From: a virus
Length of the DNA: 63,719 bases
IMG/VR virus record: IMGVR_UViG_3300032240_001660
Span: 1 to 63,719 of that record
Strand: one strand, 5' to 3'
Shown one piece after another: positions 1 through 63,719 of the stretch (its first letter is position 1; each line of letters opens with the position of its first letter). Position numbers and translations under genes: made by a program. The notes beneath the pieces were generated by a model. That model did not search any database, had not been told where the DNA came from, and saw only the letters and a list, made by a program, of their open reading frames with translations.

Positions 1-5
1 AGCAT
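1..5 (-). CDS. Start of the next late gene (partial, cut by the window edge)
   Basis: An ATG on the minus strand overlaps the TAA stop of gp14 as TAATG, the coupling used throughout this block. Only the first bases are in the window. In T4 the gene after 13 and 14 is gene 15 (tail terminator), so that is the natural guess, but no protein sequence is visible. Confidence 0.35.
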
Positions 6-922
6 TATGGTTCACCAAATGGGTTAACTTCTGTGAAATCTATGATTGAATCCGATTCAGATTCAATTCTGGAATTATCAATAATATCTTCAAAAGGACT
101 ATTATCAAAGGCAGTATCACTAATCAGACCTGCCGTGGTGTAATATGCACCACTTGTTGCACCAATAGTATTTGATGCATTGGCAAAAGAACCAATTACA
201 CGATACACATCCAGTTTTCTAGTTGCACCTTTTGTCCATGTGTGAACAATTGCAGTTGCAGTAGCATTGGCAACAGTTCTATCTGGAGATTGGAATACTA
301 CCTCATCAACAAGGTATGTTCCTGTACCAACTGTCAAACTCATGTTCAATTGGCTTCTTGCATAGTTATCTCTAACTTGTTCATCAACTTCTTCAACACC
401 AGTTGAAATAACTTCATTAGAAAATACAAACTGTTTCATTTTTAATGCAAAAACATACACATTACTTCCACGACCTCGACCTAAAGTATACATCATTGCT
501 TGGTCATTTTCATGTTCAACAAAAGTAATTTCAAAGAAATTTTGAACTAATGGAATATAAACTAAGTCACCTTCTCTTGGATGCAATAGATTAGATGTGC
601 CTGTTGCATATTTAAATCTACGGCGAGAAACTAACATTGTAACTTCATCACGGATTTCTAAACCAAATTTAGAAATAAAATCTTGTTCACCATCCATACC
701 TGTAACATTCTCTAGGTACATTTCAATTGGATATGCAGTTACATATTGTTTGAGTGTATCTTCACCATAGAGATAATCTATTTGGTCACGACTGGTTCTT
801 GGAAGGTAAAAAACATCCATACCATGGATTTGCATGGCTTCAATAACCAAATCCTCAACGAGCAATTGCTCGGAAGTAATTTGTTGAGCTGGAAAATTAT
901 TGAAATAAAAATTTGTTGGCAT
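5..922 (-). CDS. 14: Neck protein gp14-like
   Basis: A 305-residue protein beginning MPTNFYFNNF, the signature start of the T4 gp14 neck family (T4 gp14 is about 256 residues). The conserved first 130 residues include a DVFYLPRTSRDQIDYLYGED block and an REGDLVYIPL segment. The extra length is a threonine- and valine-rich insertion near residues 195-265. In T4, gp13 and gp14 form the neck that closes the filled head and receives the tail. It follows gp13 with a 3-base gap and overlaps the next gene, so it belongs to the late operon. Assignment rests on the N-terminal block plus the 13-14 order. Confidence 0.88.
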   Translation of the reverse strand: MPTNFYFNNFPAQQITSEQLLVEDLVIEAMQIHGMDVFYLPRTSRDQIDYLYGEDTLKQYVTAYPIEMYLENVTGMDGEQDFISKFGLEIRDEVTMLVSRRRFKYATGTSNLLHPREGDLVYIPLVQNFFEITFVEHENDQAMMYTLGRGRGSNVYVFALKMKQFVFSNEVISTGVEEVDEQVRDNYARSQLNMSLTVGTGTYLVDEVVFQSPDRTVANATATAIVHTWTKGATRKLDVYRVIGSFANASNTIGATSGAYYTTAGLISDTAFDNSPFEDIIDNSRIESESDSIIDFTEVNPFGEP

Positions 923-925
923 TCA

Positions 926-1879
926 TTATCCAGTAAAGATTTCACTAGGAAGACTATTGAAATTAAACATTTCTTCTTCTATCTTATCAATTTCTGCTTG
1001 CGCTTCATCCCATATCTCTTTACCGTTTAATGTAACACCACCCGGCATTTGTATGCCACCAAATTTTTTCAAGTTCTCACCCCATTGTCTTTTGATGAGA
1101 GCAGTTGCATACTTTTTCAATATTCGGTCATTCCAAACATCAGAGATACCCGCAGTTGTAACCGAAACATTATCCAACACAGAAGATAATGGGTTAATTA
1201 CTGTCATTTGTGTGGCAGAATTGATATGACGAATTTGTTTAGATTCACTACCAATAGTAATGATATCATTTTCCAATACTTCTTGGTCAAATTTTGTACC
1301 ATATCCAGTAATAGTATTTGATGTTGTATTGCCGGTAACACTACCAGTCAATGTGATTGTATCTGGTATTAATTTACGATAACATTCAATCACAACATAC
1401 TCGCCTGTTTGTAAATCTCTATCCCAATCAATGTCTAAAAATACTTTATTTTGGTGACGATTGAAACGAAACTGAGGTGTACCTGCAAACAATAATTGCA
1501 AAGAACGAATATGTTGCATTGTGATTTCATATGAAACATAACTTACCGATGTAAAATCGTATAAGTCGTGTAAACGCAATTGATAACGCAAATCAAACAT
1601 ATTAATGGAAGAATTTGAATCATCGAAAGGCAAAACACCAGTTACAGATGTTACCGCATCTGGACAATAAATCCAACGGCGGGACCTATCAAGGTCTGTA
1701 ATCTTGTGTTTCATATAAATTTTTTCAACGCCATCCCAATGATAGTCATTAAAAAATGTTAACGCATCATCAATACGATCCTCTATTTGGTCGTCATCGA
1801 CATTAATCTGCAACACCGGCCAACCTAGGCGGCGCATACAGTAATCTTTAAATTGTGTTCTTGTTGATGGAGTTGCCAT
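926..1879 (-). CDS. 13: Neck protein gp13-like
   Basis: A 317-residue protein, close to T4 gp13 (about 309). It opens with the family pattern TRTQFKDYCMRRLGWPVLQI and DQIEDRIDDALTFFNDYHWD, followed by the aromatic-rich central region (about residues 90-175) ending in EYVVIECYRKL. Gp13 is a head-tail neck component working with gp14. A variable threonine-rich insertion lies at about 175-225. The start is the ATG at 1879, six bases downstream of a GATAAATA late-type box that overlaps the preceding stop codon. No clear Shine-Dalgarno is visible, so a very short leader is possible. Confidence 0.88.
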   Translation of the reverse strand: MATPSTRTQFKDYCMRRLGWPVLQINVDDDQIEDRIDDALTFFNDYHWDGVEKIYMKHKITDLDRSRRWIYCPDAVTSVTGVLPFDDSNSSINMFDLRYQLRLHDLYDFTSVSYVSYEITMQHIRSLQLLFAGTPQFRFNRHQNKVFLDIDWDRDLQTGEYVVIECYRKLIPDTITLTGSVTGNTTSNTITGYGTKFDQEVLENDIITIGSESKQIRHINSATQMTVINPLSSVLDNVSVTTAGISDVWNDRILKKYATALIKRQWGENLKKFGGIQMPGGVTLNGKEIWDEAQAEIDKIEEEMFNFNSLPSEIFTG

Positions 1880-1885
1880 AATTGT

Positions 1886-1893
1886 TATTTATC
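1886..1893 (-). promoter_or_regulatory. Late-type promoter box GATAAATA before gp13
   Basis: The box reads GATAAATA on the minus strand and contains the TAA stop of the upstream fibre gene (GGA TAA ATA). It resembles the T4 late promoter element TATAAATA. Only six bases separate it from the gp13 ATG, so a transcript started here would be nearly leaderless. Inferred from the repeat of this box before many late genes in the window. Confidence 0.5.
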
Positions 1894-3040
1894 CTAGTGC
1901 AATTGAGAGTGCCAACACATCAGCAAGTGAAGCTGCAAGTTGATTATTAGTATAAACGGCATCAGCATAAACATTACCTTTAACACCAAGTCCATTTTTA
2001 ATTACAACACCACCAGTTGTGTTTGAAGTTGAACTGGTTTGAGTTGTGATTGTTAATACAGAGTTACCTTTGTTTGAATTGAATCCACCAGGATAATGTT
2101 CAATAGAGTTAAATATACCAGTAACATCTGTCGCAATAATTAAGTTACCTGATGTGCCTGAATTTGCAGGCGCTGACATGAGTAAGTAACCTTCGTTTCT
2201 TCCTGTTGTATTATATCCAGACTGAGAATAGTTATTGGATGTAATACCCATATCAATCCAACCAGAGCTGTCATTACCATTGTTTGGATATGCAGCCCAA
2301 TCGGCAGATGCATTAGAAGTATTTGAATAGTTTATAACATAGTTTTGAATGTAGCTGTTTGTATTACCAATAGCAGCAAAGATTGGATTAGTTGCACCGG
2401 CTAAAACTGGTCCATCTTGTAAACCTGCAACAACATCTCCACTAGTAAATACATTTGAAGCATAGACATTACCTGCAACACCAATACCACCTGCAACTGT
2501 TAATGCACCAGTTATATTTGATGTTGATGTAGTTGTATTTGAAACATATAATTGTGATGCACTATTAACAGTAATTATTGAACCACTATTTGCTAAACCA
2601 CTAGATGCGGCACCAGCATTTGCAGTATATTGTTTTGAACCATCTGAAAACTGAATGTAACCACTTGAATTTGCAACAAACACATTTGAATAGATTACAT
2701 TTGCACCTGCAATTGTACCGCCTGCGCCTGAACCAGTTGTAATACTAGTTGCAGTTAAATTTGTTGAAACATTAATGTTCTTTACATTAAGTGTTCCAGT
2801 AGTTTTATTAAAATTAAATGTGGAATTTGTACCAAACGAACCTGCATCATTAAATTGAATTTCAGTTGTTAAACCGGCAGGCTGGGTTGTCCTAATCGAA
2901 CCTAAAGTATTCGATGAAGTTTTGAAATAAAGGATGCTATCAGCGTAGTTAAGAGATAACTCGCCGTTTGCTAATACGCCTAGAGAGGGAATATTACCCG
3001 TTGCACCAGATTGTCGTAGTGCAATTACTGTGTTTGCCAT
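1889..3040 (-). CDS. Fibre-like virion protein with MANTVI head
   Basis: A 383-residue Asn/Thr/Ser/Gly-rich protein of low complexity, the composition of trimeric beta-structured phage fibres. The N-terminus (MANTVIALRQSG, then a GELSLNYADSILYFKT block) is the adaptor-like head shared with the proteins at 3577-5460 and 6089-8482. Central repeats alternate short hydrophobic strands with NxTG turns. The last residues, SIALG, are shared with the protein at 16426-17589. It probably belongs to the tail-fibre or whisker set lying where T4 carries genes 10-12 and wac. The exact role and receptor are unknown. Confidence 0.6.
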   Translation of the reverse strand: MANTVIALRQSGATGNIPSLGVLANGELSLNYADSILYFKTSSNTLGSIRTTQPAGLTTEIQFNDAGSFGTNSTFNFNKTTGTLNVKNINVSTNLTATSITTGSGAGGTIAGANVIYSNVFVANSSGYIQFSDGSKQYTANAGAASSGLANSGSIITVNSASQLYVSNTTTSTSNITGALTVAGGIGVAGNVYASNVFTSGDVVAGLQDGPVLAGATNPIFAAIGNTNSYIQNYVINYSNTSNASADWAAYPNNGNDSSGWIDMGITSNNYSQSGYNTTGRNEGYLLMSAPANSGTSGNLIIATDVTGIFNSIEHYPGGFNSNKGNSVLTITTQTSSTSNTTGGVVIKNGLGVKGNVYADAVYTNNQLAASLADVLALSIALG

Positions 3041-3556
3041 TTAGAAGGATCCGCCTTTAGATAATGTTTTTGTTTCTTCATTATCAAAGGTAACTTCTGA
3101 TGGTGTCTCCTCTACAATCGTTTCTTGGGTGATGCCTAATTTTTTCTTTGCAGTCTTTGGTAACATTTCTTCCAACTTTGCAATATATTCTGTTTGTTCT
3201 TTTAATTGTTTTTGCAAAGCAGATAACCCTTCGGTTAATCGTTCAATATCACGGCTTTGTTCATTCAGAGAAGTTTGTAAACGATACCTTTCGGCATCTG
3301 ACTTATTCGCACTTTCAATTATATTGTTTTTATTATTTAGCTCTTGTGCTAAACCAACATTTTCATTTTGTATTTGGACTAAAGATTCTTTTACAACCTC
3401 GAATTCCGAAATTTGTCTTTGCAATTCAGGCACCAATTGATTTTCCTCAGCGAGGTGTGCAATTTGTGCCTGAAACAAAATGTTTTGTTTTACTACCGCA
3501 ACGAAGTTTTCAATCGCAGCTTCATTATATTTTGTTAAAAATCTTATATCGTTCAT
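3041..3556 (-). CDS. Coiled-coil protein of the fibre locus
   Basis: A 171-residue protein predicted by eye to be almost all helix. Heptad-like hydrophobic spacing runs from about residue 15 to 130, rich in Glu, Gln, Asn and Leu, with a charged tail ending KTLSKGGSF. No enzyme motif is seen. Its place between fibre genes suggests a fibre-associated trimerisation or assembly-chaperone role (inference). The DNA coding for GGSF also forms the purine-rich ribosome site for the next gene, whose ATG starts immediately after the stop. Confidence 0.55.
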   Translation of the reverse strand: MNDIRFLTKYNEAAIENFVAVVKQNILFQAQIAHLAEENQLVPELQRQISEFEVVKESLVQIQNENVGLAQELNNKNNIIESANKSDAERYRLQTSLNEQSRDIERLTEGLSALQKQLKEQTEYIAKLEEMLPKTAKKKLGITQETIVEETPSEVTFDNEETKTLSKGGSF

Positions 3557-3576
3557 AATAAAAACCTTTCATAATA

Positions 3577-5460
3577 TTAGAAATAACCACCGTTAAGGTG
3601 TGCAAATGTTGGAATACCAGATGAGTTGATTTGTAAAACATGACCTTCAGTAGAAGATGCAACAGATTGTAATGCAGCTGTTGAAGTTACACCACCAATG
3701 ATAACACCGTTTGCAGTATAAGAATTGAATCCTGTACCGCCTCTTACGATGCCTAAGATACCTGAAGAAACTTGTGAAGTGTCAATCGAAATTGCAGTAT
3801 TTGTAATACCACTTACACGACCATATGCATCAGTAGTGATTACTGGAACATAAGCAGCATTTGCGTAAGTACCGGCAGTACCTGTGTTTGCAACGGAGAT
3901 AAATGCAGTTCCGTTAGATGTTAAGAACGCACCAGTTGTATATGTTGTATTGTTTGAACCACCATTTGTTAATGGCAACACACCTGTGACACCAGTAGTC
4001 AAAGGCAATCCAGTTGCACTTGTCAATACTGCAAATGATGGTACACCAATGTTAGGTGTTGTAAGAATTGGACTGGTGTTCATTACAACGGCACCAGAAC
4101 CAGTATATGTTGAGAAGTCTGTTAGACCAAATTCCCAATCAGCCGCAGTTGTTGATGCAGTTCCAATACATGTCACCATTGCAGTTGTGTTTGATGGTAT
4201 TGTAATAACTGCATTTAATCCAGAAGATTGAACTGCTAATGTTCCTGTGCTATTATTAACAATGTGGAATGTCCAACCAGTTGTTAAAGTAGAAGTTACA
4301 GGTAGAACAACAGTTTGTGTAGTTGAACCTGTAAACTGTTGATAGTAAGAACTTGTGTTAGTTAATGTAGTTGTACCTGCTGCGGTTGCAGTAGATGTAT
4401 AACCCATCAAGTTTGCCATTGCAGCAGGTGCGGTATTTGCACCTGTACCACCATCTGCGATAGCAATTGCAGAAGCAAGACTTGAAACAGTACCACCAGT
4501 TAAGTTTGCACGGATAGTGGCAGTATTTGCAGCAGTTAAAGAACCGGATGCAAGCACATTTGATGTTGGGTCTGTTGTTAACCCTTTGAACAAGAAGAAG
4601 TTGCCCGCAGCTTGTCTTACCAAACCGTGATAGGTAGCCGCAGCACCTGTATTTGCAACACCATAGAAACCAATATCAAGAACATCACCAACAGTATTAT
4701 TGGCAGCAAGTTTAATTAATGAATCAGTAGTTACAACAGTTGATGTGTTAACGATTGTTCTTTCACCTTGAACAATCAAATTACCTGTAACAGACAAATC
4801 ACCTGCAATTGCTTGAGCACCAGAGGTACGAACAACAGTATTATCGAGGTCAAATTTTACATTGTTATTTGCGGCATAAACAGCAGAGGTGATACCATCA
4901 CCACCTTGGAAGTTTACTGTATCTGTTCCCAATGCATAGGTATCTGATCCAGAGTCACCAGTAACACTCAATGAAGTTGAAATTGTTACATTGGCTGCGG
5001 AAGTAATACGACCTTTTGAGTCAACTGCAAAAGTAGGAACTTGTGTTGCGCCACCGTATGTACCAGAAGTAACACCTGTATTACCAAGTATTAATGGAAT
5101 GTTTGCATTTGCAGAACCGTCAACAGAAATAACACCGTTTGCATCACCAGATACACCAATGTTTCTTGCAGTCTGCCAAATAGTTGCGGTATTTGCATTA
5201 CCAAATAATGCAGAACGGATATAAGTGGCAGAAAAACTACCATCTGATGCTCGTTTTACGATTACATTGGCGGTGTTAGCACTTGTTGCCTCATCTACAC
5301 GGTCTACATAATATTTACCACCGACAAGAATCGGAGTTTGGTTAGTGCCACCGACAAATAGTTTTCCTGAGGTATTAGAATACGCAGGTTCTGCGACATT
5401 AAGTGTCGTTGGTGCTGCGGTTACTTCAGACCATTTTAGTTGAATTACGGTATTTGCCAT
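3577..5460 (-). CDS. Tail-fibre-like protein (627 aa)
   Basis: Starts MANTVIQLKWSEVTAAPTTL followed by a GKLFVGGTN strand, the shared head module of the fibre paralogues. The body is a long series of Thr/Ala/Asn/Gly-rich beta repeats such as TGVTGVLPLTNGG and GIVRGGTGFNSYTANGV, which resemble repeats in other phage fibre shafts. It ends NGGYF. A 50-base leader carries a CATAAATA box and an AAAGGGAC ribosome site, so this gene probably starts its own late transcript. Likely host-contact fibre; the receptor is unknown. Confidence 0.65.
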   Translation of the reverse strand: MANTVIQLKWSEVTAAPTTLNVAEPAYSNTSGKLFVGGTNQTPILVGGKYYVDRVDEATSANTANVIVKRASDGSFSATYIRSALFGNANTATIWQTARNIGVSGDANGVISVDGSANANIPLILGNTGVTSGTYGGATQVPTFAVDSKGRITSAANVTISTSLSVTGDSGSDTYALGTDTVNFQGGDGITSAVYAANNNVKFDLDNTVVRTSGAQAIAGDLSVTGNLIVQGERTIVNTSTVVTTDSLIKLAANNTVGDVLDIGFYGVANTGAAATYHGLVRQAAGNFFLFKGLTTDPTSNVLASGSLTAANTATIRANLTGGTVSSLASAIAIADGGTGANTAPAAMANLMGYTSTATAAGTTTLTNTSSYYQQFTGSTTQTVVLPVTSTLTTGWTFHIVNNSTGTLAVQSSGLNAVITIPSNTTAMVTCIGTASTTAADWEFGLTDFSTYTGSGAVVMNTSPILTTPNIGVPSFAVLTSATGLPLTTGVTGVLPLTNGGSNNTTYTTGAFLTSNGTAFISVANTGTAGTYANAAYVPVITTDAYGRVSGITNTAISIDTSQVSSGILGIVRGGTGFNSYTANGVIIGGVTSTAALQSVASSTEGHVLQINSSGIPTFAHLNGGYF

Positions 5461-5502
5461 TTTTTGTCCCTTTGAATAGGTTTCTTATTCTTCTTTATTC
5501 GT

Positions 5503-5510
5503 TATTTATG
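5503..5510 (-). promoter_or_regulatory. Late-type promoter box CATAAATA
   Basis: CATAAATA on the minus strand, about 43 bases before the ATG of the 627-residue fibre gene. The leader contains AAAGGGAC shortly before the start. This is one of the better-spaced late boxes in the window. Confidence 0.6.
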
Positions 5511-5522
5511 CTGAATCGGTAT

Positions 5523-6089
5523 TTAGAAACTACCACCATTGATTGTTCTTAAACCTTTTTCTCCTACATACCTGTAACCTGTAATATAGATTACTTTTGA
5601 ACTTGTTAAGGCCGCTGGTATCGGAGAAGATCCAACAAAGTTTAAAATACCGGCCTGATAATCAAAAAACCACTCACCAACGCCAGCAATACCAGCGTCA
5701 GATAATTGAGTTCCTGTTGCCACCACATTTGCAACCGCAGCTGTATCTGCATAGACTTTAATAAAATAACCACTGCCAAATTCTGGCGGTATCCAATCAG
5801 TCAGTCTTGTTTGCCAAGTAGGATAAACACTACTTGTCGGTGTTGTTGTATTATCTGCAACACATTGTACCGCAGTTCCATTTTGATATATTGTAACTAT
5901 ACTTGTGTTTGATGCTGGAGGAGATGATGTAATTTCATCCGATTTTGTCCAAGCATTATCAAGACGAATTAAAGTTGGGCTAGAGTTAGCCTCATTACTT
6001 GCGCCTTTAAGTGCGCTAGTATCCGTCTTTGCAACACCAGATAATTTTTTATAAAGTAAATCTACTTTTTGTGCGTCAGAATATGCCAT
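5523..6089 (-). CDS. Conserved fibre-locus virion protein (188 aa)
   Basis: I do not recognise a named family. The N-terminus is helical (DAQKVDLLYKKLSGVAKTDT), then comes a beta-rich middle with PPEFGSGYFIKVYAD and a C-terminal strand pair ending NGGSF. It shares the GGxF C-terminus with three neighbours. Its start overlaps the stop of the 797-residue fibre gene, so expression is coupled to it. A role as fibre connector or accessory protein is inferred from position only. Confidence 0.5.
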   Translation of the reverse strand: MAYSDAQKVDLLYKKLSGVAKTDTSALKGASNEANSSPTLIRLDNAWTKSDEITSSPPASNTSIVTIYQNGTAVQCVADNTTTPTSSVYPTWQTRLTDWIPPEFGSGYFIKVYADTAAVANVVATGTQLSDAGIAGVGEWFFDYQAGILNFVGSSPIPAALTSSKVIYITGYRYVGEKGLRTINGGSF

Positions 6090-8482
6090 TAATTACTCGC
6101 AGATTGTAAAGTCAAAGCAGTTACAGTTTGACCGCTTGTGAGTTTAATACGAACATAAATTTCATTTGTTGAGGTGCTTGAACTTGATACAGTACCAAAT
6201 GTGCAAGTCTTTCTGTGATTAGTAACTGCTGAATTTAAAGTTACTGTACCACCTACTGATGCACCACTTGACGGTACTCCAGAACCACCATATGCGAGAG
6301 ACATATCGATCCAACCATTTGTTGCGGCCGCAGCCGTATCAATTGCACTACCTGGTAATGCAACCCACATACCTGCAATTGTTCCTGTAAATTGAATATC
6401 AAATTTAGAAACTGCCGTTCTCACAAATCTAAATGTAAAGTATTGAGCACCTGTTCGACCTGTGCTTAAATTAGGACCAACTGGTAAATATCCAGTTGAA
6501 TAGTTTGTTTGGTCATGTTTTAGTGTAGCTGCAACAATCGTAGCATCATTTGCAGTTAGTGTGCTTGATTGACTGTTGAATAAAGCCGCACTGGCAGTAT
6601 ATGCCGGAGTATCAGTAGTTCCAGGATTGATAATTCTTGCCGCAAGGCCTGAACCAGTACCAACAGTTGAACCAAAGGTAACTGTGGTTTCTTCCATTGC
6701 ACTTGCCGTACCTGTCTTATACAGAATTGTATTTGCCAATGCAGTTGTAAATGCTTGAGAAGCAGTAGAGTAACTATTGTCTACCGTGACACTTGGACCA
6801 GTCGCAGACGAACCGAATCCAGAGATGATAGTCGATGTAGAGTTAACAACAACTGAACCACTGGAGACAAGATAGTTTCTTGTTAATGGGTATGTTATAC
6901 CGACAAGAGGGTAAGTATTACTTGTGGGTGCACCAAACGCACCGCCGGCAGTTCCAGTAAAGAATGTATTACTAGTTGGGAACATATCACCACTTAACTT
7001 AGATACATTTACACCTAATAAGAATGTGGTTGCACTTGTATAGTGTGGAACTGTGCTTGAATAGATTACGGTTGTTGACGAAGGAACAATTGTTGGGGTT
7101 GCAAATGTTGGAGAACCAGGTGCGGAATCATCGTAGTACCAAGATACAGTAGAAGTGTTTGAACCACCAGAATGAGAAAGATAAATTTCATTCCAACCAT
7201 TAGAAACTGTACCAGAACCTTGTGCATCAAAACTTCTCCAAAAATTAGTATAAGAAATAACACCAGTTAATGCATAGTCTTTACTATCTGTAATAATTAA
7301 ATCACTATATGTTCCGTTTGCAGAAGATGCCGTAAATGTAACTGCACCTGTTGCCACATTGTTTTTAACAAGAGTTAATGTGCCAGATTCTCCTGGTCCA
7401 ACATTATCAAATGTGTTTGTGGTATATGTTGCGGCTCTACGAACAGAAGTTACTGTTGAACCTCCTGCAACTGATTTACCACCCGTTACTGTTCTATCCG
7501 TTTGTGTAAAGTTTGCCATTCTGTATGTTGACAAACTGCTCACACTTAATGATACTGAATTTGGAAAAGCACCAGGAGACTGTGGCACTAATTTGCCAAG
7601 AATCTGATTAATTTGTGCAAGACCATCAGTTACTTTTGTTGTTGTAGTTAATGTGACTGCATTACTTACTAAAAGACCTGTTGTGTTTGAACCAAGAACA
7701 ACTGTATTACCATAGACATTATTTGCAGAAGTACCTGCATTATTAGCCGCAATAAAAGCGGCATCTAATCTGGCTGCATCTGCAATACCATAGAATGTTG
7801 TGCCATCAGAAGAATATACCCATCTATCATCTGTCTCATCCCAAAGCAATGATGCGTTTGCTAATACACCTCTATCAACTTCAATACCTGCATTTGCAAT
7901 TGGTGTACCAGATTGACTGATAGCCGCATTGAGTGTGATGATGTTGTCTTTGATTAATACTGTTTCTGTATTTGCGTAAACAGTATTGCCAAGTATTGTT
8001 AGATTTCCAGATACAGTTACATCACCTGAAACTGTACCACCTGAAGATGCAAACTTAGTATTGGCGGCATCAAATGCGGCCTGTGCCAAAACATTGGCAG
8101 AATTCGCTTTAGTAAAACCAGATTGCGCTAATGTATTTGCTAAGTTTGCTTTACTAAAAGCGGCTTCTGCGGTAATATTTGCAGTATTGGCTTTATCAAA
8201 ACCAGATTGTGCCAATATGTTGGCAGCGTTAGCCTTATCATATGCCGGTTGTATGAGTGTTGATACATTGGCAAGAGTTGCATTGGAAGTATTTGCAAGG
8301 GTAAAGACCGCATTGATTCTGTTAATGTATTCTTTACCACCAATAATGATAGCACTATCACTATTGGCATTACCAATGAATAAAGTATTACTTACATACG
8401 AATACGCTGGTTCACCAATATTTAATAATGCTGGTGCGGCATTCGCTGTGGAATACTTTAGTTGAATTACTGTATTTGACAT
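6089..8482 (-). CDS. Large tail-fibre-like protein (797 aa)
   Basis: It begins with the MSNTVIQLKYS head and a GEPAYSYVSNTLFIGN block shared with the other MANTVI paralogues. Residues about 55-145 hold short repeats of the ANxxAQxxFxKANxAN type, the same repeat family that fills the 836-residue protein at 26168-28678. The rest is a Ser/Thr/Gly-rich beta region, with several strand-turn blocks near the C-terminus that could be a receptor-binding head. The next gene downstream overlaps. Probably a long tail fibre; the assignment is by composition and modules. Confidence 0.65.
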   Translation of the reverse strand: MSNTVIQLKYSTANAAPALLNIGEPAYSYVSNTLFIGNANSDSAIIIGGKEYINRINAVFTLANTSNATLANVSTLIQPAYDKANAANILAQSGFDKANTANITAEAAFSKANLANTLAQSGFTKANSANVLAQAAFDAANTKFASSGGTVSGDVTVSGNLTILGNTVYANTETVLIKDNIITLNAAISQSGTPIANAGIEVDRGVLANASLLWDETDDRWVYSSDGTTFYGIADAARLDAAFIAANNAGTSANNVYGNTVVLGSNTTGLLVSNAVTLTTTTKVTDGLAQINQILGKLVPQSPGAFPNSVSLSVSSLSTYRMANFTQTDRTVTGGKSVAGGSTVTSVRRAATYTTNTFDNVGPGESGTLTLVKNNVATGAVTFTASSANGTYSDLIITDSKDYALTGVISYTNFWRSFDAQGSGTVSNGWNEIYLSHSGGSNTSTVSWYYDDSAPGSPTFATPTIVPSSTTVIYSSTVPHYTSATTFLLGVNVSKLSGDMFPTSNTFFTGTAGGAFGAPTSNTYPLVGITYPLTRNYLVSSGSVVVNSTSTIISGFGSSATGPSVTVDNSYSTASQAFTTALANTILYKTGTASAMEETTVTFGSTVGTGSGLAARIINPGTTDTPAYTASAALFNSQSSTLTANDATIVAATLKHDQTNYSTGYLPVGPNLSTGRTGAQYFTFRFVRTAVSKFDIQFTGTIAGMWVALPGSAIDTAAAATNGWIDMSLAYGGSGVPSSGASVGGTVTLNSAVTNHRKTCTFGTVSSSSTSTNEIYVRIKLTSGQTVTALTLQSASN

Positions 8483-8715
8483 TAAAATCCACCGCCTTGC
8501 AAGGAGGTAATATTATTGGAATTTAATGTAATTGCTTTTACAACATATTTGGATGTTGTGGCATCATAAACTAATGTTTCGCCGTCATTAGGATCCGTTG
8601 CATCTACATTGGTTAAATTTCCCAATGATACGCTAGTAGTTGGTGCAATAGTAACAGAAGAAACAACTGTCTTTGTTGGTTTTACTGTTACGACTAAGGC
8701 TTCATTTCCTGCCAT
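8482..8715 (-). CDS. Small fibre-locus protein (77 aa)
   Basis: A 77-residue protein rich in Val and Thr, with a segment DPNDGETLVYDATTSKYV that resembles short beta modules of phage fibres. It ends QGGGF; the coding DNA of this end is purine-rich and can serve as the ribosome site for the next fibre gene (TAATG overlap). A GAGGTAA site precedes its own ATG. Function unknown; probably a structural accessory. Confidence 0.5.
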   Translation of the reverse strand: MAGNEALVVTVKPTKTVVSSVTIAPTTSVSLGNLTNVDATDPNDGETLVYDATTSKYVVKAITLNSNNITSLQGGGF

Positions 8716-8718
8716 ATA

Positions 8719-9051
8719 TTACCTCGTAACTGATGGAAGAACTGTAACAATTCCTTCAATGATTCTTGTTTTTAAATTTGAACCGCTTGTAATTAACACA
8801 TCATAAACATATCTACCTGAAGATATATTAGCGGTATTGGCAGCAGTCATGGTCATAGTAATTTGACCAGCTGCGGCATCCGAAACAACAATTGTAAAAC
8901 TTGTTGCGGTTGTTGAGTAATAGGATTTCCGCATTTGAGCGGCAACAGTATAACCGGAAAGATTTAATACGCCACCGACTGAATCTTTCAGGTCAAGAAC
9001 AGCATTGTAGTTTGCGCCTTGTTCAAGCGTGAGTTCGACAAATCCGGCCAA
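8719..9051 (-). CDS. Immunoglobulin-like baseplate/fibre accessory protein (BppU N-domain-like)
   Basis: A 110-residue protein with alternating beta strands: FVELTLEQGANYNAVLDLKD, GYTVAAQMRKSY, then GRYVYDVLITSG. This pattern recalls the N-terminal beta-sandwich of BppU-type phage baseplate proteins; the match is by eye. The start appears to be TTG at 9051, preceded by AAGGGG six bases upstream. That AAGGGG is part of a long hairpin surrounding a late-type box, so translation probably depends on which promoter made the message. Stop and start with the next gene are closely spaced. Confidence 0.55.
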   Translation of the reverse strand: MAGFVELTLEQGANYNAVLDLKDSVGGVLNLSGYTVAAQMRKSYYSTTATSFTIVVSDAAAGQITMTMTAANTANISSGRYVYDVLITSGSNLKTRIIEGIVTVLPSVTR

Positions 9052-9057
9052 AATTTA

Positions 9058-9111
9058 CCCCTTATGTGTTGTTGCTAACTATTTAGTCAAATCAACAACC
9101 GCAATAAGGGG
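9058..9111 (-). promoter_or_regulatory. Long hairpin masking the ribosome site of the 110-aa gene
   Basis: Outer arms CCCCTTAT (9104-9111 on the minus strand) and ATAAGGGG (9058-9065) pair perfectly over 8 bp. Inner arms of 7 bp (9068-9074 with 9093-9099) extend the stem after a small internal loop. The AAGGGG ribosome site lies in the 3' arm, and the late-type box lies in the loop. A read-through message would be folded shut, while a message starting in the loop would lack the 5' arm. The hairpin may also end transcripts of the oxygenase gene. Confidence 0.6.
9080..9087 (-). promoter_or_regulatory. Late-type promoter box ACTAAATA inside the hairpin loop
   Basis: ACTAAATA on the minus strand lies in the loop of the 9058-9111 hairpin. 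A start site a few bases downstream would give messages lacking the anti-ribosome-site arm. Confidence 0.5.
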
Positions 9112-9122
9112 CAGAGAGGGAT

Positions 9123-9740
9123 TTAAAGGTGGAGTGCGGTGAGTGATTCTTCTTCGCCAATGTAACCTTTTGGAAATACATTGAATGCTAAACTAGTTCG
9201 AATATTTTCACCTTTTTTAGATTCAACCATATGTGTAAGACTAGAAGGAAACAACATAATATCACCCGTCTTAACTTGAAAGAACCATGAATCGGATGTC
9301 CAAAGGTTAAATGTATCAGTAGGTATTTTTATTTGTTGATACCCATCTTTGAAGAAATAGATTTTATCTTTTTCAAATTCAGCATCAAAGTAAAAAACAC
9401 CTGAAATTAGACTATTTGGATGAGCATGTTTATGATGATACTCACCTTCTTTAGTATAATTTAACCAAGATTGTGTAACAACAAATTCAACTTCTTTTTT
9501 TGGAATAATAATATTTGCAACATAATTTTTAATTGATGCATCGATATAGTCCGATACATCTTTCATCTCAGGATGTTTTAATATGTACCTGTCAAGACTT
9601 GTTGTATTGCCTTGATTTTTATAGATACGATCCGGTTCACAATGTAATTTTATAAAGTCTAATTCCTCTTGTGTGAATGAACGACCAATGTTACCTTGTT
9701 GAACAGGCGTTGGGAAAAGTCCGTTTAGAATATACGACAT
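9123..9740 (-). CDS. 2OG-Fe(II) oxygenase-like protein
   Basis: A 205-residue protein of the type found repeatedly in environmental T4-like phages. The double-stranded beta-helix core is recognisable: SWLNYTKEGEYHHKHAHPNS and SGVFYFD carry the iron-binding histidines (about 105 and 107), and SLTHMVESKKGENIRTSLAFN carries the distal histidine (170) and the 2-oxoglutarate-binding arginine (181). The family hydroxylates proteins or other substrates; the substrate is unknown. It sits alone between a terminator-like hairpin and another hairpin, with its own late-type box, so it is an independent unit dropped between fibre genes. Confidence 0.8.
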   Translation of the reverse strand: MSYILNGLFPTPVQQGNIGRSFTQEELDFIKLHCEPDRIYKNQGNTTSLDRYILKHPEMKDVSDYIDASIKNYVANIIIPKKEVEFVVTQSWLNYTKEGEYHHKHAHPNSLISGVFYFDAEFEKDKIYFFKDGYQQIKIPTDTFNLWTSDSWFFQVKTGDIMLFPSSLTHMVESKKGENIRTSLAFNVFPKGYIGEEESLTALHL

Positions 9741-9773
9741 AATAAAAATCTCTCAGTCAGTTAATGATAAAAT

Positions 9774-9781
9774 TATTTAGT
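9774..9781 (-). promoter_or_regulatory. Late-type promoter box ACTAAATA before the oxygenase
   Basis: ACTAAATA on the minus strand, overlapping the 3' arm of the hairpin at 9779-9802 and 33 bases before the oxygenase ATG. GAGAG precedes the start. Confidence 0.45.
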
Positions 9782-9802
9782 GACCCCGTGGAGAGGGTCA
9801 CT
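9779..9802 (-). terminator. Terminator-like hairpin after the 617-aa adhesin gene
   Basis: Perfect 8-bp stem AGTGACCC/GGGTCACT with an 8-base loop, in the gap after the 9817-11670 gene. On the minus strand it is followed by AAATAATTTTATC, a weak T-rich tail, so factor-independent termination is plausible but not strong. Confidence 0.5.
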
Positions 9803-9816
9803 TAATATAGAATAAC

Positions 9817-11670
9817 TTATGGCAAGAAATACCCGCCGATTGCACCTAAGATAGGTCCACCAAAAGGTTGATTGGTTTTAATAACAACGATACCAGAACC
9901 GCCAGAACCGCCAGTACCACTCTGGCTATAAACAAGTTCACCTTGAGATGATCCGCCACCGCCACCGCCAGTTGATGCACCACCATTACCACCAATAAGC
10001 GAACCGGCCGTTCCAGAAAGGACATTTCCATTTCCACCAGTGTTCAATGCAGAACCGCCACCTGAACTATTGGGTGCAGATTGTGTTCCAGTTCTGTTAG
10101 CCGCAGTACCTCCGCCGCCGCCGCCAAGACCTCCGTTACCACCTCTGAGACTAGATGACCCGTCAGTCCATGTTGAACCGCCGCCACCGCCTGCAAAGTA
10201 GTATGGTGTTCCTAATATTGAAGAAACAGCACCAACACCACCATCACCTGAGGTACTGATATTAGCGGCAGTTCCTGCACCACCCGCACCTCCGCCACCT
10301 GATGAGATTCGAGAATCGTTAGATCCATTATATGTTGTAGAACCACCTGCAAATCCTTGACCTGGAGTTCCTGAACCACCGGCAAGAGGTGATCCATCTG
10401 ATGCATTACCACCACCAGAACCTCCAGAATCACCTTGTAAAACAGCAGGATAGATACCTGCTCGGCCTCCACCTGTTGCAGTTTGTCCATTGAACGAAGA
10501 ATTGCTTCCGCTTGAACCTCTATTTCCCGCTAAGTCTGTTACGCCTGCGCCACCGCCACCAACTGTAACAGTATATGATGAACCTGGTGTGACTGACATT
10601 GCACTACCCGCAAGTAATCCACCTGCACCTCCGCCACCACCGTGTCTGAAACCACCGCAACCGCCACCTGCAACTACAAGGTAATCAACTGATGTGACAC
10701 CATCGGGACATGTCCATGTAGCTGAACCTGTAAATTTGAAAATTTGATTGGCAGATGATTGTGGAGTCCATTTTACAATAATGATTCCTGAACCACCTGC
10801 ACCACCAACTGATGATGGAACTGAATTGCATTTACCACCGCCGCCGCCACCGCCAGTAGAGAAAGTACCTTTTGTTGCGGCCCTATTATCTACTGCACCT
10901 TCACCACCACCACCTGAACCACCAGCACCACCTAAAACTCCGGCAGGACCTTCATATCCACCACCGCCACCGCCCGCTAATGTTACTGGTGAACCCGTAA
11001 GTGATGTTGCGGTTCCGGTACCACCTCTTGATTTAGTTCCACTTGGATTTGCAGCGCCACAGTCTGCGCCGCCACCTTGACCCACTTCACTTGCACCACC
11101 TCCACCACCAGCAGAGGTACACGAAACTGGACCGGATGGAGCGCCTACACCGCCATTAGTTCCTTGACCTGGAGTTCCTGTTCCGCCTGACTGTGCAGGT
11201 GCATAAGAGTCTCGACCTGCACCGCCGCCTGAACCACCAGAAAGGCCACTTCTTTGGAAACCTCCGCCGCCACCGCCACCTGTTGATGTGATTGAAGGTC
11301 CTAGTGAACTGTTTCCACCATTAGAACCATCAGTACCCGCAGAAGCACCGCCTGCACCAATAGTCATTGTAATTGATGCACCTGGTGTTACTGAGAATGA
11401 TGTACCGGTTCTAAAACCGCCTGCACCGCCGCCGCCACCTCCGTTAGAAGCCGCATTTCCTCCGGTACTTGCACCACCGCCGCCACCACCTGCAACTACA
11501 ACATAATCGATTGTTGTTACACCTGTTGGAACTGTCCATGTTTCAGTTGCGGCAAAAGTTTGATACAAATTACCTGTTATTGGCGCAATAGATAAACCAT
11601 ACGGCCATTTGTAACCAGTAGGTCTTACTGTATTAACATTGAAATTATTATTTAAAAATTCTACTGACAT
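9817..11670 (-). CDS. Glycine-rich tail adhesin (617 aa)
   Basis: Dominated by poly-glycine runs within repeats such as VVVAGGGGGG and GGSGIIIVKW. Two tandem domains each begin with an aromatic strand motif (TWTVPTGVTTIDYVVVAGG and TWTCPDGVTSVDYLVVAGG) and end with SGIVVIK- or SGIIIVKW-like strands. This is the glycine-rich domain found in phage tail fibres and adhesins (compare the polyglycine sandwich adhesins of T-even-like phages). The N-terminal 45 residues (RPTGYKWPYGLSIAPITGN) match the 588-residue paralogue at 13550-15316 and probably anchor it to the tail. Likely distal receptor-binding adhesin. Confidence 0.75.
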   Translation of the reverse strand: MSVEFLNNNFNVNTVRPTGYKWPYGLSIAPITGNLYQTFAATETWTVPTGVTTIDYVVVAGGGGGGASTGGNAASNGGGGGGAGGFRTGTSFSVTPGASITMTIGAGGASAGTDGSNGGNSSLGPSITSTGGGGGGGFQRSGLSGGSGGGAGRDSYAPAQSGGTGTPGQGTNGGVGAPSGPVSCTSAGGGGGASEVGQGGGADCGAANPSGTKSRGGTGTATSLTGSPVTLAGGGGGGYEGPAGVLGGAGGSGGGGEGAVDNRAATKGTFSTGGGGGGGKCNSVPSSVGGAGGSGIIIVKWTPQSSANQIFKFTGSATWTCPDGVTSVDYLVVAGGGCGGFRHGGGGGAGGLLAGSAMSVTPGSSYTVTVGGGGAGVTDLAGNRGSSGSNSSFNGQTATGGGRAGIYPAVLQGDSGGSGGGNASDGSPLAGGSGTPGQGFAGGSTTYNGSNDSRISSGGGGAGGAGTAANISTSGDGGVGAVSSILGTPYYFAGGGGGSTWTDGSSSLRGGNGGLGGGGGGTAANRTGTQSAPNSSGGGSALNTGGNGNVLSGTAGSLIGGNGGASTGGGGGGSSQGELVYSQSGTGGSGGSGIVVIKTNQPFGGPILGAIGGYFLP

Positions 11671-11999
11671 TAGGTTATCTCCGCACCGTAAGCATTAAAT
11701 GTAATACTACCAATGTTTGTATTTGCAGTTAGAACAACACCAGCGTTCATTGAAACCGCACCTTTGATAGTAAGTAACTCTCTGGCAGGTATTACGCCGC
11801 CTCTAATGATATAGTGAGTGTTTGAAAAAGTATCTCCTGTTGGTCTTACTGCTAATGAGTAAACACCATTTGAATCGGAGAAGTTATTGATTGTGATTGT
11901 ACCAATGATTGCTTGTGTAGCCGCTGCCGTGGTATACAAGTTAGTCATTGTATTTGATGTTGGTGTGATTTGACCAAGCAGTTTATATGCAGTTGTCAT
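11670..11999 (-). CDS. Small fibre-head paralogue (109 aa)
   Basis: One of four related proteins of about 110 residues in this region. The shared frame is xxYKxLGQIxPxxNTxTNxY near the N-terminus, a middle strand with HYIIRGGVIPARE, and an AYGAEIT C-terminus. It overlaps the start of the glycine-rich adhesin gene, so the two are translationally coupled. Likely a fibre-network or adhesin-attachment subunit; function inferred from position. It forms part of a module duplicated at 15316-15654. Confidence 0.55.
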   Translation of the reverse strand: MTTAYKLLGQITPTSNTMTNLYTTAAATQAIIGTITINNFSDSNGVYSLAVRPTGDTFSNTHYIIRGGVIPARELLTIKGAVSMNAGVVLTANTNIGSITFNAYGAEIT

Positions 12000-12346
12000 T
12001 AAATAATCTCCACACCAAATGCTGAAAACGATACATTAGCCGCTTTTGATTCGCCACTACGGTATCTATTATTTGCAACAAGAACAACACTTGAATTCAT
12101 AGTGATATTTAGATTCAAAATTATAGTGTCTGCTTGACCTACTAATTGATTTTGTAGAACATAATGTTGATTACCAAGTGCCACGCCTGTTGGTCTTACA
12201 ATGATATCCACATTTGCATTTGCAGAGTCTTGATTACAAATATAAATTGTTTGAATGATGGCCGAATTTGCACTGGTTGAATATACATTCGTTGTTGTAT
12301 TCACCGCAGGTAAAATTTGACCGAGTATTTTATAGGTATTTGCCAT
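11999..12346 (-). CDS. Small fibre-head paralogue (115 aa)
   Basis: Paralogue of the preceding gene: MANTYKILGQILPAVNT, a central ICNQDSANANVDIIVRPTG strand pair and an AFGVEII end. The ICNQDS block is almost identical to one in the protein at 15316-15654, supporting module duplication. Its stop overlaps the next start. Structural role in the fibre assembly is inferred; no catalytic motif is seen. Confidence 0.55.
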   Translation of the reverse strand: MANTYKILGQILPAVNTTTNVYSTSANSAIIQTIYICNQDSANANVDIIVRPTGVALGNQHYVLQNQLVGQADTIILNLNITMNSSVVLVANNRYRSGESKAANVSFSAFGVEII

Positions 12347-12349
12347 CTA

Positions 12350-12697
12350 TTATGAACCCGTGAAGAACAATGCATTGATACCAAAATCGATATCGGGTGA
12401 TAACTTTGCTTGTGTAATCGCACCATCGGCAACTGTTGTGGTTGTTTGAGAACCAACACCTAGATGAAGAACTACAATCGATGCAGCTGCAGCAGGTGCA
12501 GTCACAAAATTTAATGTTGTACCACTTACTGTATAGTCCGTTGTTGGTTTTTTATATGCACCGTTTACAAAGACCGCAATCGATGATGTTGCGGCCGGTG
12601 CATAGGTCAAACTCAAGAAAGCAGTTTGCGTTCCAGAACCTGTATAGGAATCTGTTACAAACGGACTAGATGTTGGTTTATTTCCGATATATGCCAT
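12350..12697 (-). CDS. Small virion protein with MAYIGN head (115 aa)
   Basis: Starts MAYIGNKPTSSPFVTDSYTG with a GSGTQTAFLSLTYAP strand, a pattern common at the head of phage fibre subunits. The C-terminus contains TVADGAITQAKLSPDI, a motif often seen in phage fibre proteins. The paralogue at 15656-16066 has the same head (MAYIGN) and a matching DGAVTDVKLSARI tail. Likely structural, in the same duplicated cassette. Confidence 0.55.
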   Translation of the reverse strand: MAYIGNKPTSSPFVTDSYTGSGTQTAFLSLTYAPAATSSIAVFVNGAYKKPTTDYTVSGTTLNFVTAPAAAASIVVLHLGVGSQTTTTVADGAITQAKLSPDIDFGINALFFTGS

Positions 12698-12699
12698 TT

Positions 12700-13098
12700 T
12701 TACTCTTTAACTGGAGGTCCACCCTCTGGTTTTGGATATTTGTCTTTTACTTCTTTGATTTTTAGAAACCATTCGGATTCTTTTAAATCACCACCTTTAT
12801 CAATAGCGTGCCACAATAAATCTAGTTGTTCGAACCCATCAGGGTAATTATGGCATCTATCATAAGCATACTGATAATACTCTACTTGTGCTTTTTGGAA
12901 CGCATACTCTTTATCAATTTCTTGCTTTGTTGGAGGCATTTGGCCAGAGTCATCTTGCCAACGAGTGAAAGTATATTCACCACCTGCAACAGTTACATCC
13001 CATTTAGCACCAGGTCGCAATGTTTTGATAACAGTATCAATACCAAAAGGCATTGCAGTTTCACCTGTAAAATTCTTTGCAATTTCATCCACATTCAT
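12700..13098 (-). CDS. Conserved phage protein, possible fibre-assembly factor (132 aa)
   Basis: A 132-residue protein that I recall as conserved in environmental T4-like phages. The first 70 residues are beta-rich (PGAKWDVTVAGGEYTFTRW). The second half is helical with MPPTKQEIDKEYAFQKAQ and EYYQYAYDRCHNYPDGFEQ, ending in a charged proline-rich tail. The helix pattern resembles small tail-fibre assembly chaperones, but this is tentative. It lies between the two copies of the adhesin module. Confidence 0.5.
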   Translation of the reverse strand: MNVDEIAKNFTGETAMPFGIDTVIKTLRPGAKWDVTVAGGEYTFTRWQDDSGQMPPTKQEIDKEYAFQKAQVEYYQYAYDRCHNYPDGFEQLDLLWHAIDKGGDLKESEWFLKIKEVKDKYPKPEGGPPVKE

Positions 13099-13119
13099 AT
13101 TTAAACTCCATTAATTAAA

Positions 13120-13497
13120 TTAAACGCCTGGATAATCTACTGTATCCCAAGATGTTGTAGATTCATTCCAGACAAAAGATTTACCTTCAATAGGTGATGG
13201 TTGTGCAACTGGTGCTTCGTATACCGCAGTTGTGTTATTTAAAACCCAAGATGTATATGGTTTTGGTGCAACAAACGCATCAATGTCGGCATGATATTTC
13301 ATACCAATACCTGCATAATGTTTACGAATATTACCGTTATACGATGTTTGTTTCCATGTACCGCCTAATAACTTTTCGCAAAAAGCAGCACCAATGTGTT
13401 CTTTTTCTACACCATTGGCATCTGCCGTATCTTTGTTATCGATGACGATGACCTGAAGAACAACATTGTTTTCGTCAAGTTGTGCAAAATGTGCCAT
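13120..13497 (-). CDS. Conserved phage protein with MAHFAQLDENN head (125 aa)
   Basis: I recall MAHFAQLDENNVVLQVIVID and an NIRKHYAGIGMKYHADIDAF block as a small protein family widespread in marine and freshwater T4-like phages, usually beside fibre genes. Function not established. The C-terminus (KSFVWNESTTSWDTVDYPGV) is beta-rich. Its leader has an ACTAAATA late-type box and a GAGGAG ribosome site. Probably a virion or fibre-associated protein. Confidence 0.55.
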   Translation of the reverse strand: MAHFAQLDENNVVLQVIVIDNKDTADANGVEKEHIGAAFCEKLLGGTWKQTSYNGNIRKHYAGIGMKYHADIDAFVAPKPYTSWVLNNTTAVYEAPVAQPSPIEGKSFVWNESTTSWDTVDYPGV

Positions 13498-13538
13498 TGT
13501 TTAAAACTCCTCTTTGTTTGAAAAAATATTTAATACTT

Positions 13539-13546
13539 TATTTAGT
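13539..13546 (-). promoter_or_regulatory. Late-type promoter box ACTAAATA
   Basis: ACTAAATA on the minus strand in the short gap after the 588-residue adhesin gene, about 40 bases before the ATG of the 125-residue gene, whose leader contains a GAGGAG ribosome site. Confidence 0.5.
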
Positions 13547-13549
13547 TGA

Positions 13550-15316
13550 TTAATTAATGAAGTAACCGCCACGGGAACCTGCACTACCTGCACCAACATT
13601 TTGATTGGTTTTGATGACTACGATTCCAGAACCACCATCAGCACCTGATCCACCGGCACCACCACCGCCTCCTGCACCGCCGCCAGTGAAGGCAGTTCCT
13701 GATGTGCCGGCAGAATTATTTGGTCCACCGGCACCGCCACCACCCGAACCTCCAGATCCGGCAGTTTGGTAACCGCCTCCGCCACCCCCTGCATAAGTGA
13801 CTGGAGTACCAGATAATGGTGAAGCTAAACCTGAACCGCCGTTACCTGCACCTGGACCTGGATTAGCAGTTACACCTCCAGATCCTGCACCGCCGCCGCC
13901 GCCTGCACTATAAGAAGGACCTGAACCATTACCACCACTATTACCTTGACCTGGTGTTCCTGATCCACCTACACTATTTGCGGGTGCGGCTGAACCAACT
14001 TGACCTCCGCCACCCGAACCACCCGCTAATCCATTTCTTGGTGCAGCGGTACCTCCGCCGCCGCCTCCAATTGCAGTTAGAGAAGAAAATGAAGAATTTG
14101 CTCCATTAACACCATTTGTTCCTGGTGTCCATCCTCTTGAACCTCCGGCTCCAACTGTTACTGTATATGATGTTCCTGGTGTTACAGAAAAACTTGTTCC
14201 AGTTAACATACCGCCAGCACCTCCGCCGCCGCCTCCATCTGTACCAGATCCTCCACCACCCGCAACAATAAGATAATCGACTGATGTGACGCCTTCTGGA
14301 CATGTCCATCCACCAGTACCTTTAAATGTATATGTTAGATTCGCAGATGTTAATGGTACATATTTTACAATGATAACACCTGAACCACCCGAACCACCCC
14401 GACTGGTTTGAACTAATGGTCCTGATGGAGTTGATGAACTTGCACCGCCACCACCGCCTCCAAGACCTTGTGTACCATCAGTTCTTAAAATATCTACCCA
14501 TGCACCACCGTTACCACCACCGCCTGTGCCGCCAGTACCGCCTGTCGATGCAGGTGCATAACCGCCGCCACTTGACCTATCTACTCCACCGCCGCCACCG
14601 CCAGCATATGTTACTGGACTTCCTGTGATTGATGATGCAGAACCTGCACCGCCGGCACCTCCAACATAAGGCGCAGAATTAACTGAATTACCGCCAACAG
14701 CACCTGCGCCGCCGCCGCCACCACCTAAAGTAATATTTGCAGTACCGTCAAATCCTTGACCGCCATTGTTTCCTTGACCTGGTGTTCCCGAACCTCTATG
14801 GTTGACTGCACCGGCAACTTGGTCTCTTGAACCGCTACCGCCACCAGAACCTCCGTTTGCGCCAATAGATCCTGGTTCTCCTGCGGTTGGACCACCTGCG
14901 GGCCCGGCAGTACCACCACCGCCACCGCCTGTTGCAGTAATAGAAGGACCTAATGAAGAATCACTACCATTTGATCCTTTGGTATATTGACTAACAGAAG
15001 AACCGCCTGCACCAACAGTCATCGTAATTGATGCACCTGGTGTTACTGATAGTGATGTACCGGCATTATAACCACCTGCGCCACCGCCACCTCCTGTATA
15101 ACCGCCGCCGCCAGCACCGCCGCCAGCAATACAAAGATAGTCAACTGATGTAATGCCCGTTGGAACTGTCCACGATTGTGTTTCACCAAAATATACAACA
15201 ACATTACCTTGAATAGGTGCTAGAGTTAATCCTACTGGAAATTGATAACCAACAGGTCTTACGCTTTCACCGGTAAATGACCCGCCTATTAAACCTGTGC
15301 TTCTACGAATTGTCAT
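13550..15316 (-). CDS. Glycine-rich tail adhesin paralogue (588 aa)
   Basis: Paralogue of the 617-residue adhesin. The anchor is RPVGYQFPVGLTLAPIQGN near residue 20. Two glycine-rich domains follow, opening with SWTVPTGITSVDYLCIAGGG and GWTCPEGVTSVDYLIVAGGG and closing with SGVIIVKY- and SGIVVIKT-like strands. The C-terminus, SRGGYFIN, parallels IGGYFLP of its relative. Two adhesins with the same anchor and different loops suggest alternative or simultaneous receptor specificities (inference). It overlaps the upstream small head gene by one base. Confidence 0.75.
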   Translation of the reverse strand: MTIRRSTGLIGGSFTGESVRPVGYQFPVGLTLAPIQGNVVVYFGETQSWTVPTGITSVDYLCIAGGGAGGGGYTGGGGGAGGYNAGTSLSVTPGASITMTVGAGGSSVSQYTKGSNGSDSSLGPSITATGGGGGGTAGPAGGPTAGEPGSIGANGGSGGGSGSRDQVAGAVNHRGSGTPGQGNNGGQGFDGTANITLGGGGGGAGAVGGNSVNSAPYVGGAGGAGSASSITGSPVTYAGGGGGGVDRSSGGGYAPASTGGTGGTGGGGNGGAWVDILRTDGTQGLGGGGGGASSSTPSGPLVQTSRGGSGGSGVIIVKYVPLTSANLTYTFKGTGGWTCPEGVTSVDYLIVAGGGGSGTDGGGGGGAGGMLTGTSFSVTPGTSYTVTVGAGGSRGWTPGTNGVNGANSSFSSLTAIGGGGGGTAAPRNGLAGGSGGGGQVGSAAPANSVGGSGTPGQGNSGGNGSGPSYSAGGGGGAGSGGVTANPGPGAGNGGSGLASPLSGTPVTYAGGGGGGYQTAGSGGSGGGGAGGPNNSAGTSGTAFTGGGAGGGGGAGGSGADGGSGIVVIKTNQNVGAGSAGSRGGYFIN

Positions 15317-15654
15317 TAGGTAATCTCCGAACCAAACATTGAGAATGATACATTGGGGTTATTTGTATTAGCTGCAAATATAGACCCCGCATTTGCAGTC
15401 AAACCAATTGTAAGAATAATTGAATCTGCCGCCGGAACAACTGCGCCTCTAATAACATAATTAGCTGCAGCTGCTGGAGATGCAAATGCTGCCGATGGCA
15501 TCATAATCAAACTGTATGATACATTGGTTGAATCTTGGTTACAGATAACAATTGATGAAATAACTGCCTCTGTTGATGCTGGCACAACATACACATTCGT
15601 CTGAGTGTTTGCTGACGGGTTAATTGCGCCTAGTCTTTTATAAGTTTGTGCCAT
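15316..15654 (-). CDS. Small fibre-head paralogue (112 aa)
   Basis: MAQTYKRLGAINPSANTQTN, ICNQDSTNVSYSLIMMPS and FSMFGSEIT show it is the counterpart of the proteins at 11670-11999 and 11999-12346. It overlaps the following adhesin gene, the same order as in the second cassette. Likely connects the glycine-rich adhesin to the virion; function is inferred from coupling and repetition. Confidence 0.55.
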   Translation of the reverse strand: MAQTYKRLGAINPSANTQTNVYVVPASTEAVISSIVICNQDSTNVSYSLIMMPSAAFASPAAAANYVIRGAVVPAADSIILTIGLTANAGSIFAANTNNPNVSFSMFGSEIT

Positions 15655-15655
15655 T

Positions 15656-16066
15656 TTACATTCCTGATAACATTAACATATTTGGTAAAATTCTTGCAGA
15701 TAGTTTAACATCGGTTACAGCACCATCTGCGATTTTTGCTTCTGTGATAGTTCCACCTTGAATATTACCTCCGTCAATCAAATCGTATGTGACGGCTTGT
15801 AAATAATTATATCGAACTTGGATATTATTAGTACCTGATGGTGGTGCTGATGTGAAAGTGATATCAGCAGTACCTGAAGTTGTGTTTGCGGCAATAGTAT
15901 ATGCAGAGAACGGGTCTTGAACCACATTCTCAATAACTGCGATTACATCATTGACACCAGTTACTCTACGACCTATTGTATATTTCGTTTGAGAACCAGT
16001 ACCACTAAATGCCTCTGAAGCAGCCGCAAAAGTATTGACTTCAGGAGTATTACCGATGTATGCCAT
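15656..16066 (-). CDS. Small virion protein with MAYIGN head (136 aa)
   Basis: MAYIGNTPEVNTFAAASEAF and GSGSQTKYTIG match the head of the 115-residue protein at 12350-12697, and its tail TEAKIADGAVTDVKLSARI matches that protein's tail. The middle strands (RVTGVNDVIAVIENVVQDP) look like a fibre or decoration-protein beta domain. It is part of the first copy of the duplicated adhesin module. Confidence 0.55.
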   Translation of the reverse strand: MAYIGNTPEVNTFAAASEAFSGTGSQTKYTIGRRVTGVNDVIAVIENVVQDPFSAYTIAANTTSGTADITFTSAPPSGTNNIQVRYNYLQAVTYDLIDGGNIQGGTITEAKIADGAVTDVKLSARILPNMLMLSGM

Positions 16067-16067
16067 A

Positions 16068-16394
16068 TTATGTTATCTCCAAAACTGAAAGAATAACATC
16101 TGCGGAATCAGCCGCACTTGTTTGGACTTGTAAGTAGTCCGTTGCCTCTAATACAACTTTTTGGTCACCACCGATTGGAACTAATGCACCGCCAGAAGCG
16201 ATGATTGCGTTCTTGACCATAAAGTATGAAGTACCGCTAGATATAAGTGTCACATTAGCAGTGATTGGAGCATTAGTGATATTGGCAATCGTCATACCAA
16301 TGACTGTCGCCTGAACACCTGCACCAGCAGAAAAGACATTCTGCGATGTTGTATTAGCGTTTTTAAGAAAGTAATTTTTAAATGCGTTTGCCAT
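16068..16394 (-). CDS. Small fibre-head paralogue (108 aa)
   Basis: A divergent member of the approximately 110-residue family: MANAFKNYFLKNANTTSQN, a hydrophobic central strand pair and a VILSVLEIT end. It is the first gene of a transcription unit: two adjacent GATAAATA boxes and an AGAGGATATT ribosome site precede the ATG. Structural role inferred from its neighbours. Confidence 0.5.
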   Translation of the reverse strand: MANAFKNYFLKNANTTSQNVFSAGAGVQATVIGMTIANITNAPITANVTLISSGTSYFMVKNAIIASGGALVPIGGDQKVVLEATDYLQVQTSAADSADVILSVLEIT

Positions 16395-16414
16395 GAATAT
16401 CCTCTATATCCAAC

Positions 16415-16430
16415 TATTTATCTATTTATC
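16415..16430 (-). promoter_or_regulatory. Tandem late-type boxes GATAAATA x2
   Basis: Two GATAAATA copies lie head to tail with an 8-base period on the minus strand. The first contains the TAA stop of the 387-residue gene (GGA TAA ATA), exactly as before gp13. They precede the first adhesin module, about 20 bases from its first ATG. Confidence 0.55.
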
Positions 16431-17589
16431 CTAATGCAATTGAATATGCCAGTGCAGAACCATCATTTAATCCAATAGAAGCATAAATTGCTGTATTGGC
16501 ATTACCTGTGATTCTTTCGGCATTTAATGTACCTGTTACGGTTACATTACCAAAAATTGCATTTCCTGTGACACCTAGTGTACCAGTTAATAATTCATTA
16601 CCTGCAATGGTGATACTACCAGTGATTGCAGTATTGCCACCAATCGTTACATTGTTTCCAAATGAACCATTACCAGACACAGTAAGGTCATCAAACCCAA
16701 TAGTATCTAGTGTTACATTACCACCAATTGTTAAATCACCAGCAATGTAAACACTACCAGCAATATTTGCATGACTGCCAATATCAGCAGTCGTAGTAAT
16801 TTTTAATGCAGTAACATTACCGCCAATCGTTACATTGTTCGCAACCGCAAGGTTAGCACTTAATGTAGTGTCTTTAGTTACAGATAATGTATTAGCAACG
16901 GTTGCAGAACCCGCAACCGATAGGTCATCAAAACCAATCGTATCTAATGTAATATTACCTGAAACAGTTAAGTCACCGATGATAGTTGTATTGCCAGTAA
17001 CTCTTGTGTTACCATCTACAAACAAATCTCTTTGAATTAGAACATTTGATGGAAGTGTAACATTTGGTTTAGCATATGCAAAACCGGAACTAACATTAAT
17101 TGTTTTCCAGTTTGCACCACTTAATTGTGCATATGTATTTGTGTCTGCATTGAATGTACCGCTGAGTTGAATTAAACTCAATACATTCGATGTTGTATTC
17201 CATGATTGAACAATAGCAGTTGAATTTGCATATGTTACATTATTATTAGGACCTTGGAATACAAGTTCACCAGTCTGATATGTACCAGTACCGGTGTTCA
17301 TTGTGATTGTTGTTAGTGAGGTAATATTACCTGTAACAACAACTTCTTTAGATTGTAAGTTTACTGTGTTAGTTGTATTGGCGGTAATGACATTGATTGT
17401 CGCACCAGTTTCAACATTTAAGGAAACATTTGCAGAAGTACCACCAACACGAATTCTTGTATTGGCAAAGAAAGTTTGACCATTACCATCGGTCAACAGA
17501 TTGGCAGTACCAATCAGGCTTTGTGTTGCCCCTAACCAATGTTGGAAGGTATTGGCGGTCGATAATTGACTTATTAAATTAGCCGCCAT
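16426..17589 (-). CDS. Fibre-like repeat protein (387 aa)
   Basis: Built of repeated beta modules of the form VTIGGNxxxTGxITIAG, for example SVAGSATVANTL and TVSGNGSFGNNVTIGGN, a solenoid-like fibre shaft. Two near-identical segments (LDTIGFDDLSVAGS and LDTIGFDDLTVSGN) show internal duplication. It ends YSIALG, as does the 383-residue protein at 1889-3040, whose last residues and downstream GGATAAATA box are shared. Likely a short fibre or whisker-type protein. Confidence 0.6.
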   Translation of the reverse strand: MAANLISQLSTANTFQHWLGATQSLIGTANLLTDGNGQTFFANTRIRVGGTSANVSLNVETGATINVITANTTNTVNLQSKEVVVTGNITSLTTITMNTGTGTYQTGELVFQGPNNNVTYANSTAIVQSWNTTSNVLSLIQLSGTFNADTNTYAQLSGANWKTINVSSGFAYAKPNVTLPSNVLIQRDLFVDGNTRVTGNTTIIGDLTVSGNITLDTIGFDDLSVAGSATVANTLSVTKDTTLSANLAVANNVTIGGNVTALKITTTADIGSHANIAGSVYIAGDLTIGGNVTLDTIGFDDLTVSGNGSFGNNVTIGGNTAITGSITIAGNELLTGTLGVTGNAIFGNVTVTGTLNAERITGNANTAIYASIGLNDGSALAYSIALG

Positions 17590-17822
17590 TATTCTTTCCT
17601 TGTATTAAGAACAATATCTTGAAGTAAAGATTTGATTTCTGACATATTCTGTTCTAGTGTGGAAATTCTTTGTTTTATATCTTCTTGTTCCACTTTTTGT
17701 TTTCTTAAAAATTCTACTTTAGCATAGTAATCTTCCAAAGCGGCTCTATCTGTATTTAGAATCGCTTTGGAGTGACTGTCACGGAAAAGATGTTCGTGGT
17801 CTTTTACTTTAATTAAGGACAT
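17589..17822 (-). CDS. Small coiled-coil protein (77 aa)
   Basis: A helical protein with DRAALEDYYAKVEFLRKQK and a Glu/Gln/Lys-rich heptad stretch to the C-terminus (QRISTLEQNMSEIKSLLQDI). It overlaps both the preceding large structural gene and the following fibre gene by one base, so it is tightly coupled. Possibly a small connector or assembly chaperone. No named family recognised. Confidence 0.5.
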   Translation of the reverse strand: MSLIKVKDHEHLFRDSHSKAILNTDRAALEDYYAKVEFLRKQKVEQEDIKQRISTLEQNMSEIKSLLQDIVLNTRKE

Positions 17823-20800
17823 TATACCACCTTGGCAGGCATTGCAATAACACGAAGGTCACGAATCTTAACAACATCATATGTTTGTTTGCCTGTCATA
17901 ACAATCTTAATTGCAAAAGTTTTAAATGTATTGAATACTGAACCTGTGCTATTTGTATATGAGATTTGATTATCTGCGGCCTGATTAGTACCTGGCGCAA
18001 ACATCAATTCACGATAGTCATATGGGTTAGTAGAAACATAGTTAGCATTACCAACTTGTGTCAATAAATTCCAGCCTTTGTCATCCCATGCATCAGGGTC
18101 AGATGATGATAGATATTTAGCGTAAACTAAAATATCAGTATCAGTAGGTCTGTATGCGGTTAGGTATACACGCAAGTCACCAGAATCAAAACCTTCTGCA
18201 AGAGTTACTTTACGAGTGATGTATTTAGCATCAGCAGGACCACCAGATTTATCTGTTTCGCCTGTGACTGTTACAGTACCACCAGAACCTGTTGAACCTA
18301 AATCAGTTACAGTTACAGTAGGTTTACCTGTGTAACCTTCACCACCATCAACAATCCATACACTTGAAATCTTACCATTTGCAACATTACCTGATGCAGT
18401 TGCACCTGTACCACCGCCACCAGAAATAGTAATCACTAAATTGGCAGATGATGAATATGATGAACCTGCGGCAGTTATTTGAATATCATCGTTTGCAAGT
18501 TCTAAGTTATTGACAATATTATTTACACCAAGGAATCCCATCTTTGTGGTATCAATGAATGGAGTAATATCAGGATTAACAGTAGATAATAAACTCTTTA
18601 ACAAGAATGTTGTATTACCACTTGCAGGTATCAATTGACGAGTACCATAACCATCAGTCATTTGATAATCAGTATGTGGAATAATAGACTGATAGCCAGT
18701 ATAAGATGCAGTTAATGTTTGTGAATTAAATGTATATTGAATATTTGTATTCTGTGTAGTTACATGTTGTGTAATCAATTGTGCCAAATCATAGTTTTGA
18801 GCATCATTTGGTGTCACAACTTTAAAGAATAACTGACTATTTGTATCAGTATTAAATCTCTTTCTATACATTTGGAACTGAATGTCTGATTGTTGGTCAG
18901 CAGTCCATGTAGAACCGTTTTGTGACATGAACATAGAACCACCATAAGGTTGTTCTGAAATCTGTCTACCAGTTACCAAATCTTTCTTACCAATCTCGGC
19001 TGCATACACTTCGTATTCATTAGAGTTTGCAATCAATACAAATGCATGTTCACCAGGTTGCAAGAACAATGGTGTTGGGAATGTAAACTCGGTGTATTTT
19101 GTTACATCAGTAATATCTGGACTATCTGTAACTTTAACTTTATCTGGAGTCAAGGAAACAGTAGAGTATGGATAAACATCATTACCTGATGGATAACCAT
19201 TGACAACAGGTCTTACTTGCAATGTAACAGGTACAGTTGCATCTTTAGACTTGAAGCAGAATCTCATTTTCGACAAGAATATACCTTGTGGGAATTGTTG
19301 TGGAGAAATTAAGAATGTTTCTGCAAGTGGGTCAACCCAGAATGATGTTTGGTTAACAATCCTATCGGCACCTCTTTGTATATCTGTGAATGTTCTATTC
19401 TCACTTACAGATTTAGATTGTGTACCAACAGCAGTTGTTGCAATAATATTTGTGGATTGTTTAGTCTGCAACAAACCTTGTGAGAAGAATGATGTGTCGC
19501 CATTTGTGCGTGATGTTGGAATATCACCCGCAGCATTATCGATTAATCGGAATAATTTCTCACCAATACGGAATTGTTGTGAAGGAATACAGAACACACC
19601 TGCAATAGCACCACTTGCATCAGTCTTAGGACGACCAACTGAGTAAATTGAATCAGTAGATGGTGCAGTAGTTAAACCAGTAACAGTTGCAACTCTTGTT
19701 GAAACATTGTATGCGGTAATTGTACCTTCTTGACCAACACCTGTACCAGATGCAATAAAGATTGACTTACCAACATACTCGGTTGTATTATTCGCACCAG
19801 AAGTTGAAAGACCTAATGTGAGTGATGTTGTAGAACCACTACTTGCTAAAGTGCCAGAATTGTGTTCGAAACCTGAAATTGTATATGATGCGCCTGTTGT
19901 GGCACCAACAATTTTACCACCACCAGATTTAATAAACGACCAACTATCAATTGCTTCTAAGTTGGCAACATAAACAACATTATTAGCGGCATGCACAGCA
20001 TAACCACTACCATGAATGTTGTTACTTGAATCTTTAATATAAACTAACTCTGGATTAGCAGCAGTAGTTTGTAATTGTAAATTATTTGATGTTACTGTGA
20101 AACGATTAGCAGCAGTAACATACTTGTCAACTGATTTACCATCAAAGAAAGGATACAATGTTGTTGTTGGCTTAAAGTCTGTTGCCATAAACAATACATT
20201 GAGGTTTCTCATGTAAGGAATAATGGACATGTCAACAACTAAGTTACCTAAAGATTTGGTAACTTTATCCAATGTTGCAAATGTAGATGTACCTTGTCTA
20301 ACTTCTTGACCGGTTACTACATTAATAGTTGCTTGATATGTTGTATCTGTTACTAGACGGCGGCCAGCACCTGGGTCATTTCTTACTGTGAATTGATTAC
20401 CTGTATTAATACTTGCAGTCACTCTTTCGGAACCAGAAACTCTGTTCCATGAACCCCATTCGGTATCAGCAGCATTTTCTGCCATCAGACGCCATGCATC
20501 CAAATCACCAGAAATGTCGGCATTAACTTCAGGTGCAGATGCAGTATCTACCCAAAAGTCGGAATCAGGATTTAATACAATTTTACCAATATAGTTAACC
20601 ACATTGAATGGGTTTACATTAACCCACTTAGATGCTTTTGGTTGGTCAATTAATAAAACTTCAGAACCACTTGTCGAAACAATAGGACCATTCTGGTCAA
20701 AACCAGATGAATTTGCAGAATCAAATTGTAGTGTATGAGCCGTTGTGGTGAATGAAGGTCTTAATTCACGCATCATTGGGTCAATAGAATATTTTGGTCT

Positions 20801-23800
20801 TACTTCGTAATCTTTATTCAATACATCAACAACAGATGTACCTGTAAAATTATCTACAAGAATACCGTTTTTAAATCTCAATAGATTTTCAGAATCACGG
20901 ACAGTCAAATCATTTTTGTTTAGTGCGTTTTGCTCTAACAATGATAAAGAAGTGTAGTATTCTAAATTTGTAATGCGTTGGTCTAAACCGCCAATATCTT
21001 TCATTGTATAACGGCGATTATTAATATATCTTCTTGTGATATCTGTTTTAGAATGTGATGTATATGGTTTGTAATTCAAAATATACAATGTCATACCAGT
21101 TGAGGTATCACTAGGTTGAACTGGATTTAATTTAGAAACACCTCTAAGAACTTCAAATTCTTTTGATTTATCTAAAACAACTTTGTCGATTCTTGGCAAA
21201 TAATAACTATAATTCAAAATCAAATCTGTACCAATAGATGGAATCTTAGGACCATATGTTGTGGGTGACACATCAAATGTCACGGCAGAACCAGAACCTG
21301 CGGTTGCATCGGAACGAACTGGACGGAAATCTAAACAATCTCTTAATTCATATACTGCGGTAGATGCACCAATAGTTGGTGCAATGTAATTAGGAATATT
21401 ACCATAATCAAAGTTGGTAACATTGTTTGCAGTATAAGAATCTACTGTGAAGAAACCTGGACCAGATGAAAAGAATCTATTAAAAGACACCGAAATAGGA
21501 CCTTGTGGAGGTGTATATTTTGGTTTTAAACGAATAGATGCATGGTCGTAAATTGAATTTCTTTGACCAGTATCAAAAAAATATTTTGCAGTTACATCAA
21601 CAGCAAGTGATGAATTGGCAGCAGTAACCGCATAGCCCCTGAAGTCTAAAATTTTAGTAAGTTCAATAACATCTGAACAATAGAGTGAGTTAACACCATC
21701 CGCATTGCGATTGATAAATGTATTCGCAATGGTTACTTGACCTTGTGTTGGGTATAATAATACTGCGCTATTACTGAATACATCAACACCACCAGATGAT
21801 TGAATTGTTGTATTAGCAGGGTAATATACTTTAGGTTTGATTGATGGGTTGGAAGCATCAATAGTTGCAACAATGTTTGCAGTCATACCAGAACCACCAG
21901 AAACAGTAATTTGTCTAGTAGAGGTATTTACAGAAATTGCACTTGCAGGAATAATTTGTCCTGCGGTATATGAAGAACCGCCCGCAGAGGTACATGTAAC
22001 AATGAATCTATCTAAAACTGTTGATGTTGATGATGCAGATGCCAAAGATTCACCAGTACCTACTGACAATGCAGGAGATACACCTGATGAGAAGATTTGA
22101 CTATCATACAATCTTCTATATGAATAAGTTAAATCTGAAACTGTATTTTGTTTAATATATTCTTCACCAACACGCATAATCAAAGGTTCAAAATTAGAAT
22201 CTGAGATATATGTTGTATCGTATGTGTATGATGGGTCTTTAGAACGCTGTGCAACATCGGCAGAACACAATCTAGTTGTGCTACTGTAATTGACTAACGA
22301 TTTAATTTGACCAATTTCAAAATCAATTGAAATAGTAGATGCGGTATTTGGCGTTGAAATGCTCAAGAAACCTTTATCAAGTGTCAATGTCTTAGTTGTT
22401 GGATTCCAAGCAGTAATTGTTTTTACACTTTCGGTAGAACCTAAACCACTTGAAATGCGGAACTTCGCACCTTTGTAAGCATCTACAATAGGTGATAATA
22501 GAGAACCGTGAATAACAACATTTGAACCAACTGCTAAATTTGTTGTGCTAACTACATTAGAAACCACATTGTCATTTACTGCTAAATCAAACAAGTATGT
22601 TCTGTATCCATATGTCGATGAATTAGATGTGTTTGATGCAGTATCGTAAAGAACTTCTTTAATACGAGCAGAACCAACTCTTGTGTTGGCAATCATTGCA
22701 GTATTGGCAGTATTGATAGATGCCACATTTACGCAATGTAAATCTACTGTCTGTAATGAATTTGTTGGGAAACTACCAAAGTGGTTATTTGAATATAAGA
22801 AATAACCAAAGTCCATTGTGATGAACTTGTTTTCTACATTGACATACTCTCTTGGTTTGTCGATTGTCAATGTTGTCGGAGAAGTTTTCTTAAACTGACG
22901 ACCATAAACATATGCATTACCGGCAGAAATAATAATATCTGTCTGTGCAGAGTTTGATGCATTATCTTCAACTGAAACAATGAATGGGTTAACTGTGTAG
23001 TTACCAGATTCATCATAAGTTCTTTGAGCCATAATATCGCCCAAAATACTTAATTGTGTTTGTTGGTAATTTTCTGTAACTACCGCTTGTTTAATTTCTT
23101 GTAATTGAATAAATCTTTCGTCATCAACAGATTCTAATGAACGAGTAGAAAGAACCAAATCAATTTTAAATCTATCTGCACCTGGTGCTTGATAGTTTGA
23201 TGCGTCTTGTGCTGGGTCTAGTAGAGATGTATCTGAAGATGATGTTATAACGGATTCAGAAATTTCGTAACCAACACGAGCATTTGCGGTTGATGTTGAG
23301 TATTTGGAAACGGCAACTGTTTGTTTATCTGTTTCAATGTAGTAACCATCATAATAGTAAACACCAGTATCAACAGAAACAATAATACCACTACCAACAT
23401 TTGTAGTATTGGCATAATATGGTGTTGTCTCATTTGTTTTGATTACTTCATTTGCAACAAATGGACTACCGTAAACTTGTTGAATCATCAATGTGATTGG
23501 ATCACCACCTTCAACTGCCTCATATACCTTAATAACTTTACCACGCTTCGATTCATCTAATGAAAGAACTGTTTGGTCAATAAAATTATTTGCAACAACA
23601 TTGGTTGCAACATAGATTGGCGACAAATTTAAATATGTTGCCGTTGCATTAACAATACCACCACCACTTACCAAAGAACCATTTTTAAAAACAAAGTCAC
23701 CTTGTCTTTGGATTTGATTTTGAAGTAATGTTTGAACTTGTGTTAGTTCACGAGCCTGAACCGCATAACCAGGCTTAAACAATAGACGAAGGAACTTTTT

Positions 23801-23857
23801 GCCTGCATCGTAATCGTCAAAGTATGGATTTACATTAAAATTGGTATTAATCGACAT
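17822..23857 (-). CDS. Very large tail/baseplate structural protein, DUF4815-like N-terminus (2011 aa)
   Basis: The N-terminus (NPYFDDYDAGKKFLRLLFKP, then QARELTQVQTLLQNQIQRQG) matches my memory of the DUF4815 domain found in large structural proteins of marine T4-like phages. The body is beta-rich with several modules, including a GGGGTGATASGNVANGKISS repeat (near 18300-18450) also found in the baseplate wedge proteins here. The gene lies just after gp8, where T4 has genes 9 and 10, so a role linking baseplate wedge to fibres is likely. At 2011 residues it is the longest gene in the window. Exact T4 equivalence is unproven. Confidence 0.7.
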   Translation of the reverse strand: MSINTNFNVNPYFDDYDAGKKFLRLLFKPGYAVQARELTQVQTLLQNQIQRQGDFVFKNGSLVSGGGIVNATATYLNLSPIYVATNVVANNFIDQTVLSLDESKRGKVIKVYEAVEGGDPITLMIQQVYGSPFVANEVIKTNETTPYYANTTNVGSGIIVSVDTGVYYYDGYYIETDKQTVAVSKYSTSTANARVGYEISESVITSSSDTSLLDPAQDASNYQAPGADRFKIDLVLSTRSLESVDDERFIQLQEIKQAVVTENYQQTQLSILGDIMAQRTYDESGNYTVNPFIVSVEDNASNSAQTDIIISAGNAYVYGRQFKKTSPTTLTIDKPREYVNVENKFITMDFGYFLYSNNHFGSFPTNSLQTVDLHCVNVASINTANTAMIANTRVGSARIKEVLYDTASNTSNSSTYGYRTYLFDLAVNDNVVSNVVSTTNLAVGSNVVIHGSLLSPIVDAYKGAKFRISSGLGSTESVKTITAWNPTTKTLTLDKGFLSISTPNTASTISIDFEIGQIKSLVNYSSTTRLCSADVAQRSKDPSYTYDTTYISDSNFEPLIMRVGEEYIKQNTVSDLTYSYRRLYDSQIFSSGVSPALSVGTGESLASASSTSTVLDRFIVTCTSAGGSSYTAGQIIPASAISVNTSTRQITVSGGSGMTANIVATIDASNPSIKPKVYYPANTTIQSSGGVDVFSNSAVLLYPTQGQVTIANTFINRNADGVNSLYCSDVIELTKILDFRGYAVTAANSSLAVDVTAKYFFDTGQRNSIYDHASIRLKPKYTPPQGPISVSFNRFFSSGPGFFTVDSYTANNVTNFDYGNIPNYIAPTIGASTAVYELRDCLDFRPVRSDATAGSGSAVTFDVSPTTYGPKIPSIGTDLILNYSYYLPRIDKVVLDKSKEFEVLRGVSKLNPVQPSDTSTGMTLYILNYKPYTSHSKTDITRRYINNRRYTMKDIGGLDQRITNLEYYTSLSLLEQNALNKNDLTVRDSENLLRFKNGILVDNFTGTSVVDVLNKDYEVRPKYSIDPMMRELRPSFTTTAHTLQFDSANSSGFDQNGPIVSTSGSEVLLIDQPKASKWVNVNPFNVVNYIGKIVLNPDSDFWVDTASAPEVNADISGDLDAWRLMAENAADTEWGSWNRVSGSERVTASINTGNQFTVRNDPGAGRRLVTDTTYQATINVVTGQEVRQGTSTFATLDKVTKSLGNLVVDMSIIPYMRNLNVLFMATDFKPTTTLYPFFDGKSVDKYVTAANRFTVTSNNLQLQTTAANPELVYIKDSSNNIHGSGYAVHAANNVVYVANLEAIDSWSFIKSGGGKIVGATTGASYTISGFEHNSGTLASSGSTTSLTLGLSTSGANNTTEYVGKSIFIASGTGVGQEGTITAYNVSTRVATVTGLTTAPSTDSIYSVGRPKTDASGAIAGVFCIPSQQFRIGEKLFRLIDNAAGDIPTSRTNGDTSFFSQGLLQTKQSTNIIATTAVGTQSKSVSENRTFTDIQRGADRIVNQTSFWVDPLAETFLISPQQFPQGIFLSKMRFCFKSKDATVPVTLQVRPVVNGYPSGNDVYPYSTVSLTPDKVKVTDSPDITDVTKYTEFTFPTPLFLQPGEHAFVLIANSNEYEVYAAEIGKKDLVTGRQISEQPYGGSMFMSQNGSTWTADQQSDIQFQMYRKRFNTDTNSQLFFKVVTPNDAQNYDLAQLITQHVTTQNTNIQYTFNSQTLTASYTGYQSIIPHTDYQMTDGYGTRQLIPASGNTTFLLKSLLSTVNPDITPFIDTTKMGFLGVNNIVNNLELANDDIQITAAGSSYSSSANLVITISGGGGTGATASGNVANGKISSVWIVDGGEGYTGKPTVTVTDLGSTGSGGTVTVTGETDKSGGPADAKYITRKVTLAEGFDSGDLRVYLTAYRPTDTDILVYAKYLSSSDPDAWDDKGWNLLTQVGNANYVSTNPYDYRELMFAPGTNQAADNQISYTNSTGSVFNTFKTFAIKIVMTGKQTYDVVKIRDLRVIAMPAKVV

Positions 23858-23869
23858 TTATTTTTTCTC

Positions 23870-25429
23870 TCAAAATCTTACGACAAACTTGATGCTTTCA
23901 GCTTGTCCATCTGTTCGTTGCGTTTTAACGATATTATCGACATACAATATGTCACCTGTATAAGGTTCAAATTCGGGATTCTTTGTAACAACAACTGCTC
24001 TACCGGTTGGATTAGTTGAGACACCTTTTAATGGACCACCAGTTGTTGGTGTGCCTTTAACCCGTGTAAGTCTGACCACATTGGCATCTTGTGCATTAAC
24101 ATACCCACTAAATGTGGCAGTATTTGAAGAAGGACCTTGATAGACAAACTCATCTAAATTATAACTAGAACCAGAAATAATCGTTAAATCAGTTGTTTGG
24201 GAAATGACAGTATTTGCATTTCCAGAATCAACAACTTCATCAGATCCATATTTATGCGGGTCTCTCAGAAGTCCGTATTGTCTGAATGTTGTTCCAGTAG
24301 AAATTAATCCACCTTCTGTTGAATCAATCTCACCTATTTTCATTGCAACCATGACGCTTGTAGAACCTAATTCTTTAGCGGAATTGAATCCGTGGCCATA
24401 TTTTGGCGGTAGAACTGCACGAACATTACAACCTGTTCCTGTTCCATAAATTGATATGTTTGCCCGAGTATACCCACTACCATATGTGGTAAGAATAATA
24501 TCATTAATGCCTGTATTAGCACCGACTCTTGCCAAGGCAATAGCGTTCTCACCATCGCCAGAAATCACAACTCTAGTCGTAACAGCAACTGTGTTCCCTG
24601 AACCGCCTCCGTTTGCGGAAGTGTTTGCGGAAAGACGGATACGCAAGTTTAGTGTATCGATAGAATCGATGAAACAACCACCTGCAATGCCTAATCCTGA
24701 AAGTGCCATATTGGCGGCAAGGTAGTTAGTATTGGCAACAGTAATTAAATTAGTACCTGTGGTAAATGAACTTACGCTGATATTACTATGAACATATCCT
24801 GAACCATTATCTTCAACTTCCAAATAAACTAATTCACCATCCACCGAAATAAGTGGTGAAGTATCGTAGTCTAATTTAGATGTTGATACTGGTGCAGGTA
24901 TCCAATTGTTTGTCAAGAAACGATTAGATGCACGGACATTATACAGATACTTCCATGTGTATCCATCCGCAGTTTGAATATTTCCATTTGAACTGAGGTG
25001 TTTACCTGTTGGTTCAATAGATGAATTTGCATTTAATCCGTTAGCAAGACAAATATAAACATTCCTCTCACTATTCATTACATACATCGGCGCAACTGGT
25101 TGTTGGTTAGTATTTGCGGTTGTGGTGATTAAATTTGCAATTTCTACACGGTCGTCATAGTGTTTATAAATTGTATTCGCAGACCAATCGTATCTTGGGA
25201 CAACCAATTCAACTTCACTACCCGTAACTTTACGAGCAGCAAACATGTTATCCCATACTAACTTTTCATTTACGGAAGTATCTGTGATTTCATCTGCAAC
25301 ATCATCATTGGCATATGATAAATGATTGCCAATAAAGACATAACCAATAGTTGGTGAATACTCAAAGAACGATTCTTTGAATTGTTCAGCGGCATTAAAA
25401 CTTATTTTTTTAGAAGTATATGAAGGCAT
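23870..25429 (-). CDS. 8: Baseplate wedge protein gp8-like
   Basis: Matches T4 gp8 landmarks in order: YVFIGNHLSYANDD (T4 IFITFGRSEPW region), ELVVPRYDWS (T4 AVIPRRDW) and QTADGYTWKYLYNV (T4 EPGDGYVWEYLFEI). T4 gp8 has 334 residues and this one 519; the extra length includes a GSGYxxxxISI-type beta insertion (about residues 200-330). Gp8 dimers link wedge subunits gp10, gp7 and gp6. A GATAAATA box lies six bases before the ATG. Position between gp7 and the DUF4815 protein agrees with T4 order. Confidence 0.85.
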   Translation of the reverse strand: MPSYTSKKISFNAAEQFKESFFEYSPTIGYVFIGNHLSYANDDVADEITDTSVNEKLVWDNMFAARKVTGSEVELVVPRYDWSANTIYKHYDDRVEIANLITTTANTNQQPVAPMYVMNSERNVYICLANGLNANSSIEPTGKHLSSNGNIQTADGYTWKYLYNVRASNRFLTNNWIPAPVSTSKLDYDTSPLISVDGELVYLEVEDNGSGYVHSNISVSSFTTGTNLITVANTNYLAANMALSGLGIAGGCFIDSIDTLNLRIRLSANTSANGGGSGNTVAVTTRVVISGDGENAIALARVGANTGINDIILTTYGSGYTRANISIYGTGTGCNVRAVLPPKYGHGFNSAKELGSTSVMVAMKIGEIDSTEGGLISTGTTFRQYGLLRDPHKYGSDEVVDSGNANTVISQTTDLTIISGSSYNLDEFVYQGPSSNTATFSGYVNAQDANVVRLTRVKGTPTTGGPLKGVSTNPTGRAVVVTKNPEFEPYTGDILYVDNIVKTQRTDGQAESIKFVVRF

Positions 25430-25435
25430 ATCTTT

Positions 25436-25443
25436 TATTTATC
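25436..25443 (-). promoter_or_regulatory. Late-type promoter box GATAAATA before gp8
   Basis: GATAAATA on the minus strand, only six bases before the gp8 ATG, in the 31-base gap after the lectin-like gene. As with gp13, a transcript from here would be almost leaderless. Confidence 0.45.
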
Positions 25444-25460
25444 TGTCATTTTAGAATGGA

Positions 25461-26168
25461 TTAATAACCAAACCTTGTTTTATGTGTTGCATGTAATGAT
25501 TGAATAGTTGCTAAATCTAACACACCATCATACACTTTAACGAATCCTATGTTACCTGATTGAACTTCAACATTACCTGAACGGCTAAACATTCTTAACT
25601 GATTGAAACCACCACCGCCAGCATTAGTTCCTGTAAATGCTACACCTGATGGTGCTGTGCTTGTTGATGTGTAAAGTTGTCCAGTATTCGTTGATGTATT
25701 CCATGTTGCCCAATCTAAGTGCCAAGCTGTATCAGCACCACTCGATGGTAAGTTTACAACAAAGTTAGGATAGAAAGTATTTGGATTACCATTGTATGCA
25801 CCCATCAACCAATCTTTTGTTGCTTCACTCTGAGTATTTAATAATCTGCCAGCAGAAGTTGCGGATAGTTTATATGCCATGAATACTGTATAACTTTGTG
25901 CAGTAACATAACTCGGACCACCATAGATAAAATCTGTTCCGGTACTATTCGATTTAGCAAATGATCCACCATTGGCCGAGTTCCAAGATATGCTGGCGCC
26001 AGCGTTGGCCACAGTAAGTGTGTATGCTCCTGTGCCATTTGCAAGTGATCCATTGAGTGGTACAACCGAATAATCGGCTGCATCTAAATTATAGACAAGA
26101 GTTGCCGATGGAACCGCAGCAATAGAAGTCCGAGCATTGCCGGCCATCATGGCCATCATACCACTCAT
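25461..26168 (-). CDS. LamG/concanavalin-like virion protein (235 aa)
   Basis: After a short N-terminal stretch the protein has the jelly-roll pattern of laminin-G/lectin-like domains: SYTVFMAYKLS, a central Trp-rich region (WHLDWATWNTSTNTGQLY) and the characteristic end GFVKVYDGVLDLATIQSLHA followed by THKTRFGY. Such domains bind glycans and are common on phage tails. It lies between the repeat fibre gene and gp8 and overlaps the former, so a carbohydrate-binding tip or decoration protein is likely. Confidence 0.65.
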   Translation of the reverse strand: MSGMMAMMAGNARTSIAAVPSATLVYNLDAADYSVVPLNGSLANGTGAYTLTVANAGASISWNSANGGSFAKSNSTGTDFIYGGPSYVTAQSYTVFMAYKLSATSAGRLLNTQSEATKDWLMGAYNGNPNTFYPNFVVNLPSSGADTAWHLDWATWNTSTNTGQLYTSTSTAPSGVAFTGTNAGGGGFNQLRMFSRSGNVEVQSGNIGFVKVYDGVLDLATIQSLHATHKTRFGY

Positions 26169-28678
26169 TACGAAACTCCAGTACCGTTAACGAACCAAGT
26201 ATTTGCGGCTACACAAACTAGAGTCGCCATACCATATGTCGTCACATTGCGATTTGCAGATGTTGTATTGCCAGCTAAGAACAATGATACTCCAGTATTT
26301 GGTGTGATAGTCACATTCGCACTTGAAGATGTTCTTGATATAATAGCAATTGATGCACCAATAGGGAACGCCACATTTGAAGTGGTTGGAATATAAAGTA
26401 TATTGTTTGATGATACATTATAGTATAAATGTCTGCCTTGGTCTGCAAGTGTGATTACATAATTTGATGACAGATTATTCTGTGGCATACCAATGTAACC
26501 AACCGCATTTGCAGATAGGTTACCTGTGGCGGCATTACCAGTAATCGTACCAGTAAGAGTTATACTATCAGATGTGATATTAGATGAAACTCTTAATGTA
26601 GTTAATATTCCAACTGATGATAAGTTGGAAGAAACAACATTACTTGAAAGAACTGTACCAGTTAAAAGACTTGCATTAGCGGTATTAGCGGCAGTATTTG
26701 CAGCATTAAAGGCGGCTTGTGCAAGGATATTGGCCGCATTGGCAAACGCATATGCACTATCAACTTTGATATTGGCAATATTTGAAAACGCATAAGCAGA
26801 ATCCACTTTAACATTTACTGTATTGGCAAAATTGTATGCGTTTTGTGCTAATACATTTGCAGAGTTGGATGAATCAAATGCGGCCTGTGCCAAAATGTTT
26901 GCGGAGTTTGCTCTATCAAAAGCAGCATTGGCAAAATTGTCATAGTTGATTGCAATCGCAGCCGTTGCAAGGGCCGTATTGGCAGTATCAAATGCAGAGT
27001 TTGTTTTTGCAGATACAGATGTTATTGTGTTAGCAAAGTTATATGCACCATTCGCATGTATAAATGCAACATTAGAAGAATCAAATGCGGCTTGTGCTAA
27101 GACATTGGCAGAATTTGCTTTACTGTATGCGGCTTCTGCGGTAACATTAACAGTATTTGCTTGAACAAATGCGGCATCTGTTTTAATATTAACTGTATTG
27201 GCAAATGCGTATGCAGATGTAACTAAAACATTATTTGTGTTTACCGCAGTTTCGGTTGCAACAATACGATAATTTTGTGCAACAATATTAGCAAAGTTTC
27301 CTTGTGCCAAATCATAAACAAGGTTTGCTCTAGTATATGCTGAATTTGCATAAACATATGCCACATTACTTGCATTAAACGCAGTAGCAGAAAGTGTTGT
27401 CGCAACATTAGCCTGGTCAAAAGCGGCATTAGCCCGATTAAATCCGGCATTGGCAGTATTTGCGGTATTTAAAATAAACGCATTGTTTAATGTTACTGAA
27501 AGTGTATTGGCATAATTATATGCATTTTGTGCTAAGACATTGGCAGCATTGGCTTTTGCGTAAGCAGATTGTGTGAATACATTAACTGTATTACTAAATG
27601 CATATGCTGACTCCGCTTTCATGTTGACTGCATTACTATAAAGATATGCTGAGTCAACTTTAATGTTTGCAATATTAGCAAACGCATATGCACTATCTAC
27701 TTTAATATTAACAATGTTAGCAAATGCATATGCAGAATCTACTTTAATATTTGCATTGTTGGCAAAAGAATATAGAACATCAACTTTTGCATTAATATTA
27801 TTTGCCCATGCATATGCCGAGTCAACTTTAATATTAGTAGTATTAGAAAATGCGTATGCAGAATCTACTTTGATGTTTATGGTATTAGCAAATGCATAAG
27901 AAGCATCTGCGGTTATGTTTGCAGAATTGGCTCTACTGAAAGAAGCTTGTGCTAAAATGTTGGCCGAATTTGCTGTGTTGTATGCACCTTGAACTGCACC
28001 TGCATTAGCGGTATTGGCAGCATTAAAGGCGGCTTGTGCTAGAACATTGGCAGCGTTTGCTTGAGCATATGAAGAAAATGCATATACATTTACAGTATTT
28101 GCCAAAACTTCTGCATTATATGTTCTATTTGTTAAAAGCGTAACATCACTTCTTGTAGAATATAATGTTGTATTTACAGTATTTGCATAGTTGTAAGCAC
28201 TATCAACTTTTACATTAATACTGTTTGCCCATGCATATGCAGAATCGACCTTGATATTTACGGTATTACTAAATGCGTATGCGGAGTCAACTTTAATGTT
28301 TACTGTGTTAGCAAAAGCGTATGCACTATCAACTTTTACATTAACTGTGTTAGCGAATGTAAATGAACCTTGTGCTAAAATGTTTGCGGAGTTTGCCATT
28401 GTATAGGCAGACTGTGTAAAGATATTTGTTGTGTTAGATTTATCAAACGCAGCTTGTGCCAGAATATTCGCTGAGTTTGCTTTGCCATATGCTAAGTTTG
28501 AGACTGCAAATGCAACTGGCGCAACATTATCAACCGCTAAATCAATTGCGGCTAATGAGACTTGTTTTGTCGTGAATGTTCCGCTACTTTTATCTACAAC
28601 TACAAACACCGTATTAAGGGTGTTTGCATCTGGCGCTGTTAAAATTGGTAGGCTTGTTATTCTAATTGTCGTTGACAT
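26168..28678 (-). CDS. Repeat-built fibre shaft protein (836 aa)
   Basis: Residues about 55-690 are a long array of roughly 14-residue repeats of the form AYAFANTVNIKVDS or AFxxANSANILAQ, with small residues and hydrophobics at regular steps, as expected for a trimeric coiled or beta-helical shaft. The C-terminal 130 residues change to a beta-rich domain (GYIGMPQNNLSSNYVITLAD, VTITPNTGVSLFLAGN) likely to be the tip or trimerisation domain. It sits between gp7 and gp8 positions, where T4 has no fibre gene, so this is an insertion relative to T4. Confidence 0.65.
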   Translation of the reverse strand: MSTTIRITSLPILTAPDANTLNTVFVVVDKSSGTFTTKQVSLAAIDLAVDNVAPVAFAVSNLAYGKANSANILAQAAFDKSNTTNIFTQSAYTMANSANILAQGSFTFANTVNVKVDSAYAFANTVNIKVDSAYAFSNTVNIKVDSAYAWANSINVKVDSAYNYANTVNTTLYSTRSDVTLLTNRTYNAEVLANTVNVYAFSSYAQANAANVLAQAAFNAANTANAGAVQGAYNTANSANILAQASFSRANSANITADASYAFANTINIKVDSAYAFSNTTNIKVDSAYAWANNINAKVDVLYSFANNANIKVDSAYAFANIVNIKVDSAYAFANIANIKVDSAYLYSNAVNMKAESAYAFSNTVNVFTQSAYAKANAANVLAQNAYNYANTLSVTLNNAFILNTANTANAGFNRANAAFDQANVATTLSATAFNASNVAYVYANSAYTRANLVYDLAQGNFANIVAQNYRIVATETAVNTNNVLVTSAYAFANTVNIKTDAAFVQANTVNVTAEAAYSKANSANVLAQAAFDSSNVAFIHANGAYNFANTITSVSAKTNSAFDTANTALATAAIAINYDNFANAAFDRANSANILAQAAFDSSNSANVLAQNAYNFANTVNVKVDSAYAFSNIANIKVDSAYAFANAANILAQAAFNAANTAANTANASLLTGTVLSSNVVSSNLSSVGILTTLRVSSNITSDSITLTGTITGNAATGNLSANAVGYIGMPQNNLSSNYVITLADQGRHLYYNVSSNNILYIPTTSNVAFPIGASIAIISRTSSSANVTITPNTGVSLFLAGNTTSANRNVTTYGMATLVCVAANTWFVNGTGVS
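26700..28480 (-). repeat. In-gene tandem repeats coding for 14-residue fibre units
   Basis: DNA of the 836-residue gene is made of many imperfect repeats of about 42 bases, each encoding a unit such as NIKVDSAYAFANTV. Copies are nearly identical at protein level but differ at third positions. Related units occur near 8000-8280 in the 797-residue fibre gene. Such arrays can change length by recombination. Confidence 0.7.
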
Positions 28679-28686
28679 TTCTTTTC

Positions 28687-31341
28687 CTATGATTCTACTG
28701 TAAGAACAAGTTCGTTCTCAGCGATAATCTCGTCTAATGTTACTTCTGTTGCAACTGCGGTGTATGCAGTATTAATTACAACTAACTCTTGTGTATTTGC
28801 AGTAATTGAGAACGCATTGCTTACAGTAAATACTGTGTTACTGATAATCGCATTAATCATACGAATCTCAGAATTAACTGCAATGTAAGAACCAACAGTC
28901 ATAATGCCAATTGAGTTTGCGACATTAAACTTGGTTCCTGAACCAACTACAACAATACTTCCATTTACATTAACTGTACCTGATAATGACCTGATTGTCG
29001 TTGGTGCAACAATCGTATTTGTCGTAACTTCAGATTGTGGTAATGTATTAAATGTTTCCCATTCCGCATAAGCTTTAAACCCAGCAGGATGTAATAATTC
29101 TTTAAAGATTTTCTTGTATTTAGAGAACTCTATAAACGAACTTGTCAAATACGAATAATTAACATAGAAATTTCTACCTTGAATCTTTCTGTCGCTTGAT
29201 AGAATACCATCTGAGCTTGTCCATCTGCCTGGTAATGAATCGTATGTTGGAGACAACTGAACATTAGCAGTAGCAGTTCCGTCACCAAATCCAGACAAAT
29301 CAATTTGGGGAATAATGGTAATTCCTGCACCTGGATCAATGATAGAGATTCTCTCAATTTCACCTGGTCGTTTTGTACCACGACCTTCTAATACTTCTCC
29401 ATCTCCCATAATACAATACGCAGAGATATTTGCATTTGCACCGGCAACGGATGATACTGTTATGAGAGGAAGTCTATCTGGTTTATAGTTTTGTCCACCA
29501 ACTGGATTCACACCATATTTTCTAATTCGTCTTTGTTCAACAAAACTAACTGAAAATGCAGTATTCACATTGAATGAAGTATTCGAATCAACTTTAACTA
29601 CTTTTCTAGTTTCCCATGAACTGACACCTGTGTTACCCGTTTGAATAACAACTAAATCACCAACGGCCAAATCAGTTAAGAATGTGGTGTTGTTTCCTTG
29701 AATAGTTGTATTCGATAATGAATATACATTAACTGTACCAGTTAACTTGGGTGGCAATAGTAAAACACTTTTAATTTTACCTGTTGCATCAATGTCTGCA
29801 ACTTCACCTGTTGCACCAACACCAAATGCCATTCTGTTTGGTGGGTTAGTAAAAATTAATTCATCACCAAGTGCATAACCTGAACCTCCATCATTAACAA
29901 TTAGTTTACCAATTGAACCATAACTATCAATTTTCACAACTGTGCTTGTTGTAGTATTTGCGGTCAATGGAGATATCGTTATATCTGCCGGTTCTGCATA
30001 CAAATCTGGAACAACGGACAAAACTACATTCGATGTAATGATGGCAACATTTGAAATTGCACCAATTGATGTAAATGCACTATTACTTAATGCTCTTGCA
30101 ATGACTGTGTTTACATTAGTTTTTCCTGCAACATTGCCAGGAAAATGCCAATCACTTACACTTAAAATTGTGTTCGCTGGGTCAACATCAGAAATAACAT
30201 CTGAGTAAATAAAGAATGAACTTGCAACTGAATTTGCGCCATTGGCAAAGACTGCTTGTATAGCAAATTCTAATTCAGTATTCGCATAACCAACTGCATA
30301 GATTGGTTTAGGTACTTTAAATCCCGCACCACCATCTAAAACATTTACCTTATTGATTGCACCACTAAAGACTTTTGAAATAATTGCTTTAGGTTGTTCT
30401 GTTGCATTAGGTGAATTAAGTGGAACTGGATCACCAACAACATAACTTGAACCACCATCAATAACATTAATGGCAACAACCGATGATAGACCTCTAAAAT
30501 AGACATAGAGTATTCCGTCATCTATATCAAAAGTATCAGCTTTAATTAATTCACCAATTGAAAATTCACCATCAAGTGTATTTTCATCAATATAAAATTC
30601 ATGGATTAGTTTATTACTAAGAACTTGTGAACCTACACGCTCAACAATTGCACTTGCACCAGAAGTAACACCGGTAAGTTTTCTTGTTTTAACTACTTCA
30701 AAATTAAAATTAGTAAATTTAACTTTAATTTCAATACCATTTGCAGGTGCAGTATTAAAATATAATTTTTGTATTTCTTTTCGAACAAAGTAACCAGTTG
30801 TTTGTAATACACCATTAAAATATACTGAAATGCCCGTATCAGTTACAACAGGTAATTTAAATTCTTTAGTTGTTCCGTTACCGGTGTGTAAAACAAACGC
30901 TTCGTCATTTACTTTAACATATCTTTCAAGTAACCATTTACCATCAGAAGCACGAAGAACTTCAGATTTAGGATATGTAACTGATACTTCATTACCAAAC
31001 AATAATCTGAAAAGAAGTTTAAATGAATTCTCAGAACCTTTTGAAAGGTAAAGAGGTAAAACATTTTTAATTAAAAGAGCTTTATCTGCGGCAACATCTC
31101 TCGGTACAAGAGATGCATACATGTTAAAAAAAGATTCTTCAAATTCTTCAATTGAATCGTCAACATCCGATAAGTTACGGATTTCTTTTGCTCTTTTAGT
31201 TAAATCGTTAAGTTGTGTTCCCTGTTTTGTTTCAAGGTATTCATAATATGCCTCTAAAAATGTAATAAAAACAGGATTCTCTTCCCGAATAAATTCAGGA
31301 ACTTGACGATTAACAAGTAATGAGGTTTTGTAATCAGCCAT
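28687..31341 (-). CDS. 7: Baseplate wedge protein gp7-like (rearranged)
   Basis: The N-terminal 110 residues (FITFLEAYYEYLETKQGTQL, FFNMYASLVPRDV, LSKGSENSFKLLFRLLFGNE) match a region that in T4 gp7 lies in the C-terminal third (FEAFCEAYIQYLSDGYGTQY; STKGIEASYKFLFKVLYNEE). A later block, FKELLHPAGFKAYAEW, matches T4 FVHPVGFGF. The T4 N-terminal part is absent and beta modules with GGSGYxxGD motifs are inserted. Length 884 against about 1032 in T4. Gp7 is a core wedge protein with gp6, gp25 and gp53. Gene order gp25-gp6-gp7 supports the call. Confidence 0.8.
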   Translation of the reverse strand: MADYKTSLLVNRQVPEFIREENPVFITFLEAYYEYLETKQGTQLNDLTKRAKEIRNLSDVDDSIEEFEESFFNMYASLVPRDVAADKALLIKNVLPLYLSKGSENSFKLLFRLLFGNEVSVTYPKSEVLRASDGKWLLERYVKVNDEAFVLHTGNGTTKEFKLPVVTDTGISVYFNGVLQTTGYFVRKEIQKLYFNTAPANGIEIKVKFTNFNFEVVKTRKLTGVTSGASAIVERVGSQVLSNKLIHEFYIDENTLDGEFSIGELIKADTFDIDDGILYVYFRGLSSVVAINVIDGGSSYVVGDPVPLNSPNATEQPKAIISKVFSGAINKVNVLDGGAGFKVPKPIYAVGYANTELEFAIQAVFANGANSVASSFFIYSDVISDVDPANTILSVSDWHFPGNVAGKTNVNTVIARALSNSAFTSIGAISNVAIITSNVVLSVVPDLYAEPADITISPLTANTTTSTVVKIDSYGSIGKLIVNDGGSGYALGDELIFTNPPNRMAFGVGATGEVADIDATGKIKSVLLLPPKLTGTVNVYSLSNTTIQGNNTTFLTDLAVGDLVVIQTGNTGVSSWETRKVVKVDSNTSFNVNTAFSVSFVEQRRIRKYGVNPVGGQNYKPDRLPLITVSSVAGANANISAYCIMGDGEVLEGRGTKRPGEIERISIIDPGAGITIIPQIDLSGFGDGTATANVQLSPTYDSLPGRWTSSDGILSSDRKIQGRNFYVNYSYLTSSFIEFSKYKKIFKELLHPAGFKAYAEWETFNTLPQSEVTTNTIVAPTTIRSLSGTVNVNGSIVVVGSGTKFNVANSIGIMTVGSYIAVNSEIRMINAIISNTVFTVSNAFSITANTQELVVINTAYTAVATEVTLDEIIAENELVLTVES

Positions 31342-33398
31342 TAAATTGCAACTAATTCAGTAGAGATTGATGTTGGGTCTGCTTCGTCAATAGTAATAAT
31401 AGTATTCTTTGACGATGTAAGAATACCTTTTTGAGATTTAACTGTCAATCGAATTAAACCATCTGGTTCTTTAGAAGAAATAACACGGAAGTCATTCAAT
31501 ACAATCACACCATTTGTGTAATCAATTGTACCGGCAGTTGCATTAATAATTTTCTTCTTTGCGTTTTCATCATAATAGTAAGTTCTCATTTTGCCATATC
31601 GTGCATCTAGTACCGCAATTGCAGTTGCACCATAACCATTGCCACCAGTAATAGTAATAATAGCACGGGTGTAATCGACACCACGATTTGAAATTGTGAT
31701 ACTTTCAATGCGGCCGTTTACAACTTTCGCAGTTGCTTCTGCGCCAGTACCATCACCACTAATTGTGACTGTTGGTGTGCCTGTATATCCAGTACCTGGA
31801 TTTGCAACTTGAATTTCTGAAATACCAGTAAATGAATCGGCAATTTCTTCTATCTGTGCAGTTCTAAGAATACCATATTGGTCATAGACATTGAATTCTG
31901 TTGACACTAATCTATCATTAACTGTACCACGATTTAATTCTGCATTAAAATTAATTGTGTATGTTTTGGCAATACTTAGGTTTGGTTCAAATCTTTTCTG
32001 TAAACGAATGATTGTTTCCGAACCACGAATAGAATTAATGTCAACATTGTCAACAGAATCTTGCAGTTTAGAAAGAACAAATATAGAACCAAACTTACTT
32101 AAAATTGTAGAGTTATAAACACCAATTGAAGTGCGGATTGCATTTCTAATTGAGTCTGCACTTTGAGTTGTTTTGTTTTTATCGTATTCAACATAATTAC
32201 TAATCAACAAATACAAATATTCGGGGTCACGAATTTCGGCATCAACAGAAACAATTGCTTTTGGTTTGATGATATCATCAATAATTCGTTTCTTTTCTGT
32301 TGGTGTAATATAGTAATTTGCCTTAGGCTTAATTGCAATATAAACTTTTCCATAAACAGGAGGTGTTTCATCTTCACCACCCCATACAGATAGTGAATCA
32401 ATTGCAGGATAATTTCTTCTCAAATAAGATTCATAATCTTTAAATGTTACCAATCTATTTTGAGTTGTAAATTGTGCTGCGGAATTAAATTTAATTTCAT
32501 CAATTGATTCTCTTACTGAACCACCAGAGGCGGCAGATACAGGTCTAATATTAAAATTAGTTAGACTTTCATTTAGTGAATCTGTTAATGAAGATGAACC
32601 AATAAAGTTATTGGCTTTATTTGCATTTGTTCCGTTTGTAACAAGGTAACGAACTGAAACTACTGCACCATCGGGCAGTTTTTTACCAACGATATCATTA
32701 CCAAAATAAATTTGGAATTTACCACTCTTATTTTCTTGTAGGTAGAAAACATCACTAGTTGAAGAAACATCAAGTATGTCTGTAACTTTGGAATAAACTG
32801 CAATTTGAGTATTACCAACAGCAGGTCTTACTGATACTCTAATTGTTGTGGTATCAATATTAGATTCGGGTAAAGAAAAAATCTGTTTTGGATTTGTAGA
32901 TTGATTGTGTGTAAAGTTATATGTTACAAGTTGGCCTTCATAAAGGTCGACATTCTCAAAGTAGTATTGGGAATTTGCTTTTGAAACAATCGTATCTTCC
33001 AAAACAACAAAACTGTAAGCACTACCATCAATCTGATTAGATAAGAATCCATAACCAGAAGGTAAAGTTAAATAACCGGTATTAGATGTAGATGAATTAA
33101 CAGTCAAGTTAATTGTTGCAATAGGTGCTCTCTGTGAATATGGAGTATAACCTAATTTTTTAGCATGTGAAACAACAGAATCACGCAACAAAGCCGTATC
33201 AAGGAACGACTCATTCGCAACCATGTTTAGATAGTATGCATTGTAGTGGGTATTGTAAGCAAGAATATCCAACAGAACGGACAGACCAGAACCCTCAAAG
33301 TCATAGTCTGTAAACTCGTTTTGTTGATTTAAAAACGCTTTTAAATTGTTCTTGATTGTATCAAAATCAAGTTCGGTAACTCTTAAACGGTCTGCCAT
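31341..33398 (-). CDS. 6: Baseplate wedge protein gp6-like
   Basis: A 685-residue protein (T4 gp6 about 660). The N-terminus DTIKNNLKAFLNQQNEFTDY and the block LSVLLDILAYNTHYNAYYLN are diagnostic of gp6/baseplate-J proteins. Residues about 290-420 contain the core (RLVTFKDYESYLRRNYPAID). A C-terminal insertion (about 515-590) carries GTGYTGTPTVTISGDGTGAE, a beta module also seen in other wedge proteins here. Gp6 forms the ring that joins wedges around the hub. Coupled by TAATG to the gp7 gene. Confidence 0.9.
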   Translation of the reverse strand: MADRLRVTELDFDTIKNNLKAFLNQQNEFTDYDFEGSGLSVLLDILAYNTHYNAYYLNMVANESFLDTALLRDSVVSHAKKLGYTPYSQRAPIATINLTVNSSTSNTGYLTLPSGYGFLSNQIDGSAYSFVVLEDTIVSKANSQYYFENVDLYEGQLVTYNFTHNQSTNPKQIFSLPESNIDTTTIRVSVRPAVGNTQIAVYSKVTDILDVSSTSDVFYLQENKSGKFQIYFGNDIVGKKLPDGAVVSVRYLVTNGTNANKANNFIGSSSLTDSLNESLTNFNIRPVSAASGGSVRESIDEIKFNSAAQFTTQNRLVTFKDYESYLRRNYPAIDSLSVWGGEDETPPVYGKVYIAIKPKANYYITPTEKKRIIDDIIKPKAIVSVDAEIRDPEYLYLLISNYVEYDKNKTTQSADSIRNAIRTSIGVYNSTILSKFGSIFVLSKLQDSVDNVDINSIRGSETIIRLQKRFEPNLSIAKTYTINFNAELNRGTVNDRLVSTEFNVYDQYGILRTAQIEEIADSFTGISEIQVANPGTGYTGTPTVTISGDGTGAEATAKVVNGRIESITISNRGVDYTRAIITITGGNGYGATAIAVLDARYGKMRTYYYDENAKKKIINATAGTIDYTNGVIVLNDFRVISSKEPDGLIRLTVKSQKGILTSSKNTIITIDEADPTSISTELVAI

Positions 33399-33400
33399 GT

Positions 33401-33811
33401 TTATCTAATCCGTTCTAGGAAAAATTTAATTGTAATTGGGTCTGGACTGTTGACAACAAAGAATTCCAATATAACATTGTATCTATTATCATCAGGAGAT
33501 GCAGTTGTTGTAACTTTAGAGACTTGAACTCTTGGTTCGAAATTGACAATCGTTTCTTCAATTTCTCTTTCAATTTGCGCCGCCATAACGGAGTCAACAT
33601 TCTCGAATAACATACGGCGAATGTTACTGCCTATTTCTGGTCTAAAAGGGCGCTCATAATGATTAGTCAAAATAAGATTTTTAACCGCATTAATAACTGC
33701 ATATTCGTTGATATGCTTATTGATATCTTTGCGAACTGGATGCGCTGTAAAATTCAAATCCAAGTCTTTGAATGTTCTTGCGGAATTGATATTTGTTGTT
33801 ATTGTCGCCAT
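33401..33811 (-). CDS. 25: Baseplate wedge protein gp25-like
   Basis: A 136-residue protein of the gp25/lysozyme-like wedge family (T4 gp25 132 residues). Landmarks: FKDLDLNFTAHPVRKDINKH, AVKNLILTNHYERPFRPEIG and SNIRRMLFE, with the conserved NHYERPF core and the EPR motif in NFEPRVQV. It forms part of the inner baseplate with gp6 and gp53. It is followed directly by gp6. An AATAAATA box lies between the stop of the PAAR gene and this ATG. Confidence 0.93.
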   Translation of the reverse strand: MATITTNINSARTFKDLDLNFTAHPVRKDINKHINEYAVINAVKNLILTNHYERPFRPEIGSNIRRMLFENVDSVMAAQIEREIEETIVNFEPRVQVSKVTTTASPDDNRYNVILEFFVVNSPDPITIKFFLERIR

Positions 33812-33815
33812 CTTC

Positions 33816-33823
33816 TATTTATT
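33816..33823 (-). promoter_or_regulatory. Late-type box AATAAATA before gp25
   Basis: AATAAATA on the minus strand begins at the last base of the PAAR stop codon (TGA) and ends four bases before the gp25 ATG. This tight placement repeats that at gp8 and gp13, but the match may be chance in AT-rich DNA. Confidence 0.35.
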
Positions 33824-34137
33824 CAACCTCCGGCAAATACATTACCCGAACCAGCAGTAATTGTGTTAGGACCATAATCATCTCCAATTCTTCCAACACC
33901 TTTTCCGCCAATTTTAACTGTTGACGAATAACCAGATAGAGTTGAAGTGTCAATTGTGCATCCTCTTTTAGGATGCGGTGCAATTGTATTACCTGCAACA
34001 ACAATTAAGATACCATTTGCAAAAACATTATTTCCATTAACTTCTGCCACAGATGTTTTCATAGGAGTCGGACAGTTTCTACCTGGTCCACCATCTTGTG
34101 ATAACACAGAATCTCCTGCTCTAGCAACTGATGGCAT
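33823..34137 (-). CDS. 5.4: PAAR-type baseplate spike tip protein
   Basis: Starting at the ATG at 34137 (TAATG overlap with the preceding gene) gives 104 residues beginning MPSVARAGDSVLSQDGGPGR. The pattern of GDS, CPTP, FANGILIVVAGNTIAPHPK, and a C-terminal GSGNVFAGG is that of PAAR-repeat proteins, which cap the membrane-piercing spike of contractile tails. T4 gp5.4 is the equivalent and its gene also follows gene 5. His and Cys residues (CTID, PHPKRG) are suitable metal ligands. A longer form reading upstream is possible but would run through the neighbouring gene. Confidence 0.85.
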   Translation of the reverse strand: MPSVARAGDSVLSQDGGPGRNCPTPMKTSVAEVNGNNVFANGILIVVAGNTIAPHPKRGCTIDTSTLSGYSSTVKIGGKGVGRIGDDYGPNTITAGSGNVFAGG

Positions 34138-34712
34138 TATTGTTTTCCTCTTGAAACCAAATTTTTTACTGCGGCTACGGCAGACTGATACTTCCAGTAA
34201 TGCCATTCTGTCAAATTAATAGACACATTTTGTTTAGGTTCAATACCTGCTGCATCAACTGAGATAGTCACAGGATATGTTTCTTCTCTGGATGTTGGCG
34301 TTGGCATATTGTATTCAACCAACGCAAAAAAATCTTCTGTTGTGTCTGGTGGTAATATTTTAAATGTACCATCAGGCATTCTAAATCTGTAATAAGCACC
34401 CGGAAATAAATTTGCAGTTGTGCCACTAATTTTTGCAGTAGTATTGGATGTTTTTGTGTATGTCAGTCCAATAGATGCAAAATCATACGAACAAGAATGA
34501 TTAGTCACATTTGCAACAACATTATTTCCTGTTCCATCATCTGCTTCGGCAGTATATGTTATATCTACTGAAATTGTGCTTCCTTCCCATGCAGATTTTA
34601 CTGCTCTCGAAAGAAGAATTGGGTCAGTAATATAACTATAAGCATCATTAGGAATTTCACCAGTTGGAAATCCCGATTCATTGGAAAATGATACGATAAC
34701 ATTTGCTGACAT
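34137..34712 (-). CDS. Unknown baseplate-region protein (191 aa)
   Basis: Lies between gp5 and the PAAR tip gene, coupled to both. The N-terminal half is charged and beta-rich (STISVDITYTAEADDGTGNN); the middle has FPGAYYRFRMPDGTFKILPP; the C-terminus is helical (EWHYWKYQSAVAAVKNLVSR). I do not recognise the family, though a gene of this kind sits here in other environmental T4-like phages as I recall. A spike or hub accessory role is inferred from position. Confidence 0.5.
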   Translation of the reverse strand: MSANVIVSFSNESGFPTGEIPNDAYSYITDPILLSRAVKSAWEGSTISVDITYTAEADDGTGNNVVANVTNHSCSYDFASIGLTYTKTSNTTAKISGTTANLFPGAYYRFRMPDGTFKILPPDTTEDFFALVEYNMPTPTSREETYPVTISVDAAGIEPKQNVSINLTEWHYWKYQSAVAAVKNLVSRGKQ

Positions 34713-34713
34713 A

Positions 34714-35916
34714 TTAGTTCAGATTAATTGTACCGGCATTGACACTAAAGTTACCCGCAGAAATATTATAATCTCCACCAACATCAGATGTTTTACTTCC
34801 ACCAACTGTCTCTGAACAATCACCACCAATATCTAATGTGGCATCTCCGTCAATAGTTGCACTTAAATCACCATCAACTTGTGCAGTAACACTACCATTT
34901 ACTGTGGCATCAACATTACCATCAACTTGTGCAGTAACATTACCATTTACTGTGGCATCAACATCACCTTTAACTAATGCAGTAACATTACCATCAACTT
35001 GTGCATCTACATCACCAACAACATATGCGGTGAGATTTTCATCAACTCTTGCATATAGGTTCTTTTGAACATAAATTTCCGCATCACCTTGAACTGTAAT
35101 TTTACAATCACCCATAACATATAGGTGGTCGTCTTCCATAACAATAGAATATCTACCTTTGGTAATCTTTTCTACTCTGTCGCCATCGGGAAACCATTCC
35201 GTAAAACTTCCATTTCGATGTGCAATATGAATTCTTTCTAAACCGGGTGTGTCATCATATTCAACAATATGACCAGATTCAGTTTCCATAACATTGTTGT
35301 ATGGATAAACGGCATCATATAATGTTTCTGGTTCATCCCAATTACTTAATTCTTCTTCTTTATTGTATGTCTTTATTTCTTTAACGACATTATCTTTTCG
35401 TTCTTGGATAAATGTTTCTGTAATTGTCTCTGCATCATTTCTTGCAATGCGAGAAGTTGAAGGTTCATCCAAATAAATTGGATTTGGATCCGCTTGTGGT
35501 TTTTCGTTTATTACTATACCTGTGCCATCCTCAACATATTCTTTTGATTCGGGTGGTCTTGGTGCATCAGTTAAATCTTCTCTTGGGTCACTAAATGCTT
35601 CTTCTGGATTTGCCTCTTTAAGGGGAATACTTGAAAATTGACCAAACACAATTCTTGTTTGAGCGGCATCACCGTCTGCAAAAAAACCAAGAACCATATC
35701 GCCTTCTCTACAAGCATATGGATTTACATTGTTTACTGGAAATGCAACTTGAGCCCAAGGTAATGCATCAGTTGGAAGTTGCATTTTATTGTCCGCATCC
35801 CAACCAACACATCTAACTTTAAGGCGACCTAGTTTGAGTGGATCCATCCTATCTTCAACAAATCCAACCCACCAAATAAATCCATTTTTACCTGCAACAT
35901 CTGATTGATTATCCAT
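34714..35916 (-). CDS. 5: Baseplate spike protein gp5-like lacking a lysozyme domain
   Basis: A 400-residue protein against about 575 in T4. Residues about 12-95 form the OB-fold (GFIWWVGFVEDRMDPLKLGR, KVRCVGWD, YACREGDMVLGFFADGDAAQ). A linker follows (95-210), then TESGHIVEYDDTPGLERIHI and a C-terminal triple-beta-helix of VxGxVxAxV repeats such as DVDATVNGNVTAQVDGNV (about 280-390). The GH24 lysozyme domain that T4 carries between these parts is missing. A lysozyme is instead fused to the hub-like protein at 43983-46346. The protein forms the membrane-piercing spike. Confidence 0.88.
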   Translation of the reverse strand: MDNQSDVAGKNGFIWWVGFVEDRMDPLKLGRLKVRCVGWDADNKMQLPTDALPWAQVAFPVNNVNPYACREGDMVLGFFADGDAAQTRIVFGQFSSIPLKEANPEEAFSDPREDLTDAPRPPESKEYVEDGTGIVINEKPQADPNPIYLDEPSTSRIARNDAETITETFIQERKDNVVKEIKTYNKEEELSNWDEPETLYDAVYPYNNVMETESGHIVEYDDTPGLERIHIAHRNGSFTEWFPDGDRVEKITKGRYSIVMEDDHLYVMGDCKITVQGDAEIYVQKNLYARVDENLTAYVVGDVDAQVDGNVTALVKGDVDATVNGNVTAQVDGNVDATVNGSVTAQVDGDLSATIDGDATLDIGGDCSETVGGSKTSDVGGDYNISAGNFSVNAGTINLN

Positions 35917-35917
35917 A

Positions 35918-37249
35918 TTAATAACTCAAAAGGTCCTCTTGTTGTTCCGAACTACTCATAGTAACTTCAACATCAGAAGATGTAGTTGCTACCTCAATAA
36001 TTGTTTCGTGTTTTTCGTAACCAATAATTTGGCGTGATGCCACGATAATATATTTACCACTTAAACTCTTATCTTCATTGTCATCACCTTTGAATTTTTT
36101 ACCAAAAATAGGTGCATCAACATTCACATTAAATCCTGAAGTCAATTGAAAGTTTCCTGGCATAGCAATTTTAAGTCTTTTGGACATAAGGTTTTCAATA
36201 ATTGCTTTTCGTTGAAACATCCATGATTCGGTGTTGTCTAATTTTGATAATGATGTTGGATCTTTTTCTTTAATATAATTACTAAAATTTTGTGCTAAAC
36301 TAAAAGCGGATAATGCTTTCTTTGAATCATACGCTTCAACATTACTTACACCACCACGATTTTTAATTATAGATGCATTTGGATTATCATTTGCTTTATC
36401 CATTGTTGCATCCACATCAGCATATCCAATTTCTTTTTTTGCAGTTGTTCTTGTGAGTGGATCAAAACCAATGAATTGCCCGGCATTAACACCAGACCTT
36501 TGTTTTGAAATACTGTCGGCTTGTTTTACAACTTCAAATGCTCTTGCTGAACTGATTTCTGCAAATGCACTACCCTTTGATTGATTTTTAGGTGCAAATT
36601 TAACATCCAATATTTCTTCTTGTGTTAATAACATAGACAATGGTGCAAAATTAAAACCAATTAAATTTTGAAAGAATAGGTAATTAGGTGCTTGTTTTTG
36701 GTCCAAACTTCTTTTTGCACACCATTCTATGGCTTCAATTGGTCTTAAATTTGGGATAACTATATTTCGAATACCAACAGTATCTTCAAAAATGCCATCC
36801 GATTCTCCAGATGGAACACCCAAATAATCTTCTAAAATTTTCTCAACAACTTTACCATATGTGTTGTCGTATGACTGATTAACTCTTTGTTGGTCTGAAT
36901 ACATCAATTCATCGGAACAAAAATGTAAGATGTAAAGTTCGCTATTTAAACCATCATTTTTACGAGTAGATTGTTTGTAAATGCGAAATGCTTTTTTAAA
37001 CGAACCAATATCAGAATTACTGTCTTTAGCAATATCAATTAGAATAGATTCAGAACCATCAAACAATAAACTGCCAGACAAACCTGCAGCATCACGGATT
37101 AAAATATTTCCACTCATAACAGGCAAAAATAAAGAATCGAAGATGTTTATTTCTTCATAGATGACCGAAATATCAATTGGCCCGGCTTTAGTAACAATCG
37201 TCAATTCATTTATTTTGAATTGCGTTGATTTACCCATTGTTAAACTCAT
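35918..37249 (-). CDS. Baseplate hub protein, gp27-like
   Basis: A 443-residue protein with two beta-barrel-like halves: an N-terminal region with VYEEINIFDSLFLPVMSGNI and the motif SYDNTYGKVVEKILEDYLGV, a middle with IVIPNLRPIEAIEWCAKRSL, and a C-terminal strand region (SGKYIIVASRQIIGYEKHET). The helix block followed by an IPNxxPxxAIxWxxxR motif is that of hub proteins (gp27/gpD family), and the gene is next to gp5, its partner in T4. Direct identity to T4 gp27 is not obvious, so the name rests on fold-type motifs and order. Confidence 0.7.
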   Translation of the reverse strand: MSLTMGKSTQFKINELTIVTKAGPIDISVIYEEINIFDSLFLPVMSGNILIRDAAGLSGSLLFDGSESILIDIAKDSNSDIGSFKKAFRIYKQSTRKNDGLNSELYILHFCSDELMYSDQQRVNQSYDNTYGKVVEKILEDYLGVPSGESDGIFEDTVGIRNIVIPNLRPIEAIEWCAKRSLDQKQAPNYLFFQNLIGFNFAPLSMLLTQEEILDVKFAPKNQSKGSAFAEISSARAFEVVKQADSISKQRSGVNAGQFIGFDPLTRTTAKKEIGYADVDATMDKANDNPNASIIKNRGGVSNVEAYDSKKALSAFSLAQNFSNYIKEKDPTSLSKLDNTESWMFQRKAIIENLMSKRLKIAMPGNFQLTSGFNVNVDAPIFGKKFKGDDNEDKSLSGKYIIVASRQIIGYEKHETIIEVATTSSDVEVTMSSSEQQEDLLSY

Positions 37250-37902
37250 GCTTTAATGACCTTCTTAAATTCTTTTTCTACCGCAGTAACAAATTCTGGT
37301 TTTAATAATTTAATAGTTCGTTTACTATCATTAACTGCAATTTCATATTGATAGTATGATTGCGTTTCTTTTGATACAATTTGAGTTATTTTACTACCAT
37401 CTTGTAAATTATAGTCAATATTACTTGTGGCAGTATTTGCATATGTGTTAGCATCCAGTTGAATCTTTTCAACTATTTTTACATCATCTACATTTATTCT
37501 TGTAATTACTTTATAATATGCTTGAACATTACTTGGTGACATAGCCCAAGTTAAACCTTTTACAGATGTGTTTGCGGTATCTGCATATTGAGGTGCGGAA
37601 TATTTTGTATCAATATAATCAACCAATACTCTATCTTTAAGTGGCCAATCAAATTGTGGGTCGTAAATGTCGTTAAACATTAAAACAATCCAATGTCTTT
37701 CTGAGTTTTCATAATATTTGGATGCAATAATTTCTGGTGTATCGCCATCTTTGATATCGTATTTGTAAAATGCGGAAGAATTTTCTTTAAGTGTAGATTC
37801 AAATCCAAATCTTGCAATAATATTTGTTACAGTATCTAAACCTGCCGATGAGTTGTTGGCAGTATAAAGTGTTTTTGGAAAGTAATTAAAATATTTTGAC
37901 AT
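37246..37902 (-). CDS. 53: Baseplate wedge protein gp53-like
   Basis: A 218-residue protein (T4 gp53 196). The LysM-like core matches: KYDIKDGDTPEIIASKYYEN, then HWIVLMFNDIYDPQFDWPL, against T4 YYIKGSPRPEELANAIYGN and YWVLLMCNDNYDPYYGW. Gp53 locks the wedge to gp25 and the hub. It overlaps its neighbours on both sides by one to four bases. Confidence 0.9.
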   Translation of the reverse strand: MSKYFNYFPKTLYTANNSSAGLDTVTNIIARFGFESTLKENSSAFYKYDIKDGDTPEIIASKYYENSERHWIVLMFNDIYDPQFDWPLKDRVLVDYIDTKYSAPQYADTANTSVKGLTWAMSPSNVQAYYKVITRINVDDVKIVEKIQLDANTYANTATSNIDYNLQDGSKITQIVSKETQSYYQYEIAVNDSKRTIKLLKPEFVTAVEKEFKKVIKA

Positions 37903-39176
37903 TAACTACCTCTTGCCAATGTATCTGCATTTGCGAAATCATCTCTAAAATCTGCCTTTGTTAAGTATGTCATTTCTTGGAATTGCAATGTAGCTTGAAT
38001 TGATACTGGCATACCTGTGCGACCCAAATAAGGTTCGTTTTCACCAGGTGTCTCATATGCAGCCCAACCATTTGGTGCATAGTTGATATCAAGTGTAGTC
38101 AATACGCAAGTTGCAATTTGTGGAATGTTAGGATTTTCTTTACCGGAATTATAAAATTTAATATCAAACTCTGAAGGAGGAACTAAAAAACCTCCTGCAT
38201 TTTTCATTAGTTCTGGTGCTTGATGGAAACGAAGTCTTTCTAAAATTCTTTGAACTTCTAACGCTTCTCTTTCATCTCTCGGATAAAATGTAAAATCAAA
38301 TTGGAATGTTCTAAAATTAGGAGACTTGTAAACCATTTCCAACATTGGATTTTGCACACGACCTGTTGAAGCTAAAATTGCTTGACCTGTTTGAGCACTA
38401 CCTAACGCTTCTGCAACGGCAGTACCTGCTTTTTGTTTACCAATTTCTGTGGCAGTTTTACCTATCGCACTAAGACCTTCTGCACCACCATTTTGGAAAG
38501 CATCATAAACTGATTTACCACCGGCAAGTGCTTGACCACCTAATTCACTACCTAAATTCAATTGGTCATAAGATTGTGAATAATTGTATTGTAATGTGTC
38601 TGGCATATACAACGCAATTGCATCTGTTGTGAGTTTAGTTGTTCTTAAAAAATCTAAACTACCGCCAGTGATTCTTTTAATTGAATTATCGATAAGTGAT
38701 TGTGTGGCAACAGAACCACCACCTAAACTGATATTTGCTTGGCCAAAAATATTACCAATACCACCTGTGATACCACCAATAATACCACCTGCGGCTTTAC
38801 TAATTGCACTTGTAATACCACTTAAAACGCCGCCTGTTTTTTGATTGAGTTGGTTTAATCCATTATTAATTTTACCCATTAATTCATTACCAAAATTTGT
38901 TGCTAATTTTTGTGGGTTGGCCAAGTTTGCTAAATCAAAAGCTGGTCCTAAACCACCACTAGCACCAAAATCGGAAACTGTGGTTCTTTTAAAACTAGAC
39001 TCTTTCTGTTCACGGATATAAAAAATAACATAGTGTGATTTGTCCGTATTACCAATATCTAATGGATAACGGAGTGTAGTTCTTTCAAATTGACTGCCAG
39101 AAAGGCTAGACAAAGGACCTATTCTGTTTCCAGAACTTTTATTAAAAGATATGTCTGAGAATCCAAAAAGCGCCAT
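37902..39176 (-). CDS. 48: Tail tube cap / baseplate protein gp48-like
   Basis: A 424-residue protein (T4 gp48 364). The C-terminal half carries the family pattern RTFQFDFTFYPRDEREALEV followed by LERLRFHQAPE, then a tube-like beta region ending in SIQATLQFQEMTYLTKADF. Residues about 60-170 are Gly/Ala/Ile-rich, as in T4 gp48 before the tube domain. Gp48 and gp54 start tail-tube polymerisation on the baseplate. It is the first gene of the minus-strand late block, with a CATAAATA box and an AGGACA ribosome site upstream. Confidence 0.85.
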   Translation of the reverse strand: MALFGFSDISFNKSSGNRIGPLSSLSGSQFERTTLRYPLDIGNTDKSHYVIFYIREQKESSFKRTTVSDFGASGGLGPAFDLANLANPQKLATNFGNELMGKINNGLNQLNQKTGGVLSGITSAISKAAGGIIGGITGGIGNIFGQANISLGGGSVATQSLIDNSIKRITGGSLDFLRTTKLTTDAIALYMPDTLQYNYSQSYDQLNLGSELGGQALAGGKSVYDAFQNGGAEGLSAIGKTATEIGKQKAGTAVAEALGSAQTGQAILASTGRVQNPMLEMVYKSPNFRTFQFDFTFYPRDEREALEVQRILERLRFHQAPELMKNAGGFLVPPSEFDIKFYNSGKENPNIPQIATCVLTTLDINYAPNGWAAYETPGENEPYLGRTGMPVSIQATLQFQEMTYLTKADFRDDFANADTLARGS

Positions 39177-39203
39177 GATTGTCCTATGAAGGGTTATAGA
39201 TAA

Positions 39204-39211
39204 TATTTATG
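39204..39211 (-). promoter_or_regulatory. Late-type promoter box CATAAATA before gp48
   Basis: CATAAATA on the minus strand about 27 bases before the gp48 ATG, in the 32-base divergent gap between gp48 and gp4. It probably launches the long minus-strand structural operon. Confidence 0.6.
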
Positions 39212-39640
39212 TCATACAAAGGATGGTTTCGTCCAAGAAACCCAAACAAATATAAAGGCGATGCCTCAAACATCGTCTATCGTTCCAATTGGGAACTTCG
39301 GGTAATGAAATACCTTGATGAAAATACTGCCGTCATATGGTGGGCATCTGAGGAGTTGCCGATACCTTATGTGTCGCCAGTTGATAATAAAGTGCATCGT
39401 TACTTTCCAGATTTCATAGTCAGGATCAAACGGAAAGATGGCTCCGAGCAGACTTCAATACTAGAAGTGAAGCCGTATAAACAGACGATGATGCCAACTC
39501 AAAAGCGCAAGACCAAACAATACCTATATGAAGTTACCCAATACGCCATCAATCAAGAAAAGTGGAAAGCTGCCACTTTGTTTTGTAAAGAACATGGATG
39601 GCAGTTTCAAATCATAACAGAAAAAGAACTTGGCATTTGA
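39209..39640 (+). CDS. 4: Head completion protein gp4-like
   Basis: A 143-residue protein (T4 gp4 about 150). Conserved signature: NIVYRSNWELRVMKYLDENT, then WASEELPIPYVSPVDNKVHR and YFPDFIVRIKRKDG, with ILEVKPY following. The PDF and EVK residues form a PD-(D/E)xK-type nuclease site in the TnsA-like fold of this family. Gp4 acts on packaged heads before neck attachment. It is the first plus-strand gene, divergent from gp48. Confidence 0.9.
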   Translation: MSYKGWFRPRNPNKYKGDASNIVYRSNWELRVMKYLDENTAVIWWASEELPIPYVSPVDNKVHRYFPDFIVRIKRKDGSEQTSILEVKPYKQTMMPTQKRKTKQYLYEVTQYAINQEKWKAATLFCKEHGWQFQIITEKELGI

Positions 39641-39648
39641 GATAAATA
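39641..39648 (+). promoter_or_regulatory. Late-type box GATAAATA before the gp2-like gene
   Basis: GATAAATA follows the gp4 TGA stop and ends five bases before the ATG at 39654. It is the only clear plus-strand copy of the box in this block. Confidence 0.4.
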
Positions 39649-39653
39649 CTCAA

Positions 39654-40214
39654 ATGGCGAAACCACTAATTGACAGAATAAAAACATCGTTGGCGAAAGA
39701 AGGTCTTACGCCAAGGACAAATGCGGCTCGTGCTTGGTTAAGGTCTAAAGTTAAAGACTTATCTCCAACACCAAATTCTATTATGCGTGACCAACAAAGA
39801 CTTCGTGAGAATTCTATGATTGGTCGTATGTATTTTTACTTTTACAATCCAAAGTGGAAAGATTCGTTGCCATATTACGACAGGTTCCCATTGGTCATTC
39901 CAATTGAACGATACCAAGACGGTTTTCTAGGGTTGAATTTACATTACATTCACCCAAAGCAACGAATTATCCTTTTAGACAAATTGAGTCAAGTGGCATC
40001 AAATAGAAACTATGATGAAAAAACTAAACTACGATTAAGTTATAGTTATTTAGCTAGTGCTTCAAAAGCATTTGAGGCTATGCCTTGTATTAAACGATAT
40101 TTATTTACAAATATACAATCCCGTTTTTTAGAAATAACTGCTGACGAATGGGATATAGCGGTAATGTTACCTGCTGAAAACTTTGTTGGTGCGACAACAA
40201 GCAAAGTATGGTAA
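39654..40214 (+). CDS. 2: DNA end protector gp2-like protein
   Basis: 186 residues from the ATG at 39654 (a TTG at 39630 inside gp4 is a weaker start). The core is MIGRMYFYFYNPKWKDSLPY, YDRFPLVIPIERYQDGFLGL and NLHYIHPKQRIILLDKL. I associate this with the gp2 DNA-end protector/head completion family of T4-like phages, and T4 likewise has gene 2 beside gene 4. In T4 gp2 binds DNA ends and protects them from RecBCD. T4 gp2 is longer (about 274), so the call is moderate. Confidence 0.6.
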   Translation: MAKPLIDRIKTSLAKEGLTPRTNAARAWLRSKVKDLSPTPNSIMRDQQRLRENSMIGRMYFYFYNPKWKDSLPYYDRFPLVIPIERYQDGFLGLNLHYIHPKQRIILLDKLSQVASNRNYDEKTKLRLSYSYLASASKAFEAMPCIKRYLFTNIQSRFLEITADEWDIAVMLPAENFVGATTSKVW

Positions 40215-40235
40215 GATTCTAGGAAAAAATTCTAA

Positions 40236-40985
40236 ATGTCATTTTCACCAAATTTATTTTTATCTAATATAAGAGCAAAAGATGGACTTGCAAAACCTTC
40301 CCGTTTTGAAGTTGTTCTTCCTATTCCGCCTTACATTAATAGTTTTGTTGGCAATTCAGTTATTGAAAAAATTTTGAATTTTCCAAACTCCATTTTCTCA
40401 GATGTTTCAGATGCCATTGGTTCTGCATTTGGCCGTGGCGGTGAACAAGATGAATACTCTAAGACTTCAAATTCATCTATGTCAAGATACTTAGCGCTTC
40501 AATGTGAAAGTGCAGAATTACCAGGTAGAACACTACAAACTGCCGATGTAAAAATTTATGGACCTACATTTAAAGTTCCATACCAATCACAATACGGTGA
40601 CACAACATTAACATTTTTGTGTACCAATGAATTTTATGAGCGTAAATTGTTTGACCGTTGGATTGAAGCAATTCATCCTTCTGATACAAACAACCTTAGA
40701 TATCCAAAAGGAGAAAAATCCAGATATCTAACTAATATTAAAATTATTCAATATGATGATTTTATTAAAAAAATTTACGCAGTAGAATTGATGGATGCAT
40801 TTCCAATTGGAGTTGCACCACAACAGTTAAGTTGGTCTGAAGATGGATTTCACAGACTATCTGTGCAAATTGCATATCAAAGATATAGACCAATTTACGA
40901 AGGATCCTATGACCTTGCCTCAGCGGCAACTGCGTTGTTTGGTTCTGCATTTTCGAGAATTTTACCGCTGGGTAAAGCATTTTAA
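40236..40985 (+). CDS. 54: Baseplate tail-tube initiator gp54-like
   Basis: A 249-residue protein with the tube-protein fold signature: SRYLALQCESAELPGRTLQT, then VPYQSQYGDTTLTFLCTNEF, a Trp motif FDRWIEAIH, and a C-terminal ELMDAFPIGVAPQQLSWSED with VQIAYQRYRPI. The tube fold is shared by gp19 and gp54; the N-terminal extension (SNIRAKDGLAKPSRFEVVLP) and position beside gp26 and hub genes favour gp54. T4 gp54 is about 320 residues. AGGAAAA precedes the ATG. Confidence 0.7.
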   Translation: MSFSPNLFLSNIRAKDGLAKPSRFEVVLPIPPYINSFVGNSVIEKILNFPNSIFSDVSDAIGSAFGRGGEQDEYSKTSNSSMSRYLALQCESAELPGRTLQTADVKIYGPTFKVPYQSQYGDTTLTFLCTNEFYERKLFDRWIEAIHPSDTNNLRYPKGEKSRYLTNIKIIQYDDFIKKIYAVELMDAFPIGVAPQQLSWSEDGFHRLSVQIAYQRYRPIYEGSYDLASAATALFGSAFSRILPLGKAF

Positions 40986-41007
40986 AAATTTATAAAGCGA
41001 GGATATT

Positions 41008-41742
41008 ATGGCACTACCTAAACTAGATGTACCTACCTTTGAAGTCAAAATGATTTCAAGTGGTAAGACTATTCGTATTCGTCCGTTCTTGGTAAAAGAA
41101 CAGAAATTATTTCTAATGGCATCAGAATCAGATGACCCAAAAGAAACTATCCGTGTGATTAGACAGGTATTGAAAAATTGTATTTTGGACGATATTGATG
41201 TTGACCAATTACCAACATTCGACTTAGAATGGTTGTTCATGCACTTGAGAGCGAGGTCTGTTGAAGAAATTGTCGACCTCAAATACAAGTGTAATAACAT
41301 GATTAAAGACACCGAAGGTGATGAAAAAAAATGTAGTGGTGTTGTAGATTTCAAATTGAATCTATTAGAACTGCAACCATTTAAACATGAAGCACATTCT
41401 AACAAATTTAAAATTACTGAAAAACTCGGTATTTGTTTAAAATATCCAACTTTTGAACTCATTGAAAAATATGAAACAAAAGATGAGAATGAAGTTATGT
41501 TAGATATTTTGGTTGATTGTATTGATTACCTTTACGATGACGACCAAATCTACTATGCAAAAGATTCTACAAGAGATGAATTAAAAGATTTTGTAGATAA
41601 CTTACAACAAAAAGATTTAGAAAAAATTAAAAACTTTTTTGAAACTGTACCTGAAATTAAGAAAGACTTAAATTTTGAATGTCCTAAATGCGGTTATCAC
41701 GAATCGATAACTGTGAAAGGTTTACAAAATTTTTTCGTCTAA
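41008..41742 (+). CDS. 26: Baseplate hub protein gp26-like with Zn finger
   Basis: A 244-residue protein of the T4 gp26 hub family (T4 208). Landmarks: SGKTIRIRPFLVKEQKLFLM, TFDLEWLFMHLRARSVEEIV and a C-terminal ECPKCGYHESITVKG, a likely partner of Cys51 and nearby Cys (YKCNN, KKCSG) in binding zinc. In T4, gp26 helps assemble the baseplate hub. The end of the gene has a slippery heptamer (AAATTTT, 41727-41733) two codons before the stop, from which a -1 shift would add 66 residues. GAGGATATT lies before the ATG. Confidence 0.75.
   Translation: MALPKLDVPTFEVKMISSGKTIRIRPFLVKEQKLFLMASESDDPKETIRVIRQVLKNCILDDIDVDQLPTFDLEWLFMHLRARSVEEIVDLKYKCNNMIKDTEGDEKKCSGVVDFKLNLLELQPFKHEAHSNKFKITEKLGICLKYPTFELIEKYETKDENEVMLDILVDCIDYLYDDDQIYYAKDSTRDELKDFVDNLQQKDLEKIKNFFETVPEIKKDLNFECPKCGYHESITVKGLQNFFV
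41727..41733 (+). promoter_or_regulatory. Candidate -1 ribosomal frameshift site A AAT TTT
   Basis: The heptamer A AAT TTT fits the X XXY YYZ rule for -1 slippage in the gp26 reading frame, and the tract continues with further T residues. The zero-frame stop follows after TTC GTC. The -1 frame is open for 66 codons. No obvious downstream stem or pseudoknot was found by eye. Confidence 0.55.
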
Positions 41743-41933
41743 CTTTTCGTTATGATACCCTGAGAAATTATTATGAAACTAACTTTGCTATGATGCAACA
41801 TCACAAATACAGTTTAACTGAACTTGAAAATATGTTGCCATGGGAAAGAAGCATTTATGTGGGTCTGCTTGTTGATTATTTGAAGAAAGAAAAAGAACGC
41901 TTGGAATTGCAAAAAGCCTCAAGAAGAAGATAG
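41733..41933 (+). CDS. -1 frame extension of gp26 / tail assembly chaperone-like C-terminal ORF
   Basis: The open frame overlapping the gp26 end encodes FRLTFRYDTLRNYYETNFAM and then SLTELENMLPWERSIYVGLL with a charged helical tail. The LPWERxIYVxLLxxYL pattern looks like the small C-terminal products of tail-assembly chaperone gene pairs. An ATG exists at 41688 inside gp26 but has no ribosome site, and the next Met codons (about 41790) have none either. A -1 shift would give a 308-residue gp26 fusion. Independent translation cannot be excluded. Confidence 0.6.
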   Translation, partial: FRLTFRYDTLRNYYETNFAMMQHHKYSLTELENMLPWERSIYVGLLVDYLKKEKERLELQKASRRR

Positions 41934-41936
41934 TAA

Positions 41937-43979
41937 ATGGCCGCTAATAAAAAAACAAATCTCTTAGACATACTTGCCGGAGAACTTGGTTATAAGTCTG
42001 GTAAAGATTTAAAAGAAAAAATGAAATCTGGCGGAGGTGGCTTAAAAAGTCGCCTAGAATCTGGCGAAGGCATCAAAGAAGCGATTAAGGGTAGTGTTTC
42101 TGATTTTAAAGGAAACATTAAAAAGGCGACAGACCCAAAACGATTTGGTAAAAAAGTTTACATGAATTTTTTTGGCGGAGACGATGTGTTCTCCGCCTAC
42201 ATGCGTGGTAGACTTAATAAACAAACTAAAGATAAAGTTGGTAAAGACGATATATCGCCTACACCTGATGCCGCAGGAAGTGGTGGTGGTATCGACCAAG
42301 ATGCGGTTGCATATCTACGCATCATTGCAAAGAGTTCATTATCACTACATCTCATGTCCAGAGATGTTAATGTTCTTCGCCAAAATATTGTAAAACTTAC
42401 AAAGATTGAAGCCGATTCTTATAATAAAGATAAGAAGAAAAAAGACCAAGTTGAGGCAGTTGGTAAAGCAGATGCGTTCTTTCTGAAAGAGGACGAAAAA
42501 GAAGCCAAGTTAGAGGCATCTAAAAAGAAAATACAAGGTGATAAACCTACTCAAGTAAATAAAGAAGGAAAAGAAAAAGATTCTGGTGGTGGTTTATTGG
42601 ACACTATCATTGGTTTCTTTAGTAATAGCTTTCTAGGTGCATTTAAAGGACTTTTAAATCCAAGTGCGTTATTAAAAATTCTTGGTAAAGTCTTTATATT
42701 TGCAACAATTTTCTTATCACTATTCAATGGCATTACTGCGGCATTCGACCGTTGGAAAGAAACGGGAGATTTAAAGGAATCAATCATTGCCGGTCTTGGT
42801 GCAATTGTTGATTTTCTAACATTTGGTTTTTTTGGTGAAGATTCTGTTCGTAGTTTATTTGGTTCTGTATCTGCATTTTTAGACCCTATTATTGATACTA
42901 TTGGTGGTGTAATTGATGGTTTGAAAAATTGGGTTGTCAACAATGTTGGCATTCCAAAAATCTCATTGGGTAGTATTAAGAACCCTTTCACTGGTACCGT
43001 ATATGATTTAGGTTCAGTTGGTCCTTACTACCCGTTTAAAAAAGATCCATCTAGTTCTGCACCCGAAAAGACTGAAAAAACTCCTGTAAAAGAAACGAAG
43101 GAAGTTAAAGGTGCAACCGAAGAAGAAGCCGCAAAAGCAAGAGCAAAAGCGGCCGCAACAGACCCACGCAGAGTAGACCAACCTGCGGCTGAAACTGCAA
43201 CTGTATCACCTACACCTACACCAAAATCATCTGATGCAAGTCAAGTTGAAAGAATGAATGGTGAGAAAATTAAACTCCCATCAGGTGTAACTTATAATGC
43301 ACAATCGGGTGATTTTATCTATAATGGTGTTCCATTTAAAGCAGAATCACAAGATGAAATGGACAACTTTGTTAAAGCAATTAATAACAAAACAGTTGTT
43401 GAAATGCAGTCCAAAGATTCTTCTGGTGCATCAGTCACTAAAGTATTAGATGGTACAACAGGTGATGTATCTGTAAAACCACCTAAACAGGAAGCACCAT
43501 CACCAATTAAAGCGGATGCAAATGTTACAGTTTCTGGAGCTCCAGGTATGGATGGTGCTTCTGGTTCTCAGGGTGCACCAGGCAATTCTGGTGCTTCTGG
43601 TGCTTCTGGTGCCAACGGTGCTTCAGCAGAAACATCACCAAGTGCAATGTCACCAAGTGCAAGTGAACCTTCTATACCTTCTGGTGGCGGAGAGTCACCA
43701 CCATCGGGTGGTTCATCACAAACTGCACCGGCAGCAAGTGAGACTTCACCTACTGAAGAAAATGCACCTGCGCCAATGACTGCATCTCCATCGGGTTCAG
43801 ATTTAAATTCCGCATCAATGGCAGTTGCAGAAGAACAGAGAATGGAAGCATCTGCGGATGAAGGGACAACTATTAATAATTCTACAAACAATAGTAACAC
43901 ATCATCACCTGATAAACCAAATACACAAATTGCCGATGTTTATGATTCTGAATTTGCCGCACTATTAGTAGGAACATAA
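41937..43979 (+). CDS. Baseplate hub / tape-measure-like protein A (680 aa)
   Basis: A 680-residue protein paralogous to the next gene. Shared block: AYLRIIAKSSLSLHLMSRDV then VLRQNIVKLTKI (residues about 120-155), followed by a conserved hydrophobic region (LLKILGKVFIFATIFLSLFN, GITAAFDRWKETGDLKESI; about 240-330) that could span or insert into membranes, as in tape-measure or hub proteins. The C-terminal third is Pro/Ser/Ala-rich with a short collagen-like stretch (GAPGMDGASGSQGAPGNSG). Position after gp26 suggests a T4 gp29/gp28-like role, but there is no clear sequence identity. Confidence 0.6.
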   Translation: MAANKKTNLLDILAGELGYKSGKDLKEKMKSGGGGLKSRLESGEGIKEAIKGSVSDFKGNIKKATDPKRFGKKVYMNFFGGDDVFSAYMRGRLNKQTKDKVGKDDISPTPDAAGSGGGIDQDAVAYLRIIAKSSLSLHLMSRDVNVLRQNIVKLTKIEADSYNKDKKKKDQVEAVGKADAFFLKEDEKEAKLEASKKKIQGDKPTQVNKEGKEKDSGGGLLDTIIGFFSNSFLGAFKGLLNPSALLKILGKVFIFATIFLSLFNGITAAFDRWKETGDLKESIIAGLGAIVDFLTFGFFGEDSVRSLFGSVSAFLDPIIDTIGGVIDGLKNWVVNNVGIPKISLGSIKNPFTGTVYDLGSVGPYYPFKKDPSSSAPEKTEKTPVKETKEVKGATEEEAAKARAKAAATDPRRVDQPAAETATVSPTPTPKSSDASQVERMNGEKIKLPSGVTYNAQSGDFIYNGVPFKAESQDEMDNFVKAINNKTVVEMQSKDSSGASVTKVLDGTTGDVSVKPPKQEAPSPIKADANVTVSGAPGMDGASGSQGAPGNSGASGASGANGASAETSPSAMSPSASEPSIPSGGGESPPSGGSSQTAPAASETSPTEENAPAPMTASPSGSDLNSASMAVAEEQRMEASADEGTTINNSTNNSNTSSPDKPNTQIADVYDSEFAALLVGT

Positions 43980-43982
43980 TCA

Positions 43983-46346
43983 ATGGCAGATAAGTCACCA
44001 ACCCTAGAAAAAAAGGGACCTTCTTCTGAATTGGCAAATGAAGGTGGAACATCCGAAGCAAACGCCTACTTCAAAATAATCGCAAAGAGTATGTTGTCCT
44101 TGCATCTAATGGCAAGAGACATGAATGTTGCTCGCCAAAATGTCCAAAAATTGGTGAAGATGAAAGGTGGAGAAGTTGCTAAAGGGGCAGATGCACATTG
44201 GTTAAATGAAACAGATGCAGAAACTAAATTAAATGTAGATAAAGAAAAACTTTCACCTACAAAAGTGGAAGAAAAAGAACCTACTAAAAAGAAATCCATG
44301 TTAAGTAAACTTGGAGAAAATCTTTTTGGTGGTGGAATAAACAAACTCAAAAAGAACTTATTGCGTTATGCAAAAGTTATCTTCTCACCTAAAAATCTAT
44401 TAAAGATATTAGGTAAAATAGCATTACCATTAACAATCATTACTGCAATATGGCAAGGCATTACTGGTGCTTGGGATGCTTATCAGGAAACTGGTAGTAT
44501 TTGGGAAGCATTTAAAGGTGGTATAGGACAAATTGTTGACTTCTTCACATTTGGACTTATCGACAAAGAAATGGTCGGTGGTTTTATGGATAAAGTTGCC
44601 GATTTTCTATCACCCGTAACTGATGCAATCAAAACTTTTTTTGGTAAATTTTCTGATTGGTTCTCTGAAAAATTCAATGCAGTAAAAAGTTTCTTTGGTG
44701 TGAATGTTGCACCTTCTACAAAAGTTGTGGAAGTTAAACAAGATGAGCAAGCCGCTAAAGATTATGAGAAATGGAAAGCGGAACAAGAAGCCGCTATTAA
44801 AAAACAAGAAGAAGATTTAGCCAAGTTAAAGAAACAAGAAGAAGAAGCTCAATACACAGGTGGAGATGAGATTGTCCGTAAACGAATGGGTTTACAGGAA
44901 AAATCTGCTGAGGTTGTTCAAAAAGAAATAGAAACTAAGAAAGCCGCAGTTGCCGCAACAGGTGCAACTAAAGAAACAAAAGCGGCCGCAGTATCAGGTG
45001 GAAAACCGCCAGCAACAGCACCGACTAAAGAGGCAGCTGCCGGTCCTGCGCCAACGATTTCGGGTGGCGACAAATGGATAATGGAGATGATTAAACAACA
45101 TGAAGGTGTTAGATTAAAACCTTACAAAGACACAAAAGGATTGTGGACTGTTGGTGTTGGTCACTTAATTGGTGACGGCAAATCATTACCACCTGAATGG
45201 GACAGACAATTTACAATGGAAGAAGTTGATAAGTTGTTTGCACAGGATTTTGCAGAACATAAGAAATGGGCGGAAAAATCACCTGGATGGGACAAAGCAA
45301 ATCCAAAGGGTCAAGGTGCATTGATTGATTTAGCATTTAATATGGGTGGTGGTTGGTTTAAGAAATTTAAAAATGCCTCTTCTAAATTGGCATCAGGAGA
45401 TTTCAAAGGTGCCGCCGATGAATTGATTGATAGTGAATGGTATAAGCAAGTCAAAGGTCGTGCAGTTACCATTGTTAATTTAATTCGTGATGGTTCAGGT
45501 GGTTCTCCAACACAAGTTGCTCAAGCAAAACCATTAAATGTTCCGCCTCCTGCGGCAACAGGAGGAACAACCGCAGCTGCAGGACCTACCGGTGGTGCGG
45601 GAGGTGGCGGTGGTTCACTTGCATCTTTAGTTACTACACAATCAGGTGTAGATTTAAGTGCGTTTAATTCTGAATTTGAAAAACGAGTTTCCACTATGGC
45701 GGCAGACTTCAAGGCCAAAATGGGAAAACCACTTCTCATTACTTCAGGTTATCGTAGTAACGAAAAACAAAAGCAACTTTGGGATGAAGCACTTGCAAAG
45801 AATGGCGGTGATGCGGCTAAAACAAGAAAATTAGTTGCAGAACCGATGCCACCTTTAGGACAAGGCAAAGGAAGTTTTCACCTTACAGGATATGCCATTG
45901 ATATTAATTCAAAAGGTGATACTGGTATTAACTCACTTGCCGGCAGTAGAGATAAACCTACTGGTTGGTTGGAAAAATTCGGATTAACAAGACCAGTTGC
46001 AGGTGAAGATTGGCATGTCCAAGCAACAGGACTTGCACCAACACCAGACAATCCTAATAATCCTGGTAAAACAATTGCGGTTGCAAGTAAGGATGGAAAA
46101 GCAACCGATGTTGCAACCGGTAAATCAGAACAAATTGCGGGTAATGCACCATCCACAGGAACACAAGTGGCACAATCATCTGCTGATGTAGCATCTGGTC
46201 AGAGACAACAACAGAAGCCAAATACACCAATTGTGATGAATAATAATACAACCAATGTTACATCGGTAACAAGAACCACGACTACGCCACAACCAAAAGA
46301 ACAACGACCTGATACCGCAGTTAACCTAGCTGCGAGGGTGGCATAA
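43983..46346 (+). CDS. Hub/tape-measure-like protein B with GH24 lysozyme and M15 peptidase domains (787 aa)
   Basis: N-terminal paralogue of protein A (AYFKIIAKSMLSLHLMARDM; hydrophobic block about 135-190). Residues about 363-510 are a T4-type lysozyme: KQHEGVRLKPYKDTKGLWTV keeps the catalytic Glu374, Asp383 and Thr389 with T4 spacing (9 and 6). Residues about 560-685 are an M15/VanY-type peptidase: SFHLTGYAIDI (His633, Asp640) and EDWH (Glu675, His678). It would cut glycan and peptide bonds of peptidoglycan during injection, replacing the lysozyme absent from gp5. The C-terminus is Thr/Asn-rich. The neighbouring gp5 and hub genes make a virion-borne tail enzyme likely. Confidence 0.8.
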   Translation: MADKSPTLEKKGPSSELANEGGTSEANAYFKIIAKSMLSLHLMARDMNVARQNVQKLVKMKGGEVAKGADAHWLNETDAETKLNVDKEKLSPTKVEEKEPTKKKSMLSKLGENLFGGGINKLKKNLLRYAKVIFSPKNLLKILGKIALPLTIITAIWQGITGAWDAYQETGSIWEAFKGGIGQIVDFFTFGLIDKEMVGGFMDKVADFLSPVTDAIKTFFGKFSDWFSEKFNAVKSFFGVNVAPSTKVVEVKQDEQAAKDYEKWKAEQEAAIKKQEEDLAKLKKQEEEAQYTGGDEIVRKRMGLQEKSAEVVQKEIETKKAAVAATGATKETKAAAVSGGKPPATAPTKEAAAGPAPTISGGDKWIMEMIKQHEGVRLKPYKDTKGLWTVGVGHLIGDGKSLPPEWDRQFTMEEVDKLFAQDFAEHKKWAEKSPGWDKANPKGQGALIDLAFNMGGGWFKKFKNASSKLASGDFKGAADELIDSEWYKQVKGRAVTIVNLIRDGSGGSPTQVAQAKPLNVPPPAATGGTTAAAGPTGGAGGGGGSLASLVTTQSGVDLSAFNSEFEKRVSTMAADFKAKMGKPLLITSGYRSNEKQKQLWDEALAKNGGDAAKTRKLVAEPMPPLGQGKGSFHLTGYAIDINSKGDTGINSLAGSRDKPTGWLEKFGLTRPVAGEDWHVQATGLAPTPDNPNNPGKTIAVASKDGKATDVATGKSEQIAGNAPSTGTQVAQSSADVASGQRQQQKPNTPIVMNNNTTNVTSVTRTTTTPQPKEQRPDTAVNLAARVA

Positions 46347-46369
46347 AAAAACCCGGCATAAAGCCGGGT
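46345..46369 (-). terminator. Factor-independent terminator after gp32 (convergent junction)
   Basis: Perfect 7-bp GC-rich stem ACCCGGC/GCCGGGT with an ATAAA-type loop. On the minus strand it is followed by a run of seven T, making a strong terminator for the gp32 operon. On the plus strand the A run precedes the stem and no T run follows, so it would stop the tail genes less well. Confidence 0.9.
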
Positions 46370-46392
46370 CAAGTAATTAAAGGACTAGTTAA

Positions 46393-47292
46393 TTACTTTG
46401 TTTCTGCTAAAGACTTAAAATAATCTAAATCTTCGTCATCTTCTGAAATTGCTTTGTCAATTACAGATACATCATCATCTTTGAATGAAGAAACAACATT
46501 GTCAGTTGCTTTGGTTCTAGGTGCAGCAGGTGCGCCATCGAATCCAAGAACTTTATCAAGGCGTGTTTTCAACTGTTCATATGACTTAAATTGTTTCTTC
46601 TCAGAAAACTCTTTAATGCCAAATTCACGCTTCCACAAATCTTCAAGTTTGGCATCATCGCCATCAAACAGAGCAGACTGGTCAGCAAACTCTGATTTAT
46701 CATAATTACGATAACCTTCAACATTACGAATCTTCAACTTGAAGTTAGCACCTTCCCACATATCAAATGGGTTGATTGCTTTCTCATCAGCAAACTCAGG
46801 GTTCATTGCTTCTGTAATCTTATCAAAGATTTTCTTACCAAACTTAAACAGTTTGATTTGACCTTCGTTTGATGGATTGCTTGGGTCAGAAATGACCAAG
46901 ATATTGGCAATGTAAGAAAGTTTGCGTTTCTGTTTACGAGCAATATCTTTGTTTGCTTCGATGCCAGAATTCCATAATGTATTGTTGTGTTCACAAACTG
47001 GACACTTATCGTTTAGAGTTGTGAGACAGTTATCAATGAACCAACCGCCTGGTCCTTGAAAGCCGTGTGAGAATACACGAACCCAAGGAAGGGCATCATC
47101 ACCGTCAGCGGCAGGTGCGGGTAGAAAACGAATAACGGCCATGCCATTACCTGCTTTATCTACTTCGGGTTGCCAAAATCGGGTGTCATCTTTTGAACCA
47201 GCCTCTGCATTAGACTGGGTAGAAGCTTCAATCGCTTTGGTGAGTTTGTCCAAATCGGAACGATTGCGCTTAAGGTTTGCAAAACTACTCAT
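46393..47292 (-). CDS. 32: Single-stranded DNA-binding protein gp32-like
   Basis: A 299-residue protein (T4 gp32 301). N-terminal LAST-like region, then the OB-fold core with FWQPEVDKAGNGMAVIRFLP. The zinc site His76, Cys89, Cys97, Cys100 (HGFQGPGGWFIDNC, CPVC) matches T4 spacing. An acidic C-terminal tail (SEDDEDLDYF) binds partner replication proteins. The adjacent gp59, gp33 and DsbA repeat T4 order. Its leader has three evenly spaced GTTWATAC repeats just before an AAAGGAAA ribosome site, a candidate for autogenous control as in T4. Confidence 0.95.
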   Translation of the reverse strand: MSSFANLKRNRSDLDKLTKAIEASTQSNAEAGSKDDTRFWQPEVDKAGNGMAVIRFLPAPAADGDDALPWVRVFSHGFQGPGGWFIDNCLTTLNDKCPVCEHNNTLWNSGIEANKDIARKQKRKLSYIANILVISDPSNPSNEGQIKLFKFGKKIFDKITEAMNPEFADEKAINPFDMWEGANFKLKIRNVEGYRNYDKSEFADQSALFDGDDAKLEDLWKREFGIKEFSEKKQFKSYEQLKTRLDKVLGFDGAPAAPRTKATDNVVSSFKDDDVSVIDKAISEDDEDLDYFKSLAETK

Positions 47293-47305
47293 AGTATTTC
47301 CTTTC

Positions 47306-47335
47306 GTATAAACGGAGTATTAACGGTGTATAAAC
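47306..47335 (-). promoter_or_regulatory. Three 8-base repeats in the gp32 leader (possible autoregulatory site)
   Basis: On the minus strand the leader has GTTTATAC, GTTAATAC and GTTTATAC at 47328-47335, 47317-47324 and 47306-47313, exactly 11 bases apart, ending just upstream of the ribosome site. T4 gp32 represses its own translation by binding an unstructured AU-rich repeat leader. These repeats are a good candidate for the same, though a DNA operator is also possible. Confidence 0.5.
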
Positions 47336-47354
47336 AACTTATCCACATATTCAT

Positions 47355-47383
47355 AATATATCAGATATTTAGTCATCATGCAA
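47355..47383 (-). promoter_or_regulatory. Candidate sigma70-like promoter for gp32 with a late-type box in the spacer
   Basis: TTGCAT and TATATT are separated by 17 bases, with an extended TGA before the -10. The spacer holds ACTAAATA (47366-47373), so gp32 may be transcribed both early/middle and late. Confidence 0.45.
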
Positions 47384-47861
47384 GCAAAACTTTCAACTTT
47401 TCAATAGTATCGCCGATATCCTTGTGATGAATACCGATACCACCTGCTTTGTTGAATGCCTGAATAACATCCAAAGTATCATCTATCAATACGATGCCTT
47501 CGCCTGCATAATCTTTCTTATGCTTACGACCAGGCACCACATTTGGTTTAAAAGCAATTCCTTGTTTCTTCAACCAAATTCTTTTTTGTTCTTCAACTTC
47601 TGTATGATATTTTTCACCACCAGAAGAAGTAAGAATCTCAATTTCAATATTAGGAATTGATTTTACAAATGCAATCAATTCTTGACCACCTGGCCACCAT
47701 GAGAGAAATTCGAAACCTCGCTTTTCTAAAATGAAGTCTGGCCATTCGTTTGTCCATAGTTTCTTATCACGGTTTTTCAAAGTCTCTGGTCCATAATGTC
47801 CAGAGAAACCTCCTTCGAAATCACACAAGACGCCATCCATATCCAAATAAATCTTTTTCAT
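47376..47861 (-). CDS. HAD-family 5'-nucleotidase-like phosphatase
   Basis: A 161-residue protein with HAD motif I at the N-terminus (YLDMDGVLCDFEGG; nucleophile Asp7 and acid Asp9), motif II in EILTSSGG, and motif IV VLIDDTLD near residue 125. Length and motifs suit the small deoxyribonucleotidase (NT5C-like) group, which trims nucleotide pools. It ends just before the gp32 promoter and follows gp59 closely. Substrate unproven. Confidence 0.75.
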   Translation of the reverse strand: MKKIYLDMDGVLCDFEGGFSGHYGPETLKNRDKKLWTNEWPDFILEKRGFEFLSWWPGGQELIAFVKSIPNIEIEILTSSGGEKYHTEVEEQKRIWLKKQGIAFKPNVVPGRKHKKDYAGEGIVLIDDTLDVIQAFNKAGGIGIHHKDIGDTIEKLKVLLA

Positions 47862-47870
47862 TACTCAACC

Positions 47871-48458
47871 TCAAATAATCTTTTTCAATAACAGTTTGTA
47901 TTTTACTACATCATTTGGTAGAAATGAGGCATACTTGATAATCTTTTTTCGGTAGTCTGGCCAACGAATTGTATCGGTAATCTTTTTATCCCACATAGGA
48001 ATAAAACCAAGTATCTTGGCAAGTATGCATAGAGTTTCAATTTCAACTTCTTTGCGTAATGCCTTTGTTAATAATACCGGGTAATCACCTTCAGTTTTCA
48101 GTACCGAATTTGGATCATCACAACCTTCAAATATCGTCTTACAATCATTCTCAAACACATAGGAAAGACTTTGGAGAACTTTCTTTCTGTGTTTGTATCT
48201 TATCTCAGCATCTTCTGTCAACAAGTCTCCAACCCACGCCTTATCATCAACCACAAAGTTAGATACAATAAAGGTAATCAAATCATCTTTATCGGTATAC
48301 TTGCGAGATAGTTTGTAAAAATGGTACTTGTCTTTACGATTCTCAAATGTGGTAACACTAATATTAGACTTACCATTGTATTTGAAAAAATCATATGAAT
48401 CTTGTGAGAAATGAAGTTTTAGTGATTGATACAGACTAAACGCTTCATATCCTGTCAT
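47871..48458 (-). CDS. 59: Helicase loader gp59-like
   Basis: A 195-residue helical protein (T4 gp59 217). The conserved block NRKDKYHFYKLSRKYTDKDD with FIVSNFVVDDKAWVGDLL matches T4 KRRDKYFFQKLSEKYKLKEL and FISNLVANQDAWIGDI. In T4, gp59 recognises forked DNA, contacts gp32 and loads gp41 helicase. Its place beside gp32 and gp33 is the T4 arrangement. It overlaps gp33 by four bases. Confidence 0.88.
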   Translation of the reverse strand: MTGYEAFSLYQSLKLHFSQDSYDFFKYNGKSNISVTTFENRKDKYHFYKLSRKYTDKDDLITFIVSNFVVDDKAWVGDLLTEDAEIRYKHRKKVLQSLSYVFENDCKTIFEGCDDPNSVLKTEGDYPVLLTKALRKEVEIETLCILAKILGFIPMWDKKITDTIRWPDYRKKIIKYASFLPNDVVKYKLLLKKII

Positions 48459-48679
48459 AATGGTAAACGAGAACCTTTTTCTTTCAACATATTATTGTCC
48501 ATTGCATTACCTTCGAGTTTTGATTTTAAATTGGAATTAACTAAAGTTGCCGCTACTTCAATTTCAAGTCCCGTTTGTTTACAATGTTCAACGATTGCTT
48601 CGATATAATTATAATCCGTGTTTGCAACTAATTCTTCGATTGATTTAGCAAACTTGGCCATTTCGTCTTTTGTTGGCAT
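48455..48679 (-). CDS. 33: Late transcription co-activator gp33-like
   Basis: Starting at the ATG at 48679 (TAATG overlap) gives 74 residues; an upstream TTG would add eight. The C-terminal half YNYIEAIVEHCKQTGLEIEV then LKSKLEGNAMDNNMLKE matches T4 gp33 YLEATTAFLEENSIPE and KIQSEAIDENLL. T4 gp33 bridges RNA polymerase and the sliding clamp to activate late promoters. T4 gp33 is longer (112) and ends in a clamp-binding tail; here the end is SRLPL. Lies between gp59 and DsbA as in T4. Confidence 0.8.
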   Translation of the reverse strand: MPTKDEMAKFAKSIEELVANTDYNYIEAIVEHCKQTGLEIEVAATLVNSNLKSKLEGNAMDNNMLKEKGSRLPL

Positions 48680-49260
48680 TATTTCCAAGTGCCTTTCGGA
48701 CAATTATCATCATAACAATTATGCGACTTCATTACACTTCTTGGAAGTCCACAAAGTTCACAATTGATTCCTCCACTACCAACATTAAAACCTGTTAGTG
48801 TGATTGTATCAATACCACCATTTACAGTAACGGTTGGTTGACCTGCACCATAGTTTATACTGTAACCAGATGGAATCTTCACTTCAACATCTTTGGTTGT
48901 AATTGGACCTTTCATCAATTCATTTACAGTCCAGTCCCAAGGTGCAGTATTTTTCGGTCTATTTGCAACACCGTAATCCATCTCATCGTAAAGTTCTTGT
49001 GCAGGATCAAATTTAGGTGTTGACCAATCATGCACAGGTTCTTGTGGCGTTTCAAATTCTTCAACACCATCAAAATCTTCGTCCCATTCATCATTAATAA
49101 CATCTAACTGACCATCAAAAACGAATCCAGAACCTTTTAGAAAATCTTGGAATCGAACCAAGATATCTTCTAAGGAATCCGCAGTAAATTCACTAACCAG
49201 TTTATTACCGACTAATTCGCCTCTAATATCTGTTTCTTCCATTATAAAAGTATATTTCAT
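48679..49260 (-). CDS. Unknown phage protein with C-terminal zinc-ribbon-like motif (193 aa)
   Basis: An acidic N-terminal two-thirds (DEDFDGVEEFETPQ) with a Trp-containing middle, then beta strands (TVTVNGGIDTITLTGFNVGS), then CELC...HNC...NCPKG, a plausible zinc-binding site. No named family recognised. It sits inside the conserved 59-33-dsbA cluster and is coupled to gp33, which suggests a role in replication or transcription, but this is inference. Nothing like it occupies this spot in T4. Confidence 0.5.
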   Translation of the reverse strand: MKYTFIMEETDIRGELVGNKLVSEFTADSLEDILVRFQDFLKGSGFVFDGQLDVINDEWDEDFDGVEEFETPQEPVHDWSTPKFDPAQELYDEMDYGVANRPKNTAPWDWTVNELMKGPITTKDVEVKIPSGYSINYGAGQPTVTVNGGIDTITLTGFNVGSGGINCELCGLPRSVMKSHNCYDDNCPKGTWK

Positions 49261-49529
49261 TATTTCACCACCGATTCATAAAGTGTTTCAAATTGTTCAT
49301 GCACAGCAACTTCTTCATCAAAGTTCTGTTTGTGATAAACCTTAACTAACTTCGCAACCAACTTCTTAGGTAATTGCATTTGTTTGGATGTCTCTGCAAT
49401 GCTCTCACGAATGAAATCTTGTTCACCATCGATACGAGTTAACGAATCGGAACATTCTCTAATAATCTTAAATAACTTCTCACGGTCTGGTTGAGAAAGT
49501 TGGTTAATTGTCAATTGTTGAACTGCCAT
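49260..49529 (-). CDS. dsbA: Double-stranded DNA-binding protein DsbA-like
   Basis: An 89-residue protein, the same length as T4 DsbA. The C-terminal half LPKKLVAKLVKVYHKQNFDE and EQFETLYESVVK follows the T4 pattern KMFNRLLALYHKDN and EELYDTVF. T4 DsbA binds late promoters and helps late transcription. The cluster order (gp33 then dsbA upstream) agrees with T4. Confidence 0.78.
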   Translation of the reverse strand: MAVQQLTINQLSQPDREKLFKIIRECSDSLTRIDGEQDFIRESIAETSKQMQLPKKLVAKLVKVYHKQNFDEEVAVHEQFETLYESVVK

Positions 49530-49547
49530 AATATACTCCTGTTAAAA

Positions 49548-49814
49548 TTATTTTTTAGCGATTGTCGCCACATTGTGTGATTGTGCCGAAGCGGCAAATG
49601 CAACACAAATCAAATCATCACTTTTTGCATATGAGCATCTTACTGATAATGGGTCGATTCCTTTTGCAATTGCGGAATCAATATTGTTTGCCATCAATGT
49701 TCTATCAGTTACATAGTAATATCCTAATCCTATGACTGACGCCAAAAGAACTAAAGTCAAACAAATAATAAATGTCGAATCTAACTTAAATAAATCTATG
49801 TTTTTCGTATTCAT
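49548..49814 (-). CDS. Single-pass membrane protein (88 aa)
   Basis: Residues about 12-33 (STFIICLTLVLLASVIGLGY) form one membrane segment; a soluble C-terminal half has one Cys pair (RCSYAKSDDLICVAF). It overlaps the hydrolase gene, so the two probably act together, perhaps as lysis accessory (spanin-like or holin-like). A single span and unrecognised sequence leave this open. Confidence 0.5.
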   Translation of the reverse strand: MNTKNIDLFKLDSTFIICLTLVLLASVIGLGYYYVTDRTLMANNIDSAIAKGIDPLSVRCSYAKSDDLICVAFAASAQSHNVATIAKK

Positions 49815-50362
49815 TAACTCTCCATACCTTTTCGTTTATAAAAAATGTGTCTGCCTACCGTGGTTGTGTAAATCATATTAGGCCATTTTGGATTAACATA
49901 ATCAGCATGATAGAACAAGGCACCCTTTGATGGGTCTTCCATCTTCTCATAATTAGCATAAACATATACTGCTAAATTTCTAACATCATTATACAACGAA
50001 TTTGGCCTATTTGTCAAGACCTGTCCTGTCGATATTGCCTTGGCTCTATCTTCACAATACCAAGAAAATTGGCAAGTGTTACCGGTCTTTTGTTTAACAA
50101 CACCACAAATGTTGTTTTCAAAACGACCACTATTAACACGGTTCAAAGTAACAAAAGCAACGGCAATTTTACCTTCATCTGGTTCATACCCTGCTTCAAA
50201 ATACATGTTCTCTGCCAGACACTCAACCTGCGTTTTAGCATCTGCGGTTAAATTATTATAGTATGCCTTGTATGGCAAATTTCTATTTTGGTCTACCATC
50301 AAAAAACTAAATGTAAAAATAGTTACAATGGTCACCAATGTGATGAAAATGCGAACTCGCAT
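49814..50362 (-). CDS. SleB-type cell wall hydrolase (probable endolysin)
   Basis: A 182-residue protein with an N-terminal hydrophobic signal-anchor (residues 4-22, IFITLVTIVTIFTFSFLMV) and a Hydrolase_2/SleB domain: CLAENMYFEAGYEPDEGKIA with catalytic Glu, then VAFVTLNRVNSGRFENNICG, and CQFSWYCEDRAKA. These enzymes cleave peptidoglycan glycan strands. A signal-anchor suits a SAR-type endolysin, which would act after membrane depolarisation. Coupled to a small membrane protein gene downstream. Confidence 0.8.
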   Translation of the reverse strand: MRVRIFITLVTIVTIFTFSFLMVDQNRNLPYKAYYNNLTADAKTQVECLAENMYFEAGYEPDEGKIAVAFVTLNRVNSGRFENNICGVVKQKTGNTCQFSWYCEDRAKAISTGQVLTNRPNSLYNDVRNLAVYVYANYEKMEDPSKGALFYHADYVNPKWPNMIYTTTVGRHIFYKRKGMES

Positions 50363-50383
50363 AATTTCTCCTTAATTAGTTAA

Positions 50384-50413
50384 GGATTTACGACCAAAGA
50401 AGGCCGTAAATCC
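50384..50413 (-). terminator. Strong 12-bp hairpin between the 93-aa gene and the hydrolase
   Basis: Arms of 12 bp (GGATTTACGGCC with GGTCGTAAATCC, one G-U) and a six-base loop. It lies between the stop of the 93-residue gene and the hydrolase start. The T-tail is weak (TTAACTAATT), so it may be an attenuator or processing site as well as a terminator. Confidence 0.55.
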
Positions 50414-50422
50414 GATCCCGTA

Positions 50423-50704
50423 TCAGGTGGACTTTTTAATTGTCTTTTCTTGTGTAGAATTGGGGATTTGTTGTGAAACGAAACCGTTCAATGCATTTGC
50501 TTTGATAATGATTTCTTGTTCACTTGGGAAGGAAGGAAAACCTGGATGGTCTGGTACTGGTTGGCCATTCAGTTTAGCATATTCGCATTGTGATGCGTAT
50601 TGATTGCTAATAGATTCACGCTTTCCGTAGTAGTCATCAGAAAGCATATCCTTCGCCATTTTTAGAAGTTCGAGGCGTATTTCGAACGGTGTCATGTTTG
50701 ACAT
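50423..50704 (-). CDS. Conserved small phage protein (93 aa)
   Basis: A mostly helical protein: PFEIRLELLKMAKDMLSDDY at the N-terminus, then a Pro-rich linker (VPDHPGFPSFPSEQEIIIKA) and a Lys/Thr tail. I recall PFEIRLELLKMAxDML as a conserved small protein of environmental T4-like phages; no function known. The leader has a CATAAATA box, a hairpin, CA-rich repeats and an AAAGGAG ribosome site. Confidence 0.55.
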   Translation of the reverse strand: MSNMTPFEIRLELLKMAKDMLSDDYYGKRESISNQYASQCEYAKLNGQPVPDHPGFPSFPSEQEIIIKANALNGFVSQQIPNSTQEKTIKKST

Positions 50705-50763
50705 ATAAAACTCCTTTGTGTGTTTTGTGTGTTACTGGCAATAAGTGTGTGTAGCCAGTTACT

Positions 50764-50771
50764 TATTTATG
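50764..50771 (-). promoter_or_regulatory. Late-type promoter box CATAAATA before the 93-aa gene
   Basis: CATAAATA on the minus strand immediately after the stop of the 49-residue membrane protein gene. The roughly 60-base leader that follows contains an ACTGGC/GCCAGT hairpin and AAAGGAG. Confidence 0.55.
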
Positions 50772-50921
50772 TTACCAATGTCTTATAACACTGGCAATAA
50801 TGAAAAAATTCGTTATGATGTATATTAACACAATTAATGTGCGTATTGCGGCAATCTTATCTGATTCGCAATCATTCACACCTTCTTTTTGACCGAGTGC
50901 CTTAGCCCACAATCTCCACAT
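50772..50921 (-). CDS. Small conserved membrane protein (49 aa)
   Basis: A short reading frame: MWRLWAKALGQKEGVNDCES, then DKIAAIRTLIVLIYIITNFF and a final IIASVIRHW. One membrane segment (about residues 27-46) after an amphipathic head. I recall the same MWRLWAKALG...IxTNxFIIA pattern from other T4-like phages, so it is a real gene. It starts two bases after the oxygenase stop. Function unknown. Confidence 0.7.
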   Translation of the reverse strand: MWRLWAKALGQKEGVNDCESDKIAAIRTLIVLIYIITNFFIIASVIRHW

Positions 50922-50922
50922 C

Positions 50923-51495
50923 TTACCACGCCCAACTAACGCAAGAATACCTTGTGCCTTTTGTTACTGGTTGAACTCCGTGTGGAAATAAAAATACGGA
51001 AGGAAATACAACTGCTGTGCCGGTTTTAAATTTGATTTCTTCGTCACCCCACATAATAAATTCACCACCCTCATAATCATCATTCAATACCGCAAGAAAG
51101 GTCATTGTAGGAATACCTTTTGCTTGACCATCAAACAATGAATGAATATGGTCGCAATGTAGTGCCATCAACCTATCTTCACTATAACGATTAAAACGAA
51201 CGGCAGAATAACCTTGCCATCCATTAAACCAAGGAAACTCTAATTCATTGGTATACTTTCGATATGCATCCCAAATTCTCTGCATCACATATGGTTGTGT
51301 AGATATATTACCACCCTCGAAAGAAACATCCAATTCACGATTGCCACTTTGAGTTCCATATGAACCATCAGAAGCATTATAGAATGTGTGTTGTTGCCAA
51401 TTTACATTGTTCATTTCACTTATGGTTTGTTTACACTTATCGGCATCTAACCAATTGTCATAAACTTTAACATAAGACATTAAATCTTTTTCCAT
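50923..51495 (-). CDS. 2OG-Fe(II) oxygenase, prolyl-4-hydroxylase-like
   Basis: About 190 residues from the ATG at 51495. Core: SAVRFNRYSEDRLMALHCDH with the HxD iron ligands, TMTFLAVLNDDYEGGEFIMW, and VVFPSVFLFPHGVQPVTKGT followed by RYSCVSWAW, giving the distal His and the Arg that holds 2-oxoglutarate. This P4H-like family is frequent in marine and freshwater T4-like phages. The target is unknown. It is the second oxygenase in the window, unrelated in detail to the one at 9123-9740. Confidence 0.82.
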   Translation of the reverse strand: MEKDLMSYVKVYDNWLDADKCKQTISEMNNVNWQQHTFYNASDGSYGTQSGNRELDVSFEGGNISTQPYVMQRIWDAYRKYTNELEFPWFNGWQGYSAVRFNRYSEDRLMALHCDHIHSLFDGQAKGIPTMTFLAVLNDDYEGGEFIMWGDEEIKFKTGTAVVFPSVFLFPHGVQPVTKGTRYSCVSWAW

Positions 51496-51497
51496 AA

Positions 51498-52223
51498 TCA
51501 ATCCCACAAACCTTGATAATATTTACCAAACAAACGGAATCCATTCTTCATTCTATCTTCAACAATTTGCATACCATCGTAATCGCATTTATATGTATGA
51601 TTTGGTCCATCTTTCATTTGCGTGAACTTGTGTTCACCTTTTGGTACTTCGTTGCCGTCTTTGTCAACAGGCACCCAAAGTATATCCATCTCACCAGAAC
51701 GATATGCATCTTGCCAAGAATCATCAACCTTGTGCTCAAATGCATATATCATTTCTTTGAGAACATAATCCCAACGCTTGAAATGGTTGTCATCGGTGTC
51801 CCATTCGTTTTCTTTTGGTGGTGCAGAAGTTGATTTTAATTCTTCTGGCACATCCTCATCATCAACAAAAGGCGCACCGTGTTTTGATTCTTTCAATTGT
51901 TTCAACATTGGAAGAATGATGTATGACAATGTGTGATCCATTGACCAAGTATCCCATCGGTCAATTTTTACATAATCAATCTTGCGGTCAACTTTACTCC
52001 AAACCCATTGAATTGCTTTACTGATAGGTAGAAGGCGGTCAGACCATTTCTCAACCCATTCGGGATGTTCGATGTATTTGTATTTACCTTCAAGTTCATC
52101 TAATGCGTTTTGGATACTACTATTGCGACTACATTTAGACCAATCTGTCCAAAAGAACATATAATCTAACATAGTGTAAGGACTAATCCAATGGTCTTTA
52201 TAATTATTAATGTAAACTTTCAC
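51498..52223 (-). CDS. Conserved phage protein of unknown function (241 aa)
   Basis: Starts at GTG 52223 (MKVYINNYKDHWISPYTMLD), overlapping the preceding small gene as GTGA. Trp- and Tyr-rich. The pattern INNYKDHWISPYTMLDYMFFW and VKIDRWDTWSMDHTLSYIIL is one I recall from many environmental T4-like phages, always without known function. A conserved His/Asp-rich block (WSMDHTLSYIILPMLKQL) may be catalytic or structural; not determinable here. Confidence 0.6.
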   Translation of the reverse strand: MKVYINNYKDHWISPYTMLDYMFFWTDWSKCSRNSSIQNALDELEGKYKYIEHPEWVEKWSDRLLPISKAIQWVWSKVDRKIDYVKIDRWDTWSMDHTLSYIILPMLKQLKESKHGAPFVDDEDVPEELKSTSAPPKENEWDTDDNHFKRWDYVLKEMIYAFEHKVDDSWQDAYRSGEMDILWVPVDKDGNEVPKGEHKFTQMKDGPNHTYKCDYDGMQIVEDRMKNGFRLFGKYYQGLWD

Positions 52224-52372
52224 TCGACATTTTCCTTATATGATTTAAACTTATCGTAATTACGAATATCCGAAATTCTTTTTCGGCCTGCGGAATTACC
52301 CAACCATCTAAGCTGGGTACACATGGTACATCTGCAACTTCTACGAGGTTTCTTTCTTTTGAAATTTGCCAT
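52220..52372 (-). CDS. Small basic protein with CxCxxC motif (50 aa)
   Basis: A 50-residue reading frame: FKRKKPRRSCRCTMCTQLRW then GNSAGRKRISDIRNYDKF. Very basic, with a CRCTMC cluster likely to bind zinc. AGGGGTAAATC precedes the ATG, and its TGA overlaps the GTG start of the next gene, so it is genuine and coupled. Probably a nucleic-acid-binding protein. It is the first gene after the tmRNA. Confidence 0.65.
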   Translation of the reverse strand: MANFKRKKPRRSCRCTMCTQLRWLGNSAGRKRISDIRNYDKFKSYKENVE

Positions 52373-52387
52373 GATTTACCCCTAAAT

Positions 52388-52555
52388 TTGTGGATGGTTA
52401 TTCTGTTACGAGGAAACCATCCGAAACCCTAAGCTGCGTTTAGGCTGCTAATGCGAACTGTGAGTCGTTTGCGTTTACTTTGATTTAGTTTTTACACCTG
52501 CTCTGGTGTGTTGTCCACTTCTATACTTGTTACCCTGTCGAAACTATGCAGGCCC
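52388..52555 (-). ncRNA. ssrA: tmRNA coding piece
   Basis: The mature piece should start at GGGCCTG (52555, RNase P cleavage). It contains a TTTCGACAGGG segment, a hairpin ACACC/GGTGT that may be part of pseudoknot 1, the resume codon GCA at 52472 and the tag frame, a CCTAA/TTAGG hairpin just after the tag (helix 5-like) and a final 8-bp GGATGGTT/AACCATCC hairpin (52392-52422) that may mark the 3' end. Confidence 0.85.
52440..52472 (-). CDS. tmRNA tag reading frame, peptide ANDSQFALAA
   Basis: GCA AAC GAC then TCA CAG TTC GCA TTA GCA GCC, stop TAA. The result, ANDSQFALAA, keeps the AND start and ALAA end of gamma/betaproteobacterial tags (E. coli ANDENYALAA). The LAA end is the ClpX/ClpA degron. 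The first alanine of the full tag comes from charged tmRNA. Confidence 0.92.
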   Translation of the reverse strand, partial: ANDSQFALAA

Positions 52556-52616
52556 ATCAGAAGTATAATCCCGTTTCTTATGTCTCTATATGCTATGGGC
52601 ATATCGATTATACTTT

Positions 52617-52684
52617 TGGTGGACCTGGGGGGATTCGCACCCCCGTCCAGAATACTTTTCTAGTTGCTTCATACAACAATTCAA
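52617..52684 (-). ncRNA. ssrA: tmRNA acceptor piece
   Basis: Contains the T arm and the 3' half of the acceptor stem with an encoded CCA end at 52617. The T loop reads TGCGAAT, with G where U55 is usual. About 65-70 bases if it starts near the predicted transcription start. The UGUUGU segment near its 5' end can pair with ACAACA of the coding piece as distal P2. Confidence 0.85.
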
Positions 52685-52690
52685 TAAACA

Positions 52691-52719
52691 ATTATATCAG
52701 AATTTATTTAGTGTGTCAA
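52691..52719 (-). promoter_or_regulatory. Consensus sigma70 promoter of the tmRNA
   Basis: TTGACA and TATAAT with exactly 17 bases between and an extended TGA before the -10: a perfect host promoter. The spacer contains ACTAAATA (52705-52712), a late-type box, so expression may continue late. Confidence 0.9.
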
Positions 52720-53382
52720 GTGGTATTTACCAATGTACCGATTTGTCATAGTAAGGTAATCTTGTTTTTTCTCAATGAAAATTTGAGGTAAAGTCTCACC
52801 TTCAACGGCAATTGCAATAACCAATTGTTCAATTGGCATGCCTGTTCTTTCTTCAAACATTTCGGAATAGGCAGTTGCTTGCATGAAGTAATTTTCAATG
52901 TGATTTTTATCTTTCAATCGAGAGGATGTTTTCCAATCAATAATGGATAAAACACCATCCCAAATACCAATGCAATCACAACGACCTGCAATCTTCAATC
53001 TATCTGAGAATAGTGGTTGTTCAATACCATAAATGTCACCAATATGAGTATCCAAATAAGGTCTGATATTGACAAACATTTCTTTAATGTCTGGCATCAT
53101 CGTTTGCATTTGAAGTGGTGACATTTCATTTAACAAATACTTCTCAACTGAATTATGCAACTTGGTACCACGACCAGATGCTTTACGAGAGATTTTATTT
53201 GCTTCTTCTTCACCAACTCTTTGGCGCCACTCCATAATCGCCTTCTTATTGTAAGAGGACAATACAGTAGTGATAGAAGGATAGAATTTGCCTTCAGGTG
53301 TTTTATATTTTCTACCAGATTCGGTAGTTTCGGATTCTAAATCAAAATTTAATGATTCAAGTTTAACATGATTAAAAGGCAT
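52708..53382 (-). CDS. PD-(D/E)XK (RecB-like) exonuclease
   Basis: A 224-residue protein. N-terminal FYPSITTVLSSYNKKAIMEW and GRGTKLHNSVEKYL are typical of phage PD-(D/E)XK exonucleases (GxxxH motif). The catalytic block is FSDRLKIAGRCDCIGIWDGV with IIDWKTSSR, giving Asp, Asp and Lys, followed by the QATAYSEMFEERTG helix. Such enzymes process DNA ends in recombination or host DNA breakdown. The 3' end of the gene overlaps the -35 region of the tmRNA promoter. Confidence 0.75.
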   Translation of the reverse strand: MPFNHVKLESLNFDLESETTESGRKYKTPEGKFYPSITTVLSSYNKKAIMEWRQRVGEEEANKISRKASGRGTKLHNSVEKYLLNEMSPLQMQTMMPDIKEMFVNIRPYLDTHIGDIYGIEQPLFSDRLKIAGRCDCIGIWDGVLSIIDWKTSSRLKDKNHIENYFMQATAYSEMFEERTGMPIEQLVIAIAVEGETLPQIFIEKKQDYLTMTNRYIGKYHLTH

Positions 53383-53705
53383 TATTTGGTCATTCGTTTT
53401 GTAATTCTGTCCACATGTTTTTTAACCACTTGAGCGCTTCTTGCCTCTTTAATGGATTTGCGGTGATATTTTTCTCCAACTGGACTAGAAGGATGTTTTT
53501 CGGCTACTTTCTGTAACACTTCTTTGAAACCACCGAGTTTTCTGTCACTTTCACGAGCAGAATTAACACCAGACACAATCGCTGGTGCAGTCAATACGGA
53601 TTGAATATGAGGATTTTCTTTTAAGAATTCTTCACGCTCGGAGATTTTCATAAACGATTCGAATTCTTCACCTGTTTCAGTATCTAAAAAATTATATGTT
53701 GGCAT
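53382..53705 (-). CDS. Conserved phage protein with MPTYNFLDTETGE head (107 aa)
   Basis: The N-terminus MPTYNFLDTETGEEFESFMK and REEFLKENPHIQSVLTAPAI match a family common in T4-like phages, apparently related to FmdB-type zinc ribbons but lacking the cysteines. The C-terminus is Lys/Arg-rich (KSIKEARSAQVVKKHVDRIT), suitable for nucleic-acid binding. Start taken at the ATG at 53705. Overlaps the exonuclease start (TAATG). Function unknown. Confidence 0.6.
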   Translation of the reverse strand: MPTYNFLDTETGEEFESFMKISEREEFLKENPHIQSVLTAPAIVSGVNSARESDRKLGGFKEVLQKVAEKHPSSPVGEKYHRKSIKEARSAQVVKKHVDRITKRMTK

Positions 53706-54252
53706 TATCACTCATTGGGTTAGCGAACCACAAAGGAACTTGTCTCTTTGTCCACTTCGCAAAATGTTTCTTTTTTTCAATATAATATTTATGATACGAT
53801 GCAAGAGAATCACCGGCAATCTTACATTCATCAGGCATTGCAGGTGTAGGTTCAGTAAAAGATTTTTCTTGTAGGTTGTGGGGTATCTCCGCAAGAGCAC
53901 CAATTAACCTAGCACATGCATGAGTTTTACCATAACGATAAGTATATTCTTGCAAGAGACACGCCCACATCTGCATCAGCCAAACATAATTTTGTTTGGA
54001 CTGTCTAACCCACACGGCAGAAGGATGATTAATATGTGAAGCTTTCATTAGTTGTGCTTCACGGTCATCTTTCAATCGCCATCTTTTAATTCTTCGACCA
54101 TTTGCGGTAAAATCAATATATTCTTCACCATCAAGAACACGGTGTGCAGTTGACATAAGTTGAGCATATTCGATAATCATCTTAACCACATGTTTATCTA
54201 GGTGCATTTCAGCACACTTCTTTGGATGTTGGTCAAGATAGAATATGTTCAT
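53692..54252 (-). CDS. Conserved phage protein MNIFYLD family (186 aa)
   Basis: MNIFYLDQHPKKCAEMHLDK then HVVKMIIEYAQLMSTAHRVL, and a C-terminal YHKYYIEKKKHFAKW. I recall this protein as nearly universal in environmental T4-like phages, with conserved His, Asp and Cys residues that could form a metal or catalytic site. No verified function. It overlaps both neighbours by a few bases. Confidence 0.6.
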   Translation of the reverse strand: MNIFYLDQHPKKCAEMHLDKHVVKMIIEYAQLMSTAHRVLDGEEYIDFTANGRRIKRWRLKDDREAQLMKASHINHPSAVWVRQSKQNYVWLMQMWACLLQEYTYRYGKTHACARLIGALAEIPHNLQEKSFTEPTPAMPDECKIAGDSLASYHKYYIEKKKHFAKWTKRQVPLWFANPMSDNANI

Positions 54253-54557
54253 GGCAGTTCCTTATCGGTCATTTGCTTTTTCTTTTTCATACCACCTTTA
54301 TGTTTAACTCTTTCAACTAATTCTTCATCATATTTGGTATCATCTTCATCACGAACAGTTGCCCAGAGCGCATCAAAATCACTTCGCAATTGGCGGTGAA
54401 TATCTTCAACACTACCTTGTAAATACCACAGAGAATTTTCTGCATCTTCTAAATTGGTTTGTGGAATGCCGCAAGAAATTACTCGCAACATACTTTCCAA
54501 CGCACTCAATCGGATAATCGAATCTTCAATTCTACTAAGTTCTGACCAATATTTCAT
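54249..54557 (-). CDS. Unknown helical protein (102 aa)
   Basis: Starts at the ATG at 54557 (TAATG). Helical: YWSELSRIEDSIIRLSALES, then SLWYLQGSVEDIHRQLRSDF and a Lys-rich tail (HKGGMKKKKQM). Resembles small phage accessory proteins; no family recognised. Coupled to both neighbours (ATGA with the next). Confidence 0.5.
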   Translation of the reverse strand: MKYWSELSRIEDSIIRLSALESMLRVISCGIPQTNLEDAENSLWYLQGSVEDIHRQLRSDFDALWATVRDEDDTKYDEELVERVKHKGGMKKKKQMTDKELP

Positions 54558-54739
54558 TACCAATCTCCGTTATCAATCCAAATTCTAATCGTTAAAAACA
54601 AGAACGAAAAACTATAAGTGTGTTCTGCTGAACCCCACTCCGCATTACTTTCTTTTCTAATCCAAGGTAAAACTTTCCAATGCAAAGGGTTCAATTGAAA
54701 AATAATACTTGCGCCACTATATCGTAAATAATCAATCAT
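54557..54739 (-). CDS. Small protein with aromatic-rich segments (60 aa)
   Basis: The ATG at 54739 overlaps the preceding stop as ATGA. DYLRYSGASIIFQLNPLHWK then YSFSFLFLTIRIWIDNGDW. Possibly membrane-associated at its hydrophobic C-terminal segment, but too short to assign. I recall similar NPLHW proteins in other phages. Confidence 0.5.
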   Translation of the reverse strand: MIDYLRYSGASIIFQLNPLHWKVLPWIRKESNAEWGSAEHTYSFSFLFLTIRIWIDNGDW

Positions 54740-54951
54740 CTTAGTACCCATCTTGCAACAGTTACATCACCTTTTTTAAATACATCACCGGGTTTTCGTC
54801 TTTGGCAATTTGTTTGCATTTTCGATTCAGCCTGTTTCAAAGCTTTCTGAACCGTTTCTTGTTTATCCAAGCACATTTCTTCACTTTGAAATTTTTCATA
54901 TATTGTGAAGTTGTTTGCAGATGCTAACCAAATAACTAAAACCCATTCCAT
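54736..54951 (-). CDS. Small secreted or membrane-anchored protein (71 aa)
   Basis: N-terminal hydrophobic segment (MEWVLVIWLASANNFTIYE) resembling a signal peptide, then a charged helix with two Cys (MCLDKQETVQKALKQAESKM, NCQRRKPGDVF). Unknown function. Confidence 0.5.
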   Translation of the reverse strand: MEWVLVIWLASANNFTIYEKFQSEEMCLDKQETVQKALKQAESKMQTNCQRRKPGDVFKKGDVTVARWVLR

Positions 54952-54954
54952 AAT

Positions 54955-55227
54955 TTACTCTTTATCAAAAATATTAGACCATTTTGCAAGTTTAGCCATT
55001 TTAGCATTTTTGGCATTATAGACATTCATTTCATCAACTACGCCATTTGCAATTAATAACTCAATCATGCAAAGCAAATCGCCAAGTTCTTCGGTCAATC
55101 TTTGACGATTGGTTTTCGCTTCGTATTCAGAATCAAAACCAAATCGAAAACACTTGCTAATTGCTTGTGTAACTTCTGCACATTCTTCCTGTGCAATCAG
55201 TAAAATTTCATTTTGTTTATTATTCAA
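54955..55227 (-). CDS. MazG-like nucleotide pyrophosphohydrolase
   Basis: A 90-residue protein with the all-alpha NTP-PPase pattern: QEECAEVTQAISKCFRFG with the EExxE metal ligands, then RQRLTEELGDLLCMIELLI with ExxD. MazG-type enzymes hydrolyse NTPs or ppGpp-like nucleotides and are widespread in phages. Short single-domain form. Early region. Confidence 0.75.
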   Translation of the reverse strand: MNNKQNEILLIAQEECAEVTQAISKCFRFGFDSEYEAKTNRQRLTEELGDLLCMIELLIANGVVDEMNVYNAKNAKMAKLAKWSNIFDKE

Positions 55228-55462
55228 CTTCCATCATCCTATTAATATGTGCATCAATCAATCGGGTTCGAATCATATCAGTAATAGTTAAATGTGGCCA
55301 TTCTAATATGAAAGGACAATGATTTGTCCACCTGTTATTGTCTAAAAAATATTTAAACTCTGCGATATCTTCTTTGTTATGCGGATCAAAATATCGTTTT
55401 TGCCAAATATGATGACTTAAACGAAAACCTTTGAGATTTAGAGATTCTTCTATATGATTCAT
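55220..55462 (-). CDS. Unknown small protein (80 aa)
   Basis: LSHHIWQKRYFDPHNKEDIA and WPHLTITDMIRTRLIDAHIN. His- and Trp-rich. No family recognised. It starts 3' of the structured segment at 55463-55614, and no Shine-Dalgarno is visible before its ATG (only an A run), so translation may depend on that RNA or on an upstream message. Confidence 0.5.
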   Translation of the reverse strand: MNHIEESLNLKGFRLSHHIWQKRYFDPHNKEDIAEFKYFLDNNRWTNHCPFILEWPHLTITDMIRTRLIDAHINRMMEVE

Positions 55463-55614
55463 TTTTTAATAAGGATAAGGGGCACGCTGGCTGTCTCCCG
55501 ACAGTCGCTGTTGTTTAAGAATGAGCGGACTCTGCCTATATGAGACTGACTGCTGGTTGTACCAGACTGACTGCTCGCCATAGAGTCTCGCAACTCCCCC
55601 ATTTACTGGTTTGA
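55463..55614 (-). ncRNA. Candidate structured RNA of unknown class
   Basis: A roughly 150-base gap, GC-richer than its surroundings, with several nested pairings on the minus strand: a 9-bp stem (GCG-a-GACTCT with AGAGTCCGC), a hairpin CTGG/CCAG flanked by a 12-base direct repeat (plus-strand AGACTGACTGCT at 55543-55554 and 55564-55575), a 5-bp hairpin with GGGA loop (55491-55504), and GGGG/CCCC closing arms. It matches no RNA class I know and has no open frame. It could be a leader element or processed RNA. Confidence 0.5.
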
Positions 55615-56049
55615 TTAAGCAGCTGTTTGTGTTGGAGTAATTTCTGTCACTACCAAATCTTCGGTAGTATCAATCACTTTATCAGCAACAGGTTCTGCTT
55701 TCAAGTCTTTTAACTTCACAACAGGTGCGGTCTTAGTTTTAGCCTTGACAATCTTTGTTGATTGACCAGGTTTGAAACCAGACTTAGTAACACCATTGCG
55801 GTCTAGGTACTTCTTCATTTCATCAACATTCATTAGTTGATACGCCGTAATTTTACGACCGTCTTTGATTGCCTTAACGACAGCATTGGCATTTGTTTTC
55901 ATCAACCAAATGTAGGTTGACAAACGATACATGTGGATTTCTTTGCCAAGAGTGGCATCGATTTCATCAACAGTAACGGCTTTGCCGGATGCCATAATCA
56001 ACATCAATTTTTGAAACGGTGCAAGTTTATCAGATTTACCACGAGCCAT
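55615..56049 (-). CDS. Conserved early protein, possible winged-helix (144 aa)
   Basis: KLAPFQKLMLIMASGKAVTV, DEIDATLGKEIHMYRLSTYI and the aromatic/basic middle resemble a small winged-helix domain (residues about 10-75). The C-terminal half is a low-complexity Lys/Ala/Thr linker (KIVKAKTKTAPVVKLKDLK). I recall similar proteins from T4-like cyanophages. Probably DNA-binding. It has its own strong early promoter. Confidence 0.55.
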   Translation of the reverse strand: MARGKSDKLAPFQKLMLIMASGKAVTVDEIDATLGKEIHMYRLSTYIWLMKTNANAVVKAIKDGRKITAYQLMNVDEMKKYLDRNGVTKSGFKPGQSTKIVKAKTKTAPVVKLKDLKAEPVADKVIDTTEDLVVTEITPTQTAA

Positions 56050-56083
56050 AATATAAAATTCCTTTTATCAGTTTAGAGATATA

Positions 56084-56112
56084 ATTGTAACATAGAACGG
56101 AACAATTGTCAA
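56084..56112 (-). promoter_or_regulatory. Early sigma70 promoter
   Basis: TTGACA, 17 bases, TACAAT. The -35 is part of TTGACAATT, the same extended form found at 57942, 59197 and 59645. It drives the 144-residue gene and the transcription unit below it. Confidence 0.85.
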
Positions 56113-56125
56113 GTGCCATACAGTA

Positions 56126-56377
56126 TTATTGCCTAGTATAGACTGTAAATGTTACCGCATCTTCCTTCAGGCAACCAGATTGGCGGGTTGTTACCGACCT
56201 GCCGTATTTCGCTGGACGAGGTCCACGAAACTTGAATCGCACAGGTTGCCCCACTACATTGCGAATCAATTTCCTGGTTTTTTCGGAGTATTTGGATATT
56301 GGAATATCTTTATACAACGAGGTAAACCAAGGAGGAGACCTAAAATCTTTTAGTGTATATGTTTGCGTTACACTCAT
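56126..56377 (-). CDS. Unknown small basic protein (83 aa)
   Basis: SPPWFTSLYKDIPISKYSEK, GQPVRFKFRGPRPAKYGRSV. Arg/Lys-rich with strand-like segments, suggesting RNA or DNA binding. ATGA overlap with the preceding gene. No family recognised. Confidence 0.5.
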   Translation of the reverse strand: MSVTQTYTLKDFRSPPWFTSLYKDIPISKYSEKTRKLIRNVVGQPVRFKFRGPRPAKYGRSVTTRQSGCLKEDAVTFTVYTRQ

Positions 56378-56754
56378 GCCAATTCCTTATCACAACAGAA
56401 TTCTTTAAAATTCTCCCAACTACCAGAGAAAATCACTTCGGTCGGATTCTTCACAACCACTTTATCTTCATAAACATGGTATTCATAATCTTGCCAACAA
56501 TCTGTATCAGTCACGGCATGGATGTAGAACCCACCAACACTATTTTTAAAATTCGCAATCATTTGAGCGGCAAGACAACCCATACCATTGAATTGTTTAG
56601 CATCTTTATCTGAGTAGCCGTTTACCATTTCACCAGAACCTAAAAATTCTGCGAGTTCTGTGCCATGACCTGATGGATAACCATCGAATTGGCGATACAT
56701 GTTGATGATTGCTTTATCACCATCATACACAAAAGTTAAACTACGAGTTCCCAT
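56374..56754 (-). CDS. Conserved phage protein (126 aa), MGTRSLTF family
   Basis: From the ATG at 56754: MGTRSLTFVYDGDKAIINMY, RQFDGYPSGHGTELAEFLGS and NGMGCLAAQMIANFKNSVGG. I recall this TRSLTxVxD...YRQFDGYPxGxG pattern from many phages and some bacteria; function unknown. It has conserved Gly, His and Cys residues. Overlaps its upstream neighbour. Confidence 0.65.
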   Translation of the reverse strand: MGTRSLTFVYDGDKAIINMYRQFDGYPSGHGTELAEFLGSGEMVNGYSDKDAKQFNGMGCLAAQMIANFKNSVGGFYIHAVTDTDCWQDYEYHVYEDKVVVKNPTEVIFSGSWENFKEFCCDKELA

Positions 56755-56926
56755 TTTTTCTTTCTCCAAAAGTTTTCATCCATTCCAAAACCACATCTCT
56801 TGCTTCGTATCGGGTCAAACCAAACGCTTCTTGGATATACACACCCGAACCAAACATATTCACTTGACCACTTTCACGCAGGTCATCCAAATATTGGAAC
56901 ATCGTTTCTTTTTCACTAATTACCAT
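56741..56926 (-). CDS. Small conserved phage protein (61 aa)
   Basis: From the ATG at 56926: ETMFQYLDDLRESGQVNMFG then IQEAFGLTRYEARDVVLEWM. The YLDxLRxSGxxNMFG...W pattern is common in phage early regions as I recall, and looks like a small helix-turn-helix-type domain. Function unknown. Confidence 0.6.
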   Translation of the reverse strand: MVISEKETMFQYLDDLRESGQVNMFGSGVYIQEAFGLTRYEARDVVLEWMKTFGERKNGNS

Positions 56927-56927
56927 T

Positions 56928-57170
56928 TTAACCCCAATCTTTTCTATCATAAGTTTCATTATAACCCGCCATGTAAGCGGCAACTTCTTCACCACTCATA
57001 TCCACTTCTTCAATTTTTGTGGAACTGTATGTGTCACCAGTAAAATAATGCGGGTCAGCAGGTCGATGATAATAAGCATCGGCAGAACCACGGTCATAAG
57101 CACCACCATGTCGAGTAAAAACTTCACGGCGACCATATTCACTTTTTTGATTTTCATATACAATTTGCAT
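56928..57170 (-). CDS. Unknown small protein rich in Tyr (80 aa)
   Basis: RHGGAYDRGSADAYYHRPAD then a MSGEEVAAYMAGYNETYDRK end. The repeated Tyr/Gly/Asp pattern resembles a small phage protein family; function unknown. Follows the gp88-like gene with a 1-base gap. Confidence 0.5.
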   Translation of the reverse strand: MQIVYENQKSEYGRREVFTRHGGAYDRGSADAYYHRPADPHYFTGDTYSSTKIEEVDMSGEEVAAYMAGYNETYDRKDWG

Positions 57171-57171
57171 T

Positions 57172-57909
57172 TTAAGCAGCTTTCAACATAAATGTAGGAT
57201 ACTTCACAAAACCAGAGGTGTCTTTTTTCGCTTTACCTTTGGCATACAAACCAACAACAACGCCTTTTGGATCCAAGAATCTCAAATCACTTTCATCACC
57301 ATTAAACACAGGACGACCCATGTAGGTTTCTGGCATCGGTAAAGTTTTCTTGATACCAAACACAGTAGCGATATTGTAACCTTGTGCAATAGCAGAATAA
57401 ACATCGGCATCATTACCATCAGCGGCAGAAAATGTCAAATTGTAATTGGCAATTCCTTTAACCTTACGACCAAGAATTTTGGTGTAGTCATAAAATTGGA
57501 TATCAGGAAAACATTCGAAAACATTTTGACCAGGAATCATATCATATTTTTCCCACGACAAATCGGATGTGCCATTTAAACGAATTACAGGAATCAAACC
57601 AAGTCTTTTGGATTGTTTGATTGCCAATTCAATATCTTTTTTCAGAGCAAGCATAAAATCTTGGCGCTGTTCATAAAACATTTTGGTTTTACGAATTCGT
57701 GCTTTTTGAATAGCGTTAGTGGTTTCGCCTTTTTTAAACATACCGCCACGACCAGCAGTATTCAAACAAGCAGATTTGCAACCAGAGGTTGCTTTTGGAC
57801 AAGTATTGTAACCAGACAAGTCAGCAGGTGCGAGGTGTAAAATGTAGGTATTGTAACCTGATTTTAAACCTTTTAAAATCTTAGGGTTTCCAGTAGATAG
57901 TAAATTCAT
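57172..57909 (-). CDS. Gp88-family phage protein (245 aa)
   Basis: STGNPKILKGLKSGYNTYIL and the cysteine-rich block GYNTCPKATSGCKSACLNTA followed by GRGGMFKKGETTNAIQ place it in the gene-product-88 family found on many phages and plasmids. The Cys cluster suggests a metal or Fe-S site. A later IPVIRLNGTSDLSWEKYDMI region is conserved. Biochemical role unknown. It heads an early transcription unit behind a perfect promoter. Confidence 0.7.
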   Translation of the reverse strand: MNLLSTGNPKILKGLKSGYNTYILHLAPADLSGYNTCPKATSGCKSACLNTAGRGGMFKKGETTNAIQKARIRKTKMFYEQRQDFMLALKKDIELAIKQSKRLGLIPVIRLNGTSDLSWEKYDMIPGQNVFECFPDIQFYDYTKILGRKVKGIANYNLTFSAADGNDADVYSAIAQGYNIATVFGIKKTLPMPETYMGRPVFNGDESDLRFLDPKGVVVGLYAKGKAKKDTSGFVKYPTFMLKAA

Positions 57910-57941
57910 AATATAGTCGCCTTTTTCATCATCATAGGAGT

Positions 57942-57970
57942 ATTATATCAGCAAAGTGCCGAATTGTCAA
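57942..57970 (-). promoter_or_regulatory. Early sigma70 promoter (consensus)
   Basis: TTGACA, 17 bases, TATAAT with extended TGA before the -10. An upstream CTGG directly precedes TTGACAATTC, as at 59645. A hairpin-forming repeat copy lies just upstream (57988-58008). Confidence 0.9.
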
Positions 57971-57987
57971 CCAGCCTAGGCATGGTT

Positions 57988-58008
57988 TGTTGCAGGAAAA
58001 CAACACTT
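57988..58008. repeat. Imperfect copy of the GTTGTTTT hairpin repeat
   Basis: A 21-base element with TGTTG/CAACA arms, three differences from the copies at 59268 and 59681. It lies after the stop of the gene at 58035 and before the gp88 promoter, so it may act as a terminator-promoter cassette. Confidence 0.5.
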
Positions 58009-58034
58009 GCTAACCTATTGATTTGTAACACTTT

Positions 58035-58373
58035 TTATCTACGCATTTTTGCTTGATCCAACGCTTCTTCTGCATTGAAAATTGGCACAGCATTGGACTT
58101 ATGCAAAGTACCAATACCAATCATTGCGGTACCTGTATAGACTTTACCATAAACTGGTTTTGTGCAGGAACCTTGCATTGTCTCCAAACTTGGATAATGC
58201 GGTGTCTCACGCACAAACGCTTTTGGAGGAGAAAATGCTTTTTTGTCACTTTGTGAGACCATAGGTTTAGTCTCATATTTTTTAAGTAACTGTTCCCAAG
58301 AATCACGAAGCTCTCGCTGTTTTGCGGTCGCTCGCTTTTTCTTTTTAGATTTTTGGTAGGTATAAATTATCAT
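58035..58373 (-). CDS. Unknown basic phage protein (112 aa)
   Basis: Lys/Arg-rich N-terminus (YQKSKKKKRATAKQRELRDS), then FVRETPHYPSLETMQGSCTK and a GTAMIGIGTLHKSNAVPIFN block that I recall from other phages. Conserved but of unknown function. It starts with ATGA overlap after a small membrane protein gene. Confidence 0.55.
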   Translation of the reverse strand: MIIYTYQKSKKKKRATAKQRELRDSWEQLLKKYETKPMVSQSDKKAFSPPKAFVRETPHYPSLETMQGSCTKPVYGKVYTGTAMIGIGTLHKSNAVPIFNAEEALDQAKMRR

Positions 58374-58537
58374 TCTTTAATATTTGAAGTGGCGATAAAC
58401 ATCATTACCAATCCTATCACCGCACCAAGTAATTGTGTGGCAAGAATACTGAAGGAAGAATCGGTAGAAGTTTCCATACCGCCAACAGAACCGAACACTA
58501 AAAGAAAACCAACAAAACCAATTATAAAATTAATCAT
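58370..58537 (-). CDS. Small membrane protein with two hydrophobic segments (55 aa)
   Basis: A 55-residue frame: MINFIIGFVGFLLVFGSVGG as first membrane segment, a short Thr/Ser loop, and LATQLLGAVIGLVMMFIATS as the second, then NIKE. The start and stop overlap neighbours as ATGA on both sides, so it is clearly a coupled gene. Function unknown; could disturb the membrane or act as an early host-takeover factor. Confidence 0.75.
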   Translation of the reverse strand: MINFIIGFVGFLLVFGSVGGMETSTDSSFSILATQLLGAVIGLVMMFIATSNIKE

Positions 58538-58719
58538 ACCGACTCCGTTTCACTTTCAACAATTTGCGAATCGAACAAGGCAAAACCAATCTGGTCTGCC
58601 AACTTTTCACCGTTGGGAAATTTCGCCAACAGAACCGCAACTTCATTCAAGTCCTTATCGGACATATTAATCAAATTATTGACCACAGAGGTCACCACAA
58701 AAGCATCAATTTTTTTCAT
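58534..58719 (-). CDS. Unknown small protein (61 aa)
   Basis: Helical: DAFVVTSVVNNLINMSDKDL then ALFDSQIVESETESV. Acidic C-terminus. It overlaps the preceding gene by one base and the next by four. No family recognised. Confidence 0.5.
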   Translation of the reverse strand: MKKIDAFVVTSVVNNLINMSDKDLNEVAVLLAKFPNGEKLADQIGFALFDSQIVESETESV

Positions 58720-58934
58720 TACGCACCCACAATCATATTATAAAAACGGCGACCTTGTTCCTTGCTTTGCAAGATATCACAAAAATCGTCATACAAACCA
58801 TCCATTGAAAAATATCCGTCACGGACATGGTTCTTGCGGATGGACGCTTCTAGCTTTTGCATAGTATCGTCATTTTGAAAATAACGCTTAAGCATATACA
58901 TAGAATCGGAAACAAAATCATTAATATCAAACAT
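58719..58934 (-). CDS. Unknown small protein (71 aa)
   Basis: From the ATG at 58934: DINDFVSDSMYMLKRYFQND then SKEQGRRFYNMIVGA. Looks helical with amphipathic repeats; no family recognised. Coupled on both sides. Confidence 0.5.
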   Translation of the reverse strand: MFDINDFVSDSMYMLKRYFQNDDTMQKLEASIRKNHVRDGYFSMDGLYDDFCDILQSKEQGRRFYNMIVGA

Positions 58935-58936
58935 AA

Positions 58937-59167
58937 TCAAACCTTTTCAGTATCCATAATTTCGCACAAAATAAACTTAGCAATATTCAATTGCTTGCGA
59001 ACCTGATCCTTGGTGAAATAATCACGGTCGAGCATTTCCTGAGAATCAGATAAAATACCCATTACAACCATTTCTAAACCAGATAATTTTGCGGTGATAG
59101 AATCCATGTATTGGTCACGGATATCTGCTTCGGTCATTCCGTAGCAATTCTTTTCAAATTCTGTCAT
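58937..59167 (-). CDS. Unknown small protein (76 aa)
   Basis: From the ATG at 59167, preceded by AAAGGACATATT. NCYGMTEADIRDQYMDSITA and GLEMVVMGILSDSQEMLDRD form helices; the pattern suggests a small all-alpha protein like other phage early proteins. First gene behind the promoter at 59197-59225. Confidence 0.5.
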   Translation of the reverse strand: MTEFEKNCYGMTEADIRDQYMDSITAKLSGLEMVVMGILSDSQEMLDRDYFTKDQVRKQLNIAKFILCEIMDTEKV

Positions 59168-59196
59168 AATATGTCCTTTTTTCAATCTATGGAATA

Positions 59197-59225
59197 ATTA
59201 TATTAGCAATCTGCCTAATTGTCAA
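59197..59225 (-). promoter_or_regulatory. Early sigma70 promoter (consensus)
   Basis: TTGACA, 17 bases, TATAAT, in the TTGACAATT form. The -35 overlaps the stop region of the SWIM gene. Drives the small-gene run from 59167 downward. Confidence 0.9.
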
Positions 59226-59638
59226 GACAGCGCCACGGCATTGTTGTTTTTAGGCAACATAGTAGGAAAGTGTTGTTTTTTAGCAACAGCGTCAATATGT
59301 TTGCATTTCCCACGAAAATTATAACCAGTGCAGGTGCAGGAATAGGTGGATCCTGATAGTTCCACGGTATATTGTTTTTCTTTGGATTTTACTAAAAAGA
59401 CACGGACACCAATTTCTGGTTTTTCCGATTTTAGTAGTTTTGTCAAACCAGGATGATTTGACCGAACAAAGGTTCTATACCGTTTGTCCAATTTGATATT
59501 TCCAGATTTTGATATCATTATCGTATCACCACCATTTACTGCATGGGCGATAATCTTGCCTTTATTGTCAAGCAAGTAAGTATGGTTTGCCTGGAAATCG
59601 CAATCCCATACCGTAGTTTCTTTAAGAATTTCACTCAT
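59222..59638 (-). CDS. SWIM zinc-finger protein (138 aa)
   Basis: The C-terminal SGSTYSCTCTGYNFRGKCKH then IDAVAKKQHF holds the CxC-xn-CxH pattern of SWIM zinc fingers (about residues 99-115), which bind DNA or proteins. The N-terminal beta-rich part includes YLLDNKGKIIAHAVNGGDTI. Has its own early promoter. The 3' part of the gene contains two of the GTTGTTTT hairpin repeats (about 59243-59260 and 59268-59288). Confidence 0.7.
   Translation of the reverse strand: MSEILKETTVWDCDFQANHTYLLDNKGKIIAHAVNGGDTIMISKSGNIKLDKRYRTFVRSNHPGLTKLLKSEKPEIGVRVFLVKSKEKQYTVELSGSTYSCTCTGYNFRGKCKHIDAVAKKQHFPTMLPKNNNAVALS
59268..59288. repeat. 21-base inverted repeat, copy 1
   Basis: Exactly complementary to 59681-59701 on the other side of the SWIM gene. 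Each copy is itself a near-hairpin (TGTTG/CAACA arms around a T/A run). This copy lies inside the coding sequence. Confidence 0.7.
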
Positions 59639-59644
59639 ACGGCA

Positions 59645-59673
59645 ATCCTAACATAGCCTGAATGAATTGTCAA
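59645..59673 (-). promoter_or_regulatory. Early sigma70-like promoter of the SWIM gene
   Basis: TTGACA, 17 bases, TAGGAT; extended form TTGACAATTC preceded by CTGG. The -10 is weaker (4/6) than in the other early promoters. Confidence 0.75.
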
Positions 59674-59680
59674 CCAGCTG

Positions 59681-59701
59681 TGTTGCTAAAAAACAACACT
59701 T
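59681..59701. repeat. 21-base inverted repeat, copy 2
   Basis: Perfect reverse complement of 59268-59288, just upstream of the SWIM promoter and downstream of the 54-residue gene. On the minus strand it forms GTGTTG/CAACAC around a T run, so it may end the upstream transcript. Confidence 0.7.
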
Positions 59702-59710
59702 GTCAAATTG

Positions 59711-59875
59711 TTATCCTTTTAACAATTGCTGAGGGTCTTCCCGTAATTCTTCTTCAAAATCTTGGAGTTTCAATTTCATCAGCGTTTCTTCAAGGTCTTT
59801 TTTATCACCTTGTGCTTTTGAAATTTGAATTTCTAAATCTTGGATTTTGTCTTGTATCATTTTTCTAATTGACAT
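59711..59875 (-). CDS. Small coiled-coil protein (54 aa)
   Basis: A 54-residue frame: KMIQDKIQDLEIQISKAQGD then KLKLQDFEEELREDPQQLL. Heptad-like helix. It overlaps the preceding 49-residue gene by 11 bases. Function unknown; could be a small regulator or adaptor. Confidence 0.6.
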   Translation of the reverse strand: MSIRKMIQDKIQDLEIQISKAQGDKKDLEETLMKLKLQDFEEELREDPQQLLKG

Positions 59876-60014
59876 AATCTTCCTTCTCTTGTTTCAACAA
59901 TCGATAAATGGTCTTATCTTGTTGACGCTTCTTTTGTTGTTTAATCGTTTCATTATCTTCATGCCTTTTAAACTTTGTTTTTATCGGCTTGTAGATTTTC
60001 TTACCCAATAACAT
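59865..60014 (-). CDS. Small basic helical protein (49 aa)
   Basis: GKKIYKPIKTKFKRHEDNET then IKQQKKRQQDKTIYRLLKQE. Strongly basic, suited to nucleic acid. GAGGTAAA precedes the ATG. It lies directly after the ClpP gene (14-base gap), in the same operon. Confidence 0.6.
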   Translation of the reverse strand: MLLGKKIYKPIKTKFKRHEDNETIKQQKKRQQDKTIYRLLKQEKEDYVN

Positions 60015-60028
60015 TTTACCTCACCGCA

Positions 60029-60598
60029 TTAAAAAATATGGTCTGCTATGCCAAGTTCTATTACTTCATCCACAGTCAACCACACATCACTTGGCGGTAG
60101 AAGTTTGGTCTTGATTACTCTAGTGGATAAATCGGTACATTCTTTGATTAAATCAACCATGCGGTTATTCATGTTTTCGTTTTCACGCAATGATGCTTTA
60201 AGGTCGTGATATTTACCTTCTGTATTGTCTGAAAATTGATGACAGAGAATACTTGTGTTCTTAGCGATATATCTTTCACCTTTTGTTCCTGCCACAAAAA
60301 TCATAAAGGCTGCACTCATTATATTACCCATTCCAATTGTGCGAATTGGATGTTTTGAATTACGCATCATATCAATCAACGCAAAGGCATCACAAAGGTT
60401 GCCGCCAGTTGAATTGATATAAAGTGTTAGAAGTTTTTCACGGTCATCCGTGTTTTCAAAAATAACCCACTTCACGGCCTCACCAATCGATTCTTCATTG
60501 ACTTCGCCATTAAGAATGTGAATGTGGCTTTTGAGTAGACCAAGACCAATTACATCATCTGCACCTAACGCAGAATCTTCCCGAATTTTAGTTACCAT
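60029..60598 (-). CDS. clpP: ClpP-like protease with intact catalytic triad
   Basis: A 189-residue ClpP-family serine protease. TLYINSTGGNLCDAFALIDM is the oxyanion-hole strand, GNIMSAAFMIFVAG holds the nucleophile Ser95, ILCHQFSD the His120 and PPSDVWLTVDE the Asp171: spacing nearly identical to E. coli ClpP (97, 122, 171). ClpP forms double heptamers that degrade unfolded or tagged proteins fed by ClpX/ClpA. It overlaps the epimerase gene by 11 bases. With the phage tmRNA it could process tagged peptides; it may alternatively cleave phage proteins. Confidence 0.9.
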   Translation of the reverse strand: MVTKIREDSALGADDVIGLGLLKSHIHILNGEVNEESIGEAVKWVIFENTDDREKLLTLYINSTGGNLCDAFALIDMMRNSKHPIRTIGMGNIMSAAFMIFVAGTKGERYIAKNTSILCHQFSDNTEGKYHDLKASLRENENMNNRMVDLIKECTDLSTRVIKTKLLPPSDVWLTVDEVIELGIADHIF

Positions 60599-61529
60599 CT
60601 TTGTTTTGCCAATTGTAAGCTGTTTGTATAATAGAGATTATATCATGCTTAGGTCGGTATTTCAATATGTCTGAGGCAAAAGAGATATCGGCAAACAGAT
60701 AAGGAGGGTCTCCTGCCCGTCTAGGTTCATACCGATAAGTTACTTTCTCGCCAGTAATCTTTTCAACAAGGTTAACAATTTCTTGTACCGAGTATCCTTT
60801 GCCTGTTCCTAAATTAATAGTCTGCGGTGAATTGTGTTTTGCAAGGTATTCGCCGGCTAATAAATGTGCTTCGGCAACATCACTTACATGAACATAGTCT
60901 CTGACACAAGTACCATCGGGTGTGTCATAGTCATTTCCATAAATTGTGAAGTTATTTAGATTTTGCAGAATTCGAGGAATTAGATGTGTCTCTGGTTGAT
61001 GACATTCACCCATTTCGTTTTCAGGATCCGCACCTGCAAGGTTAAAGTAACGGAAAATAATATAGTTCAAACCCGATTGTTTGATTGCCAGTTCCGCACA
61101 ATACTTACTACCTGCATATGGGTTATTGAAAGGATTTAACTTATCGTTTTCTTTAATCGCATCGGTCTTTGTTTCATAGACACCTGCGGTTGAAGAATAA
61201 ATGATATTGTTCACACCCCAATACTTCATAACATCAAGTAATGTGTTTGTGCCAGACGAATTGTTATGATAAAATGTGGTTGGAAATTTTACTGATTCAC
61301 CAACTTCAATTCTTCCCGCAAGGTGAAAAACTGTATCGATATTTACTTTATCAAAAAGGTGATTTAGTGATTCTTTATCAGTTACATTACAAGGATAAAA
61401 AAGGTCGAGATATTCATTATTGGTATGTTCGATATCCAGACCAACAACTTTCCATCCTGCCTGTTTAAGTGTTTTGGCCAAGTGTGAGCCAAGGTAGCCT
61501 GAAGCACCTGTTATCAATGCAGTTTTCAT
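60588..61529 (-). CDS. galE: UDP-glucose 4-epimerase-like SDR enzyme (GalE)
   Basis: Starting at the ATG at 61529 (ATGA overlap) gives 313 residues. Extended-SDR signatures: TGASGYLGSHLAK (Rossmann), HLAGRIEVGESV, SSTAGVYETK, YAGSKYCAE (catalytic Tyr-Lys) and the ending typical of NDP-sugar epimerases (INLGTGKGYSVQEIV). Probably interconverts UDP-glucose and UDP-galactose or related sugars, for glycosylation with the adjacent transferase. Confidence 0.88.
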   Translation of the reverse strand: MKTALITGASGYLGSHLAKTLKQAGWKVVGLDIEHTNNEYLDLFYPCNVTDKESLNHLFDKVNIDTVFHLAGRIEVGESVKFPTTFYHNNSSGTNTLLDVMKYWGVNNIIYSSTAGVYETKTDAIKENDKLNPFNNPYAGSKYCAELAIKQSGLNYIIFRYFNLAGADPENEMGECHQPETHLIPRILQNLNNFTIYGNDYDTPDGTCVRDYVHVSDVAEAHLLAGEYLAKHNSPQTINLGTGKGYSVQEIVNLVEKITGEKVTYRYEPRRAGDPPYLFADISFASDILKYRPKHDIISIIQTAYNWQNKDGN

Positions 61530-62290
61530 ACCAATTGTATTCCAGGTCCTATTTGTATCGGTTCGAGTATTTGCGTAGTGTATTGTGAGGAGGTCTTCCA
61601 TGGGAAATTATCACCATATTTCATTTGTTGTATTTTGTTACCTTCTTCAAAGAATTCTTTATTGACAGAATTTTCATTTCCATCCAGACGATAACACATA
61701 GTGTGACTGTTGGTACAATCATAATTAGGAAAGTTTTGTTTTAAGTTGTAAAAAAACTGCCTATCTGCACCCCATTGCCCGTACCAAGAATGACCGATAC
61801 GAGTAGCAACATCACGCTTAACGGCAAATGAAGATGTATCAATATGATTGACATTGGGATCAAAATACACAGGCCACTTGCCCAAAGATTCGCAATTATC
61901 TTCGCAAATGAAGTTTCCATCTTTATCATAAATTTTCCTTAACGAATAAACCCAATCATAACCTTTTTGCAGTTTCTTAACCATCTTATCAATGTGGCAA
62001 GGATCAAACCAGTTATCTTCATCGAGGTAACATATAACATCAGCATTGACAAGGAAACTACATGAAGCATATACACGATGACCATACCAACTTTTACCAA
62101 CATTTTCTTCCAATATCACAAATTTAGTTCTGGATGCACCTTCGCAGGTATCAAAAACTTTTCTTCTGTGGTCATACCCATCTATAAAAATATAATGGGT
62201 TAAATTTTTATAAGTTTGTTTATCAACCGATTCGATGCATTTTTGAAGATGCATTGATCCAATCGTTGGTGTTACCACAGCAACTTTCAT
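61526..62290 (-). CDS. Family 2 glycosyltransferase
   Basis: A 254-residue GT-A fold enzyme: VAVVTPTIGSMHLQKCIESV start, YIFIDGYDHRRK, then VICYLDEDNWFDPCHIDKMV with the DED metal-binding motif. C-terminal region ADRQFFYNLKQNFPNYDC. Transfers sugar from an NDP-sugar, possibly to phage DNA, virion proteins or host surface glycans. Operon with the epimerase. Confidence 0.85.
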   Translation of the reverse strand: MKVAVVTPTIGSMHLQKCIESVDKQTYKNLTHYIFIDGYDHRRKVFDTCEGASRTKFVILEENVGKSWYGHRVYASCSFLVNADVICYLDEDNWFDPCHIDKMVKKLQKGYDWVYSLRKIYDKDGNFICEDNCESLGKWPVYFDPNVNHIDTSSFAVKRDVATRIGHSWYGQWGADRQFFYNLKQNFPNYDCTNSHTMCYRLDGNENSVNKEFFEEGNKIQQMKYGDNFPWKTSSQYTTQILEPIQIGPGIQLV

Positions 62291-62292
62291 AA

Positions 62293-62712
62293 TTAATTAT
62301 AAGCTTCTTGTATTAGTTTGGTTGTGAGAAATTTAATACCTAGGTCTTTCTTAATACACTTGATTAACAATTCTGCTTCATCAGGATGCAATGCTTCTAA
62401 AACCGTGGTAAGAATTTTTGTTTGTTTTTCTGGAGGAATATCCGATACACGCTTTGGATGACCGACAATAAACCGATACATTTTAGGCACTTCAAGGTCG
62501 AGATATGTAATGTTTAGTCCGGCAGGTTCTGGTGCGGGTCTGTATGTAGAGGGAACAGGAACATCAAAAATAATGTTCCGATTAAATGCGTATTCCAAGA
62601 AATCGACAAGTCTTGGATGACGATATTTTTTTAATACTGCAATGCGGTCTTGTTTGGTTTCCGCATTAGAAAATTCTTCAAAAATTTCCGAAAATAGTTT
62701 AGCTTCAATCAT
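62293..62712 (-). CDS. Conserved T4-like phage protein, DUF6433-type (139 aa)
   Basis: AETKQDRIAVLKKYRHPRLV, YRPAPEPAGLNITYLDLEVP and LEALHPDEAELLIKCIKKDL match a family I remember as DUF6433, ubiquitous in marine T4-like phages and without known function. The gene is between RNase H and the glycosyltransferase. A replication link is guessed only from its neighbour. Confidence 0.7.
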   Translation of the reverse strand: MIEAKLFSEIFEEFSNAETKQDRIAVLKKYRHPRLVDFLEYAFNRNIIFDVPVPSTYRPAPEPAGLNITYLDLEVPKMYRFIVGHPKRVSDIPPEKQTKILTTVLEALHPDEAELLIKCIKKDLGIKFLTTKLIQEAYN

Positions 62713-63560
62713 TAGAATTCATCAATCACTTCAATAAGGTTTTTGAGACGGTTCGCAATCATGTAATTCATAAACTCTTGTTTAGTTTTACCTTTTGCGT
62801 TCTCATAGGTATGTAGTATCGTTTCTTTTAAGTTCTCAGGTATTTTTGTCAAGTCAATAAGTGTTTCATTCCGTGAGAAATTACGCAACATCAAATCATT
62901 ACAAAAGTCTTTTGGTTCCTGATTCATCCAACCAATAATTTTTGCTTCTGTTATCGGTTTCTGCCTAGTCGCAGTAACAAAACAATCATCAGCACTAAGA
63001 ATATTAGGAATCCCATCACCTTTATCTCCACGAATAATAAGTTGTTTCAGTTGTGCAAGAGGTAGTGGCTCTTTAATGAATTTTTTGAGAATGGGTGAAT
63101 ATTGTTCAACATTAGGATATCTTTGCAATTGTGCAAAGTCTTTATCTGAAGAAAGAATCATAATCTTCTGTGTTGCCGAATACTTTTGCACCAGAGCGGC
63201 AACAATATCATCCGCCTCAGAAGTTTCAATCTCAATCACTTTATATGGAGAATGATTCTTCAACTCATCACGGATTTTATTCAGACAATCAAAGATACTA
63301 CCCCAATCGTGACCAGAAGATTCACGAGCTTTCTTACGACCTGCTTTATAGTGTGGAAAGATTTCACGGCGCCAATAGTTCTTACTATCGCAAGCAATAA
63401 TAATTTCTGGACCGTGAGTCTCTTTGAACTTTTTAACATAGGTACGAATCGTATTTAAAATCATGTGACGAACCAATGTTTCGTCCACGGCAGTCTTAGA
63501 CGAACCGATTTGTTCCATGAGATTGGAGATTGCTACCTGATTGAAGTCGAATATAATCAT
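62712..63560 (-). CDS. rnh: RNase H / 5'-3' exonuclease (T4 Rnh, FEN family)
   Basis: From the ATG at 63560, 282 residues (T4 305): IIFDFNQVAISNLMEQIGSS, EIIIACDSKNYWRREIFPHY, IETSEADDIVAALVQKY, IMILSSDKDFAQLQRYPNVE and a C-terminal helical part, parallel to T4 LIDFSQIALS, VLCIDNAKSGYWRRD, and SSDGDFTQLHKYPNV. Acidic clusters supply the two-metal site. It removes RNA primers from lagging-strand fragments. A TTG at 63581 would add seven residues. Note that here it is far from dsbA, unlike T4. Confidence 0.92.
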   Translation of the reverse strand: MIIFDFNQVAISNLMEQIGSSKTAVDETLVRHMILNTIRTYVKKFKETHGPEIIIACDSKNYWRREIFPHYKAGRKKARESSGHDWGSIFDCLNKIRDELKNHSPYKVIEIETSEADDIVAALVQKYSATQKIMILSSDKDFAQLQRYPNVEQYSPILKKFIKEPLPLAQLKQLIIRGDKGDGIPNILSADDCFVTATRQKPITEAKIIGWMNQEPKDFCNDLMLRNFSRNETLIDLTKIPENLKETILHTYENAKGKTKQEFMNYMIANRLKNLIEVIDEF

Positions 63561-63608
63561 AATATAGTTATTGTATCGCAAAATGCGTTAGTAGTGAGGC
63601 AAACTTGC

Positions 63609-63719
63609 TCACTTAGGGAATGGCCAGTTTGCCTTGCCGTTTTCATCGGTACTTAACTTTGCAGTCGTAGGTTCAAAACCATCACGCTCGGCAATTTTAA
63701 ATATTAAATCATAAACCAA
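63609..63719 (-). CDS. C-terminal end of an unknown gene (partial)
   Basis: Reads VYDLIFKIAERDGFEPTTAK then STDENGKANWPFPK and stop at 63609; the rest lies beyond the window edge. Frame is open to the edge with protein-like composition. A short hairpin GTGAG/CTCAC overlaps the stop. Confidence 0.6.
   Translation of the reverse strand: MVYDLIFKIAERDGFEPTTAKLSTDENGKANWPFPK

Follow-up and report, generated by a model that had tools for sequence, protein, structure and literature searches.

Circularly permuted tmRNA genes are processed by RNase P and 3'-processing enzymes, which free the intervening segment (IVS). Alanyl-tRNA synthetase (AlaRS) reads the G3-U70 pair, SmpB delivers the molecule and a tag ending in ALAA leads to proteolysis. 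In phages, a two-piece tmRNA has been published for Methylophilales phage Melnitz, a T4-like phage of OM43 (MZ577097), and the same study counts 133 distinct tmRNA structures in phages, 53 being two-piece and 50 of these coming from marine or aquatic phages (PMC9004378). The Menderavirus phages of Stenotrophomonas, termed T4-like by their authors (PMC6940306), also carry one: in IME-SM1 and Bhz51 a permuted form scores above the cut-off of RF04321. The original prediction had held the two-piece form to be unreported in a T4-like phage, which these cases contradict. Another removable insert within a tmRNA gene is on record, a group I intron (PMC11915505). IMG/VR contains hundreds of permuted phage tmRNAs, with at least 120 loci in one pattern scan; a beta-type pattern scan of genome contigs gave 7 places only. 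As a molecule, the tmRNA described here is another case of a known kind and not a new form.

The window (the whole 63.7-kb viral record analysed here) holds a complete circularly permuted tmRNA gene, read on the minus strand, which the Rfam model ends place at 52372-52720 (-). The extent proposed at first, 52388-52719, had the right location, but the gene is slightly longer on both sides. RF01850 (beta_tmRNA) matched over the full model (1-331) with 121 bits against a cut-off of 84 (E 2.7e-36), and RF04321 (tmRNA_permuted) over the full model (1-213) with 117.5 bits against a cut-off of 47. ARAGORN called a single permuted tmRNA at 52349-52709 (-) and no other tRNA in the window. The check proposed for a phage-encoded permuted tmRNA, a covariance search together with ARAGORN, thus returned a permuted match carrying the predicted tag, ANDSQFALAA. 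The acceptor half lies 5' of the coding half by eye, in ARAGORN and in Rfam, and the T arm, acceptor halves, ACCA, P2, tag and stop were each found at the place predicted. The features of the locus are as follows.

52708-53382 (-): PD-(D/E)XK exonuclease gene (phrog_298), marker of the conserved locus; 45% identity to Melnitz gene 83.
52691-52719 (-): sigma-70 promoter TTGACA-17-TATAAT with TG before the -10; 12/12 consensus matches.
52654-52650 (-): P2 5' strand TATTC, partner of GGGTA at 52535-52531; Rfam alignment.
52644-52628 (-): T arm, stem GGGGG/CCCCC and loop TGCGAAT; Rfam alignment and base pairing.
52627-52621 (-): acceptor 3' half CAGGTCC; Rfam alignment and base pairing.
52620-52617 (-): discriminator A and encoded CCA; Rfam alignment and base pairing.
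52616-52556 (-): IVS of 61 nt, the putative exchanged cassette; fold, and 98-100% identity in L159, L174, L439 and L440.
52555-52549 (-): acceptor 5' half GGGCCTG, with which the coding piece begins; 7 pairs with CAGGTCC, including G3-U70.
52548-52537 (-): D region CATAG, then the invariant TTTCGAC (52543-52537); Rfam alignment and A18-G55/G18-U55 co-variation.
52472-52440 (-): tag frame GCA AAC GAC TCA CAG TTC GCA TTA GCA GCC TAA; ARAGORN.
52422-52392 (-): 8-bp hairpin GGATGGTT/AACCATCC 3' of the tag; aligned to the RF01850 3' hairpin.
52220-52372 (-): ORF of 50 aa, Cys/Arg-rich (MANFKRKKPRRSCRC...), just 3' of the tmRNA; AGGGG at 52383-52379.

The two acceptor halves form seven pairs, the third being the G-U pair foreseen in the original prediction, and ACCA is encoded. 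The P2 pairing of GGGTA with TATTC was likewise recovered. The IVS has the expected 10-bp stem extending the acceptor stem, as a perfect closing stem (AAGTATAATC/GATTATACTT), followed by an inner hairpin (ATATGC/GCATAT) and a 3' TGAT before GGG. Acceptor and IVS together fold as one hairpin of -26.7 kcal/mol (z = -5.0), and 0 of 200 shuffles were as good. No ribozyme or intron family of Rfam matched the window IVS. An ORF through it (ATGCCC..., about 36 codons) was rejected: no ribosome-binding site was seen and the frame was chance-like. The tag, ending in ALAA and then a stop, is the commonest in the viral set among the matches listed; its 42 copies there fall into 11 coding variants, differing mostly at third positions. 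Unusual tags were noticed in other phages (L229-L233, L235, L250, L251 and others), among them ANDERFLMAA, ANDAFYGEDRLAA and long ones such as ANADTFDFSAMSFTGNTVRGAANESRFALAA.

The attribution to a T4-like phage was borne out by the gp32, gp59, DsbA and baseplate wedge gp6-type and gp25-type genes of the window. By gp6 protein, the closest isolates are Pelagibacter phage HTVC008M and Melnitz, at about 41-43% identity. The gene order is exonuclease, tmRNA, DsbA, gp59, gp32. Relatives were found with the tmRNA directly downstream of the exonuclease gene, and many keep it at this place. The promoter lies partly within the 3' end of that gene, and a -35/-10 pair stands at the same place in L024, L225, L227, L229, L234, L235, L238 and L239; the exonucleases of relatives with a similarly placed promoter are 65-100% identical. 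The promoter is absent from the L242-L262 group, where the tmRNA abuts the exonuclease end and is presumably read through from upstream. The Cys/Arg-rich ORF, probably co-transcribed with the tmRNA, is kept in L225 and L227 and partly in L226; no Pfam or PHROGs family was found for it. No SmpB gene was noticed among the genes searched in the 63.7 kb. Elsewhere in the window, a 787-aa protein (43983-46346, +) combines a phage-lysozyme domain with a VanY-type peptidase domain, and near the contig end a glycosyltransferase family 2 gene overlaps an NAD-dependent epimerase gene (60588-62290, -).

The locus resembles that of Melnitz, where a permuted tmRNA also lies 3' of the orthologous exonuclease (45%) and 5' of genes for the late-transcription coactivator (DsbA/gp33 in the window), gp59 and gp32. 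The two differ in that the Melnitz tmRNA is alpha-type in Rfam whereas the beta model is best for the window. The Melnitz tmRNA is also followed by a glutamine riboswitch; an Rfam search of the window found none at 51400-53500. The T-loop (UGCGAAU in the window against GGCAGUA in Melnitz), the IVS and the tag are all different. The Bhz51 tmRNA, unlike that of the window, lies within a tRNA cluster, and the IME-SM1 tag is VAANDDSYTVRIAA. The group I intron is self-splicing and situated in the T-loop region, whereas the window IVS stands between the CCA and the acceptor 5' strand.

The lineage of the molecule is less simple. Rfam retained the betaproteobacterial model RF01850 over the other clan members, at full length and with the best score, and RF01849, the alphaproteobacterial model, scored below it. 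However, the window IVS is longer than that of betaproteobacterial tmRNAs, the 3' terminal stem of RF01850 is unpaired, and in place of the beta elbow, UUCGAUU with GG, the window has the alphaproteobacterial A18-G55, with the loop UGCGAAU and with AG preceding TTTCGAC. Its tag is short compared with RF01849 (10 residues ending in ALAA). The 80 distinct bacterial permuted tmRNAs had either A18-G55 (68, the loop being UGCGAUU in 7 of these) or G18-U55 (12), without exception. A18-G55 is therefore an alphaproteobacterial trait, and a phage-specific elbow, considered at one stage, was rejected. Viral loci among the matches listed were split 69 to 71 between the two types with three apparent exceptions, in which the D region may be one base out of register. 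Positions 18 and 55 (window 52544-52548 and 52633-52639) thus switch together near-perfectly in viruses and perfectly in the 80 bacterial loci. Since the beta model is preferred but the elbow is of the alpha type, the origin of the window tmRNA is mosaic or undecided. The 399 genomes of the order of Thauera gave no close tmRNA match and no G55 T-arm match.

The IVS was then followed through the viral loci, which are metagenome contigs from pattern scans requiring conserved motifs. Flanks were compared within about 600 bases of the tmRNA gene, and identities below 0.66 were taken as background, unrelated DNA under global alignment giving about 0.6 by the same measure. A later scan, using a 29-nt piece of the window IVS, returned 4 other contigs, all permuted tmRNA loci. 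These (L159, L174, L439, L440) match the window at 98-100% in the IVS and fully in the acceptor stem, but their adjoining flanks are at background. The T arm of L439 is of the alpha type, and that contig has no other gene in common with the window in the compared stretch; L174, with proteins at about 40-83% identity, comes from the same phage family as the window and has its IVS unchanged. The converse was seen in L225 and L227, which on either side share about 95% identity with the window and differ from it in tag, D region, T arm, acceptor stem and IVS, the pairing being kept despite the different sequences. A second prospective scan, based on another IVS, returned 25 contigs, in each of which the match lay within a permuted tmRNA; 21 were parsed by script and represent 13 flank groups, the other 4 being examined by eye. 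No IVS was shared with 103 bacterial permuted loci.

Among the matches listed, 256 distinct viral loci formed 136 IVS clusters, 53 of them with two or more members; 180 of the 266 same-IVS pairs with long enough flanks, from 28 clusters, had both flanks at background. The reverse test, on 25 pairs with similar flanks among the matches listed (median identity 0.96 upstream, 0.93 downstream), gave a median IVS identity of 0.60, with values below 0.7 in 15 pairs and a different acceptor stem in 12. Relatives fetched by their exonuclease, not by their tmRNA, also had permuted tmRNAs with different acceptor sequences; all those parsed had the acceptor 7/7 paired, pairing being a requirement of the parser. 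At least 8 closing pairs were counted in 82 of the 85 distinct IVSs compared and in 121 of the 419 hybrids that served as controls, and TGAT ends 111 of 130 distinct IVSs (both among the matches listed). The boundaries TCCACCA and TGATGGG are near-invariant, and the stem ends of different IVSs tend to be similar. These comparisons indicate that the IVS is exchanged as a unit between viral contigs, often with the acceptor stem and with pairing kept. In some pairs the coding half and T arm are exchanged too. The conservative reading is therefore of a gene that is mosaic in general and varies most in its IVS, which stands at the extreme without being the sole part exchanged. Searches of an open-access library gave no earlier description of IVS exchange; the exchange, and not the tmRNA itself, seems to be the part not described before.

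Other phages have more in their IVSs. An ORF with a Shine-Dalgarno-like site was present in 7 of 85 IVS representatives among the matches listed, all long IVSs, against a mean of 0.95 and a maximum of 3 in 40 rounds of shuffling, and mean hydropathy was at least 0.77 in 4 of the 7. Short ORFs, often hydrophobic and with such a site, were noticed in the long IVSs of L125, L126, L130, L134, L172, L177, L225 and L242, for instance MIEAIGFFVTLIVLMWIAIILGEMFL (L125) and MFENWHWVYMWGILVVVNYMFWIIKSLF... (L126); those of L172 and L225 are diverged versions of one hydrophobic peptide. A recurrent inner motif, stem-TGAAAGAAACC...GGGC-stem, was seen in the IVSs of L112 (a cluster of 14), L059, L252 and L441. 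Its stems differ while pairing is apparently kept (TTACA/TGTAA, CTAGA/TCTAG, TTAGA/TCTAA), and it has the look of a separate structured-RNA family. A speculative and rather unlikely reading is that in aquatic phages the IVS serves as a cassette slot within an RNA that looks essential. Its small cargo of structured RNA hairpins or short membrane micropeptides would be freed by tRNA-processing enzymes and swapped between phages in conflicts, for example over superinfection exclusion or the evasion of defences that target RNA.

A dedicated mobile element, moved by a site-specific mechanism of its own and not by general short-homology recombination, would fit the inverted-repeat ends of the IVS and its occurrence inside permuted tmRNAs in 29 of 29 contigs from the two IVS scans. 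It would also fit the 58 of the 180 background-flank pairs (among the matches listed) in which the acceptor stem differs though the IVS is shared, and in which the exchange must therefore end close to TCCACCA and TGATGGG. However, IVSs of 20-117 nt encode no recombinase or nuclease, the coding half and T arm move as well, and free recombination is typical of T4-type phages; we consider such an element unlikely.

A role without rescue can also be imagined, in which the tRNA-like part acts as a decoy, titrating host SmpB or AlaRS and so blocking host trans-translation. Such a role was proposed for the RNA of phage DS6A, which consists of the tRNA-like domain only, and an RNA of that type inhibits the endogenous tmRNA (PMC4131195; PMC11915505). 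In the close relative L226 (4673-5000) the tag is apparently missing from the tmRNA, as is the beginning of the following gene; this is either a tag-less tmRNA or an assembly gap. In the window, by contrast, the tag frame is intact up to ALAA and the stop, with mostly synonymous variants, and a decoy has no need of a tag. This role is accordingly thought quite improbable. The chance that misassembly at a short conserved repeat, and not exchange, explains the sharing of IVSs is slight: every case is an assembled contig and the conserved motifs on both sides could misjoin, but to place 60-100 nt between unrelated flanks in this way would take a pair of misjoins closer together than the length of a read, recurring in 28 clusters that come from different samples, and L174 keeps the window IVS unchanged within the same family. 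A non-functional relic of a host ssrA acquired by recombination, to which the lack of a noticed SmpB gene nearby and the ssrA fragments that phages can carry (PMC9004378) might point, is hardly credible given the complete structure, the acceptor stems compensated across relatives, the conserved promoter and the same position in many relatives.

The locus is thus very probably a functional permuted tmRNA gene of a T4-type phage related to Melnitz and the pelagimyophages, inherited at one locus and mosaic inside. By analogy with described tmRNAs, we infer two-piece processing, charging and rescue activity. The gene would be transcribed early by the host RNA polymerase, and the IVS would be cut out by RNase P, expected to cleave between 52556 and 52555, and by 3'-processing nucleases, giving an acceptor RNA and a coding RNA that stay together through pairing in the acceptor stem and in P2. 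Host AlaRS, assumed to be compatible, would charge the molecule, and host SmpB, for which the same is assumed, would bring it with EF-Tu to stalled ribosomes. The stalled product would be released with the ANDSQFALAA tag and directed to ClpXP-type proteolysis, and ribosomes would thereby stay available to the phage. Truncated messages are expected in infection, and free ribosomes and amino-acid recycling are plausible benefits; the same were proposed by the authors of the Melnitz study (PMC9004378). As for the exchange, the short homologies on both sides (TCCACCA, TGATGGG) would allow ordinary phage recombination to replace the hairpin with pairing kept. Because the permuted order makes the acceptor 3' half, CCA, IVS and acceptor 5' half contiguous, their exchange as one hairpin could leave the tRNA-like fold intact.

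As a phage tmRNA, the molecule adds to a known group. The exchange of the IVS would matter because it gives the puzzling permuted form of the gene a concrete advantage, namely that both strands of the acceptor stem lie within one swappable hairpin. The IVS, dismissed as a discarded spacer, would become a means of tracing the movement of genes between phages, and pairs of near-identical phages that differ in the insert would provide natural experiments on its function.
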